Of a DNA stretch of 64,000 bases, positions 1-64,000 are shown in pieces (position 1 is the stretch's first letter; each line of letters opens with the position of its first letter). The notes below the pieces were generated by a model. The model did not search any database. It saw only the letters and a program-made list of their open reading frames with translations, and had not been told where the DNA came from. The stretch spans positions 55,997 through 119,996 of the forward strand of contig JAIKYQ010000065.1 of the NCBI GenBank assembly GCA_024683035.1. Direction: 5' to 3'. The DNA comes from Eubacterium sp. (GTDB taxonomy: Bacteria > Bacillota > Clostridia > Lachnospirales > Lachnospiraceae). Made by a program: the position numbers and the translations under genes.

Positions 1-1
1 T

Positions 2-175
2 AACGAAATCCGCCGCATGGCTTTTGCCGACCTCGATCAATGTATGGAAATGATCCTGGCCGATACCGTTTCCTATTTAAGTTCGAACCCTAAATCTATG
101 GATCATAAGACCGTAGAGGCTTATCAGTATTATCATTTAAAACAAAGCAAGGAAAGAAAAGGAGCAGAGTCTTAA
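2..175 (+). CDS. yqeK: C-terminal part of YqeK-like HD-domain hydrolase (5' truncated by window edge)
   Basis: Open frame from base 2 ends at TAA 173-175 and overlaps the rsfS ATG; peptide ...DLDQCMEMILADTVSYLSSNPKSMDHKTVEAYQYYH resembles YqeK C-termini; adjacent to rsfS as is typical. Confidence 0.7.
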   Translation, partial: NEIRRMAFADLDQCMEMILADTVSYLSSNPKSMDHKTVEAYQYYHLKQSKERKGAES

Positions 176-513
176 TGGAAGCAAAAGAAATGGCCCGTCT
201 GGCGGTAGCTGCACTGGAAGACAGAAAAGCGGTGGATGTTAAGGTGATCAATATTGAAAACATCTCCACACTGGCAGATTATTTTATCATAGCCAGCGGA
301 ACCAACTGCAATCAGGTGCAGGCCATGTCAGAAGCAGTAGAAGAGGAGCTTCAGAAACATGATATCCATCCGAAGAACATCGAAGGGTATCAGACAGCAA
401 ACTGGATCCTCATGGATTACGGTGACATCGTTTTACATATATTCGACGAAGAAAACCGTCTGTTCTATGATATAGAACGGATCTGGAAAGACGGTTCTCC
501 GGCAGAGCTCTGA
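175..513 (+). CDS. rsfS: Ribosomal silencing factor RsfS
   Basis: 112 aa; DVKVINIENISTLADYFIIASGTNCNQVQAMSEAVEEEL...GYQTANWILMDYGDIVLHIFDEENRLFYDIERIW typical of RsfS/Iojap. Confidence 0.95.
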   Translation: MEAKEMARLAVAALEDRKAVDVKVINIENISTLADYFIIASGTNCNQVQAMSEAVEEELQKHDIHPKNIEGYQTANWILMDYGDIVLHIFDEENRLFYDIERIWKDGSPAEL

Positions 514-528
514 TTACAGAGCTCTTTT

Positions 529-1215
529 TTATTTTAAGAATCGAAACACCCCGATGACCGTACCCAGGATACGCAGATCCTGGCCGGCTGATACGAGGAT
601 CGGGCTCATGGCGTCATTCTGAGGCTGCAGACGGATCTTTCCATTCTCCCGGTAAAATGTTTTCACGGTGGCCGAATCATCAATAAGCGCTACGACCACA
701 TCTCCGTCTGACGCTGTTTTTTCTTCTTTTACCAGCACATAATCCCCATCCAGAATACCGGCATTGATCATGCTGTCCCCATGGACCTTCAGCATAAAGG
801 TCTGCTGATTCGGCAGTTTGTTGACTGGAATGGGGAAGTAGGATTCAATTTGTTCCACAGCCAGCAGAGGCTGTCCTGCCGCCACATTTCCTATGACCGG
901 AACCTGCGCATATTCCGAATCATTCTTCATATCTTCAGAAAAAGCCTTTCCCGGAAGAGAAGATGTGAGAGAGCGCTGGCGTCTGTCTTCAAATGCTTCA
1001 TCTACAATGACAATGGCGCGCGGTTTTGTAGCATCCTTGCGTATATAACCGTTTTTCTCCAGCGCTTCCAGATGCGCATGAACAGAAGAAGTAGACCGCA
1101 GACCGACGGCTTCACAAATTTCTCTTACGGAAGGAGCAAACCCGCGATCCAGGATTTCCTTTTTCATATACTCGAGAATTTCCTGCTGCTTTTTACTGAT
1201 CATTCTCTGTCCCAT
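529..1215 (-). CDS. lexA: LexA SOS repressor (likely start 1215, preceded by AAAGGCGG RBS; the ORF track start at 1269 is probably too long)
   Basis: HTH N-terminus ISKKQQEILEYMKKEILDRGFAPSVREICEAVGLRSTSSVHAHLEALEKNGYI; autocleavage/protease region PVIGNVAAGQPLL...VHGDSMINAGILDGDYVLV. Confidence 0.95.
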   Translation of the reverse strand: MGQRMISKKQQEILEYMKKEILDRGFAPSVREICEAVGLRSTSSVHAHLEALEKNGYIRKDATKPRAIVIVDEAFEDRRQRSLTSSLPGKAFSEDMKNDSEYAQVPVIGNVAAGQPLLAVEQIESYFPIPVNKLPNQQTFMLKVHGDSMINAGILDGDYVLVKEEKTASDGDVVVALIDDSATVKTFYRENGKIRLQPQNDAMSPILVSAGQDLRILGTVIGVFRFLK

Positions 1216-1283
1216 ACTGTAAACCGCCTTTCTGTTTACCGTGATCATTTCTTTTACAGTATAGCACACAGATGCTCTTCAGG

Positions 1284-1310
1284 CAAACACATGTTTCGAA
1301 CATATTTTCG
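1284..1310. promoter_or_regulatory. Two abutting LexA-box-like sites: CAAACACATGTTTC (1284-1297, degenerate) and CGAACATATTTTCG (1297-1310)
   Basis: Match to the Gram-positive LexA consensus CGAACRNRYGTTCG in the lexA upstream region. Confidence 0.7.
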
Positions 1311-1319
1311 ATTATTCGC

Positions 1320-1348
1320 TTGACATCGTAATATTCATGTAATATAAT
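1320..1348 (+). promoter_or_regulatory. Sigma-A-type promoter TTGACA-17 bp-TATAAT for the yneA-like gene
   Basis: TTGACA 1320-1325, TATAAT 1343-1348, exact 17-bp spacer. Confidence 0.85.
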
Positions 1349-1357
1349 CTCAATATA

Positions 1358-1384
1358 AGAACATGTGTTCGGAACGAATGTTCG
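1358..1384. promoter_or_regulatory. Two abutting LexA boxes: AGAACATGTGTTCG (1358-1371) and GGAACGAATGTTCG (1371-1384)
   Basis: GAAC-N4-GTTC cores, placed just after the predicted transcription start. Confidence 0.8.
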
Positions 1385-1428
1385 ATAATTTAAGGGATTA
1401 TATAAAAGAACATACAGAGGACATTGCC

Positions 1429-1803
1429 ATGAAAGAAAAATATGCCGTACGAATAGCCTGGGAACGCTTTGATCTGAAAAGAGCCGTACTGGTTCTTGTG
1501 CTTGTTCTGACCTGTTGTTTTTCTGCCATTTATTTTACTGCGAGACCGGCAGAGGCAAAAAAACATGCGGAGCAGACGAATGCGGCCTATAAGTACTATA
1601 CCGCGATAACTGTTCAGCAGGGTGACAGTCTCTGGAAAATAGCAGAAGACATGCTGAAAGACAAATTAAACGCCGATGCATTCGGCAGTACCAGAAAATA
1701 CGTGAAGGAAGTCGTTGAATTGAACAGACTGAAACAGGCCGATTATCTGATGGCGGGACAGAGACTGGTCATTCCATACTATACTGTTGATTATAAGGAC
1801 TGA
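1429..1803 (+). CDS. yneA: YneA-like SOS-induced LysM cell-division suppressor
   Basis: Single TM plus C-terminal LysM (YTAITVQQGDSLWKIAEDM...LNRLKQADYLMAGQRLVIP); divergent from lexA as in Bacillus; start set to 1429 because the ATG at 1363 lies inside a LexA box and AGAGGA precedes 1429. Confidence 0.8.
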   Translation: MKEKYAVRIAWERFDLKRAVLVLVLVLTCCFSAIYFTARPAEAKKHAEQTNAAYKYYTAITVQQGDSLWKIAEDMLKDKLNADAFGSTRKYVKEVVELNRLKQADYLMAGQRLVIPYYTVDYKD

Positions 1804-1876
1804 ATTCCCCATTCAGAAGTCCTTATACATATCCATATTCCATATCATCCAAACCCAACCATACTGTTCACCACAG

Positions 1877-1927
1877 TAAAAAAAGAATGGAACAGAATCC
1901 TACTTGATTCTTTCCATTCTTTTCATT
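1877..1927. terminator. Probable bidirectional terminator
   Basis: Stem AAAGAATGGA...TCCATTCTTT flanked by an A-run and a T-rich tail between convergent genes. Confidence 0.6.
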
Positions 1928-1943
1928 TTATCCGGTCTGCTGT

Positions 1944-2336
1944 TTATCCTACATACAGGCCGCAGGGCGTTTCCAGCGTAATGCTGTCGATCGGCAGGAG
2001 CTTTACTTCACCGGGAAGAGGAGGGAAGCAATATTTTTCAAAGAAATGATTCATATCATATAAGGCTTCTTCTTCCGTCATATCGCCGATCGTCTGTTTG
2101 ATCTCAGAAAGATTCTCACGGATCAGGTCTTCCGGAATACACAGATAATCCTCCAGACGGAATTCGGCTCCGAAGTATTCCTGAATGCGCCACGGGCGCG
2201 AACGGCGTTCCGTATCTTCTTTGAAATGTCCCCAAAATTTAATCCAGACTGCACCCTGGATATCTTCATAAATGGAGTAATAAAGTTTTTCTTTTGCCTG
2301 TTCTGTATTAGTAAACAGGAAGTTTTCTGTATTCAT
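1944..2336 (-). CDS. Hypothetical protein, 130 aa
   Basis: ORF between lexA/yneA and the recombinase; no recognised family. Confidence 0.6.
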   Translation of the reverse strand: MNTENFLFTNTEQAKEKLYYSIYEDIQGAVWIKFWGHFKEDTERRSRPWRIQEYFGAEFRLEDYLCIPEDLIRENLSEIKQTIGDMTEEEALYDMNHFFEKYCFPPLPGEVKLLPIDSITLETPCGLYVG

Positions 2337-2436
2337 AGCTATAGTTTACACGCAGATGCCTGTCTTTTCAATACTGTCTTTTTCATAGAAACATAAGGGG
2401 AAAAAGAGCAGTATACTGCATAAATTGTCCAATTAC

Positions 2437-2500
2437 TTGACATTCCGCCCCGATTACGATAATATAATTATTCGGAAAACACAGGTTTATCGAATAATTA
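2437..2500 (+). promoter_or_regulatory. Promoter (TTGACA-17-TAATAT) overlapped by inverted repeat TAATTATTCG-16 nt-CGAATAATTA
   Basis: TTGACA 2437-2442, TAATAT 2460-2465; perfect 10-bp arms 2465-2474 and 2491-2500. Confidence 0.6.
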
Positions 2501-2556
2501 AGCCGGTTTTTAATGGGAACTTGCCTGCTTCTTATTTATTCCATAAGGGAGGTTTT

Positions 2557-3627
2557 ATGGCTGATACGAAACGAATCCCCTATCACGAACAACGTGATAT
2601 GCAGAATACGCTGAAACTCCGTGAGGTACTGCGCACGCTGCCGCCGTTTACCAAAGATTTTTTCCGTGCAGCTGCCAATACAAATTCTACGAATACACGT
2701 ATCAAATATGCGTATGATATCCGAATATTCTTTGATTTTCTCCTGTCTGAGAACCCGTCCTTTAAAAACCGCTCACTCCAGGATTTCACACTGGATGATC
2801 TCGACCGGATCACGGCTTTGGATATCGAGGAATACATGGACTATCTGAAGGCCTATAAGCCCTCAGAAAATGATAATTTTGTAACAAACGGAGAACGCGG
2901 CATAAAGCGAAAAATGTCTGCATTACGTACGTTCTATGCCTATTACTATAAGCATGAACTGATCAGGACAAACCCCACACTTCTGGTCGACATGCCGAAA
3001 CAGCATGAAAAGGAAATTGTCCGCCTCGAGTCCGATGAGGTGGCCCGGCTGCTGGATCTGATCGATCACGGCGGAGATTCTCTTTCTCCGCATCAACGGA
3101 AATACTATGAAAAAACGCGTACCCGTGATGCTGCGATCATTACCTTATTGCTGGGGACCGGCATACGTGTTTCGGAATGTGTAGGACTGGATATAGAGGA
3201 TCTGGATTTTAACATTAACGGGATCAAGGTATTCCGCAAAGGCGGCAATGAAATGATCGTCTATTTTGGCGATGAGGTAGCGCAGGCCCTGCAGGCTTAT
3301 CTGGAAGACCGGAAGGCAATTACCCCGGTTGCCGGCCATGAACACGCCCTCTTCTATTCCAATCGGCGTCGCAGGATCAATGTGAAATCCGTGGAAAACC
3401 TGGTGAAAAAATATGCGTCTCAGATCACAACAACAAAAAAGATCACACCGCATAAGCTGCGCAGCACTTACGGTACTGCTCTTTATCAGGAAACCGGCGA
3501 TATTTATCTCGTGGCTGATGTATTGGGCCATAAAGACGTCAATACGACCAAACGGCACTATGCAGCCATGAGCGACCAGCGGCGGCGCAGCGCTGCAAAA
3601 GCGGTACATCTTCGTGAACCGGACTAG
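2557..3627 (+). CDS. XerC/XerD-like tyrosine recombinase (solitary)
   Basis: GTGIRVSECVGLDIEDLD, TPHKLRSTYGTALY, VADVLGHKDVNTTKRHYA carry the R..HxxR..H..Y catalytic pattern; RBS AAGGGAGG before ATG 2557. Confidence 0.9.
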   Translation: MADTKRIPYHEQRDMQNTLKLREVLRTLPPFTKDFFRAAANTNSTNTRIKYAYDIRIFFDFLLSENPSFKNRSLQDFTLDDLDRITALDIEEYMDYLKAYKPSENDNFVTNGERGIKRKMSALRTFYAYYYKHELIRTNPTLLVDMPKQHEKEIVRLESDEVARLLDLIDHGGDSLSPHQRKYYEKTRTRDAAIITLLLGTGIRVSECVGLDIEDLDFNINGIKVFRKGGNEMIVYFGDEVAQALQAYLEDRKAITPVAGHEHALFYSNRRRRINVKSVENLVKKYASQITTTKKITPHKLRSTYGTALYQETGDIYLVADVLGHKDVNTTKRHYAAMSDQRRRSAAKAVHLREPD

Positions 3628-3645
3628 GATAAACGAGGATAAGAA

Positions 3646-3684
3646 AAAGGACACTGGATGTTATGCAGCATACAGTGTTCTTTT
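3646..3684 (+). terminator. Rho-independent terminator after recombinase
   Basis: AGGACACTG...CAGTGTTCTTTT hairpin with T-run. Confidence 0.7.
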
Positions 3685-3726
3685 ATTTAACATTACAGTA
3701 AGCATTTTTTCCTTCCTTTATCTACC

Positions 3727-3930
3727 CTATCTGCTCTCTCTGATCATATATCCCAGGCAGCTGCCTGCGGCCGCTAAAACACCAATGCTGATACACTTCG
3801 GCGTTAAGAGAACCTGTGTGAAATCGACATCCGCATGGATCAAACAGACAACCAATGCGAAGACCATCCATCCCAATATGCCATTGATCAATGCATTCAT
3901 AAGAATCGTGTTTTTAAATGTTGTTTTCAT
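3727..3930 (-). CDS. Small two-TM membrane protein, 67 aa
   Basis: RBS GAGGGGG before ATG; hydrophobic segments ILGWMVFALVVCLIHA and CISIGVLAAAGSCLGYMI. Confidence 0.6.
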   Translation of the reverse strand: MKTTFKNTILMNALINGILGWMVFALVVCLIHADVDFTQVLLTPKCISIGVLAAAGSCLGYMIRESR

Positions 3931-4010
3931 GACTTTTCCCCCTCTCTTTTTGTGTGTTTCCTAATCTCTTTTTGTATCTTTATCATACAGGATACTTGTT
4001 CACAAAACTG

Positions 4011-4109
4011 TCACACCATGGGGAAATAGCTTCGTGTTCCGTAGCCAAGCGCTCCCGGCACCGGCGTGAACAACCATTTCAAAAAAGCGATGATCTTTTC
4101 TTTCTTCAT
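4011..4109 (-). CDS. Putative 32-aa peptide MKKEKIIAFLKWLFTPVPGALGYGTRSYFPMV
   Basis: Below the ORF-track cut-off; GGAGG RBS (aaacGGAGGttatcgttATG); upstream of and codirectional with the 67-aa ORF. Confidence 0.45.
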   Translation of the reverse strand: MKKEKIIAFLKWLFTPVPGALGYGTRSYFPMV

Positions 4110-4229
4110 AACGATAACCTCCGTTTGTTTTATCCTTTTTGTTTTCTCTCTTTCTGGTTATATAGTAACAGAGGTTCTGTCACAGAAGTTGCACTCCGAT
4201 CAGCTGATCTGTCTTTCGGTACGTATAAA

Positions 4230-4281
4230 GGACCTCTACGCAGAATGAACCTCTCCACAGAAATTTCTGCGGAGAGGTCCT
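4230..4281. repeat. Three related copies of a ~15-nt motif (two direct, one inverted) forming alternative hairpins; possible terminator
   Basis: AGGACCTCTACGCAGAA / ACCTCTCCACAGAAA / TTTCTGCGGAGAGGTCCT. Confidence 0.6.
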
Positions 4282-4314
4282 TCGGAGAGGTTTTATGTTT
4301 TGCTTTCGTATGGT

Positions 4315-4917
4315 TCATTTGATCGGGACCGGATCCCATCCGTAATCCTGGAAAGCGGTGATCTCAATGCCGCTTTCTTCGCTGTACATCCTGATGTAAT
4401 CCGCGCGGACCGTATCCAGATCATCCTTGGCAGAACGGATCGCATCCAGCAGTTCCTTCTTCACGCCGAAGATCCGTTCCATGTCCGGATCATAATTGCT
4501 GCCGTCACCGACACGATCCATGGATGTCACTTCATATCCGTATTCTGTCTTCTTCAGATGGATCAGACCCGGCGCTTCTCCGCCGCTCTGCATCATAAGT
4601 GTCGTTCCTTCCAGATCATAATTGAAGATCCAGAAGTTACCCCAGACTTTGATGTCTTCCGGATCCGTAGCATCTTCTTCCAGAAGGATGAAGGCCGGTA
4701 TCATCACCTGTGACTGATCGAAGCTTTCACCGTCGGTCTTCCGTATGTAATCCAGGATTGCGTCAAAATAAGGATCTTCTCCGGTATAACTGAATTCCGG
4801 AAGTGCCTCTTTCCCTTCACTCTCGGCTTCTGATGCCGAAACAGCGCTGCACAGCATCATACATGTCATCACGCCTGCCAACACGACCGCCATTGCTTTC
4901 ATAAACCGTTTTTTCAT
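4315..4917 (-). CDS. Secreted hypothetical protein, 200 aa
   Basis: Signal peptide MKKRFMKAMAVVLAGVMTCMMLCSAVSASEA; no family recognised. Confidence 0.75.
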   Translation of the reverse strand: MKKRFMKAMAVVLAGVMTCMMLCSAVSASEAESEGKEALPEFSYTGEDPYFDAILDYIRKTDGESFDQSQVMIPAFILLEEDATDPEDIKVWGNFWIFNYDLEGTTLMMQSGGEAPGLIHLKKTEYGYEVTSMDRVGDGSNYDPDMERIFGVKKELLDAIRSAKDDLDTVRADYIRMYSEESGIEITAFQDYGWDPVPIK

Positions 4918-5139
4918 GATGGATACCTCCTCTCAAATTGTTCGATGTTTGTAGTAACTTCCTTTTCTGTCTGTACTATAGCATCTTCACTTTCACAGTA
5001 CTGACACAGAAAACATCTATTGCTTTTAAAGTGGAAAATGATTAGAATACACAGTAAGGACACTTCGGTGTCATATTCTGTTTTTGCATAATGCCGTGTT
5101 TACACTGTATATAGTCTTTATCATCAAGGAGTAAGCAAA

Positions 5140-5775
5140 TTGAAAATGAAAAAAGTGATAAGCATGCTGTTGCTCTGCCTGTGTTCTCTGATGCTTCTGT
5201 CTGCATCAGTCTACGCTGAAGAAACAGTGGATCCGTCTGTATCTGCCCCCGCGGATGCGGGCAGCGGCACGACAAAAGACGATTTTCCGGTCTATAATCT
5301 ATCGGCGGCGGACGCTGACTCTTACAAAGAGATGAATGCCGTCAATCGGATCATCGACATGGCCTATAATCCGGATATCTACGTAGATACCAAAAACGAC
5401 TGTGCCAGATGGGTCTTCTATGTCTATACGGCTGCCGGCGTCAACTGTCCGTATCGCTCAGGTGCCGATCTGTGGAATGCACTTGGTTCCGGTTATAATA
5501 CCGATATGACGGACATCCCGACGGGAGCCATCGTTATCGGTACCGGCCATGACAGCAACGTGCAGTATGAAGACTACTACTTCGGTCATGTGGGGATCTG
5601 CCTGGGGGATATAAACGGAGACGGCGTACTGGATGTCCGGGACTGCACCGGACCCGGACCGGAAGGGATCCATACGCAGGATATCAATACGTGGGTTTCC
5701 TGGCAGACAGACGTGCATTTTGCCGATTATGACAGAACTCCCGGATTTGTCGGCTGGGTATTTCCGCTGCAGTAA
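5140..5775 (+). CDS. Secreted NlpC/P60- or CHAP-like amidase-fold protein with a calcium-loop-like segment (TTG start)
   Basis: Signal peptide; NDCARWVFYVYTAAGV (candidate catalytic Cys) and FGHVGICLGD (candidate His); GDINGDGVLDVRD; AAGGAG RBS. Confidence 0.65.
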   Translation: MKMKKVISMLLLCLCSLMLLSASVYAEETVDPSVSAPADAGSGTTKDDFPVYNLSAADADSYKEMNAVNRIIDMAYNPDIYVDTKNDCARWVFYVYTAAGVNCPYRSGADLWNALGSGYNTDMTDIPTGAIVIGTGHDSNVQYEDYYFGHVGICLGDINGDGVLDVRDCTGPGPEGIHTQDINTWVSWQTDVHFADYDRTPGFVGWVFPLQ

Positions 5776-5828
5776 CGGAAGAACATGCAAATCCAGGATA
5801 TAAATCCAGGATAAGAACGGAACAAATG

Positions 5829-5855
5829 AAAAACGCCCTTCAGGGGCGTTTTTCT
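5829..5855 (+). terminator. Rho-independent terminator
   Basis: AAACGCCCTTCAGGGGCGTTTTTC. Confidence 0.8.
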
Positions 5856-5905
5856 ATAGTGAAGTCAGGAACCGTAAACGTAATCCCGTATTTCTGCCAT
5901 ACGAT

Positions 5906-6559
5906 CTATTGCTCGAGAATATCCGTGATCAGGCCTTTCTCTTCGCTTTCTTTGGCTTCGATCGCTTTCAGGATCAGATTTACGGAACCGTCAATACCGA
6001 ACTTGCCGCTGTCAATAGACAGGTCATAGCTGTCTACGCTACCCCATTCTTTACTCGTATAATAATTATAATAGCTGGAACGGCTCTTATCGTTTTTGCG
6101 GATGCGGTCACGGGCTTTATTGGCAGACAGATCATAGATCTTGGATATACGGCGTACGCGGACATCCTGATCCGCATGAATGAAGACGCTGAGCAGATCG
6201 CTTCTGTCTTCCAGAGCGTAGTCCCCACATCTGCCTATAATGACACAGGGGCCTTCCTCTGCCAGACGTTTGATGGTATCGAACTGAGCCAGAAACACTT
6301 TCTGATTCAGCGGCATATCATTCATGACATTGGATGAGTATCCGAAGGAATAGGAATCCATGACAAGAGAATACAGAAAACTGTTGGTGGGACGTTCATC
6401 CTGATTCTCAAAAATCTCCTTACACAGGCCGCTGTCTTTTGCAGCCCGGTCCAGAAGCTCTTTGTCATAAAAAGGTATCTGCAGTTTTTCAGCGAGTCGT
6501 TTGCCTATCAGATGTCCGCCGCTTCCAAATTCACGTCCGATGGTAATAATGGTATTCAT
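5906..6559 (-). CDS. Cytidylate kinase-like family protein
   Basis: MNTIITIGREFGSGGHLIGKRLAEKLQIPFYDKELL; GGAGGAG RBS before 6559; ORF-track N-terminal extension is unlikely. Confidence 0.85.
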   Translation of the reverse strand: MNTIITIGREFGSGGHLIGKRLAEKLQIPFYDKELLDRAAKDSGLCKEIFENQDERPTNSFLYSLVMDSYSFGYSSNVMNDMPLNQKVFLAQFDTIKRLAEEGPCVIIGRCGDYALEDRSDLLSVFIHADQDVRVRRISKIYDLSANKARDRIRKNDKSRSSYYNYYTSKEWGSVDSYDLSIDSGKFGIDGSVNLILKAIEAKESEEKGLITDILEQ

Positions 6560-6600
6560 AGTTCTCCTCCTTCTGACAGGGCCACTGTTCTGCTTAAAGT

Positions 6601-6663
6601 ATAGCATAAAATTTGGGGAATTTATATATGATCGATCGTTAAGTTCTGACAATTTTATGCTAT
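6601..6663 (-). promoter_or_regulatory. Perfect 13-bp inverted repeat ATAGCATAAAATT...AATTTTATGCTAT flanking promoter-like sequence for the cytidylate kinase-like gene
   Basis: Arms 6601-6613 and 6651-6663; minus strand between them has TTGTCA...TATATA. Confidence 0.55.
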
Positions 6664-6668
6664 TTTGC

Positions 6669-7628
6669 TTACAGTGTGTGAATAAGCTTTTCAAAGTAGT
6701 CCGGCAGCGGTGCCTGAAACTCCATATACTCTCCGGTAGACGGATGCCGGAACCCAAGCAGCATAGCATGCAGGGTCTGGCCCTGCAGATGGGGTATCGG
6801 TGACTTGTGCGGCCCGTACAGCGGATCTCCCAGAATAGGAAAACCCTTATGTGATAAATGTACACGGATCTGATGGGTCCTTCCGGTTTCCAGCCTGCAG
6901 GCGATATATGAATATCCTTTGAGCTGTTTCAGGACGGCAACATGCGTAACAGCCGGTTTGCCGGACGGATCCGGTACGACAGCCATTTTCTTTCTGTCTT
7001 TCGGGTCCCGGCCGATATTGCCGCTGATGGTCAGTTCTTCTTCTTTCAGATTGCCAATTGTAATGGCACGGTATTCCCTTGTAATACTGTGGCTGGCAAG
7101 CTGTTCAGCCAGGTTTCTATGGGCTTCGTCCGTTTTGCAGATGACCAGCGCGCCCGTGGTATCTTTGTCGATCCGGTGTACGATCCCGGGCCGCAGCACA
7201 CCATTGATGCCGGATAAGGATCCCCGGCAATGATACAGTAAAGCGTTGACCAGTGTATGTTCTCCATGCCCGGCAGAAGGATGCACCACCATATCCTTCG
7301 GTTTGTTTACTACCAGCAGCTGCGCGTCTTCATAGAGGATATCCAGCGGTATATTTTCCGGAAGTATATCCGGGGTCTGATCCGGAGGCAGGGTCAAAAT
7401 GATCCGGTCGTCCTCTTTCAGACGGTAACTGGCTTTTACGGCAGCCTCATTGACCAGAACGCCGCCTCCCCGGATGATTTTCTGAATGTAGGATCGGGAA
7501 AGGTTTTCTTCATGGGAAGCGATAAAAGAATCGATCCGTTCTCCCTCTTCTTCATAATCGGCGAGCATGGTAAGGCGGACTGTTTTGCTGTCCGTTTCTG
7601 TTGCTTGTACGGTCTGCCTGTCACTCAT
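6669..7628 (-). CDS. rluD: Ribosomal large subunit pseudouridine synthase, RluD family
   Basis: S4 domain; GIVHRIDKDTTGALVICKTDEAH; LETGRTHQIRVHLSHKGFPILGDPLYG. Confidence 0.93.
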   Translation of the reverse strand: MSDRQTVQATETDSKTVRLTMLADYEEEGERIDSFIASHEENLSRSYIQKIIRGGGVLVNEAAVKASYRLKEDDRIILTLPPDQTPDILPENIPLDILYEDAQLLVVNKPKDMVVHPSAGHGEHTLVNALLYHCRGSLSGINGVLRPGIVHRIDKDTTGALVICKTDEAHRNLAEQLASHSITREYRAITIGNLKEEELTISGNIGRDPKDRKKMAVVPDPSGKPAVTHVAVLKQLKGYSYIACRLETGRTHQIRVHLSHKGFPILGDPLYGPHKSPIPHLQGQTLHAMLLGFRHPSTGEYMEFQAPLPDYFEKLIHTL

Positions 7629-8148
7629 GTTCGGTCCTTCTTTTCAAGAATGTAAAGTCCTCTTCTTTGTACTTGAAGATCACCAGCAGGATCAGTGTTA
7701 TCACGCTGAGCGTCACATAGATATCCGCCGCATTGAAAATCGGAAAGTCAATCAGAGAAAAATAGATAAAATCCACCACATATTTATGCAGGATCCGGTC
7801 GATCAGGTTACCGCAGGCCCCGGCGATAAGAACAAGAAGACAGATCCTTAAGGGAAGATATCGTTTCTGCGGAGGCATTCTTCTTATAACAAAGATAGCA
7901 AAAAACAAAAAGGCGCCTGTCAGGATATAGAAAAAGACCTGCTGATTCTGAAACAGGCTGAAAGCAGCTCCGCGGTTTTCCAGATATCGAAATTCCAGAA
8001 CCTGCGGGATCAAAACAAAGGATTCTTTACCTTTCAAATGCAGAACAGCCAGGTGCTTTGTCAGTTGATCCAGGAAAACAAGAACCGCAACGCACAGGAT
8101 AGCTGGCACGACTCTTGCGGCTGCCGCATTGTCTGATTTATTCATCAA
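7621..8148 (-). CDS. lspA: Lipoprotein signal peptidase (signal peptidase II)
   Basis: LDQLTKHLAV; EFRYLENRGAAFSLF; GACGNLIDRI...VVDFIYF...FPIFNAADIYVT. Confidence 0.95.
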   Translation of the reverse strand: MMNKSDNAAAARVVPAILCVAVLVFLDQLTKHLAVLHLKGKESFVLIPQVLEFRYLENRGAAFSLFQNQQVFFYILTGAFLFFAIFVIRRMPPQKRYLPLRICLLVLIAGACGNLIDRILHKYVVDFIYFSLIDFPIFNAADIYVTLSVITLILLVIFKYKEEDFTFLKRRTEHE

Positions 8149-9202
8149 TGATCGTCCGTATTCCTTCCCCTAATTCTGTGAAAGTCATTGCAGGCTCTAT
8201 ACATGCTTCGCCAATTCTGCTCAGAAGGACGAATTTCAGCTGTTCAAACTCTCTCTTTTTATCAGACAGACAGGCTTTCTCTATGGATTCTTCTGCTATA
8301 CCAGATATGCTCACAGGCAGAGAAAAACGCTGCAGAAGGCGCTGGATTCTTTCTTCCTCGTCCGGTCGAAGCAGATTTCTTTTAACAGAAAGCCTGACGG
8401 CTGCCGCCATACCGATCGAAACACATTGACCGTGCAGCAGCGAAAAATTCTTTTCTTTTTCTACGGCATGGCCAATTGTGTGTCCGAAATTCAGTATGGC
8501 ACGGATGCCTTTATCGAACGGATCCTCTTCCACTACTTCCGATTTGATCCGGCAGCATTCCCGAACAACATGTTCCAGTGCGCTTCCGTCTCTCTGCAGC
8601 AACTCATTCTGATGTTCTTCGATCCAGGAAAACAAAACCGCATCCCGGATCAGGGCTGTCTTGATCACTTCTCCCATACCTGCTGAAAACTGTTCCTCTG
8701 ACAGCGTCTGAAGCGAAGCCGTATTCATATAGACAAGACATGGCTGATAAAAGGCGCCGACAATATTTTTATAACCGGCAAAATCTACTCCGGTTTTTCC
8801 GCCGACACTGCTGTCGACCTGGGCCAAAAGTGTAGTCGGTACCTGGACAAACCCGACTCCGCGCAGATAGGTAGCCGCCGTAAAACCGGTGAGATCTCCG
8901 GTTACCCCGCCTCCCAGTGCTACCAGTATATCACTGCGCTGAAAATGGTTCCTGTTCAGAAAAAGGTATAATGCCTGAACCGTTTCCAGCGTTTTGCTCT
9001 TCTCTCCTGCTTCAAAGACGAAAGACTCCGTTTTCGGATAGTTTTCCTGCAGTCTTTTTTGCACTCTGTCGAGATACAGGCGCGCCACAGTAGAGTCTGA
9101 AACCAGGCACAGGCGCGATCCGCCTGCAATGCCCGCCTCCTGCATCGAAGCAGAAAGCTGATCGAAAGTTTTCCCGAATACGATCGGATAAGATAATGCC
9201 AT
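8138..9202 (-). CDS. aroB: 3-dehydroquinate synthase
   Basis: ALGGGVTGDLTGFTAATYLRGVGFVQVPTTLLAQVDSSVGGKTGVD; start at 9202 after AGGGAGA. Confidence 0.95.
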   Translation of the reverse strand: MALSYPIVFGKTFDQLSASMQEAGIAGGSRLCLVSDSTVARLYLDRVQKRLQENYPKTESFVFEAGEKSKTLETVQALYLFLNRNHFQRSDILVALGGGVTGDLTGFTAATYLRGVGFVQVPTTLLAQVDSSVGGKTGVDFAGYKNIVGAFYQPCLVYMNTASLQTLSEEQFSAGMGEVIKTALIRDAVLFSWIEEHQNELLQRDGSALEHVVRECCRIKSEVVEEDPFDKGIRAILNFGHTIGHAVEKEKNFSLLHGQCVSIGMAAAVRLSVKRNLLRPDEEERIQRLLQRFSLPVSISGIAEESIEKACLSDKKREFEQLKFVLLSRIGEACIEPAMTFTELGEGIRTIIDE

Positions 9203-9224
9203 GTGTAGATTCTCCCTGTAATAG

Positions 9225-9260
9225 TAAAAAAGCATCAGAGGATCGTCACCCCGATGCTCA
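9225..9260 (-). terminator. Rho-independent terminator after sepF
   Basis: Minus strand GAGCATCGGGGTGACGATCCTCTGATGCTTTTTTA. Confidence 0.8.
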
Positions 9261-9321
9261 TTTACACAGCAGATGAACTGCTGAATCTGTCCCGGTAAGA
9301 TATACCCGGATGTAAAGCGGC

Positions 9322-9954
9322 TTAGTAGGAAGAACGCATGGATGGAATCGCTCCGCCCAGCAGATCCTGGATATCACCGGATATTTCTACGTTAGAAGGT
9401 GTCAGAATAAAAATATAACTGGATACTTTCTGCAGTCCGCCGCCGATCGCATAGCAGGAACCGGAAGAGAAATCAATGATACGCTGTGCCAGTTCCACGT
9501 CGATGCCTTCCAGATTCAGTACGACCGTACAGTAGGACAACAGTGTATCTGCGATCTCACGGAAATCTTCTACTTTCGTCGGCTTGATAACACAGACTTC
9601 CATATTGCCGCCGCTGATCGCTCTGCTCTTTCGGATCGGCGTCACTTTGGAAGAAGTCGCAGAGGATGATGCACCGGCGCCGGTTGTCTGCTTCGGCGCT
9701 GCAGACGGCTTTACAGAAGGTCTGGTAGCCAGTTTCGGTTCGGACGAACGGACTGGTACCGGCTCCTCTTCTTCCTCTTCCTCGTAGTCGTCTTCTGCTT
9801 TTTTGGAAGTTCCCAGTTTGCTGAAAAACCTTCTTTTCGGCTGTTCTGGTTCGTCATCTAAATCATCAAACTCTTCATCATCGAAGAACTCGTCTTCGTC
9901 ATCATAATCATCGTTCAGCCGAACAGCATCTAAGAACTTGTCAAAAAAACCCAT
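9322..9954 (-). CDS. sepF: Cell division protein SepF
   Basis: Acidic/low-complexity linker then VCVIKPTKVEDFREIADTLLSYCTVVLNLEGIDVELAQRIIDFSSGSCYAIGG. Confidence 0.93.
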   Translation of the reverse strand: MGFFDKFLDAVRLNDDYDDEDEFFDDEEFDDLDDEPEQPKRRFFSKLGTSKKAEDDYEEEEEEEPVPVRSSEPKLATRPSVKPSAAPKQTTGAGASSSATSSKVTPIRKSRAISGGNMEVCVIKPTKVEDFREIADTLLSYCTVVLNLEGIDVELAQRIIDFSSGSCYAIGGGLQKVSSYIFILTPSNVEISGDIQDLLGGAIPSMRSSY

Positions 9955-9998
9955 ATTTTTATTCTCCCGGATAAATATATTTTGCAGTCGTTTTCTTC

Positions 9999-10703
9999 TT
10001 AAACAGAATAATCACGAGCACCGAAAATTGCTGTCCCGACACGTACACATGTCGCGCCTTCTTCGATCGCAATTTCAAAGTCGTTCGTCATGCCCATGCT
10101 CAGGACACTCATAGAAACATTATCAATGTTTTGCCTGTCAATGTCAACACTTAATTGACGCAACCGGCGAAACACGGAACGGTTTTCTTCCGGATCTGGT
10201 ACAAAGGGGGCAACGGTCATCAGACCTTTGATATGCACCCTCGGCAGCCTCGCGATTTTTTCGGCCAGATTGGCGGTATCTGAAACCATAAGGCCGAACT
10301 TGGTACTCTCTTCCGCTACGTTTACTTCCAACAGAATGGACGCTTCCGTCTGCTTTTTTTCTGCTTCTGCAGAAATGGCCTCAGCCAGTTCCAGTGAATC
10401 CACGGAATGGATCAGCTCCGTTTTCCCCACAACATAGCGGAGTTTGTTTTTCTGCAGATGTCCGATCATATGCCAGCGGATATCAGCCGGACAGACGAGA
10501 GATTTATCGCGGATCTCCTGCGGACGGTTTTCACCGAACACACGCTGTCCGAGACGATAGACCTCTTCGATCATAGACACCGGCTTCGTCTTACTCACGG
10601 CGATCAATTCCACTTCTTCCCGGTTCCTGCCCGCCCGTGCACAGGCAGCACGGATCCGTTCTTCCACCTGCCTGTATTGTGCCTCTATGTCTGTCATAGC
10701 CAT
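9999..10703 (-). CDS. yggS: YggS-family pyridoxal-phosphate homeostasis protein
   Basis: ELIAVSKTKP...VFGENRPQEIRDK...WHMIGHLQKNKLRYV...LSMGMTNDFEIAIEEGATCVRVGTAIFG. Confidence 0.93.
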   Translation of the reverse strand: MAMTDIEAQYRQVEERIRAACARAGRNREEVELIAVSKTKPVSMIEEVYRLGQRVFGENRPQEIRDKSLVCPADIRWHMIGHLQKNKLRYVVGKTELIHSVDSLELAEAISAEAEKKQTEASILLEVNVAEESTKFGLMVSDTANLAEKIARLPRVHIKGLMTVAPFVPDPEENRSVFRRLRQLSVDIDRQNIDNVSMSVLSMGMTNDFEIAIEEGATCVRVGTAIFGARDYSV

Positions 10704-10712
10704 TCTCCTGTC

Positions 10713-12062
10713 TCAGTGGTTTCCTGTTACGATCTGTTCTTCTTTTACATCCTGCCCATTCCGGACGATGTAATCATACTGCGAAAGACCATAAGACGTA
10801 TTGGAACGGACGATGCAATATTCCTCGTTCTGATCAGTAATCTCGATCTTGCGGAACACCGCATAGCCGCGGTTCGTGCAGTATACTCCTTCCAGAGAAG
10901 CCGTATCCCCGATCGTATACGTCATCGTAGAATTGGGTTTGATCACTACGTCGCCCTTATGGAATACGGCGGGATCCACATAGTATACTTCTTCCGGATC
11001 CAGCACACTGTTCCCGCGCGGAGGCGGTGTCGTTTTCTCATAAAGCTCGGCCTCTATAAAGGAGGTCGTAAAGGTTCCGTCCTCTTTTTGTTCACGGATC
11101 AGAAAACCGTCGGCTCCCTTATCGCCTCCTGAAGAAAGGAACGAAGACGGTATGGTATAGAATTCTTTCGTCACGATAGCTGACAGCGGCAGCTTCAAAC
11201 CACTCTGGTTCGTGGTGACCAGCTCCACCTGCAGATAACGGTCATTACAATACCGGACCATACCGCTGCTGAACGTGACAAGGGCATAGTGGCTGCCATC
11301 CATGTCAAAGAGCGACAGTTCTCCTGTTTCCGTGTTCCCGTCCTTATCAAACCGGACACGGACTGTGCTGCGGGAAGAAAGGCTGCTGTACTGTCGGTCA
11401 CTTACCGGAAAGGCGATCTGCCATCGTTCGCTTCCGATCACTCTGTAAAGAGGATCGCCGGCCTGTATCTCCTGGTCCGTCCTCAGCTGCTGTGTGACAT
11501 CTGTCATATTCTTAAAGTCTTCCGCCGTCAGAGATTCTTCTGTCAGTCCGGCCTTATCATCTGTAATGTAGGAAATGATCCCGTCGATCGGAGACAGACT
11601 GGTCATGCCCTGTATGGCAGCACCGTTGTCCGGGTTGTTTATGATCGACGCATTGACAGCATATTTCAGATCATATACTCTCCGGAATGCATCGGATTTA
11701 TAATTTCCGGAAAACTGGGCCGCCAGACGCCGTACGGCATCCAGATCTGTTTCAGAAAGCCTGACCGCGCTGATATTGCTTTTCATGTCGGAAATACTGC
11801 AGACTACGGCTGACTTGCCGGCTTTGGATCCGTCCAGAATATAATAATTGGCGTACCCGTTTCCGGGAGATAAGACGATCTGCTCCTGTCTCAGTGCAAG
11901 GACGGTAAAAGAATCATTGCCGGAAAGGGTTCCGGATGTAACCATATAGGAAGAAACATGGTCTGTAAGCATATAGACCACGATCATAACGATCAGATAT
12001 AGGAACAGGGCACCGAAAATAACGGTTCCTATATTGAGATGAACACGTTTCCGCCTATTCAA
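10713..12062 (-). CDS. HlyD-like membrane-fusion/adaptor family protein
   Basis: N-terminal TM (IGTVIFGALFLYLIVMIVVYML), beta-barrel-like C-terminal region; next to sepF/yggS. Confidence 0.65.
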   Translation of the reverse strand: MNRRKRVHLNIGTVIFGALFLYLIVMIVVYMLTDHVSSYMVTSGTLSGNDSFTVLALRQEQIVLSPGNGYANYYILDGSKAGKSAVVCSISDMKSNISAVRLSETDLDAVRRLAAQFSGNYKSDAFRRVYDLKYAVNASIINNPDNGAAIQGMTSLSPIDGIISYITDDKAGLTEESLTAEDFKNMTDVTQQLRTDQEIQAGDPLYRVIGSERWQIAFPVSDRQYSSLSSRSTVRVRFDKDGNTETGELSLFDMDGSHYALVTFSSGMVRYCNDRYLQVELVTTNQSGLKLPLSAIVTKEFYTIPSSFLSSGGDKGADGFLIREQKEDGTFTTSFIEAELYEKTTPPPRGNSVLDPEEVYYVDPAVFHKGDVVIKPNSTMTYTIGDTASLEGVYCTNRGYAVFRKIEITDQNEEYCIVRSNTSYGLSQYDYIVRNGQDVKEEQIVTGNH

Positions 12063-12098
12063 CTCCCGTCTCTCCCCCGATAAACAGCACTATTTCCT

Positions 12099-12127
12099 TA
12101 AAAAAGGGAGCACCGCACGGTGCTCCC
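12099..12127 (-). terminator. Strong Rho-independent terminator
   Basis: Minus strand GGGAGCACCGTGCGGTGCTCCCTTTTTT, perfect stem plus T-run. Confidence 0.9.
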
Positions 12128-12147
12128 TGCCTGCTTTTTCTACATTC

Positions 12148-12573
12148 TTAAAGTGAGATCAGAATATCATCCTGCAGTTCACTGCTCAGTTCTTCTTTGT
12201 CCATGGAAATACTGATGATGATCTCCACCTGGAATTTTTCACTGATGTCCTTCAGCTGCTGAATACAGCTGAAAGTCTGTTCCGGACTGTCTTCCAGATG
12301 CGAAAGCTTCATGAAACTGTCCAGGAACATCTTTTCAAGATCGTGATCCTGCGAAATGATACCACAGACAAAGCCTACAAATTCATCGCTGTTCTTAAGG
12401 GGAAAGGCCGATACATCAATAAGCCTGATCTTATTGTTGAGTTCATACATATGCTTGGAACTCTTATCCAGATAAACAAAATTCCCACTGGCCTCTTTGA
12501 TCTCGCTGTTAACTTTTTCAAGCAGGTATTTTGTTTTTCCTTTTCCCTTCTTCCCAACGATCAATTGAACCAT
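12148..12573 (-). CDS. Small P-loop NTPase-like protein
   Basis: MVQLIVGKKGKGKTKYLLEKVNSEIKEASG (Walker A-like GKKGKGKTK); GGAGGA RBS. Confidence 0.7.
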   Translation of the reverse strand: MVQLIVGKKGKGKTKYLLEKVNSEIKEASGNFVYLDKSSKHMYELNNKIRLIDVSAFPLKNSDEFVGFVCGIISQDHDLEKMFLDSFMKLSHLEDSPEQTFSCIQQLKDISEKFQVEIIISISMDKEELSSELQDDILISL

Positions 12574-12598
12574 AGCCGTGTCCTCCTTATAAAGTCGT

Positions 12599-12656
12599 GT
12601 TTTACATGACCGGAAATTCATATTTTTGTTTTACATGAACGGAAATCCGTATTTTT
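12599..12656. repeat. Two tandem 29-bp repeats, GTTTTACATGAcCGGAAATtCaTATTTTT
   Basis: 12599-12627 and 12628-12656 with 3 mismatches. Confidence 0.8.
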
Positions 12657-12691
12657 ATTATAAATTGTTTACCCTGAAAAGGCAAGGATAT

Positions 12692-13726
12692 TTAGGTGTT
12701 TGCCAGATTCAGCAGAGTGGTCATATTGGAATACAAATTCGGTTTATTCAGCGCTCCCATAACAATGGCCGTATAGGCAACGCCGTATTCATTCTGGATC
12801 ACCAGGGCCAGGCAGGAGCCGGCCTGGTCCGTCGTCCCGGTTTTACTGGCCAGGATCCGGATTCCGGATGGCAGTGTCTGATCATTGGTCAGATACTGGT
12901 CGGTGGATGTATGATAAATCGTGCGTGTTGATCCGTTGCTTCCGATCACGTCCGTCGTATATTCCGCCATCTGGGAAACATTCAGATAGTCCTGATAACT
13001 GTATGCCTGGCGCAGCATCAGGTACACGTCGTACGCTGTGGTATACATATCCTCCTCGTGCAGGCCGGTCGGATTGGTGAAATGCGTACCGGTCATTCCC
13101 ATCTCCCGCGCACGGTTATTCATCATGTCCACAAACTGCTCTGTACTTCCCGCGATGCTTCTGGCAATAGCCATAGCGGCATCGTTGGAAGAATAAATGA
13201 CCAGCAGATGGAACAGCTCATCCATTGTAACCGTATCTCCTACCATCAGGGAACTGGTCTGCGCCCCTTCTTCCAGATCGAAATCCGCTTCCGTCATGGT
13301 TACCGTCGCATTCATACCGGCATTTTCAATAGCCAGTATGGCCGTCATGATCTTTGCCAGTGAGGCCGGATAGATTTTCTGATAGATCCGGTGCGCATAG
13401 ACCGGATCCTTCGTTTCCAGATTAAAGAGAAGCATTTTACAGGTATCCTGGGCAAGCGTCAGTTCCTGCGGGACCTCCTCTTCCGCTGCTACCAGATCAG
13501 CCGCAAAACCGATGGCGGTCTGTTGGGAGAACTCGGAAATATCTTCTGCTCCGTTCTGGACATGCAGATCATATGGCTGATCGAGTGCATAGGTGCTGCT
13601 CTTGCGGCCGTTCAGAAACACGATCACAAAAAAGGCAGCCGCACAGAACATCAGGACCAGCAGCAGGGAACGGAAAATGGAAAAACGTCTATATCGAATC
13701 CGCTGTGAACGGGAATCTTCGCTCAT
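12692..13726 (-). CDS. D-alanyl-D-alanine carboxypeptidase (class C low-MW PBP, DacF/PBP5-like)
   Basis: YPASLAKIMTAILAIE (SxxK), SSNDAA (SxN), SKTGTT (KTG); GGAGGTGAT RBS before 13726. Confidence 0.9.
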   Translation of the reverse strand: MSEDSRSQRIRYRRFSIFRSLLLVLMFCAAAFFVIVFLNGRKSSTYALDQPYDLHVQNGAEDISEFSQQTAIGFAADLVAAEEEVPQELTLAQDTCKMLLFNLETKDPVYAHRIYQKIYPASLAKIMTAILAIENAGMNATVTMTEADFDLEEGAQTSSLMVGDTVTMDELFHLLVIYSSNDAAMAIARSIAGSTEQFVDMMNNRAREMGMTGTHFTNPTGLHEEDMYTTAYDVYLMLRQAYSYQDYLNVSQMAEYTTDVIGSNGSTRTIYHTSTDQYLTNDQTLPSGIRILASKTGTTDQAGSCLALVIQNEYGVAYTAIVMGALNKPNLYSNMTTLLNLANT

Positions 13727-14852
13727 GCAGTATATCACCTCCGTACATAGTTCTTCTCTGCAGGCCTGCATTCAGAACAAAACCCATGCCGATATATAAA
13801 CTGATCAGTGATGTCAGACCATAGCTTATAAACGGAAGGGTCGTGCCGGTATTCGGCAGAATGCCGCAGGCGACGCAGATGTTGATAAAACTCTGAATGG
13901 CAACCAGGGAACCGATCCCCGTACAAAGCAGGGTTCCTGACAGATCCTTCGTTCGTTTTCCGGTCAGCAGGCATTCAAACACTACCAGGAATTCCAGCAG
14001 AATAATGGCAAAGCATCCGATGAACCCCATGTCTTCTCCGGCAACGGCAAAGATAAAATCGTTCTGGACCTCGGCAATGAAATTCCCCTTACTGACCGAA
14101 GAGGTTCTGTCGTTGCCGATTCCTTTCCCTGTCAGCTGGCCGGATCCGATCGCCATGACGGAGTTTTCCTGCTGCATGGCATCTTCCGAGTAATCGTCGT
14201 TTTCCGGTTCCATGAATGTCATGATCCTGTTCTTCTGATAATCATCGATGATCGGCAGATCCGTCTTCGTGATCAGAAAAAGCAGGCCGGACACCAGGGG
14301 AACGACGATGAGGATCACCAGTCCGATCTTGGCATAGGAAATTCCGGCAGCAAAATACAGGCAGCAGAAAACCATCATCAGTGTAAGCGTATTTTTCAGG
14401 TCAGGCTGCCGGAAGATCAGGAACAGGGGGAAAGCCAGAAGCAGGAGGGCCCGGAAGATCGACTTAAACGAGCTGAGATCAAACTGATTCCTCATGAAAT
14501 ACATGCTGAAAAAGATAATGATCATGATCTTGGAAAGCTCTGTGGGCTGGAACTGCAGTCCTCCGAATTCGATCCAACGCGCCGCTCCGTGTGAGGAGGT
14601 ACCAAAAAGCAGCACCAATGTCAGCATGATGGCATTGGCGGCGTACGCGGCCCAGTAAAAATTCAGGATCCAGCTGTAATCGATCAGTGACAGCAGGATC
14701 ATAGCGGCAATCCCGACAATGACGCCAAAGACCTGACGCCCGCGAAGCGAAGGATCGGCGGAAGAAACCAGTATGATACCGAGAACGCTCAGCAGGACCA
14801 GCCAGATGACCAGTCTGAAATTGTAATCCCGTAATCTGTATAAACGAAGCAC
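13689..14852 (-). CDS. rodA: Rod-shape-determining SEDS protein RodA
   Basis: Multi-TM; GLQFQPTELSKIMIIIF; GKGIGNDRTSSVSKGNFIAEVQNDFIFAVAGEDMGFIGC; PFISYGLTSLI; next to PBP2. Confidence 0.93.
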   Translation of the reverse strand: MLRLYRLRDYNFRLVIWLVLLSVLGIILVSSADPSLRGRQVFGVIVGIAAMILLSLIDYSWILNFYWAAYAANAIMLTLVLLFGTSSHGAARWIEFGGLQFQPTELSKIMIIIFFSMYFMRNQFDLSSFKSIFRALLLLAFPLFLIFRQPDLKNTLTLMMVFCCLYFAAGISYAKIGLVILIVVPLVSGLLFLITKTDLPIIDDYQKNRIMTFMEPENDDYSEDAMQQENSVMAIGSGQLTGKGIGNDRTSSVSKGNFIAEVQNDFIFAVAGEDMGFIGCFAIILLEFLVVFECLLTGKRTKDLSGTLLCTGIGSLVAIQSFINICVACGILPNTGTTLPFISYGLTSLISLYIGMGFVLNAGLQRRTMYGGDILHERRFPFTADSI

Positions 14853-14860
14853 GCTTTTCT

Positions 14861-17842
14861 TTACCCTTCCTGAACCAGGCGGACCATTTCCGAAGGATCG
14901 GCCTGATCGATGATAACCTGTGATTCATCCATGATCCCGTAGTAATAATACAGCATATCCATGGATACCAGGTTGGTATTTCGCGATGTATAGCCGTTGC
15001 CGATACGGATCGCATAAGCGATCTCTCCCCGTTCATCGTAATCCGGCATATTGGCATAGATTTCTTCAGAACGCTGTCCTTTCGGAACAACTTTGGTGAA
15101 TCCGATCGTCAGCGCGTGGTCGGAACGGACCTTTGACTCCTGCGCCGTTCCGGTTTTGCCGCGTACCAGGATCTTCGGATACGCCTTGTTGGACCAGATG
15201 TTTTCTTCATCCACCGACATCTGCATGCCGTCATAGATCTCTTTCCAGGTTGTGTCAGAAAGATCGGCATAGGCAATCTGTTCCGGCTCAAACTGTTTGA
15301 CGGTATTTCCCTCGCTGTCTGTGATCTTTTCTACCAGCGACAGGTTATAGCAGCGGCCTTTTGTCGCGATCGTATTTACATAGCGGGCCAGCTGTACCGT
15401 AGAATACAAATGTGTTCCCTGTCCCATGGCAGACGGGATCGGCAGACTGTCGGAAACCTGCGGCTGCATTTCCGGGATCTGTACGCCGGATTTTTTATCC
15501 AGCCCGAACAGTTCGGAATAATGACGGATGCTGGCCAGCGCCTTACTCTGCGTATACCCGCCCATTTCATCCAGACCCAGCAGATACCCGCAGGTACAGA
15601 AAAACACGTTGCAGGAGTCTCCCAGAGCCTGTATCACGTTTTCTTCGTAATGCCCTTCTTTTCTCCAGCATTCCACGTAATCACTTTCCGGAACCAGCCC
15701 CGGACCGAAAAGGCCGGTGCAGACGATTTCCGTGGATGGATCGATCGCGCCGGTATCCAGTGCGGCAGCCGCCGTAACCGGTTTGAACGTGGATCCCGGG
15801 GCAACGACCTGCTGGGTGGCCTTGTTATAGAACGGCGTAGACAGGTCCCCGTTTACCTTGTTGTAGTAATCGGTATCCATGTTATTGGCCAGCCGTGTAT
15901 TATCGTATCCGGGATACGTGACACAGGCTTTGACATAACCGGTGTCCGGATCGGTAATGACGATCGAACCGCTGCACGGATCCAGCGCCAGCATAGCCGG
16001 CGTCAGTTCCAGATTCCGGATTTTCGATGTAATGAATTCAAACGGTGTTGTCTCACCGGCCAGGAACATATTATCCGAATCCTCATGTCCGTTCAGGATC
16101 CCCTGATCGTACAGGATCAGACACAGTTCACGCGGATCCAGTATGTCATTCAGCAGCATATACTTATAGATCAATTTGTTGAATGCCTTGTCCGTGCGCA
16201 GGTTTTCGATCAGATAGTCAATGATTTCCTGATAGATCTCATTGGTCGTCAGATAACTGCTGTCCAGCTCTTTCAGCTTGGCCAGGTCGATCCAGTCCTT
16301 GTTTACCAGATTCTGCAGAAAGGCACGCGGACTGATGTTTTCTCCGGTTATATAAGCCTGATAGATCTCATCCGTCGTATCGATCACTTCCATCTTCATG
16401 ATCTTATTTTTCAGACTCAGGAAGTTGTCGAATATATAGTCGAAATACACCTTCTGTTCAATAGAATAACGATTGTAGGCAGGGGCATCTTCGTCCATCA
16501 GCTCCTCTCTGATCCAGTTCAGGATCTCATCCAGCCGGACTTCAAAACGCGCCTGCACATCTTTTTCGTTGGCCGTGGCATCTTCTGCCAGGAAATGTTC
16601 GACATCAATGATCTCATTGTTGATCAGGGCATAGTATACGTCGTAACTGGGGATCGGCACTGTATCAATATCTTCGATGTTCTTCAGATTGACGCTTTTG
16701 GCATCAGTCAGATACATCAGGATGATACCGGCAATACGCTGCTCCAGGATCTTGTAGCAGGCATTCTGCAGTTCACTGTCAATGGTCAGGTAGATATCCT
16801 GCCCCTGTACGGGCCTGGTCATAGATGCCGTGTTCTCTGAAAGGACACGCCCCAGATTATCCACGGTAACCTCTTCTGTTCCGTCTGTGCCCTGCAGATA
16901 TCGTTCCATGGACTGTTCAATACCAGCCTTGCCGATGACCGACTGGCTTGTATAACGGGCGTCTTCTGCCTGCAGGCTTTCCAGTTCTTCCGAAGATGGT
17001 TTTCCTGTGTACCCGAGGATGGGCGAAAGTGCATCCGAACTGTTGTATACACGTATATAGTCTTCTGTCACTTCTACACCGGGCAGGATATCGGAATTTT
17101 CCATGACGGCAGCTACCGTGTTGTCCGATACATCGGTTGCCACGGTTACGGACATATACCGCTGAAAACTGATCAGGCCCAGCTGATAACGTATATTGGT
17201 AATATATAGAGCTTCCTGCTTTGTCAGCTCTTCCGGCAAACCGTTTTCACGCAGTTCTTCCGGCGTATACGGGTTCACTTCATAAAACAGGCCGAATCGG
17301 TCCTGGCAGCCCAGATCATGCATGATCTGGTTTGGATTTGCTTTCCGTTCTTCCGGCTTCAGTTCTTCCACTGTCCTGTAGCCGTATACGTCCGCACGGA
17401 AACGGTCGATCGTGGCTTCACTGTCCGTATCAAATACGTATTCCCCGTTTTCATCGACTATGATATGAAAATCCATGGATAAGACATCGCCGTGAGAAAG
17501 GATCATGGAAACCAGTGTATAGATCTCCCCGTTCAGCGCCAGATTCTTCTGCCGCATAGTCTCGTATGTCCCGTTATCGGCGATCGTAATGGAATTGGTC
17601 CGTTCATTGTACGCCAAAAGCTTCCCGCGGGCATCGTAAATATTACCGCGGGAACTGCGCAGCGTCTTGGTTTTGGTCGTTTTGATCGTAAAATTCTCTG
17701 CGTATTTTTTTCCGTCAATCAACTGCAACTGTACCAGCCTGGATACCATCACAGAAGACATGACAGCAAAAATCAGCATCAGAAGAACGATTCTGTTATT
17801 GAAGAACGCCTGTAAGGCATATCCGATTTTTCTCATCAACAA
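14861..17842 (-). CDS. mrdA: Penicillin-binding protein 2-like transpeptidase, 993 aa
   Basis: APGSTFKP (SxxK), GDSCNVFF (SxN), RGKTGTAQ (KTG); dimerisation domain; adjacent to rodA/mreDCB. Confidence 0.92.
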   Translation of the reverse strand: MLMRKIGYALQAFFNNRIVLLMLIFAVMSSVMVSRLVQLQLIDGKKYAENFTIKTTKTKTLRSSRGNIYDARGKLLAYNERTNSITIADNGTYETMRQKNLALNGEIYTLVSMILSHGDVLSMDFHIIVDENGEYVFDTDSEATIDRFRADVYGYRTVEELKPEERKANPNQIMHDLGCQDRFGLFYEVNPYTPEELRENGLPEELTKQEALYITNIRYQLGLISFQRYMSVTVATDVSDNTVAAVMENSDILPGVEVTEDYIRVYNSSDALSPILGYTGKPSSEELESLQAEDARYTSQSVIGKAGIEQSMERYLQGTDGTEEVTVDNLGRVLSENTASMTRPVQGQDIYLTIDSELQNACYKILEQRIAGIILMYLTDAKSVNLKNIEDIDTVPIPSYDVYYALINNEIIDVEHFLAEDATANEKDVQARFEVRLDEILNWIREELMDEDAPAYNRYSIEQKVYFDYIFDNFLSLKNKIMKMEVIDTTDEIYQAYITGENISPRAFLQNLVNKDWIDLAKLKELDSSYLTTNEIYQEIIDYLIENLRTDKAFNKLIYKYMLLNDILDPRELCLILYDQGILNGHEDSDNMFLAGETTPFEFITSKIRNLELTPAMLALDPCSGSIVITDPDTGYVKACVTYPGYDNTRLANNMDTDYYNKVNGDLSTPFYNKATQQVVAPGSTFKPVTAAAALDTGAIDPSTEIVCTGLFGPGLVPESDYVECWRKEGHYEENVIQALGDSCNVFFCTCGYLLGLDEMGGYTQSKALASIRHYSELFGLDKKSGVQIPEMQPQVSDSLPIPSAMGQGTHLYSTVQLARYVNTIATKGRCYNLSLVEKITDSEGNTVKQFEPEQIAYADLSDTTWKEIYDGMQMSVDEENIWSNKAYPKILVRGKTGTAQESKVRSDHALTIGFTKVVPKGQRSEEIYANMPDYDERGEIAYAIRIGNGYTSRNTNLVSMDMLYYYYGIMDESQVIIDQADPSEMVRLVQEG

Positions 17843-18367
17843 TTACCGCAGCCAGGGTGACTGTCTTGTCTCCGTTTCCTGAGCAACAATCCTGCGATTG
17901 ATCAGTCTGTACAAATAGTACAGGGCGATCGTAAAAAGAATTGACGCGATCACAGCCGGTATGACCGATCCGACCAGATAGGATCGGAAACGATACTGTC
18001 TTCCGACCGCATACTCAACCGGGAAACTGAGCATTTTATAAATTAGTTCACAGATTCCGACCGTCGCCATCGGCACACGGATATCTTCATCGAAGAACAC
18101 TTTGAACAGAAATCCGCTCGCAAAACCTGCGTACAGAAAACAAAGTGCTGTGAAGCCGAATACGGAACCATAAAACAGATCATACAGGAGCCCGCCGAAA
18201 AACCCGGTCAGCATACCGGCTTTCTTGCCGCGCATCAGCCCCATGGAACAAGTCAGGATCATCAGCATATCCGGGACTGTGTACTCAGACGGCATGATTC
18301 CCCGCAGTGTCGTCTGCAGCAGGAAAGTACAGAGTATGAGAAGGATCATGATCAGATTCTTTTTCAT
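17843..18367 (-). CDS. mreD: Rod shape-determining protein MreD
   Basis: Multi-TM ~174 aa between mreC and PBP2. Confidence 0.85.
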   Translation of the reverse strand: MKKNLIMILLILCTFLLQTTLRGIMPSEYTVPDMLMILTCSMGLMRGKKAGMLTGFFGGLLYDLFYGSVFGFTALCFLYAGFASGFLFKVFFDEDIRVPMATVGICELIYKMLSFPVEYAVGRQYRFRSYLVGSVIPAVIASILFTIALYYLYRLINRRIVAQETETRQSPWLR

Positions 18368-19215
18368 GACTCTCCCCCGATACTCTTGGTTTCCAGAATG
18401 ACCAGTACATGGTCGATACGTGAAAAGTCCGCAGCCGGAAGCACGGTTCCTTCCTGCATCAGATGGTTCTGATCCTCCTGGACCTCATCTACATAGCCGA
18501 TCAGGATCCCGGGAAGATACTTATCGCTGATGTTGGATGTCACGACTTTTTCTCCTGTGGAAACCTGTGCATCAATGGGCAGGTCGCTCAGGCGCAGTTT
18601 ACCTTCTTCCATCAGGCCCAGATCTCCGGAAACGATACAGTTGCTGGCCGCCAGAAGCACCATCGAACTGACGTGGCTCCCGTCATCTATGATCGAACGG
18701 ACCTGTGCCCAGGTCGGCCCTGTTTTGGTTACAATACCAACAAGTCCGCCGTTGCTGAGAACGTTCATATTCTCATGGATACCGTCATTTTCTCCTTTGT
18801 TGATCGTAAACAGATTGTACCAGTTTCCTGTATCATTCGCGATCACATCGGCTGCAACCTTGTCATAATAGGCATATTCACGATCCAGGGCATACAGTTC
18901 CCTCAGGTCTTCCAGTTCTGCCGTATTCTCAGTCAGAATGGTATTCTGCTCCTGCAGATTTGCCACCTTCTCACGCAGCTCGTCGTTTTCTATCTGGAGC
19001 TCTTCGGCTGTCTTCTGCGTGGAACGCCTGCCGCTGATCCAGCTGCCGGCCCGGTTCAGGCCGTTCTGCAGCGGAATGATCAGCGTGCCGACCGTATCCC
19101 GGATCGGATCGATGGGGATGGTACTGGTCACGGTCAGACCGATCAGGCAGACGCATATGATCGTCAGGATGACCAGCATATATTTACTTCTCAGGAAAGA
19201 TCCTTTTCGCCTCAT
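18364..19215 (-). CDS. mreC: Rod shape-determining protein MreC
   Basis: TM, coiled coil, NWYNLFTINKGENDGIHENMNVLSNGGLVGIV. Confidence 0.93.
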   Translation of the reverse strand: MRRKGSFLRSKYMLVILTIICVCLIGLTVTSTIPIDPIRDTVGTLIIPLQNGLNRAGSWISGRRSTQKTAEELQIENDELREKVANLQEQNTILTENTAELEDLRELYALDREYAYYDKVAADVIANDTGNWYNLFTINKGENDGIHENMNVLSNGGLVGIVTKTGPTWAQVRSIIDDGSHVSSMVLLAASNCIVSGDLGLMEEGKLRLSDLPIDAQVSTGEKVVTSNISDKYLPGILIGYVDEVQEDQNHLMQEGTVLPAADFSRIDHVLVILETKSIGGES

Positions 19216-19245
19216 ATATATTTATATTCCTTGCAGCCGGCCATT

Positions 19246-20271
19246 TTACAGCATGCCGTATTTTCTTCTCTGCGGTGCAAACGCATACTCTCTCAGTTCT
19301 TTATGATCTATGATCTCTTTGAGCCCCTGGATCGTCGTAAACTCAAAATGCTCGGAAAGATGAACCGGATAATCCAGCATTCCTTCCAGACAGCGGTCCA
19401 TACCCGGAATACGCGTACAGCCGCCGGAAATCCAGATCCCTTCTTTCTGTAGAACCGCCTGGATCTGCGGCGGAATGCGTTCCAGCAGCCGGCGGATCTC
19501 TAAAGCAATCTCTGATACGACTTCTCTGACGCAGGATGAAACCGTATAGGAAGAAATGATCCCGTCCCGCGGAAGTCCGCTTTCGGTATCGATCCCGGCT
19601 ACCTTGCAGCCTTCCACCGGATCTTTTGCCAGGTCCGCCAGGGTGATCTTCAGCCGATGGGCGCAGCGCTGACTGATCGTCAGGCTGTTTTTTTTCCGCA
19701 CACCGGAAACAACCGCCGCATTAAGGCGGTCACCGCCGATATCGATCGTCCGGTTGATAATGATCTGGCCTTTGCAAAGGATCGAGATTTCTGTATTCTG
19801 GGCGCCCAGATTCACCAGCATCGTTCCCTCTACATCTTCCACCGGAAGCCCAAGGGCAAATGCATCGGCAAACGGTTTTTCCACAAAAAGGACACGGCTT
19901 CTTTTAAAGCGTCCCTTCTGTGCGATGGAGACATATGCCCGCCGTTCCAGTTCCGTCATATCCAGAGGCACCGAAAAATACAAAAGCGGTGAGTAACCGG
20001 CAAATCGTCCTGTCTTTCTGAGAAGCAGATGCAGGACCGCTTCCATCATCAGCACATTCTGTATGCGGCCTCCCGACATCGGCGTGATCAGTTCCATGTT
20101 TTCCGGTGTCTTTTCAAAAATGTCATAGGCATCGTTGCCGACAGCGAAAACATTGTCTTTGCCGCGCAGTGCGATCATATTGTACTCTTTGATTATGGAA
20201 TTGTTATTCCGGTCGTAGATCTTGACCGAACCGGTACCCATATCAATGCCGTAAACATGTCGCAGCTTCAT
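19246..20271 (-). CDS. mreB: MreB-family actin-like protein
   Basis: YGIDMGTGSVKIYD...AVGNDAYDIFEKTPENMELITPMSGGRIQN...GIWISGGCTRIPGMD. Confidence 0.9.
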   Translation of the reverse strand: MKLRHVYGIDMGTGSVKIYDRNNNSIIKEYNMIALRGKDNVFAVGNDAYDIFEKTPENMELITPMSGGRIQNVLMMEAVLHLLLRKTGRFAGYSPLLYFSVPLDMTELERRAYVSIAQKGRFKRSRVLFVEKPFADAFALGLPVEDVEGTMLVNLGAQNTEISILCKGQIIINRTIDIGGDRLNAAVVSGVRKKNSLTISQRCAHRLKITLADLAKDPVEGCKVAGIDTESGLPRDGIISSYTVSSCVREVVSEIALEIRRLLERIPPQIQAVLQKEGIWISGGCTRIPGMDRCLEGMLDYPVHLSEHFEFTTIQGLKEIIDHKELREYAFAPQRRKYGML

Positions 20272-21005
20272 GTATTCTGTACTCTCCCGCCCTCCGCACG
20301 CACAAACAGTTCCCTGTTTGTATTGCGCAGGCTCTGATAACACCGGTCTCCCACGATGATGTGATCCAGCAGCGTGATTCCCAGCAGTTCCCCCGCATCT
20401 GCAATCTGTCTGGTAATCTGCAGATCCTCGGAACTCGGAGCCGCACTGCCGCTGGGATGGTTATGGATCAGGATCACATGGACTGCATGGAATGCCAGGG
20501 CTTCCAGATAGACTTCCCGCGGTGAAAGCAGCGACTGATTCACCGTTCCCCTGCTGAGCTCCCGCTCTCCCAGAAGGCAATTGCGGGTATCCAGCATCAT
20601 GCAGATAACATGTTCCTGCTCACAGTGCCGCAGGTTCTCCATATAATAGGACGCGATCGATTCCGGATCCCGGAACTCCGTACGAAGACTGCGCCCCTTG
20701 CGCGCCAGCCGTTTGGAAAGCTCGCCGACACAACAGATCTGCACAGCCTTCACCGGACCGATACCGGGTACCTGTTCGAGTTCTGTCCTGCTCAGATGCA
20801 GGATCCCGTTCAGCCCTTCTTCAAAAGGACACAGTTTCAGGATCCTGCGGGATAATTCCAGTGCAGAACATCCCTGTGTTCCCGTCCTGAGGATCACTGC
20901 CAGCAGTTCCATGTCAGAAAGCACTTCCGGCCCGTCTGCCATACACCGTTCGTAAGGTCTCACATTTTCCGGAAGATCCCGGATCATCATCCTATTCTGT
21001 TGCAT
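20268..21005 (-). CDS. radC: RadC-family (JAB/MPN) protein
   Basis: LPENVRPYERCMADGPEVLSDMELLAVILRTGTQG...HAVHVILIHNHPSGSAAPSSED. Confidence 0.93.
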   Translation of the reverse strand: MQQNRMMIRDLPENVRPYERCMADGPEVLSDMELLAVILRTGTQGCSALELSRRILKLCPFEEGLNGILHLSRTELEQVPGIGPVKAVQICCVGELSKRLARKGRSLRTEFRDPESIASYYMENLRHCEQEHVICMMLDTRNCLLGERELSRGTVNQSLLSPREVYLEALAFHAVHVILIHNHPSGSAAPSSEDLQITRQIADAGELLGITLLDHIIVGDRCYQSLRNTNRELFVRAEGGRVQNT

Positions 21006-21102
21006 TCGTACCTCCGTTCCACTCTCTTCCGGAAAGGGAATTCAGGTACCTGATCTGTTATTTTAACACAAATTTACTCTGATGTACACTCTGAGCCGTT
21101 AT

Positions 21103-22713
21103 TCATGCCTGCAGCAGGGCCGCGGCCACCGCTTCAGCCGTGCGGATCCCGTCTATGGCAGCGGAGGTGATCCCGCCCGCATAACCGGCTCCTTCTCCGC
21201 AGGGATACAGCCCGGATACGGAGCTCTCCAGACGCTCGCCGCGCAGGATCCGCAGTGGAGAAGAGGTCCGTGTTTCGACGCCGGCCAGCAGTGTATTTCC
21301 GTCATCAAAACCCGGGATCGTTTTGCCGAAGCGGTGCATTCCTTCTTCAATAGACTGTGCGGTAAAAGAAGGAAGGATGCTCCGTACGTCTGCAAACCGC
21401 CAATCTCCCTTGCTGCAAAACCTTCCCTCTGCGGGATGCGCCGGAAGACAGCCGCCTGCTTTGGAAAAATCAGAAAACCGCTGCACGGGAATACGGCCGT
21501 CTGCACAATGCCAGGCCCTTTTTTCCAGCAGTTCCTGAAAATACATGCCGGCCAGGAGCGATTCATCTGTATTAAGATAGTCACGGCATTCTTCCGGAAG
21601 GACTGCTGCCACAACAGCGCTGTTTGCATACCCGCTGCTGCGGTCCTGATTACTCATGCCGTTCACAGCCAGCATTTCTTCTGAGGAGGAAGCATTCAGA
21701 ATATAACCGCCCGGGCACATACAGAACGTATAGACCGCCCGGCCTTTCTGTGTTTTCGTATGCAGTTTATAGGCGGCGGCCCCCAGTTCCGGAGGCGCCT
21801 GCTCTCCGTATTGGGTACGCGTGATCAGTTCCTGTTCATGCTGCACGCGGACGCCGATAGCAAAGGCTTTCGGCTCCATGGGAATATGACTCTCAGCCAG
21901 CATGCGAAACGTATCACGGGCAGAGTGTCCTATGGCAAGGACAACAGCCGTACTGTCAAACTGCCTTCCGTCCGCCGTACGTACGCCTGTGATCCTCTGT
22001 CCCCGGCACAGCAGGCTTTCCATGCGGCTCCGGAAATGCACCTCGCCGCCCATTTCCGTGATCTGTCTGCGCAGCGTCCGGACGATACCTGTCAGCTGAT
22101 CCGTTCCCAGGTGCGCATGAGCGTCATACAATATGCTCTCCGGCGCGCCCGCATCCACAAACCGCTGCAATACTTCGTGGTTCCTCCCCGTCGGATCATG
22201 AACACCGGTATACAGCTTCCCGTCGGAAAACGTACCGGCACCCCCTTCGCCGAACTGCACATTGGACTCCGGGTCCAATACACCGTCCTGCCAGAAACGC
22301 TGCACTTTTTCCCTTCGCTGCGCAACCTCGTCCCCTCTTTCCAGTACGATCGGACGGAAACCGTTGCGGGCCAGCATCCAGGCGCAGAACAAACCGGCCG
22401 GACCCAGACCGATGACCAGCGGCCGGACTGTCAGTATATCGGGCGCCCGGAACGGAAACCGATAGACAACCGGGTTGTATTCTGACACACAGGAGAGGGA
22501 GCTTTTCTTCAGAATTCTTTTTTCCTGTTCAAGCGAGGCAAGAACCGTATAAACATAATACAAAGAAGGCTTTTTTCTGGCGTCTACGGATCTTTTTTCA
22601 ACGGACCAGCCTTTCAGGGCAGATTCCGAAACCCGCAGTTTCTTTGCAATTTCCGCGGACAGCGCCTGCGGTTCATGGCCGACCGGTAATTTGATCTGTA
22701 TGATCCGCAGCAT
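21103..22713 (-). CDS. FAD-dependent oxidoreductase (uncharacterised dehydrogenase family)
   Basis: VIGLGPAGLFCAWMLARNGFRPIVLERGDEV; YPCGEGAGYAGGITSAAIDGIRTAEAV. Confidence 0.85.
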   Translation of the reverse strand: MLRIIQIKLPVGHEPQALSAEIAKKLRVSESALKGWSVEKRSVDARKKPSLYYVYTVLASLEQEKRILKKSSLSCVSEYNPVVYRFPFRAPDILTVRPLVIGLGPAGLFCAWMLARNGFRPIVLERGDEVAQRREKVQRFWQDGVLDPESNVQFGEGGAGTFSDGKLYTGVHDPTGRNHEVLQRFVDAGAPESILYDAHAHLGTDQLTGIVRTLRRQITEMGGEVHFRSRMESLLCRGQRITGVRTADGRQFDSTAVVLAIGHSARDTFRMLAESHIPMEPKAFAIGVRVQHEQELITRTQYGEQAPPELGAAAYKLHTKTQKGRAVYTFCMCPGGYILNASSSEEMLAVNGMSNQDRSSGYANSAVVAAVLPEECRDYLNTDESLLAGMYFQELLEKRAWHCADGRIPVQRFSDFSKAGGCLPAHPAEGRFCSKGDWRFADVRSILPSFTAQSIEEGMHRFGKTIPGFDDGNTLLAGVETRTSSPLRILRGERLESSVSGLYPCGEGAGYAGGITSAAIDGIRTAEAVAAALLQA

Positions 22714-22714
22714 A

Positions 22715-23950
22715 TCAGTTCCCTCCCGCTGCTGCCCTTCCGGCTACAAACCCGGAAGACCAGGCCCATTGCAGGTTGTAGCCGCCGCAGGGACCATCTA
22801 CATTGACGGCTTCGCCGGCAGCATACAGCCCCGGTACCGTACGGCAGCATAAAGAGTCCTGCAAAGCGGAAAGACAGATGCCGCCGGAACAGATCTGTGC
22901 CTGCTCCGGCGAAGCTGTTTTCCGGATACGCACAGGAAACTCTTTCAGCAGCTGCAGAAGAACATGAACGGCACCGTTCTCATCATGATCTTCCATACTG
23001 GGACGGATGTTCTTCTTCAGGCCGGCAGCGGCCAGTACAGCCGGGATCAGCCTTTCCGGAAGAAGGCCTGCCAGCAGTAAGCCGTATGGTTTCGTACTGT
23101 CATACAGCTCCCGTTCCCGCCACAGTTCTTCCAGTTCATTCTCTGACACCTCGGGGAGAAAATCCAGGAGCAGCGTGACCTGTTTTTGCGCATCCAGTGC
23201 CGCAGAAACAGCCCTGCTCAGCTGAAAGACGGGGATACCGGAAATGCCGTAAGAAGTGAGCTGGACTTCTCCGGTTTCCTCCCTGTGCGGCAGGCCGTCT
23301 ATGAACAGACGTACACCGGCATGAACACGTGTCCCGTTCCATACACTTAATGCGGAATCAGATGCCTGAAGCGGCACCAGCACCGGGCGGAAAGGACGAA
23401 ACGGAAGCCGGAAAGATTCTGCCAGCTGCCGTGCAAGTTCGGAGGAACCACGTACGGCGGAAGCCGGACTGCCGCTGGCAATGATCACGGCATCCGCCGC
23501 ATACTCCCAGGTTTTTGTCCGGATCAGAAAAGGATCATCATCTCCGCGTGACACGGCCAGAACCTCTTCTTTATTTTTGAAATGTACATGCTGCCGTTCT
23601 GCTTCCCATAATAACAGTTCCAGGACAGAGGATGCCTGTTCTGTACAGGGATATACCCAACCCTGCCGGTCGAACGTGCGCAGTCCGATTTTTTCAAACC
23701 ACCGGCAGGTGTCTTCCGGCGAAAACGCATGCAGCACTTTTTTTACCAACTCCGGGCGGTCAGACTGGTATTGCGACGGATCCAGCATTCTGTTCGTCAG
23801 ATTACATTTTCCGTTGCCGGAAGCCAGCAGCTTTTTCCCCGGCTTTTCGTTATGTTCAAGGATCGTAACAGAAGCACCGAACCGGGCAGCCCAGACAGCT
23901 GCCATCAGACCGGACGCGCCGCCACCAATGATCATGATCCTTTTATTCAT
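22715..23950 (-). CDS. NAD(P)/FAD-dependent oxidoreductase, BaiN/HI0933 family
   Basis: MIIGGGASGLMAAVWAARFGASVTILEHNEKPGKKLLASGNGKCNLTN; NVDGPCGGYNLQWAWSSGFVAGRAA. Confidence 0.9.
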   Translation of the reverse strand: MNKRIMIIGGGASGLMAAVWAARFGASVTILEHNEKPGKKLLASGNGKCNLTNRMLDPSQYQSDRPELVKKVLHAFSPEDTCRWFEKIGLRTFDRQGWVYPCTEQASSVLELLLWEAERQHVHFKNKEEVLAVSRGDDDPFLIRTKTWEYAADAVIIASGSPASAVRGSSELARQLAESFRLPFRPFRPVLVPLQASDSALSVWNGTRVHAGVRLFIDGLPHREETGEVQLTSYGISGIPVFQLSRAVSAALDAQKQVTLLLDFLPEVSENELEELWRERELYDSTKPYGLLLAGLLPERLIPAVLAAAGLKKNIRPSMEDHDENGAVHVLLQLLKEFPVRIRKTASPEQAQICSGGICLSALQDSLCCRTVPGLYAAGEAVNVDGPCGGYNLQWAWSSGFVAGRAAAGGN

Positions 23951-24010
23951 GTTCTGTCCTCCGGAACAAACTTCTGTATTCTGTATGTCTCCTGCAGACC
24001 GTATGCCGTC

Positions 24011-25285
24011 TTACAGGGTAAGCAGACCAGCCTCTTCGACCTGCTGAAATGCTTTCAGGATGCCGAATTTTACATGCGGCCAGGTCAGACCGCCCTGAAA
24101 AAACACGGTATAGGGCGGTTTAATGGGACCGTCTGCAGACAGTTCTATAGAGGAGCCCTGCACAAAAGCACCGGCAGCCATGATCACATCGGCGTCATAG
24201 CCGGGCATGGCCCATGGTTCCGGTGTGACAAAACTGTCCACGGGAGCTGCTGCCTGGATACCGCGGCAAAAAGCTGTCACGCCGTCAGGGCTGCCAAAGG
24301 TGATGGACTGTATGATATCATGCCGGGATTCCTCCGGACCCGGTACGATCGTGAATCCGAAGCCGTCAAAAAGATGCGCTGCAAAAACAGCCCCCTTCAG
24401 AGCGGCTGCCGTTACGCAGGGCGCCAGAAATAATCCCTGATAAAAGGAAGGATTTGTGTTTAGGGAAGCCCCCACTTCTTTTCCCAAACCGGGTGTCGTA
24501 AGCCGGAATGCCGCCTGTCTTACATACTCTTCCTTTCCGGTTATATAGCCGCCGCAGGGCGCCAGACCGCCGCCCGGATTCTTGATCAGAGAACCGACCA
24601 CAAGGTCGGCACCGACATCGGAAGGCTCTGTTTTTTCCACAAATTCTCCATAACAGTTATCGACCATACAGATCAGGGAAGGATTGATCTCATGCAGAAA
24701 AGAGATCAGCTCGCCGATCTGTGCAACAGACAATGTCTTTCTGGTCTGATATCCCTTGGAACGCTGAATCGTAACAAGACGTGTACGTGCCGTAACAGAC
24801 TGACGTATTCCCTCATAATCGAACCGGCCGTCCGGAAGAAGATCGACCTGACGATATGTTACGCCATATTCTGCCAGGGAGCCGGCCGAAGGGCGGATCC
24901 CGATCACCTCTTCCAGTGTATCGTACGGCCTGCCTACAGGGGAAAGCAGTTCATCTCCGGGCCGGAGATTTCCGAACAGGGCAACTGCCAGTGCATGGGT
25001 GCCGCAGGCGATCTGCGGACGTACCAGGGCATCTTCCGTGTGAAAGACGGCTGTGTATACTTTTTCCAGGGTGTCCCGTCCCAGATCATTATATCCGTAT
25101 CCGGTAGACGGATGCAGACAGGCTTCACTGACCCGCATATCCTGCATAGCGGAAAGAACCTTCAGCTGATTGTATTCGGCTGTTTCATCGATTCCGCGGA
25201 ATGTTTCCTCCAGGCTTTTTAATACTTGTTCCCCGTAAGAAAGGATCTTGTCACGGATTCCGAGTTTTCTGTATAGTTCCAACAT
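24011..25285 (-). CDS. Methionine gamma-lyase family / YnbB-like PLP enzyme
   Basis: STGYGYNDLGRDTLEKVYTAVF; VDNCYGEFVEKTEPSDVGADLVVGSLIKNPGGGLAPCGGYITG. Confidence 0.9.
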   Translation of the reverse strand: MLELYRKLGIRDKILSYGEQVLKSLEETFRGIDETAEYNQLKVLSAMQDMRVSEACLHPSTGYGYNDLGRDTLEKVYTAVFHTEDALVRPQIACGTHALAVALFGNLRPGDELLSPVGRPYDTLEEVIGIRPSAGSLAEYGVTYRQVDLLPDGRFDYEGIRQSVTARTRLVTIQRSKGYQTRKTLSVAQIGELISFLHEINPSLICMVDNCYGEFVEKTEPSDVGADLVVGSLIKNPGGGLAPCGGYITGKEEYVRQAAFRLTTPGLGKEVGASLNTNPSFYQGLFLAPCVTAAALKGAVFAAHLFDGFGFTIVPGPEESRHDIIQSITFGSPDGVTAFCRGIQAAAPVDSFVTPEPWAMPGYDADVIMAAGAFVQGSSIELSADGPIKPPYTVFFQGGLTWPHVKFGILKAFQQVEEAGLLTL

Positions 25286-25300
25286 GTGCCTTATCTCCTA

Positions 25301-26281
25301 TCATACAGGCAGGATATTTCTCTTTTTCAGTTCATCCAGCATGTGTTCCAGTATCCTGTTATCGTCATAACCGAAAGCTGCTTTGTCGATCCAGACGACA
25401 TCCTGTTCCCGGCGGAACCAGGTCAGCTGCCTCTTGGCATAGTGCCGCGAGTTCTGCTTGATCAGTTCCACGGTTCGCTCTAACGTGTATTCCCCTCTGA
25501 AATACGGGAAAAACTCTTTATAGCCGATCCCCTTCATGGAAGTATGGGACTCCGTAAGTCCCCGTTCCCGCAGCTTCCTGACTTCTGCTTCCAGCCCCTG
25601 CTGCATCATGCTGTCTACACGTCTGTCGATCTGTGCATACAGTTTCTTCCGATCGTCCGTCAAGACAAAATACGCCAGCCTGTAGGGCGTGTTTTTCTCT
25701 CTCTGTTTCCGGTTATGTGAGGAAATTGTTTCCCCTGTCTGTTCATAAAACTCCAGGGCCCGGATAACACGTCTCCGGTTGTGCGGATGGATCTCTGAGG
25801 CAGCCTCCGGATCCACTTCTGCCAGCCGGGCATGCAGGGACTCATCTCCTTCTGTATCGGCAAACATTTCCCATTTTGAACGAAACGAAGATACACCGCC
25901 GCTTTCCGTAAAATCGATATCCCGTACGGCCGCCTGTATATAAAAGCCGGTGCCGCCTGTCAGCAAAGGGATCCTTCCGGCCTTCCAGATCTCCTTCATT
26001 GCTTCACGCGCCATACACTGAAACCGGACGACATCAAAGCTTTCTTCCGGTTCCAGTACATCGATCAGATAATGCGGAATGCCGTCCATCTCATCCGTAC
26101 GTATCTTGGCCGATCCGATATCCAGTCCCTTGTATACCTGCATTGAATCAGCAGATACAACAGATCCCCCGACCGCCCCGGCCAGACGCAGAGACAATCC
26201 GGTTTTCCCGACAGCCGTAGGGCCGGTGAGTACAATAAGCGGTCTTTCGCTGCAGTTCATATAAGACAGCTCCGTCATCAC
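25301..26281 (-). CDS. miaA: tRNA dimethylallyltransferase
   Basis: VLTGPTAVGKTGLSLRLA...SADSMQVYKGLDIGSAKI...GIPHYLIDVLEPEE. Confidence 0.96.
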   Translation of the reverse strand: MMTELSYMNCSERPLIVLTGPTAVGKTGLSLRLAGAVGGSVVSADSMQVYKGLDIGSAKIRTDEMDGIPHYLIDVLEPEESFDVVRFQCMAREAMKEIWKAGRIPLLTGGTGFYIQAAVRDIDFTESGGVSSFRSKWEMFADTEGDESLHARLAEVDPEAASEIHPHNRRRVIRALEFYEQTGETISSHNRKQREKNTPYRLAYFVLTDDRKKLYAQIDRRVDSMMQQGLEAEVRKLRERGLTESHTSMKGIGYKEFFPYFRGEYTLERTVELIKQNSRHYAKRQLTWFRREQDVVWIDKAAFGYDDNRILEHMLDELKKRNILPV

Positions 26282-28209
26282 AGGATCCTTTTGAATTTAC
26301 GGTCCAGTTCCCCTTTGCTCATGCGGATGATCGTGGGTCTTCCGTGAGGACAATGATAGGGGTTTTCCAGAAGAAGCAGTTCGTCAAACAAGGTTTCTGC
26401 TTCTGCAAAAGAAAGTGACCTGTTTCCTTTTACGGCAGCCTTGCACGACATGGATGCGAGCCGTTCAGCCAGCGATTCAGCCGGAACATCTCCCAGTTCT
26501 TTCATCTGGTCCAGAATATCCAGAAACACAGCATGGACGTCCGTTTTAAAGAGATTGGCCGGCACGCCGGTCATTTTAAATGTATCACCGCCGAATTCTT
26601 CTATTTCAAACCCGAGCTCCTGCAGCACAGATATCCTGCTTCGCAGCAGATCTGCCTCCCGAGGACCGGGTTCCAGAATAACGGAAGGATACAGCATCTG
26701 CGTTGTAATGGTCCTTGTCCGGAATTGCTTCATCAGCTTTTCATACAGTATTTTTTCATGAGCTGCATGCTGATCCACAATATACAATTCATCCCGGTAC
26801 TCCATCAGCCAGTAGGTATCGAAAACCTGTCCGATCAGACGGTAACTGCGCCGTGCCTGTTCCGAAAACACCGGGGATACATCCGACAAAGTCTGTTGTA
26901 TTCCCGTCTTCACGTTCCGGGCAGAAATCGACTCTCCCGGAGCAGTTGAGGCAGGAGAAGGCTCCAAGGCTGCATCCCTGTGCGGCAGTACTTCTTTCTG
27001 ACCGGATTCTGCATCCTTATGCAGCAGTTCCTCATTCTCCCCGGGTTCTGCTGCCGGCCTGCTTACAGGCGCAGCGGATGCGGCATAGGGTACTGCCGTA
27101 TCATGCAATTCCTTGGCTCTGCGAACCTGTTCAAACGGTTCCGGCGCAGACGTACCGGAAACCACAGAGCGGGCTTCTTTTTCTTCTTTTGTGACAGGTA
27201 CTTCGGGAATATGTTCCCGGGACAGCAGTGTATTCTGTACGGCCAGACAAAGCATCCGATACAGGGGCTCTCCGTCTGTAAACCGGACTTCTTTTTTGGT
27301 CGGATGCACATTGACATCGACCTGTGTCCCGTCCAGATGCAGGTATAAAAGTACAAACGGATACCGATGCTGCATCAGGAACCCGTGATAACCGTCCTCT
27401 ACTGCTTTGGAAAGAAGGTCATTTTTCACCATCCTGCCATTGACATAGAATAATTCCCCGGCCCGGTTGCCGCGGGCACAGACAGCGTTTCCCAGATATC
27501 CCGTGATTTCTGTTCCTTCTTCACAGGTCCGAAAGGGGATCAGGTTTTTGGGGAGTTCCCGTCCGTAGATCTGATACAGTACGGCACAGATATCTCCACG
27601 GCCGTCTGTGGCCAGTGAAACCCTGCCGTCGTGGATGAATGTGAAGGCAATATGCGGATGGGATAAGGCCAGGCTTTCCGTAAAAGTCCGGACCTGACTG
27701 CCTTCTGAGGCGGCAGATTTCAGAAACTTTTCCCGGACCGGTGTATTGAAAAACAGATTGCGCACGATCATCGTCGTACCGTCCGGTGCCCCGATTTCCT
27801 CAAAACTGTCTTCTGTTCCACCCTCCAGACGATACTGCACACCGGTCAGTGCCTCTTTTGTTTTGGTGATGCATTCTACCTGTGCCACTGCGGCAATGCT
27901 GGATAAGGCTTCTCCGCGAAAACCGAGAGACCGGATCTGCACCAGATCATCGGCATGCCGGATCTTACTCGTGGCATGCCGCAGAAATGCCCTGCGTATC
28001 TGATCGGCCGGAATACCATCCCCGTTATCCGTGACCCGTATCAGGCGTTTTCCCCCGTCACGGATCTCAACCGTAATGGCGGTGGCATGAGCATCCACGG
28101 CATTTTCAACCAGTTCTTTAACAACAGAGGCAGGCCTTTCCACCACTTCACCGGCTGCGATCTGATCGATCGTTTCTTTGTCCAGTATTTCGATCGTCTG
28201 TTTTACCAT
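26278..28209 (-). CDS. mutL: DNA mismatch repair protein MutL
   Basis: IAAGEVVERPASVVKELVENAVDA; DNGDGIP; SLGFRGEALSSIAAV; C-terminal CPHGRPT. Confidence 0.97.
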   Translation of the reverse strand: MVKQTIEILDKETIDQIAAGEVVERPASVVKELVENAVDAHATAITVEIRDGGKRLIRVTDNGDGIPADQIRRAFLRHATSKIRHADDLVQIRSLGFRGEALSSIAAVAQVECITKTKEALTGVQYRLEGGTEDSFEEIGAPDGTTMIVRNLFFNTPVREKFLKSAASEGSQVRTFTESLALSHPHIAFTFIHDGRVSLATDGRGDICAVLYQIYGRELPKNLIPFRTCEEGTEITGYLGNAVCARGNRAGELFYVNGRMVKNDLLSKAVEDGYHGFLMQHRYPFVLLYLHLDGTQVDVNVHPTKKEVRFTDGEPLYRMLCLAVQNTLLSREHIPEVPVTKEEKEARSVVSGTSAPEPFEQVRRAKELHDTAVPYAASAAPVSRPAAEPGENEELLHKDAESGQKEVLPHRDAALEPSPASTAPGESISARNVKTGIQQTLSDVSPVFSEQARRSYRLIGQVFDTYWLMEYRDELYIVDQHAAHEKILYEKLMKQFRTRTITTQMLYPSVILEPGPREADLLRSRISVLQELGFEIEEFGGDTFKMTGVPANLFKTDVHAVFLDILDQMKELGDVPAESLAERLASMSCKAAVKGNRSLSFAEAETLFDELLLLENPYHCPHGRPTIIRMSKGELDRKFKRIL

Positions 28210-30842
28210 CGGTTACGCACCTCACTCTGCAGATGATCCAGAATGTTCAATGCTTCCAGCGGTGTCAGAGACGCGATCTCCAGATCCCGGATCTCCTGAA
28301 TGATCTTATCGTTGTCTCTGGTGTCAAAGAGGCTCATCTGCTGCATTTCCATTGCATCATAGCGGATTGTTTTCCTTCTCTTTCCGCCATCCGCGGTCAG
28401 ATCCTTCACGGCAGCCGTGATATCCGCATCTGTAAGCTGATCGACCAGCTCTTTGGCGCGCTGCAGCACCACTTCCGGAACACCGGCCAGACGGGCGACC
28501 TGTATCCCGTAACTCTTGTCGGCTCCTCCCTGTACGATCTTGCGGAGAAAGACAACCGAGTCTCCTTTTTCTTTTACGGCAACGCAGTAATTCCGGACTC
28601 CCTGCAGCTTTCCCTCCAGTTCCGTCAGCTCATGATAATGTGTGGCAAACAGCGTTTTAGCTCCCAGTTTCTTGGTGTCGGCAATATACTCCATAACAGC
28701 CCAGGCGATCGACAGGCCGTCAAAGGTGCTGGTACCCCGTCCTATTTCATCCAGGATCAGCAGGCTTTTGGAAGTGGCATTGCGCAGGATATTGGCCACT
28801 TCATTCATCTCGATCATAAACGTACTCTGCCCGCTGGCCAGATCATCTGAAGCGCCGACACGGGTAAAGATCCTGTCTACAATACCGATATCCGCGGATT
28901 CAGCCGGCACAAAGGAACCGATCTGCGCCATCAGTACGATCAGGGCGGTCTGTCTCATATAGGTGGATTTCCCGGCCATGTTCGGACCGGTGATGATCGC
29001 CACGCGATTTTCTTTTCCATCCAGGAAGGTATCGTTTTCTACAAACAGATCCTCTTTCAGCATCTTCTCTACGACCGGATGACGGCCGCCGCGTATATCG
29101 ATCTTCCCGCGTGTATTGATCCTGGGACATACATACCGATTCCTGCCGGCCACATAGGCAAGCGAAGCAAACACATCCAGAGCAGCCACCGCACCCGCCG
29201 TTTTCTGAATGCGGCTGACATGCTGCGAGACCGCATCTCTGACTTCACAGAAAAGGCCGTATTCCAGAGAAGCCAGCTTTTCTTCCGAACCGAGAACGGT
29301 TTCTTCGATTTCCCGCAGCCTCTCGGTGGTATAACGTTCGGCGCCGGTCAGCGTCTGTCTCCTGGTATAGTAGTCCGGTACTTTGTCTTTAAAGGAATTG
29401 GTTACTTCTATGCAATAACCAAAGACTTTGTTGAATTTGATGCGGAGATTCCGGATCCCGGTCTTATCCCGTTCTTCATTTTCCAGATCAGCCAGCCATT
29501 TTTTACCGTCCCTGCGGGCCGCACGATACGCATCAACCCGCTCGTTGTAGCCATCCCGAATGATCCCGCCGTCTTTCATGGCCAGAGGCGGATCGTCCTG
29601 TATGGAAGCAGCGATCAGCCTTTCCAGATCTTCCAGCGGATCCAGATCTTCTCCGATCTGTCTCAGCAGCGGACTGCTCATGCTGCAGAGCAGCTGCCGG
29701 ATAAAGGGGAGCATTTCCAGTGAAGTACGGAATGCCAGTAAATCTCTCGGATTGGCATTTTGATATACGATACGGCTGCAGAGTCTCTCCAGATCATAGA
29801 CCGGCTGCAGATATTCCCGGATCTCATCCCGGATCATGGGCATGGATACCAGTTCACTGACTGCCTCCAGACGTTTTTTTATTTCTTCAGCCTGGATCAG
29901 GGGCTGTTCCAGATACGTACGGAGAAGCCGCGCCCCCATGGCCGTTTTGGTCCTGTCCAGTATTCCCAGCAGCGAACCCTTTTTCTGTTTTTCGCGCAGG
30001 GTTTCCACCAGCTCCAGATTACGTCTCGTGGCGCCGTCCAGCAGCATAAAGCGGTCAGAATAGTAGGGCGTGATACGGGTCATCTGCCCCATGTTGTTTT
30101 TCTGTGTTTCATAAAGATAGCGGAATAAAGCGCCGGCAGCGATCACACCGCTGCCCATATCGCTGATCCCGAGACCCTTAAGGGAAGCCACACCGAAATG
30201 CCGATGCAGGATGCTTTCACAGGTATCGTCTTCAAAATACCGGTCATCCAGTGCAGAAATGGTTATATGCAGCCGTTCGCAGAGTTCATCTGCCGCGAGC
30301 GAAGACATCCGGAGCGCCTGATTGCAGATGATCTCAGAAGGCATAAACCGCTGGATCTCATCCAGCAGTTTGCCGGATCCGTTCATTTCAGATACCAGGC
30401 ATTCTCCCGTGGAAATATCGGCAACACAGATCCCGAAATGATCCGAGAGGCAGACCACGCACATCAGATAATTGTGGCGTGATTCATCCAGTTCTTCCGG
30501 ACTGATGATCGTCCCCGGAGTCACCACACGGATAACCTCCCTTTTGACCATCCCTTTCGCGGTTTTCGGATCTTCTACCTGCTCACATACCGCCACTTTA
30601 TACCCTTTTTCTACCAGGCGGGCAATATAGGCATCGGCAGCATGATACGGCACCCCGCACATCGGCGCGCGCTCTTCCAGGCCGCAGTCTTTCCCTGTCA
30701 GGGTCAGTTCGAGCTCCCGGGATACCGTTTTGGCATCCTCAAAAAACATCTCATAGAAATCACCGAGACGATAAAACAGGATACAGTCCGCATATTCTTC
30801 TTTTGTTGCAGTATAATGCTGCATCATCGGAGAAAGAGCCAT
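28203..30842 (-). CDS. mutS: DNA mismatch repair protein MutS
   Basis: MMQHYTATKEEYADCILFYRLGDFYEMFFEDA; TGPNMAGKSTYMRQTALIVLMAQIGSFVPA; LDEIGRGTSTFDGLSIAWA. Confidence 0.98.
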   Translation of the reverse strand: MALSPMMQHYTATKEEYADCILFYRLGDFYEMFFEDAKTVSRELELTLTGKDCGLEERAPMCGVPYHAADAYIARLVEKGYKVAVCEQVEDPKTAKGMVKREVIRVVTPGTIISPEELDESRHNYLMCVVCLSDHFGICVADISTGECLVSEMNGSGKLLDEIQRFMPSEIICNQALRMSSLAADELCERLHITISALDDRYFEDDTCESILHRHFGVASLKGLGISDMGSGVIAAGALFRYLYETQKNNMGQMTRITPYYSDRFMLLDGATRRNLELVETLREKQKKGSLLGILDRTKTAMGARLLRTYLEQPLIQAEEIKKRLEAVSELVSMPMIRDEIREYLQPVYDLERLCSRIVYQNANPRDLLAFRTSLEMLPFIRQLLCSMSSPLLRQIGEDLDPLEDLERLIAASIQDDPPLAMKDGGIIRDGYNERVDAYRAARRDGKKWLADLENEERDKTGIRNLRIKFNKVFGYCIEVTNSFKDKVPDYYTRRQTLTGAERYTTERLREIEETVLGSEEKLASLEYGLFCEVRDAVSQHVSRIQKTAGAVAALDVFASLAYVAGRNRYVCPRINTRGKIDIRGGRHPVVEKMLKEDLFVENDTFLDGKENRVAIITGPNMAGKSTYMRQTALIVLMAQIGSFVPAESADIGIVDRIFTRVGASDDLASGQSTFMIEMNEVANILRNATSKSLLILDEIGRGTSTFDGLSIAWAVMEYIADTKKLGAKTLFATHYHELTELEGKLQGVRNYCVAVKEKGDSVVFLRKIVQGGADKSYGIQVARLAGVPEVVLQRAKELVDQLTDADITAAVKDLTADGGKRRKTIRYDAMEMQQMSLFDTRDNDKIIQEIRDLEIASLTPLEALNILDHLQSEVRNRW

Positions 30843-30902
30843 TATCTCATCCTTTTTTGTATCAGTTATACAGAATGTCCGACAGATGCTGCCGGCCGCA
30901 CG

Positions 30903-32288
30903 TCAAACCACATCGCCCATGTAATAAAAGCCCCGGCACTCTGCGAGTCTGACCGGAATAATGGATCCGATCAGAGAAGCATTTCCCGGAAAATGTACGA
31001 CCGTGTTGCTTTCCAGCCTTCCGCTGACAAGTCCGGGATCCTGCGGATTGACGTTCTCCACCAGAACAGTCCTGATCTGTCCCTCAAAACGGGACGTTTC
31101 CTCACGGCCGATCTGCTGCACAAGCGAAAGCAGACGGTCAAACCGATCATGCACGACATCCTCAGGCACCTGATCATCCATGGATGCGGCAGGTGTTCCG
31201 GTGCGTTTCGAATATATAAACGTAAACGCACTGTCATAACGTACCCGGCGGACGACATCCAGCGTTTCCTGAAAATCCGCTTCCGTTTCTCCCGGAAAAC
31301 CGACGATTATATCCGTTGTCAGGGAAATATCCGGTATGGCAGCGCGGATGCGGGAAACCAGCTCCAGATACTGTTCTTTTGTGTATCGCCGATTCATTTT
31401 GTCTAATACGGCGGTACTGCCGGACTGCAGCGGCAGGTGCAGATGCCGGCAGATCTTCGGGTTATCTGCCATGACCCGGATCAGTTCATCAGACAGGTCT
31501 TTCGGATGCGATGTCATAAAACGGATCCGTTCAATGCCATCTGTTTTCACAACCTGTTCCAGCAGAGCGGCAAAAGTTACCGGCATGTCCAGCGTTTTTC
31601 CGTAGGAATTGACATTCTGACCAAGCAGCATGATCTCTTTGACGCCGTCCTGTGCCAGCTGTCTGATCTCGGCTAGGATGTCTTCCGGCTTCCGGCTTTT
31701 TTCCCGGCCCCTGACATACGGAACAATACAGTAACTGCAGAAATTATTGCATCCGAACATGATGTTCACGCCGGATTTGAACGGATATTTACGGATCTTC
31801 GGCAGATCCTCCACGATTTCATCGGTATCCGGCAGCACGGAAATAAACTGCTCCTCCGGACATTCCAGAACCTTTTCCAGAAGGAACGGCAGGCGGTGCA
31901 GATTGTGTGTCCCGAAAATCATATTGACAAACGGATACTCACGGCGGAGCGTCTCGATCACGGATGGCTCCTGCATCATGCAGCCGCAGAGTCCGATGAT
32001 CTTGTCCGGATCCTTTTTCTTCAAGGAATGCATATATCCCAGGCGTCCGTACACTTTCAGATTGGCATTTTCGCGTACGGTACAGGTATTGTACAGTACC
32101 AGATCCGCGTCTTCTTCCTCTGTGATCTGAAATCCGGCCTCCGACAGCATGCCGCGCAGTTTTTCCGAATCCCTGGCATTCATCTGACAGCCAAACGTAA
32201 TACAGGCCGCAGTAAGCGGCCTTCCTTTTTTTTCTTCCAGTTTTTTCAGATGTATCCGGATGGCATTCCGGTTTTCCTGTCTTGTCAT
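30903..32288 (-). CDS. miaB: tRNA-2-methylthio-N6-dimethylallyladenosine synthase
   Basis: TFGCQMNARDSEK; GCNNFCSYCIVPYVRGREKSR; C-terminal TRAM-like region; upstream of mutS. Confidence 0.95.
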   Translation of the reverse strand: MTRQENRNAIRIHLKKLEEKKGRPLTAACITFGCQMNARDSEKLRGMLSEAGFQITEEEDADLVLYNTCTVRENANLKVYGRLGYMHSLKKKDPDKIIGLCGCMMQEPSVIETLRREYPFVNMIFGTHNLHRLPFLLEKVLECPEEQFISVLPDTDEIVEDLPKIRKYPFKSGVNIMFGCNNFCSYCIVPYVRGREKSRKPEDILAEIRQLAQDGVKEIMLLGQNVNSYGKTLDMPVTFAALLEQVVKTDGIERIRFMTSHPKDLSDELIRVMADNPKICRHLHLPLQSGSTAVLDKMNRRYTKEQYLELVSRIRAAIPDISLTTDIIVGFPGETEADFQETLDVVRRVRYDSAFTFIYSKRTGTPAASMDDQVPEDVVHDRFDRLLSLVQQIGREETSRFEGQIRTVLVENVNPQDPGLVSGRLESNTVVHFPGNASLIGSIIPVRLAECRGFYYMGDVV

Positions 32289-32289
32289 A

Positions 32290-33537
32290 TCAGGCCCTCA
32301 CCTGTCCGTTCCCGTAAATCACAAACTTGGTCGTTGTCAGGGCATGCAGTCCCATCGGACCGCGGGCATGGAGTTTCTGGGTGCTGATCCCGATCTCTGC
32401 GCCAAAGCCGAATTCAAACCCGTCCGTAAACCGTGTAGATGCATTTACATAGACTGCAGCTGCGTCGATCTCCTGCAGAAACTGCTGGGCATGGGCATAA
32501 TCGTTGGTTATGATCGCTTCGGAATGGCCTGTATTGTACCGGTTGATATGCGCGATCGCTTCCTCCAGTGAATCCACGGTGCGCACAGAAAGAATGCGGT
32601 CCAGATATTCACATCCCCAGTCCTCTTCCGCTGCGGGAATGCTGCCGGGCATATAGGACAGGGATATCTCATCACAACGTAATTCCACCATTTTTTTCTG
32701 CAGCTCCGGAACCAGGGCAGCTGCCAGCGCGGGCAGGATCCGGCGGTGTACGACCAGCGATTCACAGGCATTGCATACGCCCAGACGCTGGGTTTTCGCA
32801 TTGAGGATAATGCGTACTGCCATATCGATATCGGCAGATTCATCCACATAGATATGGCAGTTCCCCGTTCCTGTCTCGATCACCGGTATGGAGCTGTTTT
32901 CTTTTACACTGCGGATCAGACCAGCCCCGCCCCGTGGGATCAGGAGATCCACATAGTTGTCCAGATGCATGAATGCACGGGTCGTTTCCCGGTCTGTCGC
33001 TTCGATCAGCTGTATCGCATCGGCGGGAAGGCCGTCGGAATCCAGGCTGTCCCGCAGGCAGCGGACGATCGCCGCATTGGAACAGATCGCGTCGCTGCCG
33101 CCTTTCAGAATAACCGCATTACCCGTATAAAAAGTAAGCGCAAAGGCATCTGCTGTCACATTGGGCCTGGCTTCGTATATGATCCCGATCACGCCGATCG
33201 GTACGCGGCAGCTTCCGATCAGCAGGCCGTTGGGACGCCGTTTCATTTCACTGATCTCTCCGATCGGATCATCCAGCGAAGCAACCTGTTCCATACCGAC
33301 CGCCATGGCATCAATTCTGGCTTCTGTAAGCAGCAGACGATCCTGCAGGGATTCCGGCATGCCGGAAGCAGCGGCAGCGGCCATATCTTTCCGGTTTTCC
33401 TCCAGAATATCCTCTGCATGAACACGTAAGGCAGCTGCCGCATGCAGCAGGCCGGTCTGTTTCTGTTCACCGGTCAGTTTCTTCAGCAGCTTCTCCGCTT
33501 CGACGGCATGTTTACCCAGTTCTTCAAGCGTCATCAT
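32290..33537 (-). CDS. proA: Glutamate-5-semialdehyde dehydrogenase
   Basis: VPIGVIGIIYEARPNVTADAFALTFYTGNAVILKGG; LGVCNACESLVVHR; LHARGPMGLHALTT. Confidence 0.96.
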   Translation of the reverse strand: MMTLEELGKHAVEAEKLLKKLTGEQKQTGLLHAAAALRVHAEDILEENRKDMAAAAASGMPESLQDRLLLTEARIDAMAVGMEQVASLDDPIGEISEMKRRPNGLLIGSCRVPIGVIGIIYEARPNVTADAFALTFYTGNAVILKGGSDAICSNAAIVRCLRDSLDSDGLPADAIQLIEATDRETTRAFMHLDNYVDLLIPRGGAGLIRSVKENSSIPVIETGTGNCHIYVDESADIDMAVRIILNAKTQRLGVCNACESLVVHRRILPALAAALVPELQKKMVELRCDEISLSYMPGSIPAAEEDWGCEYLDRILSVRTVDSLEEAIAHINRYNTGHSEAIITNDYAHAQQFLQEIDAAAVYVNASTRFTDGFEFGFGAEIGISTQKLHARGPMGLHALTTTKFVIYGNGQVRA

Positions 33538-33542
33538 TTTTC

Positions 33543-34424
33543 TTACTCCATTTGTTCCATGTAGTTTAACAGATAGAACTCATCCTTTTTATCCGGAAGA
33601 AACAGCGTACCGACCGGTTCTCCCTTCATGATGCGGTGCAGAATATGAAAATCCTCACCGCTGGCGATCAGCATATGAACACCGGCCATCGAAGCAACCT
33701 GTGCGGCAGACAGCTTCGTAGCCATACCGCCGGAACCCACATTGCTGCCCGTTGACTTTTTTCCCATATGCATGACCGCATCATCCAGCGTTTCCACCGT
33801 TTCGATAAACTGTGCGTCCGGATTCGAATGCGGATCATCGGTATACAGCCCGTCAATATCCGAAAGCAGGATCAGCAGATCGGCATGGATCAGGGCGGCA
33901 ACAACCGCAGAAAGATGATCGTTGTCACCGAAAACGGAAAACAGATCCAGTTCATAGGTGGCAATCGTATCGTTTTCGTTGACTACCGGAATAACGCCGC
34001 GCGAAAGCAGCTCGCTGAATGTGTTGCGTGTGTTGAACCGATTCAGATTGTCCAGCATCGTATTCTTCGTCATCAGGATCTGACTGCAGATCTGATTGTA
34101 TTCTGAAAAAATCTTCTGATAAAGCATCATGAGCCGTGCCTGTCCGACAGAAGCACAGGCCTGCTTCTCCACCAGAGAATCACTGCGGCTGATCCCCAGT
34201 GCTTCTCTGCCGGCCATGACGGCACCGGATGAAACGAGTACGATCTCCTTTCCCTGATTATGCAGATCGGCTATTTCACGCACCAGGATCTCCAGCTTGA
34301 CAAGGTCCAGCTTTCCCGTTTCTTTATGCTGGATCGAAGACGAACCGATCTTGATCACGATCCGTTTGCTCTCTTTTACAACATGCCGCCATGTCTGTCT
34401 GTTACTGTTTTCATTCATATGCAT
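33543..34424 (-). CDS. proB: Glutamate 5-kinase
   Basis: VIKIGSSSI...LVSSGAVMAGREALG...NENDTIAT...FGDNDHLSAVVAALIHADLLILLSDIDGLYTDDP; no C-terminal PUA domain. Confidence 0.95.
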   Translation of the reverse strand: MHMNENSNRQTWRHVVKESKRIVIKIGSSSIQHKETGKLDLVKLEILVREIADLHNQGKEIVLVSSGAVMAGREALGISRSDSLVEKQACASVGQARLMMLYQKIFSEYNQICSQILMTKNTMLDNLNRFNTRNTFSELLSRGVIPVVNENDTIATYELDLFSVFGDNDHLSAVVAALIHADLLILLSDIDGLYTDDPHSNPDAQFIETVETLDDAVMHMGKKSTGSNVGSGGMATKLSAAQVASMAGVHMLIASGEDFHILHRIMKGEPVGTLFLPDKKDEFYLLNYMEQME

Positions 34425-34440
34425 GTTGCATTATCCCCCT

Positions 34441-34950
34441 TCATGATAAAACTGCTTCGCGTGTGATCCCGAGATCCTGCAGTACACTCTCCTGTATCTC
34501 TTCCATTACAGATGCTTCTTCCGGTGTCATATGATCGTAACCGAGAAGATGCAGCATGCTGTGTGCAGTCAGGAAGGCAATTTCACGCTGCAGACTGTGT
34601 CCGTATTCTTCTGCCTGTTCCGCAGCTCGTCTGACATTGATCAGAATATCACCCAGACATAATTCCCCGCTGTCCGGATCAAAACAGGAGGCGGCTTCTT
34701 CGGCAAAGCCAAAATCCGCCGGCTCCGGAAAAGACACCAGTGGGAAAGACAATACATCCGTAACCGCATCTGTCTGCCGGTACTCTCTGTTGTACTGCCG
34801 GATCACGTCGTCATCCACGAAATGCAGTGAGATCTGCGCTTCATACGGACAGTTTTCTCTGTGCAGGATTGCCTGTACGACCGGCGTAAGTATGCTTTCA
34901 GGCTGAAACGGCAGTTTTTCGTCTGTATCCGAAACAATTTCCAGTGTCAT
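34441..34950 (-). CDS. ybeY: Endoribonuclease YbeY
   Basis: YRQTDAVTDVLSFP; GDILINVRRA; FLTAHSMLHLLGYDHM. Confidence 0.93.
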   Translation of the reverse strand: MTLEIVSDTDEKLPFQPESILTPVVQAILHRENCPYEAQISLHFVDDDVIRQYNREYRQTDAVTDVLSFPLVSFPEPADFGFAEEAASCFDPDSGELCLGDILINVRRAAEQAEEYGHSLQREIAFLTAHSMLHLLGYDHMTPEEASVMEEIQESVLQDLGITREAVLS

Positions 34951-35975
34951 CCTTCTCTCCTCCGTCTGCGTACGGATGACCGGTAGCCGTCCTGCTTTCC
35001 CGCCGCAGGCTTTCCTGTGTTCTTTTCGTATTTTTCGTAAGCTTCTACGATTTTCTGTACAAGAGGATGCCGCACAACATCCAGACTCGTCAGCTCGCAG
35101 AAAGCGACTCCTTCTACTTTTTTCAGGACCCGCACGGCAATATCCAGCCCGGAGGTGACTCCCTGCGCCAGATCCTTCTGCGTCATGTCTCCCGTTACGA
35201 TCACTTTCGATCCGAATCCGATCCTGGTCAGAAACATTTTCATTTGGGAGGGCGTCGTATTCTGGGCCTCATCCAGAATAATATAGGCGTTATCCAGCGT
35301 TCTGCCGCGCATATAGGCCAGCGGTGCCACTTCGATCAGTCCTTTTTCCAGGTTTTTCTGAAAAGACTCCGCACCCATGATCTGATACAGCGCATCGTAC
35401 AGCGGTCTCAGATACGGATCGATCTTGCTTTGCAAATCTCCGGGCAGAAATCCCAGTTTCTCTCCGGCTTCTATGGCAGGCCGTGTCAGAATGATCCGGC
35501 CGACCTCCTCTTTCCGGAAAGCAGTAATGGCCATGGCCATGGCAAGATATGTTTTTCCGGTTCCGGCAGGACCCAGGCCGAAGGTGATCATATGATCCCG
35601 GATCGCATCTACATATTGTTTCTGTCCCTGCGTTTTGGGTTTGACAGGCCTGCCGTTGATGGTATGACAGATACAGTCTTCATCCAATGCTACCAGGGAT
35701 CCGCCTTCCGGACGGCCGGCTGTGGCACAGAGATAATTGATCTCCTGCTCCGTGATGTCATGTCCTCTCTGCGAGAATGCCAGTAGTTCATCCAGACATT
35801 GTACCGCTCTGTCCACGTCTTTCTCTGTTCCGGAAACATGCAGGGCTCCGTCGCGGGAAACAAGAGAAACAGCAAAAACCTGTTCCAGTTTTTTCATATG
35901 GGCATCCAGATAGCCGAAAATGTTTTTCTCATGCTCGGCCGGCATCTCCATTCTGACTTCTTTTATTTCCGACAC
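34947..35975 (-). CDS. PhoH-family ATPase
   Basis: FGLGPAGTGKTYLAMAMAITAF; RPAIEAGEKLGFLPGDLQSKIDPYLRPLYDAL; IILDEAQNTTPSQMKMFLTRIGFGSKVIVTGD. Confidence 0.95.
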   Translation of the reverse strand: MSEIKEVRMEMPAEHEKNIFGYLDAHMKKLEQVFAVSLVSRDGALHVSGTEKDVDRAVQCLDELLAFSQRGHDITEQEINYLCATAGRPEGGSLVALDEDCICHTINGRPVKPKTQGQKQYVDAIRDHMITFGLGPAGTGKTYLAMAMAITAFRKEEVGRIILTRPAIEAGEKLGFLPGDLQSKIDPYLRPLYDALYQIMGAESFQKNLEKGLIEVAPLAYMRGRTLDNAYIILDEAQNTTPSQMKMFLTRIGFGSKVIVTGDMTQKDLAQGVTSGLDIAVRVLKKVEGVAFCELTSLDVVRHPLVQKIVEAYEKYEKNTGKPAAGKQDGYRSSVRRRRREG

Positions 35976-35993
35976 CCTTACTTCCTTTCCGTA

Positions 35994-36476
35994 TTATTTA
36001 TGATATGGCTCATTCCGGCTGATCCGGAAGGCCCTGTATAGCTGTTCGAGCAGGATCAGACGCATCAGCTGATGCGGGAATGTCAGTGCAGAAAAACTGA
36101 TTTTTTCATCAGCCCTTTGCAGAACGGCTCGGGACAGACCGATCGATCCCCCGATCACGAAGACAAGATGGCTGTTTCCTTTCACCGCCAGATCATCCAG
36201 ATGCTGTGAAAAAGCGACGGAATCCGGCATCCTGCCGTCTATGGCCAGCGCGATCACATAGGCATCCTGTGGTATCCGCTTAAGCAGACGCTCGCCTTCT
36301 GTCGTCCGGATCTGTTCTTCCAGCAGGGGAGAGGAGCCATCCGGCGTCTTCTCATCCTGCACGACAGCCCACTGTATATGACAATACGCGCGCAGCCTCT
36401 TTTCGTACTCGCGGATCCCTTCCAGCAGATACGTTTCTTTGATTTTTCCAGCACAGGCTATGGTTATTTTCAGCAT
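35994..36476 (-). CDS. rlmH: 23S rRNA pseudouridine-1915 N3-methyltransferase RlmH
   Basis: GKIKETYLLEGIREYEKRLRAYC; LVFVIGGSIGLSRAVLQRADEKISFSALTFPHQLMRLILLEQLYRAFRI; EPYHK end. Confidence 0.95.
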   Translation of the reverse strand: MLKITIACAGKIKETYLLEGIREYEKRLRAYCHIQWAVVQDEKTPDGSSPLLEEQIRTTEGERLLKRIPQDAYVIALAIDGRMPDSVAFSQHLDDLAVKGNSHLVFVIGGSIGLSRAVLQRADEKISFSALTFPHQLMRLILLEQLYRAFRISRNEPYHK

Positions 36477-36494
36477 AACCGGTTCCGTTCCCCG

Positions 36495-38072
36495 TTATGC
36501 CGGCACATCGGCAGGTGCCGGGGCAGCTCCGCCGTCTCCGCCGGATGGTGCCGGTGCCTCTCCGCCTCCGGCTCCGCCGTCTCCGCCGGATGGTGCCGGT
36601 ACTTCTCCGCCTGAAGCGTCTCCTCCGTCGGACGGGACAGGCGTATCTCCGCCGTCCGTACCGTCTCCACCGCCCGATCCGTCCTCTCCTCCTCCGGATG
36701 CCGGATCCGGTGCCGGAGTGGGTTCTGCCGAGGGATCTGCGCCATCCGGTGTGTCCGGCTGTGCAGACGGATCATCGGGAGATACGGGCGTCTGCCCGCC
36801 GTCTCCGCCTTCCGCGTCCGGAGTCGGGGTAGCGGTCGGCACTGCCGGTCCCGGATAGTAATACGTTTTTGGCTTAGGCACCGGTGTAGGCGTCAGCACG
36901 CGCACGTCATAGATATAGGTAGCCGACGCAACCATACCCAGTTTTCCGTTTTCTGCCTCCAGGACCGCATAAAAGATATGCTCACCTTCCTGCATATCCA
37001 GCGGCTTGTCATAAACCGGGCTCTCCTCTGTCGGCTTTTTATCGAAAGAATAATGACAGATATAACCATCCGGATACTTTAAGGTGATCTTCCTGGTTTT
37101 TTCTCTTTCTGTATCGGTTATTTTCCCGTCAGAATCTGCTTTTCTTGTGATACTGTAGGTGCCGGATTCCGGCAGGATCTCCGGCGGCGGCGGCGCGTCG
37201 TACTGGATCTGATAGATCCCGGCCGTAACAGGGCTCGGAAATCCTTCATTCGTGATCAGCAGGGTTTTCACCGTCGTAATGCCTTCCGTTAACAAAAACG
37301 GTCCTTCATATACCTGCGAAGAATTGGTCGGGTCGGATCCGTCCAGTGTATAGTAGATCGTCCCTTCCACCTCAGAGGTAAAGGATATCTCCTGATCCGT
37401 ATTATAGACACCCTCTTCCGGGAAAAGGACAGGACCTTCCGGAAGGAAGCGGGCATAACGTTCCAGGACACGCGGCAGCGTACAGCTCATCAGGATCGTC
37501 TGGATATCTTCCGTACGGTTTTCCTCCAGATACTGGTCTAAAAGAAGGAAATAGCTTTCTTCTTCCTCCGGCCACAGTTCCATGATATGATACAGCAGGT
37601 TTTCAGCATCCTGTTTCTTATGCTGCGCCTGAAGTATCTTCACTTCCAGAAACAGAGCGTCATGGTCATCCGGTTTCTGTGCCAGGGCACGGCGGATCAT
37701 ATCGCTTGCGCCATTCGCATCTCCGCTTTCCAGAAGTGTTTCGGCCTGTGTGTACTGATACGAAAAAGAATTATGCTCTCTCTGCACCCCCATTGCGTAG
37801 GAAACAATAAACCAGGCCGCAACAGCCGCCGCCGCAAGACAAATGACCAGAATGATATGATTTCTCCGCTGGCGGATCCTTTTCTGGATCATCTCGGCCC
37901 GTTCACGGGCTTCCTGTCTGGCTTTCTCTTCTTCTTCAATCCGTTTATGCAACTCCTGCAGCTGGATCTCGGCGGTCACAAAATCCGGCACGATCTGTAC
38001 TTCCTGACCGCAAACCGGGCAAAAGACCTCCTGATCCGAAAACTGCGCGCCGCAATTCGGGCAACTTCTCAT
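36495..38072 (-). CDS. Zinc-ribbon membrane protein with TPR-like and chitobiase/CHB_HEX_C-like domains and a Pro/Gly/Asp-rich tail
   Basis: MRSCPNCGAQFSDQEVFCPVCGQ; TM IILVICLAAAAVAAWFIVSYAMG; EVEGTIYYTLDGSDPTNSSQVYEGPFLLTEGITTVKT; GGDGGA-rich C-terminus. Confidence 0.75.
   Translation of the reverse strand: MRSCPNCGAQFSDQEVFCPVCGQEVQIVPDFVTAEIQLQELHKRIEEEEKARQEARERAEMIQKRIRQRRNHIILVICLAAAAVAAWFIVSYAMGVQREHNSFSYQYTQAETLLESGDANGASDMIRRALAQKPDDHDALFLEVKILQAQHKKQDAENLLYHIMELWPEEEESYFLLLDQYLEENRTEDIQTILMSCTLPRVLERYARFLPEGPVLFPEEGVYNTDQEISFTSEVEGTIYYTLDGSDPTNSSQVYEGPFLLTEGITTVKTLLITNEGFPSPVTAGIYQIQYDAPPPPEILPESGTYSITRKADSDGKITDTEREKTRKITLKYPDGYICHYSFDKKPTEESPVYDKPLDMQEGEHIFYAVLEAENGKLGMVASATYIYDVRVLTPTPVPKPKTYYYPGPAVPTATPTPDAEGGDGGQTPVSPDDPSAQPDTPDGADPSAEPTPAPDPASGGGEDGSGGGDGTDGGDTPVPSDGGDASGGEVPAPSGGDGGAGGGEAPAPSGGDGGAAPAPADVPA
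36521..36605. repeat. Coding direct repeat (CTCCGCCGTCTCCGCCGGATGGTGCCGGT x2) in the low-complexity tail
   Basis: Near-identical repeat units seen in the nucleotide sequence; encodes APSGGDGGA-type repeats. Confidence 0.75.
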
Positions 38073-40667
38073 TCAATTCTCCTCCAGGTAGTTTTCAAAT
38101 TGTTCCATGCTCATAAGCACTTTCCTGGGTTTGGTACCTTCTTCTTCTCCGACAACACCGGCATCACATAATTGATCCATGATCCGGGCGGCACGGTTAA
38201 AACCGATCCGGAATGCCCTCTGCAGCATTCCGATCGATGCTTTGTCTTTTTCGATGATCAGCTTTCCGGCATCGGCAAAATACTCATCCTGCCCTCCGGG
38301 ATCCGCAATTCCGGAGACACTCTCCGAAACGGAAGACTGATCTATTTTTTTCTGGATCTCTTCGTCGTAATTTCCGTTCTTATGATGCTGCAGCAGGAAA
38401 TGTACGACCTGAAGGATCTCATCATCCGAAACAAAAGCTCCCTGCACACGGACAGGCTTCTGGTATCCCTGCGGATAGAAAAGCATATCGCCGTGTCCCA
38501 GCAGTTTTTCTGCGCCGTTCATATCCAGAATGGTACGGGAATCCACACCGGACGTGACAGACAGGGCAATGCGCGACGGCATATTCGCCTTGATCAGTCC
38601 TGTGATCACGTTGACGGAAGGCCGCTGCGTGGCAATGATCAGATGGATCCCTGCCGCACGGGCAAGCTGTGCAAGACGGCAGATGGAATCCTCTACCTCG
38701 TTCTGTGCGACCATCATCAGATCGGCCAGCTCGTCGACAATAATGATCAGGCGCGGCATTCTGGCAGGCCGTGTACCCTCTTCCGGTTCCGGCATCGAAT
38801 CCACACGGGAATTGTAACCGGCCAGATCCCGCACGCCCAGCTCGGCAAATTTCTGATACCGTTCCGTCATTTCGGAAACGGCCCAGTTCAGCGCACCGGC
38901 CGCTTTTTTCGGATCTGTGACCACCGGTATAAACAGATGCGGAATACCGTTATATACAGAAAGCTCTACCACTTTCGGATCGATCATGATGAATTTTACT
39001 TCTTCCGGAGAAGATTTGTACAGGATACTCATGATCAGTGTATTAATGCATACTGATTTACCGGATCCCGTAGCACCGGCGATCAGCAGATGCGGCATCT
39101 TACCGATATCTGTGACGACTGACTGTCCGGCAATGTCTTTCCCAACAGCAAAAGCCAGAGGGGATTTATGCCGCCGGAAAGCCTGGGATTCCAGCAATTC
39201 CCGCAGCAATACCGCTGTATTTGTCTTATTGGGCACCTCGATCCCGATGGCAGATTTGCCCGGGATCGGCGCTTCTATACGAATATCCGCGGCAGCCAGG
39301 TTCAGTTTAATATCATCGGCAAGACTCAGGATCTTACTGACCTTGACACCCTGCTGCGGCGTCAGTTCATATCTGGTCACAGTCGGGCCGCAGCTGATGT
39401 GGTTGATGGTTACTTCCACACCGAAATCATGCAGCGTCTTCTGCAGTTTTGCTGCCGTGTTTTTCAGATGCGTATTCGAATCGCCGCTTTGCCCTCCTGC
39501 CGGAGACTTCAGCAGTGAAAGAGGCGGATAAACATAGGAATCCTCCCCTTTCCCCTTATCCTTGGGGATATCCGGCATGACAATACCGCCGGCAGACGGC
39601 TTACGTTTTCTGGCCGGCGAAACCTCTTTGGATTCCGGTGCACGGGTAGGCTCCGGAAAATCGGTGCTGCCGGAAGCTTTTTTGCTGTCCGTCCTGTTTT
39701 TTGCCGGAGTTTTCGCGCGTTCCACAAATGTAAAGTTTTCCGTCTGATTCACCGGTACCGACGTATTGACGATGATATCATCCGAAATCGGATAGGCTGT
39801 ATTTTCAGCCGGCTTCTCCTGCTCAACAGAACGAAGTCTCCTGGACTCTTCCCGCAGCCGAGCCTCTTCCTTCAGATTCTGCGGAACGACCATGTGTGAA
39901 ATATGACCGGTCCTGGCACGGACCGCAGCCACATTGGCATCCCGTTCTGCCTGCACGGCCTTCTGTCTTTCTTTGATGGCTCTTGCCGTATCTTTCTGCT
40001 GTTTTCTCTGCTGCTTTCGCTGCCGTGAATTGTCAGCCCGGCGCTGTCTCTGCATGCGGGCAGTGCCATAGGCTTTCTCACTCTTCCTTCGCAGAACAGA
40101 GAGCAGCGGTTTCTGTGTAAGCAGGATGGAAAAGATCACCAGCGCGATCAGCACGATCACATAAGCCCCGATCGTTCCCAAAGCCGATCCGAATAACTGC
40201 ACGATCATTCCGCCTGTTACGCCGCCGCCTGCGTGCACAGCGGCACTTTCGCGGTAAATGCGGCCGGCCGTCATGTCTGCCTCATATCCATATTGGATCA
40301 GCTGGAAAAAGGCGCAGACAAATACATAAATACCGGACAGGCCGCATACACGCTGTGCGGACTGCGAACCCTTTCCGTTGTTGGCCAGAAGAAACAGATC
40401 CAGATAAACAAACAGGAACGGAAAGGCATAGGCCGGCATACCGAACACACCAAATAAAGCTCCGGATATAACGCGTCCCACAACACCACAGAGTCCGAGA
40501 AGACTCAAAAATAACAGCAATGCCACTGCCAGGACGATCAGTATGTGAATATCCCGGTTCAGAGGCAGATCCTGTTTATTATGGGAAGCGCGCACAGTCT
40601 TCTGAGGCTTCCGGTTTCCGGTCTTTTTTGTTCCGGCTGTCTTTTTTTTATTTCCGGTCGATGCCAC
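38073..40667 (-). CDS. ftsK: DNA translocase FtsK/SpoIIIE
   Basis: N-terminal TMs; LLIAGATGSGKSVCINTLIMSILYKSSPEEVKFIMIDPKVVELSVYNGIPHL; C-terminal gamma-like winged helix. Confidence 0.95.
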   Translation of the reverse strand: MASTGNKKKTAGTKKTGNRKPQKTVRASHNKQDLPLNRDIHILIVLAVALLLFLSLLGLCGVVGRVISGALFGVFGMPAYAFPFLFVYLDLFLLANNGKGSQSAQRVCGLSGIYVFVCAFFQLIQYGYEADMTAGRIYRESAAVHAGGGVTGGMIVQLFGSALGTIGAYVIVLIALVIFSILLTQKPLLSVLRRKSEKAYGTARMQRQRRADNSRQRKQQRKQQKDTARAIKERQKAVQAERDANVAAVRARTGHISHMVVPQNLKEEARLREESRRLRSVEQEKPAENTAYPISDDIIVNTSVPVNQTENFTFVERAKTPAKNRTDSKKASGSTDFPEPTRAPESKEVSPARKRKPSAGGIVMPDIPKDKGKGEDSYVYPPLSLLKSPAGGQSGDSNTHLKNTAAKLQKTLHDFGVEVTINHISCGPTVTRYELTPQQGVKVSKILSLADDIKLNLAAADIRIEAPIPGKSAIGIEVPNKTNTAVLLRELLESQAFRRHKSPLAFAVGKDIAGQSVVTDIGKMPHLLIAGATGSGKSVCINTLIMSILYKSSPEEVKFIMIDPKVVELSVYNGIPHLFIPVVTDPKKAAGALNWAVSEMTERYQKFAELGVRDLAGYNSRVDSMPEPEEGTRPARMPRLIIIVDELADLMMVAQNEVEDSICRLAQLARAAGIHLIIATQRPSVNVITGLIKANMPSRIALSVTSGVDSRTILDMNGAEKLLGHGDMLFYPQGYQKPVRVQGAFVSDDEILQVVHFLLQHHKNGNYDEEIQKKIDQSSVSESVSGIADPGGQDEYFADAGKLIIEKDKASIGMLQRAFRIGFNRAARIMDQLCDAGVVGEEEGTKPRKVLMSMEQFENYLEEN

Positions 40668-40688
40668 TATAAGAAAACCTCGGTGTTT

Positions 40689-41561
40689 TCATCGAAAATA
40701 CAAAACAATACAGAGTATGCCGATCACCGCTGTATAAACAGAAAACAGGCGGCTGGCTTTTCTGGATAATATACGTTTTACCAGCTGCAGCATCGCCGTG
40801 GATACAAAAGCCGATACGACAATGCCGATGATACAGGCACCTATCTGCGGCGGAATCTCTGCCTGCGCCTGCACAGAAGGCAGGATCCCGATCATGCCGC
40901 CCAGGATGGCGGGAATGGCCAAAAGGAACGAGAATCGTACCATAAAAGGACGTTCCAGTCCGGATAAACAGGATGCCGACATGGCCATGCCCAGCCTGGA
41001 AATACCGGGAAGCGACGCCGCACCCTGCAGTGCTCCTGCCAGCAGCGCATCACGAAAGCCGCATCTCATGGGATTTCGCTTCACTTCCGGCGTAAACGAC
41101 GAGATAAACAGCAGCAAAGCCGTTACAAAAAAACCCATCGCCGTGATCAGAAGATTGGAGGCTCCCAGAAAGGAAAAATTACGCATGAACAAAGATACTA
41201 CGGCTTCTACAGCAGCCGCAGTTACGAGCAGGGCAGCCAGACGGCGGTAATTGCCGTGCAGAAGTGCACGATACGTCCCCTTTTTCCTCATAAAGGTAAT
41301 ACGGTTGAACGTGACAAGATTTCTGGCCAGATCCCGCAGGATCAGCAGGCAGGCCCGCAGGAGTTTCCGAAGATCTCCGGCAAAGGTCCATACAACCGCC
41401 ACCAGTGTTCCGATATGCAGATATACCATAAAAGACAGACTGCTGGCTGTGCTCTCTCCAAGCAGACGTCCGAACAACGCTATATGACCGGAACTGCTGA
41501 CCGGCAGAACGCACGTGACCCCCTGTATCACTCCCAGCAGCGCCGCCTTCCAAACAGGCAT
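40689..41561 (-). CDS. uppP: Undecaprenyl-diphosphate phosphatase
   Basis: ALLGVIQGVTCVLPVSSSGHIALFGRLLG; LQGAASLPGISRLGMAMSA. Confidence 0.9.
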   Translation of the reverse strand: MPVWKAALLGVIQGVTCVLPVSSSGHIALFGRLLGESTASSLSFMVYLHIGTLVAVVWTFAGDLRKLLRACLLILRDLARNLVTFNRITFMRKKGTYRALLHGNYRRLAALLVTAAAVEAVVSLFMRNFSFLGASNLLITAMGFFVTALLLFISSFTPEVKRNPMRCGFRDALLAGALQGAASLPGISRLGMAMSASCLSGLERPFMVRFSFLLAIPAILGGMIGILPSVQAQAEIPPQIGACIIGIVVSAFVSTAMLQLVKRILSRKASRLFSVYTAVIGILCIVLYFR

Positions 41562-41597
41562 ACTTAATCCCCCCGGCTTTACTCCCCTTCCGCCGCT

Positions 41598-42335
41598 TTA
41601 CTCCAGTTCCCCGTCCAGATTGGTATAAACGTTCTGAACATCGTCGCTGTCATCCAGCAGGTCGAGGATCTTCTGGAGACTGGCACGTGCTGACGGATCT
41701 TCCAGCGCCACTTTTGTCTGCGGCAGCTTGACGATTTCTGCTTCGGCCATAACGATCCCTTCTTTTTCCAGCGATTCACGCACAGCCGAAAAATCAGCAG
41801 GATCCGTCAATACTTCGTAACCGTCCTCTTCCTCGTTAAAATCTTCGGCACCTGCATCCAGTACAAGCATCATCAGGTCATCCGCCGATAAAGCGCATTC
41901 TTCCTTATCAATTAAAATCTGGCCTTTTTCATCGAACATGAATGAAACACAGCCCGGTGTGCCGATATTGCCCTGACCCTTGGAGAACGCAGCCCGTACA
42001 TCGGCTGCCGTACGGTTTTTATTATCCGTGAGCGTTTCTACGATAATGGCAATACCGCTGGGACCGTATCCTTCATAGGTCATGCGTTCGTAATTCGCAG
42101 CGTTGGAATCTCCTGCTGCCTTTTTGATTCCGCGTTCGATGGTATCATTCGGCATATTGGCCGCCTTGGCCTTGGCAATGACATCCCGGAGCTTACTGTT
42201 ATTGGCCGGGTCCGGTCCGCCTTCCTTAACGGCAATGACAATCTCTCTTCCGATGATTGTAAATACCTTGCCCTTTTTGGCATCATTTTTCTCTTTTTTA
42301 TGCTTGATATTCGCAAATTTAGAATGTCCTGACAT
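41598..42335 (-). CDS. yebC: YebC/PmpR-family regulator
   Basis: [75 protein letters not shown]. Confidence 0.96.
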
Positions 42336-42441
42336 ACTTAGCTCCTATCCTATTTTCCTGTGCCGGCTGCATCGCATACTACCGGCAATTTTATTCAGTC
42401 TATAAAAGAATAGCACTGCGCTGCGTCATCGTCAAGGCTGC

Positions 42442-43926
42442 TCATATGCGTATATAGTCGATCAGATCGCCGGCCAGAACCGCCGCTTCGGACCGCTCCC
42501 TGGCTGCACGGTTGCCGCATGTCCCATGTAAACAGACAGCCAGTGCTGCCGCTTTTGACGGCTGTTCGGAAAGCTGAAACAGGAAGGCAGCCAGGATACC
42601 GGCCAGGACATCACCGCTGCCCGCCGTCGCCAGTGCACTGCTCCCCTCCGGATAAAGATAACTGACCCCGTCCGCCCCGGCAATGACGGTATGGGCATCT
42701 TTCAGTACCACACAGGCGCCGCTTTTTTCAGCCAGCGCTTCTGCCGCTTTTCTGGAATCTGCTTTAATGGCGGCACAGTCCTCTCCCGTCAGGCGGCTCA
42801 TCTCCATAACGTGCGGTGTCAGGACACAGGGACCCGGATAGGCACGCAGCATGTCCGGACGCCCCTGCAGCAGATTCAGTGCATCTGCATCCAGCACCAG
42901 CGGGAGTCGGCTGCGGCTGCAGACATATTCCAGAATATCGGAGGCCGTCTTTCCTGTTCCTATGCCGGGTCCGATCAAAACCGCATCCGCCCAGTTCAGC
43001 GCCGCCTCCAGTCCGTCGGACTCCCAGGCTTCTTCACGATATGTTTCCAGCAGTGCTTCGGGGAAAGAAGCTGCCAACGCCTGTCTGTTTGTTTCTTCCG
43101 TATAGATTTTCACCATTCCCGCCCCGCTCCGCAGGCAGGCTTTTGCAGACAGATATGCCGCTCCGCAGATACAGCGGCTTCCCGCAATGACCAGTATTTT
43201 GCCGAAAGTACCTTTATTTCCGGATTCTGCTCTGCCCGGAAGAAGAGACAGATCCTGCTGTGTCACCAGATGGAATTCTCTGTCTTCCGGCATGTCATCA
43301 GGGAGGCGTATTCCGATTTTTCGGATGTATACCCGGCCGGCACAGGCTTTCCCGGGATACTGGTATAAACCGGCTTTCGGTCCGGAAAAGCTGACCGTAC
43401 AGCTTGCTTTGACGGCACATCCCAGGACCTGTCCCGTATCGGTATGCACGCCGGACGGGATATCCACCGCTGCGACCGGAATCCCGGAATCATTGATAGT
43501 ACGGATAAGGCCGGCATACGGCTCCTGTACCATACGGGAAAGTCCGATTCCGAAAAGGGCATCCACGATCAGTGTTTTTCCTGTCAGATCCGGGAGATCT
43601 TCAGCCGGTACGATACGGACATCATACGTACGCAGCAGCTCCTCCTGCTGCTTTCGCTCCGTACTGTAACGGGATGGATCTCCTGCGGCCACGACAAGCG
43701 GATGATAGCCTCTTTCGGCCAGAAGCCGGGCAACGACTATACCGTCTCCGCCGTTATTGCCGGTCCCGCAGAATACAACCGTACCGGAAAGATCCAGTTT
43801 CTCCTCTGTAAGCACCTCCATAACAGCCAGTGCGGCCCGTTCCATCAGTACGGGAGAAGACAGCCCCTGACGCATCGTCCGGCTGTCTGCCTCTTTGAGC
43901 TGTGCTGCTGTCCAAATCCTTTCCAA
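42442..43926 (-). CDS. nnr: Bifunctional NAD(P)H-hydrate epimerase / ADP-dependent dehydratase
   Basis: FCGTGNNGGDGIVVARLLAERGY; GTFGKILVIAGS; VLTPHVMEMSRLTG; ALATAGSGDVLAGILAAFL. Confidence 0.94.
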   Translation of the reverse strand: MERIWTAAQLKEADSRTMRQGLSSPVLMERAALAVMEVLTEEKLDLSGTVVFCGTGNNGGDGIVVARLLAERGYHPLVVAAGDPSRYSTERKQQEELLRTYDVRIVPAEDLPDLTGKTLIVDALFGIGLSRMVQEPYAGLIRTINDSGIPVAAVDIPSGVHTDTGQVLGCAVKASCTVSFSGPKAGLYQYPGKACAGRVYIRKIGIRLPDDMPEDREFHLVTQQDLSLLPGRAESGNKGTFGKILVIAGSRCICGAAYLSAKACLRSGAGMVKIYTEETNRQALAASFPEALLETYREEAWESDGLEAALNWADAVLIGPGIGTGKTASDILEYVCSRSRLPLVLDADALNLLQGRPDMLRAYPGPCVLTPHVMEMSRLTGEDCAAIKADSRKAAEALAEKSGACVVLKDAHTVIAGADGVSYLYPEGSSALATAGSGDVLAGILAAFLFQLSEQPSKAAALAVCLHGTCGNRAARERSEAAVLAGDLIDYIRI

Positions 43927-43964
43927 TTCCGTTTTCCTTTCTTTTTTGCGCTGTTATCTAAATA

Positions 43965-43986
43965 CAGACCCGCATCCGCGGGTCTG
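43965..43986 (-). terminator. Hairpin downstream of rex (possible terminator)
   Basis: CAGACCCGCATCCGCGGGTCTG near-perfect stem, weak T-tail. Confidence 0.5.
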
Positions 43987-43990
43987 CCTG

Positions 43991-44641
43991 TTAGTTTTCT
44001 TCTTTCTGCTGTGCCGCATTCAGGCGGTACGTCAATTGCATCAGGCTGTCTGACAAGTGGACATTTTCCACGATGACATCCTCGGGAAGCTGCAGATTAA
44101 GATCCGTATAGGCAAAATTCCAAATGGCATTTATGCCGTTTTCCACAAGGATCTGAGCTATTTCCGTAGCATTCTTCTTAGGCAGTGTCAGAACGGCGAT
44201 CTCTACTTCGTGTTCTTTCAAAAAAGACGGCAGTTCTTCTACGCTGCGGATTTCGGTATTGCGTACTTTTGTTCCGATAACCTCTTTCCGGATATCAAAC
44301 AACCCTACGATATGTATACTGCCGCGGTTGAAGTTTTCGTAATTGGCCAGTGCCTTTCCCAGGTGGCCTGTCCCGATGATGATCATGGCATGATCATGAT
44401 CCAGCCCCAGGATCTTACCGATCTCATCCCGCAGATACCGAACATTATAACCATAACCCTGCTGTCCGAAACCGCCGAAATTATTCAGATCCTGCCGGAT
44501 CTGGGAAGCCGTAACCTTCATAAGGCGGCTCAGTTCTCCGGATGAAATCCTTTCCGTGCCGGAATTCAGCAGTTCACCCAGATAACGATGATAGCGCGGA
44601 AGTCTGCTGATCACCGCCTTGGATATTTGTCTTTCTCCCAC
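43991..44641 (-). CDS. rex: Redox-sensing transcriptional repressor Rex (likely GTG start at 44641)
   Basis: ISKAVISRLPRYHRYLGELLNSGTERISSGELSRLMKVTASQIRQDLNNFGGFGQQGYGYNV; Rossmann IIGTGHLGKALANY; GAGG before GTG. Confidence 0.95.
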   Translation of the reverse strand: MGERQISKAVISRLPRYHRYLGELLNSGTERISSGELSRLMKVTASQIRQDLNNFGGFGQQGYGYNVRYLRDEIGKILGLDHDHAMIIIGTGHLGKALANYENFNRGSIHIVGLFDIRKEVIGTKVRNTEIRSVEELPSFLKEHEVEIAVLTLPKKNATEIAQILVENGINAIWNFAYTDLNLQLPEDVIVENVHLSDSLMQLTYRLNAAQQKEEN

Positions 44642-44795
44642 AGCGGTTTCCTCCTTGATCGTTCCTGCTGTATGATTGATCCTGCAGCCAAAGAATCTGC
44701 GCATCAAATGAATCGAATCCAACTGTTTTTGTTAGTATAACCGTTAGCCAAAAATCTGTCAACTTTGCAGGATTCGTGCTATACTCTACTGTATT

Positions 44796-46712
44796 ATGAT
44801 ACTTTCATGTCAGCATATAACAAAATCATATGGTACAGAAAGCGTTCTGCGGGACGTCTCTTTTCATTTGGAAGAAGGCGAAAAGGCTGCCCTGATCGGC
44901 GTCAACGGAGCAGGGAAGACCACGCTGCTGCGTATCCTGACAGGTCAGGAAAATGCCGACGGCGGCGTCTGTTCCGTAAAAGGCGGATGCCGGATCGGTT
45001 ACCTGGCCCAGTATCAGGAACTGGAAGGCAGCTGTACTATTTACGAAGAAGTCCGAAAGGCCAGACTTGATCTTTTGGATATGGAACAGAGAATCCGCGC
45101 CATGGAAGCAGAAATGGCCGGCGTTCCTTCTGCCGAAAACCCTGCCCTTCTTCAGAAATATGAAGAAACATTGCAGGAATATGAACGACGTAACGGATAT
45201 GCCAGTGAGAGCGAGATCATCGGCGTACTGCGCGGACTGGGATTCGCCGAGTCCGATTACACCAGAAAACTCTCTTCGCTTTCCGGCGGACAGAAAACGA
45301 GGGTTGTGCTGGCCCGTGTCCTTCTGGAAGAACCGGACATCCTTCTTCTGGATGAGCCGACCAACCATCTGGACGTTTCCTCCGTTCGCTGGCTGGAAGC
45401 ACGTCTTTCCCGGTATCCGGGCACGCTTCTGCTGGTTTCCCATGACCGTTATTTCATGGACCGCCTTGTCACGCATGTGATTGAAATAGAACGCGGTACT
45501 TCTCTCTCTTTTCCCGGGAATTACACAGCATTCAGTCGGAAAAAAGCGGAAAAGCGTAAAGCAGCTTTGCGTGCCTGGGAAAAGCAGGATGCCGCTATCC
45601 GCCATCAGGAAGCTGTGATCCGGAAACTCCGGCAGTTCAACCGGGAAAAATCCATTAGCCGTGCGGAAAGCAGGGAAAAACAATTGCAAAAGACAGAACG
45701 CCTGGAGAAGCCGGCGGATCTGGATGCTGATATGCGTTTGGAGCTGATCCCTTCGCAGGAAAGCGGCAAGGACGTCTGCATCGTTGAAGGGCTGCAGAAG
45801 CGTTTTTCTTCGGATCCTTTGTTCAGGGATCTGCATTTTATGATACGGCGCGGCGAACGGATCGGCCTGATCGGGGATAACGGAACCGGAAAATCAACCA
45901 TATTAAAAATACTCGGCGGAGATCTAAAGCCGGATGCCGGCCAGATCCGTTTCGGTTCACGGGTGCAGACAGGTTACTACGATCAGGAACAGCAGCTTCT
46001 GCATGAAGACAAAACGCTGTTTGATGAAATCTCCGACTCTTATCCGGACCGCACGCAAACAGAAATCCGCAATATGCTGGCCGCTTTTCTGTTTACCGGC
46101 GACGATGCATTTAAACAGATCTCTGCTCTCTCCGGTGGAGAACGAGCCCGCGTGACACTGGCAAAGCTGATGCTTTCCGGCGCCAATTTCCTGCTTCTGG
46201 ATGAGCCGACCAACCATCTGGATATCGAATCACGCGAAATATTGGAAGATGCACTCTGCCGTTTTACCGGTACGATCCTGTTTGTCAGCCATGACCGCTA
46301 TTTTATCAACCGCACGGCTACCCGGATCCTGGAACTGGATCATCAGACACTGACAGAGTATCTGGGTGACTACGATTACTATCTGGAAAAAAAGGCAGAA
46401 AAACAAACCGGCATGCCGGCCGGACCACTTTCTACAGCTGTTGATACGTCCGCGTCCGGCAAATTGGACTGGCAGGCACAGAAAGAAGAACAGGCACGCA
46501 TCCGGAAACAACAGCAGAAACTGCAGAATTGTGAAAAAGAAATAGCGGATACGGAAGAAAAGATCCGGCTCATAGATGAAGAACTTTCCCTTCCCGAAAC
46601 AGGTACGAATCTGACTCGCTGCCAGGAGCTTGCCCTGCAGAGAGAACAGCAGGACAAAAAGCTGAATGAACTGATGGAGCTTTGGGAGATCCTGGCAGAC
46701 ACAGATTCCTGA
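44796..46712 (+). CDS. ABC-F family ATPase (tandem ABC domains)
   Basis: GVNGAGKTTLLRIL, LSSLSGGQKTRVVLARVLLEEPDILLLDEPTNHLD; second copy GDNGTGKSTILKIL, ISALSGGERARVTLAKLML; no TMs; coiled-coil C-terminus. Confidence 0.95.
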   Translation: MILSCQHITKSYGTESVLRDVSFHLEEGEKAALIGVNGAGKTTLLRILTGQENADGGVCSVKGGCRIGYLAQYQELEGSCTIYEEVRKARLDLLDMEQRIRAMEAEMAGVPSAENPALLQKYEETLQEYERRNGYASESEIIGVLRGLGFAESDYTRKLSSLSGGQKTRVVLARVLLEEPDILLLDEPTNHLDVSSVRWLEARLSRYPGTLLLVSHDRYFMDRLVTHVIEIERGTSLSFPGNYTAFSRKKAEKRKAALRAWEKQDAAIRHQEAVIRKLRQFNREKSISRAESREKQLQKTERLEKPADLDADMRLELIPSQESGKDVCIVEGLQKRFSSDPLFRDLHFMIRRGERIGLIGDNGTGKSTILKILGGDLKPDAGQIRFGSRVQTGYYDQEQQLLHEDKTLFDEISDSYPDRTQTEIRNMLAAFLFTGDDAFKQISALSGGERARVTLAKLMLSGANFLLLDEPTNHLDIESREILEDALCRFTGTILFVSHDRYFINRTATRILELDHQTLTEYLGDYDYYLEKKAEKQTGMPAGPLSTAVDTSASGKLDWQAQKEEQARIRKQQQKLQNCEKEIADTEEKIRLIDEELSLPETGTNLTRCQELALQREQQDKKLNELMELWEILADTDS

Positions 46713-46719
46713 AGAGTAT

Positions 46720-47928
46720 TTACAGCTGTTCCAGCTCCGCTCGGATGGCTTTGATAAAGGCTTCACTGTCCAGAATGACCGGATCCGGAATATGGGTGAT
46801 CGCCGCCAGATCACCGGTCATCTTCCCATTTTCGATCGTACGGATCGTGGCTTTTTCCAGATGATCGGCAAACACCTGCAGCTCCGGAATGCCATCCAGT
46901 TCCCCGCGCTTGCGCAAAGCCCCGCTCCAGGCAAAAATCGTCGCCACAGAATTGGTAGATGTGGTCTCTCCCTTCAGATACTTGTAATAATGCCGCTGGA
47001 CTGTTCCATGCGCCGCTTCATATTCATAATAACCGCCCGGAGAAACCAGGACAGAAGTCATCATGGCCAGCGAGCCGAAAGCCGACGAGATCATATCACT
47101 CATCACATCACCGTCGTAGTTTTTCGTTGCCCAGATAAAGCCGCCGGCTGATTTCATGATCCTGGCTACTGCGTCATCGATCAGGGTATAGAAATAGGTG
47201 ATGCCTGCTTTTTCAAATTCCGGCCGGTACTCATTTTCATAGAGTTCCTCAAAAATATCCTTAAACCGATGATCATAGGTTTTGGAGATCGTATCCTTGG
47301 TGGAGAACCAGAGGTCCTTTTTTTCAGCCAGTGCGTAGGTAAAGCAGCTGCGGGCATAGCTGATGATGGAAGCATCCAGATTGTGTACGCCCTGCACAAC
47401 GCCCGGTCCGTTAAAAACATGGATAACAGACCGATCCTGTGTTTTGCCGTCTTCCGACGTATAGACCATCTCCACTTTCCCGGGACCCGGGATGCGCATT
47501 TCTACATTTTTGTATATATCGCCGTACGCATGACGCGCGATGGTGATCGGTTTTTTCCAGTTGCGTACACAGGGGTCAATGCCCTTTACAATGATCGGCG
47601 TACGGAAGACCGTTCCGTCCAGCATGGCGCGGATCGTCCCGTTCGGACTCTTCCACATTTCCTTCAAATTGTATTCCTGCACCCGGGCGGCATTTGGTGT
47701 GATCGTTGCACACTTGACCGCCACGCCGTATTTTTTCGTTGCTTCGGCAGAGTCTTTTGTGACCTGGTCATCCGTTTCGTCCCGGTGCTGCAATCCCAGA
47801 TCATAATACTCCGTCTTCAGATCGATAAAGGGAACGATCAGTTCCTCCTTGATCATCTTCCAAAGGATTCTTGTCATTTCATCGCCGTCCATTTCGACCA
47901 GCGGTGTTTTCATCTGTATTTTTTTCAT
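46720..47928 (-). CDS. icd: NADP-dependent isocitrate dehydrogenase (eukaryotic-like homodimeric type)
   Basis: [91 protein letters not shown]. Confidence 0.95.
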
Positions 47929-48015
47929 TATATGTCTCCTCTAACGGTTGTCTTTTCGGTTACACAGGTATACAGATACCGTTTTATAATACATATAGAA
48001 TGTATCACACAGACT

Positions 48016-48564
48016 TCAGGCCGCGCTTCCCAAAACGGAACGGTTTTTCCAGATATAATCGATCAATGATACGATCGTCAGAATAACGGCAGCCACCGTC
48101 AGTATGGTTTCCAGCACAGCCCAGGAGGTAATATTTAACAGCATGATGATGATCAGTGCCATCTGTACGATGGTTTTGATCTTTCCCCACCAGCTGGCCG
48201 CGATCACAATCCCGTTGTCGGCGGCCACCAGACGGAAGCCGCTGATGATGAATTCTCTGGCTATGATGATGATCACGACCCAGGCTGCCAGCTCCTGTGT
48301 ATCCACAAGACAGATCAGTGCCGTACAGACCAGCAGCTTATCGGCAAGCGGATCCATGAATTTTCCGAAATCTGTAACCAGGTCATATTTTCTGGCAATA
48401 TAGCCATCCGCCGTATCGGTCAGGCTGGCGATGATAAAAACAACAAGGGAAAGATATCTTCCCGCTGCAAAGGGTGCATAAAAGAAAAGCAGAAATACGG
48501 GAATCAGGACCATGCGAAGGCAGGTCAGTTTATTGGGCAGATTCATATTTCTCAACATACTCAT
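48016..48564 (-). CDS. pgsA: CDP-diacylglycerol-glycerol-3-phosphate 3-phosphatidyltransferase
   Basis: MNLPNKLTCLRMVLIPVFL; SLTDTADGYIARKYDLVTDFGKFMDPLADKLL. Confidence 0.95.
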   Translation of the reverse strand: MSMLRNMNLPNKLTCLRMVLIPVFLLFFYAPFAAGRYLSLVVFIIASLTDTADGYIARKYDLVTDFGKFMDPLADKLLVCTALICLVDTQELAAWVVIIIIAREFIISGFRLVAADNGIVIAASWWGKIKTIVQMALIIIMLLNITSWAVLETILTVAAVILTIVSLIDYIWKNRSVLGSAA

Positions 48565-49907
48565 GATACAATCTCTCCTATCAGATCATACTCTCCGGCG
48601 GCAGTCACGCGTGCCCGCACCATGTCGCCGGTATGCAGTTCCTCTGTACAGTGCAGGAAAAAGAGTCCGTCTATATCCGGTGCATCACCATAGGTTCTGC
48701 CGATCCAGACCTGCTCTTCCGGGGAATACCCTTCGATAAAGACTTCCCGAATCTGACCGACCAGTTCTTTTCCGATCTCTCCTGAAATCTCCTGCTGCAC
48801 GGTAAGCAGTTCATCCCGCCGCCTTTCTTTTTCAGCCTGTTCAATCTGGCCGTGCATGCGTGCAGCCGGCGTGCCTTCTTCCCTGGAATAGGTAAATACC
48901 CCGAGACGTTCAAACCGCATTTCCCCAAGGAACGCAAGCAACGCTTTATGCTGCTCCTCTGTTTCGCCGGGAAAACCGGTGATCAGTGTAGTACGTATCA
49001 CAATACCGGGAATCTGTCTGCGCAGCTCCGCAATCGCCGAAACCAGTCCGGCATGCGATGTCTTTCTTCCCATTCTTTTCAAAACGGCATCTTCACTGTG
49101 CTGGATCGGCAGATCCAGATACCGGCAGATCTTCGGTTCTTCCCGTATGGTACGGATCATTTCCGGATAGAGTTCTTCCGGATAGCAGTAAAGGATCCGG
49201 ATCCACAAAAATCCCTCAATACGGCACAGGGCCCGAAGCAGTTCATGAAGCTTCTTTTCTCCGTACAGATCCATGCCATAGCAGGCGGTATCCTGTGCCA
49301 CGAGGATCAGTTCCCGCACGCCTCTGTCTGCAAGAGATGCAGCTTCTTCCTGAAGATGTTCCATCGGTACGCTTCGGTATGGGCCGCGCAAAGATGGAAT
49401 GACACAATAGGTACAGTGTCTGTCACATCCTTCCGCGATCTTCAGATATGCAAAAAAGCCGCCTGTTGTCAGAATGCGGGATGGTTCACGTACTGTGATA
49501 TCAGAGGGCGCATCCAGATAGACCGGCCTTTCTCCCTTTTCTGCCGCCAGTATGGCTTCACGGATCTTTGTATAACTGTGGGTGCCGATGACGGCATCAA
49601 CTTCCGGTATTTCCTGCAGGATTTCCTGTCTGTAACGTTCGGAAAGACAGCCGGCAACGATCAGGGCATGGCATTTCCCTTCCCGGCGCCAGGCAGCCAT
49701 GTCCAGAATGGTCTGTACGCTTTCTTCCTTTGCCTCATCGATAAAGCAGCACGTATTTACAACGATGATATCCGCTTCTGCTTCATCATCGGTAATACCA
49801 TACGCATCCTCAGAAAGAAGGCCCAGCATTCTTTCTGAGTCCACGCGGTTTTTGTCACATCCCAGAGAAATAAACAGGATTTGTTTTTGATTATTTTCGC
49901 TGTTCAA
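48561..49907 (-). CDS. rimO: Ribosomal protein S12 methylthiotransferase RimO
   Basis: ISLGCDKNRVDSERMLGLL; AEGCDRHCTYCVIPSLRGPYRS; TTLITGFPGETEEQH. Confidence 0.95.
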   Translation of the reverse strand: MNSENNQKQILFISLGCDKNRVDSERMLGLLSEDAYGITDDEAEADIIVVNTCCFIDEAKEESVQTILDMAAWRREGKCHALIVAGCLSERYRQEILQEIPEVDAVIGTHSYTKIREAILAAEKGERPVYLDAPSDITVREPSRILTTGGFFAYLKIAEGCDRHCTYCVIPSLRGPYRSVPMEHLQEEAASLADRGVRELILVAQDTACYGMDLYGEKKLHELLRALCRIEGFLWIRILYCYPEELYPEMIRTIREEPKICRYLDLPIQHSEDAVLKRMGRKTSHAGLVSAIAELRRQIPGIVIRTTLITGFPGETEEQHKALLAFLGEMRFERLGVFTYSREEGTPAARMHGQIEQAEKERRRDELLTVQQEISGEIGKELVGQIREVFIEGYSPEEQVWIGRTYGDAPDIDGLFFLHCTEELHTGDMVRARVTAAGEYDLIGEIVS

Positions 49908-50183
49908 TTATTCTTCTGCTTCCGTTTCTTCCTCAGCTGTATTCCGCCGTACAATATGCACTTTATCATCATAGAATTCATCTACTGCGACAGAAAGCGG
50001 TTTGCGCGGTTTTCCGTTTTTATCCACGTCACGTACAAATGCTTCTGCACCGGATACGAGCTGTCTGGCTCTTCTGGCTGTAGCCAGGACAACCGAATAA
50101 CGGCTGGTAACCAGAGGCGCATCTTCTCTGTCCTGGTCCTCGTTGATCTTATCGATCATTTCTACATATGACGGATGTATCAT
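49908..50183 (-). CDS. rpoZ: DNA-directed RNA polymerase omega subunit
   Basis: MIHPSYVEMIDKINED...PLVTSRYSVVLATARRARQLVSG...KPLSVAVDEFYDDKVHIV; next to gmk. Confidence 0.9.
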   Translation of the reverse strand: MIHPSYVEMIDKINEDQDREDAPLVTSRYSVVLATARRARQLVSGAEAFVRDVDKNGKPRKPLSVAVDEFYDDKVHIVRRNTAEEETEAEE

Positions 50184-50833
50184 AACAAAGTCTCCTCCCG
50201 TTCTGTTAGTTCTTTTTGTATCTGTCTGATAAATGCTTTCCGCTGTGCCGTACGGCAATGCTGTGTCTGGATCAGGTTATGCAGTTCGCGGACACAGGCA
50301 TCCAGATCATCATTGATCAGTATATAATCATACTCTTCCATGCCGGCGGCCTCTTCAACGGCCGCATGCAGGCGGGAATAAATGACGTCCTTCGTTTCTG
50401 TTCCCCGTCCTGTCAGCCGTTCTTCCAGAACAGCCGCATTGGGCGGCGTTACAAATATCAGGATGGTTTCAGGTCTGCGCGCCTTTACTTTCAGTGCCCC
50501 CTGGATCTCGATCTCCAGCAGCACATCTTTTCCTCCGGCCAGCTGTTCCTCCACATATGCCATGGGTGTTCCGTAAGCATGATCCACATAATACGCATAT
50601 TCGAGAAAAGCATCCCGGTCGATCATTTCCAGAAATTCTTCTTCTGTTTTATAGAAATAATCAACACCTTCCGCCTCCCCTTCCCGCGGGCTGCGCGTCG
50701 TTGCGGAAACAGACAGGGCGTAGTTTTCATATTCTTCAAGCAGACGTTTCGTAATTGTGCTTTTGCCGGATCCTGAAAATCCGGAAATAACCACCAAAAG
50801 CCCTTCAGTCATAATCATACCTCTCTGGATCAC
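50180..50833 (-). CDS. gmk: Guanylate kinase
   Basis: LLVVISGFSGSGKSTITKRLLEEYENYALSVSATTRSPREGEAEGVDYFYKTEEEF. Confidence 0.96.
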   Translation of the reverse strand: MIQRGMIMTEGLLVVISGFSGSGKSTITKRLLEEYENYALSVSATTRSPREGEAEGVDYFYKTEEEFLEMIDRDAFLEYAYYVDHAYGTPMAYVEEQLAGGKDVLLEIEIQGALKVKARRPETILIFVTPPNAAVLEERLTGRGTETKDVIYSRLHAAVEEAAGMEEYDYILINDDLDACVRELHNLIQTQHCRTAQRKAFIRQIQKELTEREETLL

Positions 50834-51708
50834 TCTATGTTCTGGATCTGCTCACGTATCTTTTCGATATCCGTCTTTAAGGCAACGCCCAGATCAGATG
50901 TGAGCATATCTCCTGCCTTGGAAAGGATCGTATTCGCCTCGCGATTCATTTCCTGTGCCAGAAAATCCAGTTTCCGGCCGACCCCTTCACCATGCTCAAT
51001 GGTATCCCGTACCTGACGGATATGACTCAGCAGTCGGACCGTCTCTTCATCTGTGCAGATCTTATCCGCATAAAGAACCACTTCGGCAGCGATCCTGCTC
51101 TCTTCCAGCTGTGCATTTTCCAGCAGTTCTTTTGTCTTTTCCCGCAGCCTGTCCTTATAGGCCTCCATGATCTGCGGTTCATGCTCAACAATAACCTGCA
51201 CCCGTTTTTCCATGTCATCCAGCTTACTCAGCAAGTTTTCCCGCAATACAATGCCTTCTTTCTGCCTGGCGTCACGAAAACACACGGCAGCTTCACGCAT
51301 GACCTGCTCCATGGTATCCCACAGTTCGTTTTCATCCGGTTCTTCCTCTTCCATTTTCAGGATATCCGGAAAAGCCAGGAGTTTTGTTACCGTCAGATCA
51401 TTGAGCAGCGTGAATTCTCTTTCTGCCTCTTTGGCGCACTGGACATACTGTTCTGCCAGTGCAGCATTATACTGCAGCACCGTTCCGGAAAGACGGTGAT
51501 CCTCATAATTCACATAGACATCCAGCTTTCCCCTCGATGCATATTCCTTGAGAATATGGCGCAAGTCTGCTTCAAAAGACTGAAACTTCCGCGGCAGACG
51601 GATACTGCACTCAAAATATCTGTGGTTAACCGATTTGATCTCTACAGAGATCTTTTTTTCGGAATCCTGGTATTCGGCGCGGCCGAATCCGGTCATGCTG
51701 TATAACAA
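50830..51708 (-). CDS. yicC: YicC/YloC-family endoribonuclease
   Basis: MLYSMTGFGRAEYQDSEKKISVEIKSVNHRYFECSIRLPRKF; C-terminal KLDFLAQEMNREANTILSKAGD. Confidence 0.95.
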   Translation of the reverse strand: MLYSMTGFGRAEYQDSEKKISVEIKSVNHRYFECSIRLPRKFQSFEADLRHILKEYASRGKLDVYVNYEDHRLSGTVLQYNAALAEQYVQCAKEAEREFTLLNDLTVTKLLAFPDILKMEEEEPDENELWDTMEQVMREAAVCFRDARQKEGIVLRENLLSKLDDMEKRVQVIVEHEPQIMEAYKDRLREKTKELLENAQLEESRIAAEVVLYADKICTDEETVRLLSHIRQVRDTIEHGEGVGRKLDFLAQEMNREANTILSKAGDMLTSDLGVALKTDIEKIREQIQNIE

Positions 51709-51736
51709 ACTATGTTCCCCCTAAGGTATTCACTGT

Positions 51737-53404
51737 TCAGCTTTCCTGGATGTTGATGGCTGTGATCAGAGCATCGATCGACGCACGGATGATATCCGGG
51801 TCAACGGCGGCGCCCCAGGAAGCATTGCCGTCCTTGTCTTCAATCCCGACATAGGCGATCGCTTCCGAACTCGTCGACTTGGTAAGCGCATGCTCCTGAT
51901 ACGTTGTCAGATGGAAATCCAGACCATGTGCTTTTTTCAGTGCATTGCTGACCGCATTCAGACGGCCGTTTCCTTCGGCGACCACTTTGTAGAATTCCCC
52001 GTCCTTGTAAGCCGTATTGACAACCGCTTCGATGTAGCCGTCCTCCAGCTGTGCAAAATGCACGCCGTGGACACGGATGGGCCATTCTTTATCGACGAAT
52101 GTTTCTCTGAACAGGCTGTAGATCTCATCCGGCTTCAGTTCCTTATGCAGGTGATCGGAGCGATTCTTCGCTGCATAACCCATGGCTTCGCGCATCTTCT
52201 TAGGCAGAATAAGGCCATACTGCGTCTCCAGAACATAGCCGACACCGCCCTGCCCGGACTGACTGTTGATCCGAATGACATCTGCATCGTATTCACGGCC
52301 GATATCATGCGGATCCAGCGGCAGATACGGAACGGTCCAGTGATCTGGATCTTCCATTTCAATCCAGTGCATGCCTTTGGCGATCGCATCCTGGTGCGAA
52401 CCGGAAAAGGCAGCAAAGACCAGCGCTCCTGCATACGGTCTGCGCGGATCGACCTGCATGTTGGTAAACTGTTCGTATTTCTCCGTGATATCCGTCATGT
52501 TTTCAAAATCCAGTCCCGGATCCACGCCCTGCGTATACAGATTCATGGCTAACGTGACGATATCCACATTTCCGGTCCGTTCCCCGTTGCCGAACAGCGT
52601 ACCTTCTACCCTGTCCGCGCCGGCCAGCAGTCCCATTTCCGTGGAAGCCACACCGCATCCTCTGTCATTGTGCGGATGCAGGGACAATACGACATTATCA
52701 CGGTATTTCAGATGTTTATGTACATACTCCACCTGGGAAGCATAGACATGCGGCATGGACAATTCCACCGTCACAGGAAGGTTGATGATCGCCTTCCTGT
52801 CAGCCGTTGGCTGCCATACATCCAGTACGGCATTGCATACTTCCACCGCATATTCCGGTTCTGTACCTGTGAAACTCTCCGGACTGTACTGGAAACGGTA
52901 ATGTGCTCCGGCTTCTTCCGTCAGCTGCTTCAACAGCATGGCCCCTTCTATGGCAATCTTCTTGACTTCTTCTTTTGACTTCTTGAAAACCTGCTGCCGC
53001 TGTGCAAAAGAAGTGGAATTGTACACGTGCACGATCGCATTGTCGCAGCCCTTCAGCGCCTCAAATGTCCTGCGGATAATATGCTCGCGGGCCTGCGTCA
53101 GCACCTGCACGGTTACGTCATCCGGAATCCTGTGCTCTTCGATCAGCCGGCGCAGAAACACGTATTCGGTTTCGGAAGCAGCCGGGAAGCCCACTTCGAT
53201 TTCCTTGAAACCGATATCGCAGAGCAGCTGGAAATACTCCAGCTTGGTATCCAGATCCATCGGAATGATCAGAGCCTGGTTTCCGTCACGCAGATCCACG
53301 CTGCACCAGACGGGCGCTTTTTCCAGAGAATCCTGCTCGATCCAGTCAAAGCAATCCTCCGGCGGCAGATAATACTGTTTTTTGTACTTTTTGAAATTCA
53401 TCAT
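51737..53404 (-). CDS. leuA: 2-isopropylmalate synthase
   Basis: WCSVDLRDGNQALIIPMDLDTKLEYFQLLCDIGFKEIEVGFPAASETE; LHPHNDRGCGVASTEMGLLAGADRVEGTLFGNGERTGNVDIVTLAMNLYTQGVDP. Confidence 0.95.
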   Translation of the reverse strand: MMNFKKYKKQYYLPPEDCFDWIEQDSLEKAPVWCSVDLRDGNQALIIPMDLDTKLEYFQLLCDIGFKEIEVGFPAASETEYVFLRRLIEEHRIPDDVTVQVLTQAREHIIRRTFEALKGCDNAIVHVYNSTSFAQRQQVFKKSKEEVKKIAIEGAMLLKQLTEEAGAHYRFQYSPESFTGTEPEYAVEVCNAVLDVWQPTADRKAIINLPVTVELSMPHVYASQVEYVHKHLKYRDNVVLSLHPHNDRGCGVASTEMGLLAGADRVEGTLFGNGERTGNVDIVTLAMNLYTQGVDPGLDFENMTDITEKYEQFTNMQVDPRRPYAGALVFAAFSGSHQDAIAKGMHWIEMEDPDHWTVPYLPLDPHDIGREYDADVIRINSQSGQGGVGYVLETQYGLILPKKMREAMGYAAKNRSDHLHKELKPDEIYSLFRETFVDKEWPIRVHGVHFAQLEDGYIEAVVNTAYKDGEFYKVVAEGNGRLNAVSNALKKAHGLDFHLTTYQEHALTKSTSSEAIAYVGIEDKDGNASWGAAVDPDIIRASIDALITAINIQES

Positions 53405-53450
53405 AATGCCATCCTCTGTCTTTCTGCCAAACCATTATGCTGTAAATCGG

Positions 53451-54980
53451 TCAGGCCTTTTTCATCTCGTCAAACACTTTGGTTATTTCGTCAGAAGGTT
53501 CTTTGGTCAGCAAACTGACAATAACGTTGACCACAATGGCTACGATAAAGGCCGGCAGCAGTTCGTAAATATTCCAGGCGCCGCCCAGTGGACGGACCGC
53601 AAATTTCCAGATAAAGATCATGGCGCCGCCGGCGATCATCCCGGCCATGGCTCCCTGCATATTGGATCTTCTCCAGAACAGGGCCAGCAGGATAGCCGGT
53701 CCGAAGGACGCTCCGAATCCTGCCCAGGCAAAGGAAACGATCTGGAATACGGAACTGTTCGGATCCCAGGCGATCCCTACACCGATCACTGCAATGATCA
53801 AAAGACTCAGTCTGGCTATTTTAATCATTTTCTTCTCATCGATATCCATATGCAGGAATCGATGGAAAATGTTTTCTGAAACCGAAGAAGATGCGGCCAG
53901 CAGCTGGGAATCCGCCGTGGACATCGTAGCTGCCAGTATGCCCGACAGGATCAGACCGGCGATAATAGCCGGTATCCAGCCATGCGTGCTCATAAGATGC
54001 GCGATCTCAACAATGATCGTTTCCGAAGCAGAACCTTCCAGTGCCTTGACAGAGCCGTTGGCGGTCATTCCCAGTCCCACTACGCCGATCAGAATGGCAA
54101 TGAACATGGAAATCACAACCCAGATCGAAGCCACACGGCGCGAAAGAGCCAGTTTCTGTTCATTTTCGATTGCCATGAACCGGAGCAGGATATGCGGCAT
54201 GCCGAAATAACCGAGGCCCCATGCCATGGTAGAAAGAATGGTGATAAACCCATACGGAGAAGCCGTTCCGGATCCCGGATCATGTATGGATGTAAAACTC
54301 AGATATCCGGAAAGCTGCCGGGCGTTGTCCATGACAGCGGACATGCCGCCGGCCGTATGAACACCGAAACCCAGGACGATCAGAAGAGCGATCGTCATAA
54401 CAATACTCTGAATAAAGTCTGTCGTGCTCGCTGCCAGGAATCCACCCAGCATGGTATAAACCGCAATAATAACAGCACTGCAGATCATAGCCGTATGATA
54501 ATTGATGCCGAACAGACTGGAGAACAGCTTTCCGCACGCAGCAAAGCCGGATCCGGTATACGGGATAAAGAAAATGATGATCTCGATCGCTCCGATCAGC
54601 ATCAGTATGCGCCGCTTATCGCCATATCTGTCAGAGAAGAAATCCGGGATTGTAATAGATCCGGTCCGGGCTGTATAAAGCCGTATTTTTCTGGCAACGA
54701 AAAGCCAGTTCAGATACGTGCCGACAGCCAGTCCGATCGCGGTCCAGCCGGCATCGGCCAGCCCTGTCAGATAAGCAACTCCGGGAAGTCCCATCAGCAG
54801 CCAGCTGCTCATATCGGAAGCTTCCGCACTCATTGCTGTAACGAGCGGCCCAAGCTTTCTGCCGCCCAGATAAAAATCTCCGACGGTCTCGTTTTTCTTG
54901 GAAAACGCGAACCCGATCAGGATCATTCCCAACAGATACACGATCATGACAATCAGGATACCGACTTGTGCATTTGACAT
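53451..54980 (-). CDS. putP: Sodium/proline symporter (SSS family)
   Basis: Multi-TM; GDFYLGGRKLGPLVTAMSAEASDMSSWLLMGLPGVAYLTGL; LAATMSTADSQLLAASSSVSEN. Confidence 0.93.
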   Translation of the reverse strand: MSNAQVGILIVMIVYLLGMILIGFAFSKKNETVGDFYLGGRKLGPLVTAMSAEASDMSSWLLMGLPGVAYLTGLADAGWTAIGLAVGTYLNWLFVARKIRLYTARTGSITIPDFFSDRYGDKRRILMLIGAIEIIIFFIPYTGSGFAACGKLFSSLFGINYHTAMICSAVIIAVYTMLGGFLAASTTDFIQSIVMTIALLIVLGFGVHTAGGMSAVMDNARQLSGYLSFTSIHDPGSGTASPYGFITILSTMAWGLGYFGMPHILLRFMAIENEQKLALSRRVASIWVVISMFIAILIGVVGLGMTANGSVKALEGSASETIIVEIAHLMSTHGWIPAIIAGLILSGILAATMSTADSQLLAASSSVSENIFHRFLHMDIDEKKMIKIARLSLLIIAVIGVGIAWDPNSSVFQIVSFAWAGFGASFGPAILLALFWRRSNMQGAMAGMIAGGAMIFIWKFAVRPLGGAWNIYELLPAFIVAIVVNVIVSLLTKEPSDEITKVFDEMKKA

Positions 54981-55111
54981 GATTCATTACCTCACAAAAC
55001 TAAAAATACTCATTCGAGTGTATATTTTAGCATAGTGAACTAAGCAAGGCAACGCATTTATGACAATGTGAGCTGAAAAAGATGCAGGACCCTGTCCGCA
55101 GATAAGGCGCT

Positions 55112-56023
55112 TTACAGCCGGCGGATTCCTTCCCAGATATACTGCAGAACGACATCCGGGATCAGGCCGGAAAAGATACGGTGCGCGGTGCATACGATCC
55201 CGGGCGTTACGACCGGCAGCCCCAGACGGCAGCCGACAAGAGACAGAGCGGCGACGGAAGAAACCATCGACGCCAGCGGATAAGAATGGATTTCTTCTTT
55301 ATTATTCTCTTCTGTCTTTTTAATGAACTCCGTATCTTTGATCCAATAGGGACAGACCGCCGTCACCATGATCTTATCCGGCAGCAGTTCATGACGGAGT
55401 GCTCTGGTATAGCGCAGCAGAAATGCTTTGGTGGATGCATAAACATTCAGTCTCTGCAGCGGCTGAAAAGCGGCAGAAGAACAGACATTCAGGATATGGT
55501 CTCCTTCCTGCATATACGGAAGACAGACATCGGTGAGTGCCACCACCGCGGAACAGTTCAATTCGATCATACGGATCTGTTCCCGTACAGGCAGGGCTTT
55601 TGTGAGCCCCGTCCGTCCGGCACCGGCACAGTTAACAAGAAAAGAAACACGTATCTTTTCTTTATGGATCTCATTGCGTATGCTGGTGATCGACTCCGGT
55701 TTTGTCAGATCAAGGGCCAGGCAGCGCACAGGCTTCCGCAGGAGATCCGCCGTTTCCTGCAGCCTGTCTTCTCTTCTGCCCACAAGCCATATCTCATCGA
55801 TCTTTGCGACCCGGCGGTCAATCCGTCTGGCATAAGCCCGTCCCAGTCCGCTTCCGGCACCTGTGATCAAGGCAATCCGCTTTAGGTGTCCGGCGCCATA
55901 TCCCGGTCTCCTCGCTGTACCGGCCGGAAGCCGGTACCAGATCAGCTCACCGATCAATAGCACCAGACCCGCCAGAACGGTTATGAAAACGATCATTCCA
56001 AGGCATCTGACAAGTACATTCAT
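55112..56023 (-). CDS. Short-chain dehydrogenase/reductase with N-terminal TM
   Basis: ALITGAGSGLGRAYARRID; LVNCAGAGRTG; YASTKAFLLRYTRALRHEL. Confidence 0.87.
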   Translation of the reverse strand: MNVLVRCLGMIVFITVLAGLVLLIGELIWYRLPAGTARRPGYGAGHLKRIALITGAGSGLGRAYARRIDRRVAKIDEIWLVGRREDRLQETADLLRKPVRCLALDLTKPESITSIRNEIHKEKIRVSFLVNCAGAGRTGLTKALPVREQIRMIELNCSAVVALTDVCLPYMQEGDHILNVCSSAAFQPLQRLNVYASTKAFLLRYTRALRHELLPDKIMVTAVCPYWIKDTEFIKKTEENNKEEIHSYPLASMVSSVAALSLVGCRLGLPVVTPGIVCTAHRIFSGLIPDVVLQYIWEGIRRL

Positions 56024-56080
56024 AAATTCAAAGCAACCCTCTAAAGACAGTAAAATAATACCCGTTTTGCAGAAACTGCT

Positions 56081-57022
56081 TTACCGCTTGTCCCTGTCGA
56101 TCAACTTCAGCAAAATGACAGCTATGACAGCAAAAATCAGCGTGATCAGAAGAAGAGCGCCCCAGGACTGCAGGATGTTTTCTCTTGTGTAAACAAACGC
56201 CGGATTGGTATTATACTGTCCCGCCACCTGCATAACCTGTTCTTTCAGATTGTTCTCAGACAAATAGGCCAGAAGCAGCTGCATGGGTTTTTGCCCCTGC
56301 ACTTCAACTTCCCTGAATCTATACAGCATACTCCAGGCCGTAGCCATAGGCAGTCCGTTATAATTACCAAGCGCACACAGACATTTCTGTCCCCAGTTGA
56401 TGATCGTGATTGTTTTCAATCTGGCCAGTGCCCCTTCGAGCTGGAAAAACTGCCCTGAAAAGACCAGCTGGAAGATCAGCATAAAAGGCATGACCGTCAT
56501 GGCTGTCGTCGTATTGTGTACCAGGCTGGAAATAGCGATAGCTGATACGTCTGCCGCATAGGTGACAAGCAGCAGAGAAAGAAAGGCATCGATCAGGAAA
56601 GAACCCGTAACCAGACCGCCCTTCGGAAAATGAATATCTGCCAGATAACAGATCGCCAGCAGAATGATCGTCTGCACTACGCAGAGCAGCAGCTGATACA
56701 CCATATGTGCGGCGATATAGGAACTGATATGCATACCGGAACGATGCTCTCTTTTGATGATGTCCCGTTCCCGGCAAACAACCTGAATGGAATTGAAAAA
56801 CCCGTTCCAGAGGCACACGCAGACCAGGGCAAAACATCCTGTCATGGTACCCTCCTGCGTAACAAACAGGTTTCTGCCGACAGCAATGGTGACCAGGCCG
56901 GCGATCAGAGCAGCCATCACGAGCATTTTCCAGTCACTCTGGTATATGAACATCCGGATCAGTTTTCCGAAATAAATCCCTGTCTGGGAAATTCTTCCGC
57001 GGTAACGCTGTTCAGTTTTCAT
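56081..57022 (-). CDS. ABC-2-like transporter permease
   Basis: Six-TM-like hydrophobic profile; overlaps the start-coupled ATPase gene. Confidence 0.75.
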   Translation of the reverse strand: MKTEQRYRGRISQTGIYFGKLIRMFIYQSDWKMLVMAALIAGLVTIAVGRNLFVTQEGTMTGCFALVCVCLWNGFFNSIQVVCRERDIIKREHRSGMHISSYIAAHMVYQLLLCVVQTIILLAICYLADIHFPKGGLVTGSFLIDAFLSLLLVTYAADVSAIAISSLVHNTTTAMTVMPFMLIFQLVFSGQFFQLEGALARLKTITIINWGQKCLCALGNYNGLPMATAWSMLYRFREVEVQGQKPMQLLLAYLSENNLKEQVMQVAGQYNTNPAFVYTRENILQSWGALLLITLIFAVIAVILLKLIDRDKR

Positions 57023-58346
57023 CTGCCTTTACCTCCCTCTCTGCCAGCGTCCACTCTGCATATTTCTCAATGAACTCATCCGCGCGGCCTTCTCCGCCAG
57101 CGTTCTTGCCGTTGATGGCCATAACGATCTGTTCCATGGTATCCTTTTCAAAAAACTTTCTGGCTTCTTCCGGCGAACCGAAAAAGGCAAGACGGCCAAC
57201 GTTCCCGGAATCCCGTGCCAGAACAATGACTTTATCGAAAAGGTCTATGACCCTGTCCGGAGTATGTGTGATGGCGATCACGATACGTCCCGTATCGGCA
57301 ATATCCCTGAGCTTGGTAAACAGTTCTCTGGCGATGACTCCGTCCAGTCCGGAATCCGGTTCATCCAGGATAAAGAGTTCCGGATCACTGATCAGCTCCG
57401 TACCAATAGAAATCCGCTTCTTCATACCCCCGGACTTTTTACCGACCAGGCCCTCCAACCCTCCGGAAAGTCCCAGTACTTCACAGACATTTTCAATCTT
57501 TTTCTGACGTTCTTCTTCCTTGACCTGGACCGGGAGCCTGAGCTTGGAAGCATCCCCCAGCGTCTGCTCCACTGTATCGTTCATACGCAGCAGTTCCTGC
57601 TGCGGAACAAAGCCGATCCGGTATTTCATTTTTTCATAGTCTTTATAAATGTCCTCACCGTTCAGCAAAACCGTGGCATTCGCTTTTTCATATCCATTGA
57701 TGGCATTGACCATCGTCGTTTTTCCGGATCCGGAACCGCCCAGCAGGAGAACAAGGGAACCGTTGGGGATCGTAAGATTGATATCTTTTAACAGATAATG
57801 GAGCTTTCCGAAATTTTTGACTGTTCTGTCATGGATATGGATAACCAGGCCGTCGCTGCTATTCTCCGTATCTACAGCTGCACGCAGGGCAGCTGGTGCC
57901 GTTCCGGCAAGGTAATCGTTATGCACTTTCTGCTGTACCGGCTGATAGTTTTTGACGAATCCGATCAGTATAAAAGCCAGCCAGGGAAATAGGATCATCA
58001 GCACGATCCATTTTCTGGACAGATTAAAAAGACGGATGACCCCCAGCCCTATTCGGATCTGGTACACGAATAACACGAGGACGAGACCCAGCGAGATCAC
58101 GATCCACAAATTCTGACTGGTGGAGTTTTCAGGTGCACGGTTCATAAATATGGCACTAACACGGGAAGCGATCTCAAGCAGCAGACAGACGAGACCGTCC
58201 ATTTCCATCTCGGCACATTCCGCCAGTTTATAATACCGGAATCCGGGAATAAGGCCATACCATCCTTTTTTTCCGCATTTACTCAGCAGCTTCCACAGAC
58301 CGGCAGCTGCCAGAAAATATGTAATGATCTCATATACGTCCAGCAT
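57012..58346 (-). CDS. ABCG-like ABC transporter ATPase with N-terminal membrane domain
   Basis: LLGGSGSGKTTMVNAINGYEK; GFVPQQELLRMNDTVEQTL; KKSGGMKKRISIGTELISDPELFILDEPDSGLDG; N-terminal TMs with GWYGLIPGFRYYKL. Confidence 0.85.
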   Translation of the reverse strand: MLDVYEIITYFLAAAGLWKLLSKCGKKGWYGLIPGFRYYKLAECAEMEMDGLVCLLLEIASRVSAIFMNRAPENSTSQNLWIVISLGLVLVLFVYQIRIGLGVIRLFNLSRKWIVLMILFPWLAFILIGFVKNYQPVQQKVHNDYLAGTAPAALRAAVDTENSSDGLVIHIHDRTVKNFGKLHYLLKDINLTIPNGSLVLLLGGSGSGKTTMVNAINGYEKANATVLLNGEDIYKDYEKMKYRIGFVPQQELLRMNDTVEQTLGDASKLRLPVQVKEEERQKKIENVCEVLGLSGGLEGLVGKKSGGMKKRISIGTELISDPELFILDEPDSGLDGVIARELFTKLRDIADTGRIVIAITHTPDRVIDLFDKVIVLARDSGNVGRLAFFGSPEEARKFFEKDTMEQIVMAINGKNAGGEGRADEFIEKYAEWTLAEREVKADEN

Positions 58347-58569
58347 AGTGTTCTTTTCCACCTCATAACATATTTTTAGCAATTTTATTATATAAAGAAA
58401 ACCATAAAACTGCAAATGAAATACTTCTGCCGTTCAATGGTTTCGCGGTATTCAGGTTTTTTCTGCAGTATAGTATAATATTATTGCAGGACGGAAGAAT
58501 CTGTAAGGCGCCGTATCGAATCACATCGCCGTCTTCAGAAAACCAGGATTCATGAACAGGAGGATCGCC

Positions 58570-59565
58570 ATGAAAAAAGAAAATGTCCTTCCACGGGTCG
58601 TGATCTATACAACCGGCGGCACCATCCAGTGTGCGAAAGATGAACTGAGCGGAAAGGTGGCACCCGCACTGACAGGCATTCAGACGCTGGAACGCCTTTC
58701 CGCATTGAAAGAACATTTTTCCATGGAGATCATTGAACTGTTCAATATGCCCGGTTCCGATCTGACACTGGAAAACGGACTGGAGCTGTCCAGGTCTTTG
58801 CGTCTTACCCAACAGCGCGACGATATAGACGGTATCGTCGTCCTGCAGGGAACAGACACCATGGACGAGATCCCGTTCTTTATCAACGTGACCGTTCGAT
58901 GCCGGATCCCGGTCGTATTTACGGGATCCATGAAGAGTTCACACGATCTTTACAGCGATGCGCTCGGAAATGTATTTGGAGCCGCAACAACAGCCTGCGA
59001 CCCGCAGTCTGTAGGACGGGGTGTGCTGGTATACTTCAATGAAACCATTTTTTCGGCAGATGATGTGAACAAGTACCATTCCTGCCGCATAGACGCTTTC
59101 CGGTCCCCTCTCGGTCCCCTTGGCACGATCGTAGAGGATCGCGTCCGGTATTACCGCAGCAACATTCAGAAAGAAGTATACCCAGTGGAAAACGTGCACT
59201 TCAGAGTGCCGATCCTGAAATGCTACACCGGGATCGAACCGGATCTGTTTACCTACATCGTCAACAGCGGTATTGACGGTATCGTGATCGAAGGCTACGG
59301 AACCGGCAACATTCCCTTTTATCTTTCGGAACCGGTTCGGCAGGCAGCCGCCAAAGGGATCTATGTGATCGTTACCACCCGCTGCGTGGACGGGGAAAGC
59401 TACGCCTGCTACGACTACGTCGGCGGCGGCGCGCAGCTGGAACGGTTCGGCGTCATGCTGAGCGGAGAACTGAACGCGATCAAAAGCAGAATTCTCCTGA
59501 TCGCACTGCTCTCTGCCGGAAAAAGCGATTCAGAAATCCGTAAAGCCTTCTCGGAAGGCAGCTGA
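58570..59565 (+). CDS. ansA: L-asparaginase family
   Basis: VVIYTTGGTIQCAKDE; GIVVLQGTDTMDEIPFFINV; PVVFTGSMKSSHDLYSDALGN; start chosen at 58570 after AGGAGGAT. Confidence 0.92.
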   Translation: MKKENVLPRVVIYTTGGTIQCAKDELSGKVAPALTGIQTLERLSALKEHFSMEIIELFNMPGSDLTLENGLELSRSLRLTQQRDDIDGIVVLQGTDTMDEIPFFINVTVRCRIPVVFTGSMKSSHDLYSDALGNVFGAATTACDPQSVGRGVLVYFNETIFSADDVNKYHSCRIDAFRSPLGPLGTIVEDRVRYYRSNIQKEVYPVENVHFRVPILKCYTGIEPDLFTYIVNSGIDGIVIEGYGTGNIPFYLSEPVRQAAAKGIYVIVTTRCVDGESYACYDYVGGGAQLERFGVMLSGELNAIKSRILLIALLSAGKSDSEIRKAFSEGS

Positions 59566-59587
59566 AAAGCATTCTGCAGCTCATACA

Positions 59588-59687
59588 AAGAGCGTGCCTG
59601 TACTTCTTTCCGGAACGAATTGTGATACCAGGCGCCGCCCGGCGCGCATGACGGATATCCGTTCGGAAATGTACAGGCACGTCTCTT
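59588..59687. other. Long imperfect hairpin between convergent asparaginase and creatininase genes (terminator-like or structured RNA)
   Basis: Arms AAGAGCGTGCCTGTACTTCTTTCCGGAACG (59588-59617) and CGTTCGGAAATGTACAGGCACGTCTCTT (59660-59687); inner GGCGCCgcccGGCGCG. Confidence 0.65.
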
Positions 59688-59714
59688 GTTTTCTTATAAG
59701 GATCTTACTCTGGT

Positions 59715-60476
59715 TCAGCGAATCCCTTTCGTCCTGTAATCCCAGTCGTTGGCATCGAGATCCCTGATCGCTTCCGTACATGCCTTGACAAGCACGTCTT
59801 CCATCATTTTGCCTTTTTCCGGCGTTGCCTTCGTGGGATCGCCGGTGGCAGCACAATTGGTCAGTTCGGCAAAATCCCATTTTACATCCACATACGGGGG
59901 AAGGCTGTCCGGCACAAAGCCCTTGGCCTGATCCGGTTCGTTCCACTGCGGATACAGATGATACGCGATCGAACTCTCTCCCTCTCCGGCATGTCCGAGG
60001 CCATCCCAGACCTCAAAGGTGCCCTCAGGCAGCAGTTCTCCGGCCGTGACCCACCAGGCAGGCAGTGCGACTATGCGGGCTTCCGGATATTTTTCTTTTA
60101 TTTTGCGGGATGCGACTTCGATCGGAGCTATGTTGCCGTCATGTCCGTTCATCACAAAGATATGAGTCACGCCGTTACGCAAAACCGATTCCATCACGTC
60201 AAACAACACCTGTGTTACAGTATCGTAACCGAGTGTCAGCGTAAACGGGAACGTGTCATAATGGGCACTATATCCGACCGTAACCGGAGGAAGCACAAGA
60301 AGATCATCAAACTGATCTGCGACCTTGCAGGAAAGCATATAGGAAACTAAAGTGTCCGTACCTTCTGCCAGATGATTGCCGTGTGCCTCACAGGAGCCGA
60401 CGGCAAGGATCACCTTGTTGAATTTTCTTTTTTTGACCTGATGTGCAGTCAGTTTCATTAATTCATTGTTCGCCAT
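59715..60476 (-). CDS. Creatininase-family protein
   Basis: ILAVGSCEAHGNHLAEGTDTLVSYMLSCKVAD; IFVMNGHDGNIAPIEVASRKIKEKYP; GHAGEGESSIAYHL. Confidence 0.9.
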   Translation of the reverse strand: MANNELMKLTAHQVKKRKFNKVILAVGSCEAHGNHLAEGTDTLVSYMLSCKVADQFDDLLVLPPVTVGYSAHYDTFPFTLTLGYDTVTQVLFDVMESVLRNGVTHIFVMNGHDGNIAPIEVASRKIKEKYPEARIVALPAWWVTAGELLPEGTFEVWDGLGHAGEGESSIAYHLYPQWNEPDQAKGFVPDSLPPYVDVKWDFAELTNCAATGDPTKATPEKGKMMEDVLVKACTEAIRDLDANDWDYRTKGIR

Positions 60477-60518
60477 GCCTTAAAACCTCCGTTGGGTAGT
60501 GTGTATGTGTTTTTTTTG

Positions 60519-60696
60519 ATAATAATACGGATTGTTCCGCACTTCGTGCTCTCGCAATCCTGCGAAACATTCGGATTTCACGGGGCCCCGTCCTGAGCCC
60601 CGTTTCATCCTCATGTTTCGGCGGGTCCCAAGCCCAATTGTCCATCAGCAAGCAAGCTTGCCATGTCCAATCGGGCTTTGACCCTGGTATTATTAT
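60519..60696 (-). ncRNA. Candidate structured RNA (four-way junction) or palindromic mobile element
   Basis: Closing stem 60519-60528/60687-60696; arms 60529-60560, 60563-60620 and 60623-60684; 0-2 nt linkers; found by manual folding. Confidence 0.5.
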
Positions 60697-61910
60697 ATGT
60701 TCTTTCTGAATTTCAGCATGCCGTCTTCAGCCTGGCAGATCACGACGGTCTTATCCGGAACGTGTTCGTCAGCTGTGAATGAAATAGTACCGGTAACGCC
60801 TTCGAAGTCCGTTGTGCCTTCGATCGCCGCACGGATGTTTTCCGGTGTCACGTCGTCGCCGCAGGCTTCGATCGCAGCCGCAATGATGTGTGCCGCGTCA
60901 TAGCCGAGCGCTGCAAAGCCGTTTTCCGGAGCTTTACCGTATTTCTCGGTATAGGCAGCGATAAAGCCCTGTACGTTTTCTCCTTCGTCGTCCGCAGAGA
61001 AATGGGTGCCGCAGTAGACATCCTGGTTGGCAAGGTCACCCGCCACGCCCCACAGATCGGTATCCCAGCCGTCGCCGGAGATCATCGGAGCTTTCACGCC
61101 TTTGGAACGGAACTGTTCGATCACGGTGCTGGCATCGTCCGGACCGGTGGCCATGAAGAGAATGCCGCATTCTTCACCGAGATCCTGATAGCGGGCAATC
61201 TGTGCGGAATAATCATAGTCGCCGCTGGCAAAGAAGTCCTGCAGAACGATCTCGCCGCCGAGCTCTTCAAAATGAGCCATGAAGTAATCGGAGAGGTTTG
61301 TCGTATAGCTCATGGAATTATCCGTAAGAACATACGCCGTCGTAGCGCCGAGTTCTTCAAAGGCATAATCCGCACAGGCTTCGGCACAGACATCATCGCC
61401 GAACGCTGTCAGAAATGCACAGTCGCCGACAACCGCCGGGATATCCGGGGTCGTAGCACCGGTGGAAAGGAAGGGAACTCCTGCTTCCTGCGCCACAGCA
61501 CCGGCCGCATACACAAAGTCACTGTCCGAAAAGCCGGTCAGCACCACTGCGCCGTCGGAATCGATCAGCTTCTTTGCATTGTTCGCACAAACAGCTGTAT
61601 CTGTCTGTCCGTCATAATACACAGCCTTCAGCTGTTTTCCGTTCACGCCGCCGGCCTCATTGATCTCTTCGATCGCCAGATCAAATCCCTTCTGCGACGG
61701 ATCGTCCAGCGTAGACTGATCACCTGTCACATTGAAAATGCCGCCGACAACGATTTCATCGTCTGCGAACACAGCTGTGCTGAGCATAGCTGTCGTCATG
61801 ACAGCAGCCGCTCCCATTGCCAGACACTTTCTGAAAATATCCTTTCTCATTTTAATACCTCCTGTCCAATGGTTGTTGAGTTGCTCTATCAGCAAGACTT
61901 TCGGCAGCAA
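60693..61910 (-). CDS. livK: Branched-chain amino acid-type ABC transporter substrate-binding protein
   Basis: Signal peptide; VVGGIFNVTGDQSTLDDPSQKGFDLAIEEINEAGGVNGKQLKAVYYDGQTD; likely start MRKDIFRKCLAMG internal to the ORF. Confidence 0.88.
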   Translation of the reverse strand: MLPKVLLIEQLNNHWTGGIKMRKDIFRKCLAMGAAAVMTTAMLSTAVFADDEIVVGGIFNVTGDQSTLDDPSQKGFDLAIEEINEAGGVNGKQLKAVYYDGQTDTAVCANNAKKLIDSDGAVVLTGFSDSDFVYAAGAVAQEAGVPFLSTGATTPDIPAVVGDCAFLTAFGDDVCAEACADYAFEELGATTAYVLTDNSMSYTTNLSDYFMAHFEELGGEIVLQDFFASGDYDYSAQIARYQDLGEECGILFMATGPDDASTVIEQFRSKGVKAPMISGDGWDTDLWGVAGDLANQDVYCGTHFSADDEGENVQGFIAAYTEKYGKAPENGFAALGYDAAHIIAAAIEACGDDVTPENIRAAIEGTTDFEGVTGTISFTADEHVPDKTVVICQAEDGMLKFRKNI

Positions 61911-61928
61911 TCCGTTGAAACCGGACCG

Positions 61929-63026
61929 TTACGCTTTCCGCCGGAATGCGGCGGCCAGTCTCTGATATTCTTCCCTGCGGAACGGTGCAAGATACGTTTC
62001 TCTGGAGAACCATGTGTCCAGTATGATCTCGCTGTTCCCCATAATACCCTGTCTTCTGAAAATAATAAGCAGGATCAGCAGTATGGCCATAATGATATTG
62101 GAAAGGCCGAACATCATGGGCAGCTGATGGCCCGCGATCCGGAACCCATTCTCCAGTGGTGCCAGGAATTCCGGCACGATAGAAAAAAACATGGCGCCCG
62201 GAATGGAGCCGCTCAGAGAAAACATTCCGCCTATTACACTCATCTCCACAATGTCAAAGCTCTTGGAAAAGTAGAAATTCGATCCTGAAATCGTCGTGAC
62301 AAAATGTCCCCACAGGGCGCCGCCTACACCGGCAAAGAAAGCACTGATCGCAAAACACGAAATCTTCTTCCTTACCAGGTTGATACCAAGTGTCTGTGCG
62401 GCCACCGGATCATCCCGCATGGCAACGAGGCCCCGGCCGTAATCGGAATGTGTCACCCGGTAAAGCACAAAGAGCGTGATGACAGCCACAATATAGACCA
62501 GTGCTACAGTGGACCGGTTCGGCAGACCGGTAAGGCCCCTGGACCCATGAGTAATGTCACCCTGATTATCGATCACGGCACGCACGATCACGATCAAAGC
62601 CAGTGTTACAACCGACAGATAATGCCCCTTCGTACGGACCACGGGGAAGCCGATGATCACTGCAACCAATGCCGCAGCGATCCCGCCGATGAGCAGAGCC
62701 GGCGGCAGCGGGATCTGAGTGTTGATCAGCCAGTCCGGAAGGCCCGGACACTGGTTTTCCTTTACCTGCGGCGCCAGCGTGAAAAACGCAGACATATACG
62801 CACCGATCGCCATGAATGCCGCATGCCCCATGGAAAACATACCGGAAAACCCGTTGACCAGATTCAGACTGGCGCACAGGATAATGTAGATCCCGATCAT
62901 GATCACAATACCCGTATAATAACTCTTGGGCCGGAAACCACAGTATAACAGCACGATCAGCGGGATCACCACAAAACACAGAAGCCGGAACAGATTGCAG
63001 TCTCTTAATCTGATTTTCTTCTCCAT
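61929..63026 (-). CDS. livM: Branched-chain amino acid-type ABC transporter permease (LivM)
   Basis: YIILCASLNLVNGFSGMFSMGHAAFMAIGAYMSAFF; FPVVRTKGHYLSVVTLAL; AISAFFAGVGGALWGHF. Confidence 0.92.
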   Translation of the reverse strand: MEKKIRLRDCNLFRLLCFVVIPLIVLLYCGFRPKSYYTGIVIMIGIYIILCASLNLVNGFSGMFSMGHAAFMAIGAYMSAFFTLAPQVKENQCPGLPDWLINTQIPLPPALLIGGIAAALVAVIIGFPVVRTKGHYLSVVTLALIVIVRAVIDNQGDITHGSRGLTGLPNRSTVALVYIVAVITLFVLYRVTHSDYGRGLVAMRDDPVAAQTLGINLVRKKISCFAISAFFAGVGGALWGHFVTTISGSNFYFSKSFDIVEMSVIGGMFSLSGSIPGAMFFSIVPEFLAPLENGFRIAGHQLPMMFGLSNIIMAILLILLIIFRRQGIMGNSEIILDTWFSRETYLAPFRREEYQRLAAAFRRKA

Positions 63027-63039
63027 ATCTGCCTCCTCC

Positions 63040-63933
63040 TCAGCTTCTGGCCGTTTCGCCGCCGAACAGGCCGTTCGGACGGAACAGCAGCATGATCACC
63101 ATCAGAAGGAACACAAAGGCATCCCGGTACGCAGTCATCGTTGTGGGCATCAGCCCGGCAAACAGCATCTCCGCCACCCCGATGATAAAGGCCCCTGTCA
63201 CAGCTCCTCCCATGGACCCGATCCCGCCGATGACTGCCGCGCAGAACGCTTTCAGTCCGGGTACGAAACCGAGGGAAGGATACACGGTCTTATATTCACC
63301 TGCCAGGAGCAGACCGGCAACAACCGCCAGCCCGGATCCGATTGCAAAAGCAGTCATAACCACCTTGTTGACATTGACACCCATGAGCCGTGCCGCCCGC
63401 AGGTTTTCCGAACACGCCCGCATGGCGGTTCCGATCCGGGTCAGCTTAAGGACAAAGTGAAGAATGACCAGCAGTATGGCCGTTACGACGATTGTGATCA
63501 TATTGATCGTGGAAACAGACACGGTTCCGATCATGTGCCCTGCCGTCAGCCATTCCGGCAGGATAAAAGGCTGTCTCTGAGAGGTGAATACCATCTGCAG
63601 GATATTCTGCAGCAGCGCCGAAACAGCGAGCGACGAGATCAGCGTTGCTTCCTCTGATGCATCACGCAGCGGCCTGTAAGCAAGTCTTTCGATCAGGAGC
63701 CCCACACAGATACTGAAAGCCACCGAAATCAGCAGCGCGGGCAGGATCGGCATGCCCATGGCATTCATCAGAGTCAGGATTATATACACTCCTACGGTCA
63801 TGATATCGCCGTGGGCAAAATTGATGAGCCTTAAAATACCATACACGATCGAATAGCCTATCGCGACGATTGCGTATATGCTGCCGAGCTTCAGACCGCT
63901 GATCAGCATGGTGAGAAAATAAGACAGACTCAT
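63040..63933 (-). CDS. livH: Branched-chain amino acid-type ABC transporter permease (LivH)
   Basis: LKLGSIYAIVAIGYSIVYGILRLINFAHGDIMTVGVYI; VVAGLLLAGEYKTVYPSLGFVPGLKAFCAAVIGGIGSMGGAV. Confidence 0.93.
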   Translation of the reverse strand: MSLSYFLTMLISGLKLGSIYAIVAIGYSIVYGILRLINFAHGDIMTVGVYIILTLMNAMGMPILPALLISVAFSICVGLLIERLAYRPLRDASEEATLISSLAVSALLQNILQMVFTSQRQPFILPEWLTAGHMIGTVSVSTINMITIVVTAILLVILHFVLKLTRIGTAMRACSENLRAARLMGVNVNKVVMTAFAIGSGLAVVAGLLLAGEYKTVYPSLGFVPGLKAFCAAVIGGIGSMGGAVTGAFIIGVAEMLFAGLMPTTMTAYRDAFVFLLMVIMLLFRPNGLFGGETARS

Positions 63934-64000
63934 ATGTCACCTCCGAGATACGCATCCTTCACACGTTCATCATGGATCAGATCCGAGCTTCTGCCTTCCA
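63930..64000 (-). CDS. C-terminal end of LivF/LivG-type ABC ATPase (truncated by window edge)
   Basis: Minus-strand frame ...EGRSSDLIHDERVKDAYLGGDI*, overlapping the livH start. Confidence 0.7.
   Translation of the reverse strand, partial: EGRSSDLIHDERVKDAYLGGDI

Follow-up and report, generated by a model that had tools for sequence, protein, structure and literature searches.

A Clostridiales-1 (RF01699) sequence between livK and a creatininase gene appears to be a copy of a small MITE-like transposable element of Lachnospiraceae

Introduction

Clostridiales-1 was published in 2010 without an assigned function (Weinberg et al., 2010, PMC2864571). The main text of that paper, which names Clostridiales-1 in a table only, gives it as 'probably' RNA and probably not cis-regulatory, with Clostridiales and the human gut as its source, and does not mention mobility. 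Our literature search found no source on the family besides this main text. Rfam catalogues the family as RF01699 ('Gene; sRNA'). The sequence described here lies in a window of 64,000 nucleotides (the whole stretch of DNA that was analysed) and shares with RF01699 a full-length covariance-model match of 130 bits, the fold and the host group (Clostridiales, human gut). The model ends about 30 nt before the right end of the TGAT-ended element that we define below. What appears to be new is the nature of the RF01699 family, which appears to be a MITE-like transposable element and not an sRNA gene.

Among described bacterial repeats, the ERIC, Correia/NEMIS and RUP MITEs resemble the Clostridiales-1 element in a size under ~215 bp, the lack of a gene, inverted ends and target duplications, as well as in their many intergenic copies, long stem-loops and co-transcription with neighbours (PMC2229807, PMC10969869). 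The Clostridiales-1 element differs from them in having its own sequence and ends, a Lachnospiraceae host and three hairpins set in a junction. The target is also different, being 5 bp of the form TNNNA, in contrast to the TA dinucleotide named for ERIC, Correia/NEMIS and RUP (PMC2229807, PMC10969869). REP and REPIN sequences, which are moved by RAYT transposases, are likewise dispersed structured intergenic repeats of bacteria, but the Clostridiales-1 element is a much larger unit and has target duplications.

Results and Discussion

A cmscan search of the whole window against Rfam 15 returned a single match, to the full RF01699 model at 130.1 bits (cut-off 48). An earlier note, made from the sequence alone, had proposed an undescribed structured RNA here, and by that note's own test the RF01699 match removes this reading. 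Its structural description fared better. The minus-strand fold of 60519-60696, with a P0 of 10 pairs, P1, P3, P4 and symmetric GA/GA internal loops, was reproduced, with a minimum free energy of -95.7 kcal/mol over 221 nt as against -52.6 +/- 4.5 in dinucleotide shuffles (z -9.6; none of 200 reached it). The plus strand of this segment also folds stably (-78.2, z -6.6), as is expected of palindromic DNA. Pfam searches bore out both neighbours that the note had named, livK (Peripla_BP_6) and creatininase (Table 1), and the limits it gave, from the livK stop codon to about 40 nt before the creatininase start, agree with our measurements: P0 includes the livK stop TAA (60693-60695, C-terminus FRKNI*) in its 5' arm and finishes, on its 3' side, 42 nt upstream of the creatininase ATG at 60476.

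Table 1. Features of the Clostridiales-1 locus in the window. The coordinates of livK are those of the portion used in searches.
Feature	Position	Strand	Evidence
RF01699 (Clostridiales-1) match, model 1-166, repeat core	60520..60692	-	cmscan 130.1 bits, E 1.7e-29, gathering score 48
P0 5' arm (AUAAUAAUAC), overlaps livK stop TAA	60687..60696	-	fold, sequence, comparison with other copies
P1 long hairpin, GCUUGC loop region	60623..60684	-	sequence, fold, Rfam match, alignment
P3 hairpin, conserved AUGAG / CGAAU purine internal loops	60563..60620	-	sequence, fold, alignment, covariation
P4 hairpin (GGAUUG..CAAUCC), conserved purine-rich internal loop	60529..60560	-	sequence, fold, alignment, covariation
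P0 3' arm (GUAUUAUUAU)	60519..60528	-	sequence, fold, comparison with copies
livK-type periplasmic branched-chain amino acid binding protein, upstream neighbour outside the element	60693..61850	-	ORF, Pfam Peripla_BP_6 E 2e-66
Creatininase family protein, downstream neighbour outside the element	59715..60476	-	ORF, Pfam PF02633 E 1e-53

A riboswitch or attenuator was among the possibilities in the earlier note, and a position 42 nt before a gene start and an elaborate four-way junction might be expected if the creatininase gene were under such cis-regulation. However, the spacer between livK and the creatininase gene carries no RF01699 match in six other Lachnospiraceae, where it measures ~100-120 nt as compared to 216 nt in the window; in the nearest relative, G013, the contig breaks off within the creatininase gene and the assembly contains no livK. 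The six spacers rule out a creatininase-specific regulator and by themselves largely refute the riboswitch reading. In addition, the neighbours of other copies are varied, a search of the transcribed strand for a terminator gave neither a terminator-like site nor a terminator-like alternative fold, and the authors of the 2010 study, in its main text, judged the family probably not cis-regulatory (PMC2864571). We therefore give this explanation almost no weight.

The distribution of RF01699 matches is that of a repeat. The window genome, an 82% complete draft, contains eight matches over the cut-off, plus fragments. All 16 of the 16 genomes from its genus were matched, many of them with 20 to at least 38 copies (38 candidates were scored), and near-identical copies occur at unrelated sites, for example six of equal score in G015. 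Other genera of the same family also had matches, as did two genomes from other families in the order. In an even sample across the phylum, with few candidates per genome scored, 4 of 399 genomes were positive, all from the same family. Within the GTDB collection, the nearest relatives of this locus belong to uncultured Lachnospiraceae. Many contigs start inside copies, so that the draft assemblies probably undercount the repeat; these include C7, C8, C23, C36, C42 and C43 of G017, and C119 and C120 of the window genome (G000), whose starts are nearly identical. A plasmid search with a full copy from G017 gave no match. A phage search with the window copy gave two partial, unannotated matches, to records MT835932.1 and MT839471.1 from human fecal samples, which cover 60-65% of the query at ~74% identity.

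We set the ends of the element where identity stops between recent copies within G015, G017 and G023. The TGAT-ended subfamily starts with TGAT and ends with ATCA about 30 nt past the Rfam model, in a short extra hairpin, and its full-length copies are 181-213 bp long (the window core is 173 bp) and contain no transposase gene. The inverted ends are imperfect and follow the pattern TGATN6GYCAAAAG, which had 136 matches in 8 genomes compared to 2 for a reversed control pattern. Direct repeats of 5 bp, such as TGTAA, TAGTA and TCTGA, immediately flank copies. Among the 37 copies with a right end recognisable by a motif rule, which was devised after viewing the copies and makes no use of the flanking five bases, 24 had an exact 5-bp target duplication, and every one of these was TNNNA; when the right flanks were shuffled 10,000 times, the mean count was 1.8 and the highest 8.

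G004 also contains many pairs of ends at a shorter distance. The copies of 76-102 bp that were retrieved from this genome keep both ends and are without P3 and P4, and further copies of 140-169 bp are partly deleted. Exact 5-bp duplications flanked 14 of the 19 copies in this mostly shortened set, which includes four longer copies also present in the set of 37 (mean 1.4 and maximum 8 after shuffling). At the gathering threshold, Rfam misses eight loci of such short copies. Since short copies without P3 and P4 carry duplications, these two hairpins, although strongly conserved in the RNA model, are dispensable for spread.

We then looked for empty sites, using the left flanks of 12 copies to search sister genomes. 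The site occupied by copy L098 in G008 is empty in G006 (L194), where the adjoining left flank is 95% identical and the junction is restored within 1 nt. For L100 too, an empty site was seen, in L184, where the junction is near-precise but less exact than that of L098/L194. The sequence beside the site was highly diverged between L099 and L202, and two comparisons for L149 gave no information on the site.

Taken together, the dispersed copies, inverted ends, TNNNA duplications, empty sites, short copies with duplications and element-free orthologous spacers indicate that the window sequence is very probably a copy of a small non-autonomous MITE-like DNA transposable element of Lachnospiraceae, catalogued as the RF01699 sRNA. 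Mobility of the TGAT-ended subfamily is well supported. The earlier note had listed a palindromic MITE- or REP-like repeat among its possibilities, and had reasoned that scattered copies unrelated to gene context would argue for a mobile repeat. The copies are indeed dispersed, often near-identical at unrelated sites and varied in their neighbours, and the proposal is borne out in the more precise form of a MITE-like element with inverted ends and TNNNA duplications. The P0 arms, which the note had offered as possible terminal inverted repeats, are near them, but the right end of full-length copies is about 30 nt farther out, in the hairpin that Rfam omits.

A REP/BIME-like palindrome moved by a RAYT (Y1) single-strand transposase would also produce many dispersed hairpins, head-to-tail tandem copies and stem amplification. 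However, RAYT/IS200-type transposition is not known to leave a target duplication, whereas 5-bp duplications are common in this family. The unit of 76-213 bp is also far from the 20-40 bp given for REPs (PMC3733652), and we consider movement of this kind highly improbable.

We propose instead that a transposase supplied in trans would recognise the ends of the MITE-like element and paste it into AT-rich intergenic DNA; the fixed 5-bp duplication suggests that this enzyme is probably of the DDE type. The fold would be a consequence of nested-palindrome DNA, with arms that may be kept matched partly by whole-stem exchange between copies. Inside an operon, as in the window, the element is probably transcribed along with its neighbours, and might in that case influence how the mRNA is processed or how stable it is. 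A search of the draft genomes for exact or near-exact ends found no autonomous element or transposase flanked by inward matching ends. The ends of IS3-family (IS150-type) elements, which presumably begin with TG, carry an inner CAAAAG-like motif and make 3-5 bp duplications, are alike and provide a lead. However, only 4 of the 10 genomes tested yielded PF13276, the IS3 OrfB domain, such ends were missing from all four loci, and an IS3-family parent was rejected. We also treated as chance an inward pair of ends 3.76 kb apart with TATCA repeats (L157 in G015), the left end of which belongs to an ordinary short copy that has a right end too; the ORFs within the pair, inspected by eye, included a branching-enzyme-like frame and no evident transposase.

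Pairing in the family covaries very strongly. In a sequence-only alignment of copies, 39 of 42 pairs had changed on both sides and 93% of cells were paired, a result reached in 0 of 500 shuffles, while slid structures collapsed. Compensatory changes in homologues, the check that the earlier note had set, are thus abundant. The unpaired purines of P3 and P4 are, moreover, invariant across very divergent copies. These observations would fit an amplified structured RNA, in which the P3/P4 core acts as RNA (in mRNA processing or stability, or as a small RNA), mobility is the means of spread, and transcribed, co-oriented copies benefit the host or the element. However, one-sided pair changes were rare, and G-U pairs made up 2.3% of pairs on the RNA strand and 1.8% on the complement, whereas the same method gave 10.1% and 4.8% for 33 tRNAs of G008, a genome of the same genus. 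The near equality of the two strands of the repeat gives no sign of strand-specific RNA pairing, and the spread of copies without P3 and P4 also speaks against this reading, which we regard as possible but unlikely.

Comparison of sites shared between genomes suggests another source for the covariation. At four sites common to G006 and G008 (L145-L148 compared with L101, L110, L103 and L111), the left flanks are 92-100% identical over 60 nt, yet the stems differ and stay paired. The P1 hairpin of L146 resembles that of other copies (TTTCGGAGC type) and not that of its orthologue L110. From these four pairs, which were read by eye, we infer that covariation may have arisen partly by exchange of stem modules between copies or by palindrome correction. 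Given the scarcity of G-U pairs and the apparent swapping of stems where sites are shared, covariation is weak evidence for RNA function here.

The top strand folded more stably than its complement in 49 of 50 non-redundant copies, by a mean of 9.4 kcal/mol, which might again be taken to favour an amplified RNA. We attribute this difference to the purine-rich loops, and reject RNA selection as its cause because G-U pairs are without clear strand bias. Orientation provides a further point on the same side. Among the best-scoring copies, those with both flanking genes in the same direction were co-oriented with them in a ratio of 41 to 14 (p 4e-4), and the downstream gene was on the strand of the element in 64 cases against 28 (p 2e-4), but these counts rely on heuristic ORF calls, of which at least one, for the gene upstream of the window copy, was mislabelled, and include some insertions common to several genomes. 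The bias is a hint of an RNA-level effect, and may be due either to use or to selection against antisense effects. Neither the conserved unpaired purines of P3 and P4 nor the 41 to 14 co-orientation is required by purely selfish DNA. It is possible, though unlikely, that P3/P4 is a functional RNA module carried on the transposon, with purine loops and co-orientation that reflect a use in mRNA processing or stabilisation, and that stem swapping at the same time yields covariation without selection on each pair.

What is used in genome annotation as a curated sRNA family would seem to be a transposable element whose ends and target are defined. In that case, the RF01699 annotations, of which a genome of this bacterial family often has tens, mark mobile repeats, and the model needs a 3' extension. 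The family also provides a caution, as palindromic mobile DNA can give strong covariation: the usual support for a structured RNA is present here, though the evidence for mobility favours DNA. Should the stem-swapping reading be true, covariation tests would be liable to report too many structured RNAs when applied to mobile palindromes. The presence of many copies that differ in age makes this a convenient system for testing the effects of repeats on operon mRNAs.

For the window copy itself, the best reading is that it is old and somewhat degenerate. Of the copies retrieved, L114 is the closest to it, with 76% identity over 140 nt. The left end, TAATACCAGGGTCAAAG, is a degenerate form of the consensus and was placed by homology at the 5' arm of P0, where TAATACC in the window corresponds to TGATACC elsewhere; the left flank TATAA fits TNNNA, and the 5' strand of P1 contains the degenerate left terminal repeat (GGGTCAAAG). 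Downstream of the 3' arm of P0, the terminal hairpin of ~30 nt and the ATCA end of full-length relatives were not recognised, which leaves the left end as the only recognisable one, and a search for a target duplication gave TATAA against AAAAA if ATCA at 60517-60520 is taken as the end. The mobility of this copy thus follows from membership of the family, and its placement in the TGAT-ended subfamily is based on homology. Of 111 copies from the family, 27 have a P0 that extends outward by four pairs or more, where shuffling predicts 2.3; in the window copy it continues for a few pairs outward of the Rfam model, just under this count.

Other copies varied in their ends and internal organisation. 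A second subfamily (L101-L111 and L137-L150), with TAAGTCC or TAAGCTC ends, has longer P0 arms (ACTGTATAAG/CTTATACAGT) and lacks a clear target duplication. L132 (G007:C66) is flanked by an 11-bp inverted repeat (gagtcttttg/caaaagactc plus one more pair), as if it had been inserted in the loop of a host hairpin. By our ORF rule, the upstream reading frame at L054, L058, L063, L073, L080, L110, L116 and L013 ends exactly at the first codon of the element, TGA or TAA, so that the element supplies or abuts the stop codon. At L069, L061, L076, L078, L081 and L079, whole copies or single modules are amplified head-to-tail, often directly before a gene start; a 98-nt P3-P4 unit is repeated in L069, and the P4 hairpin in L078.
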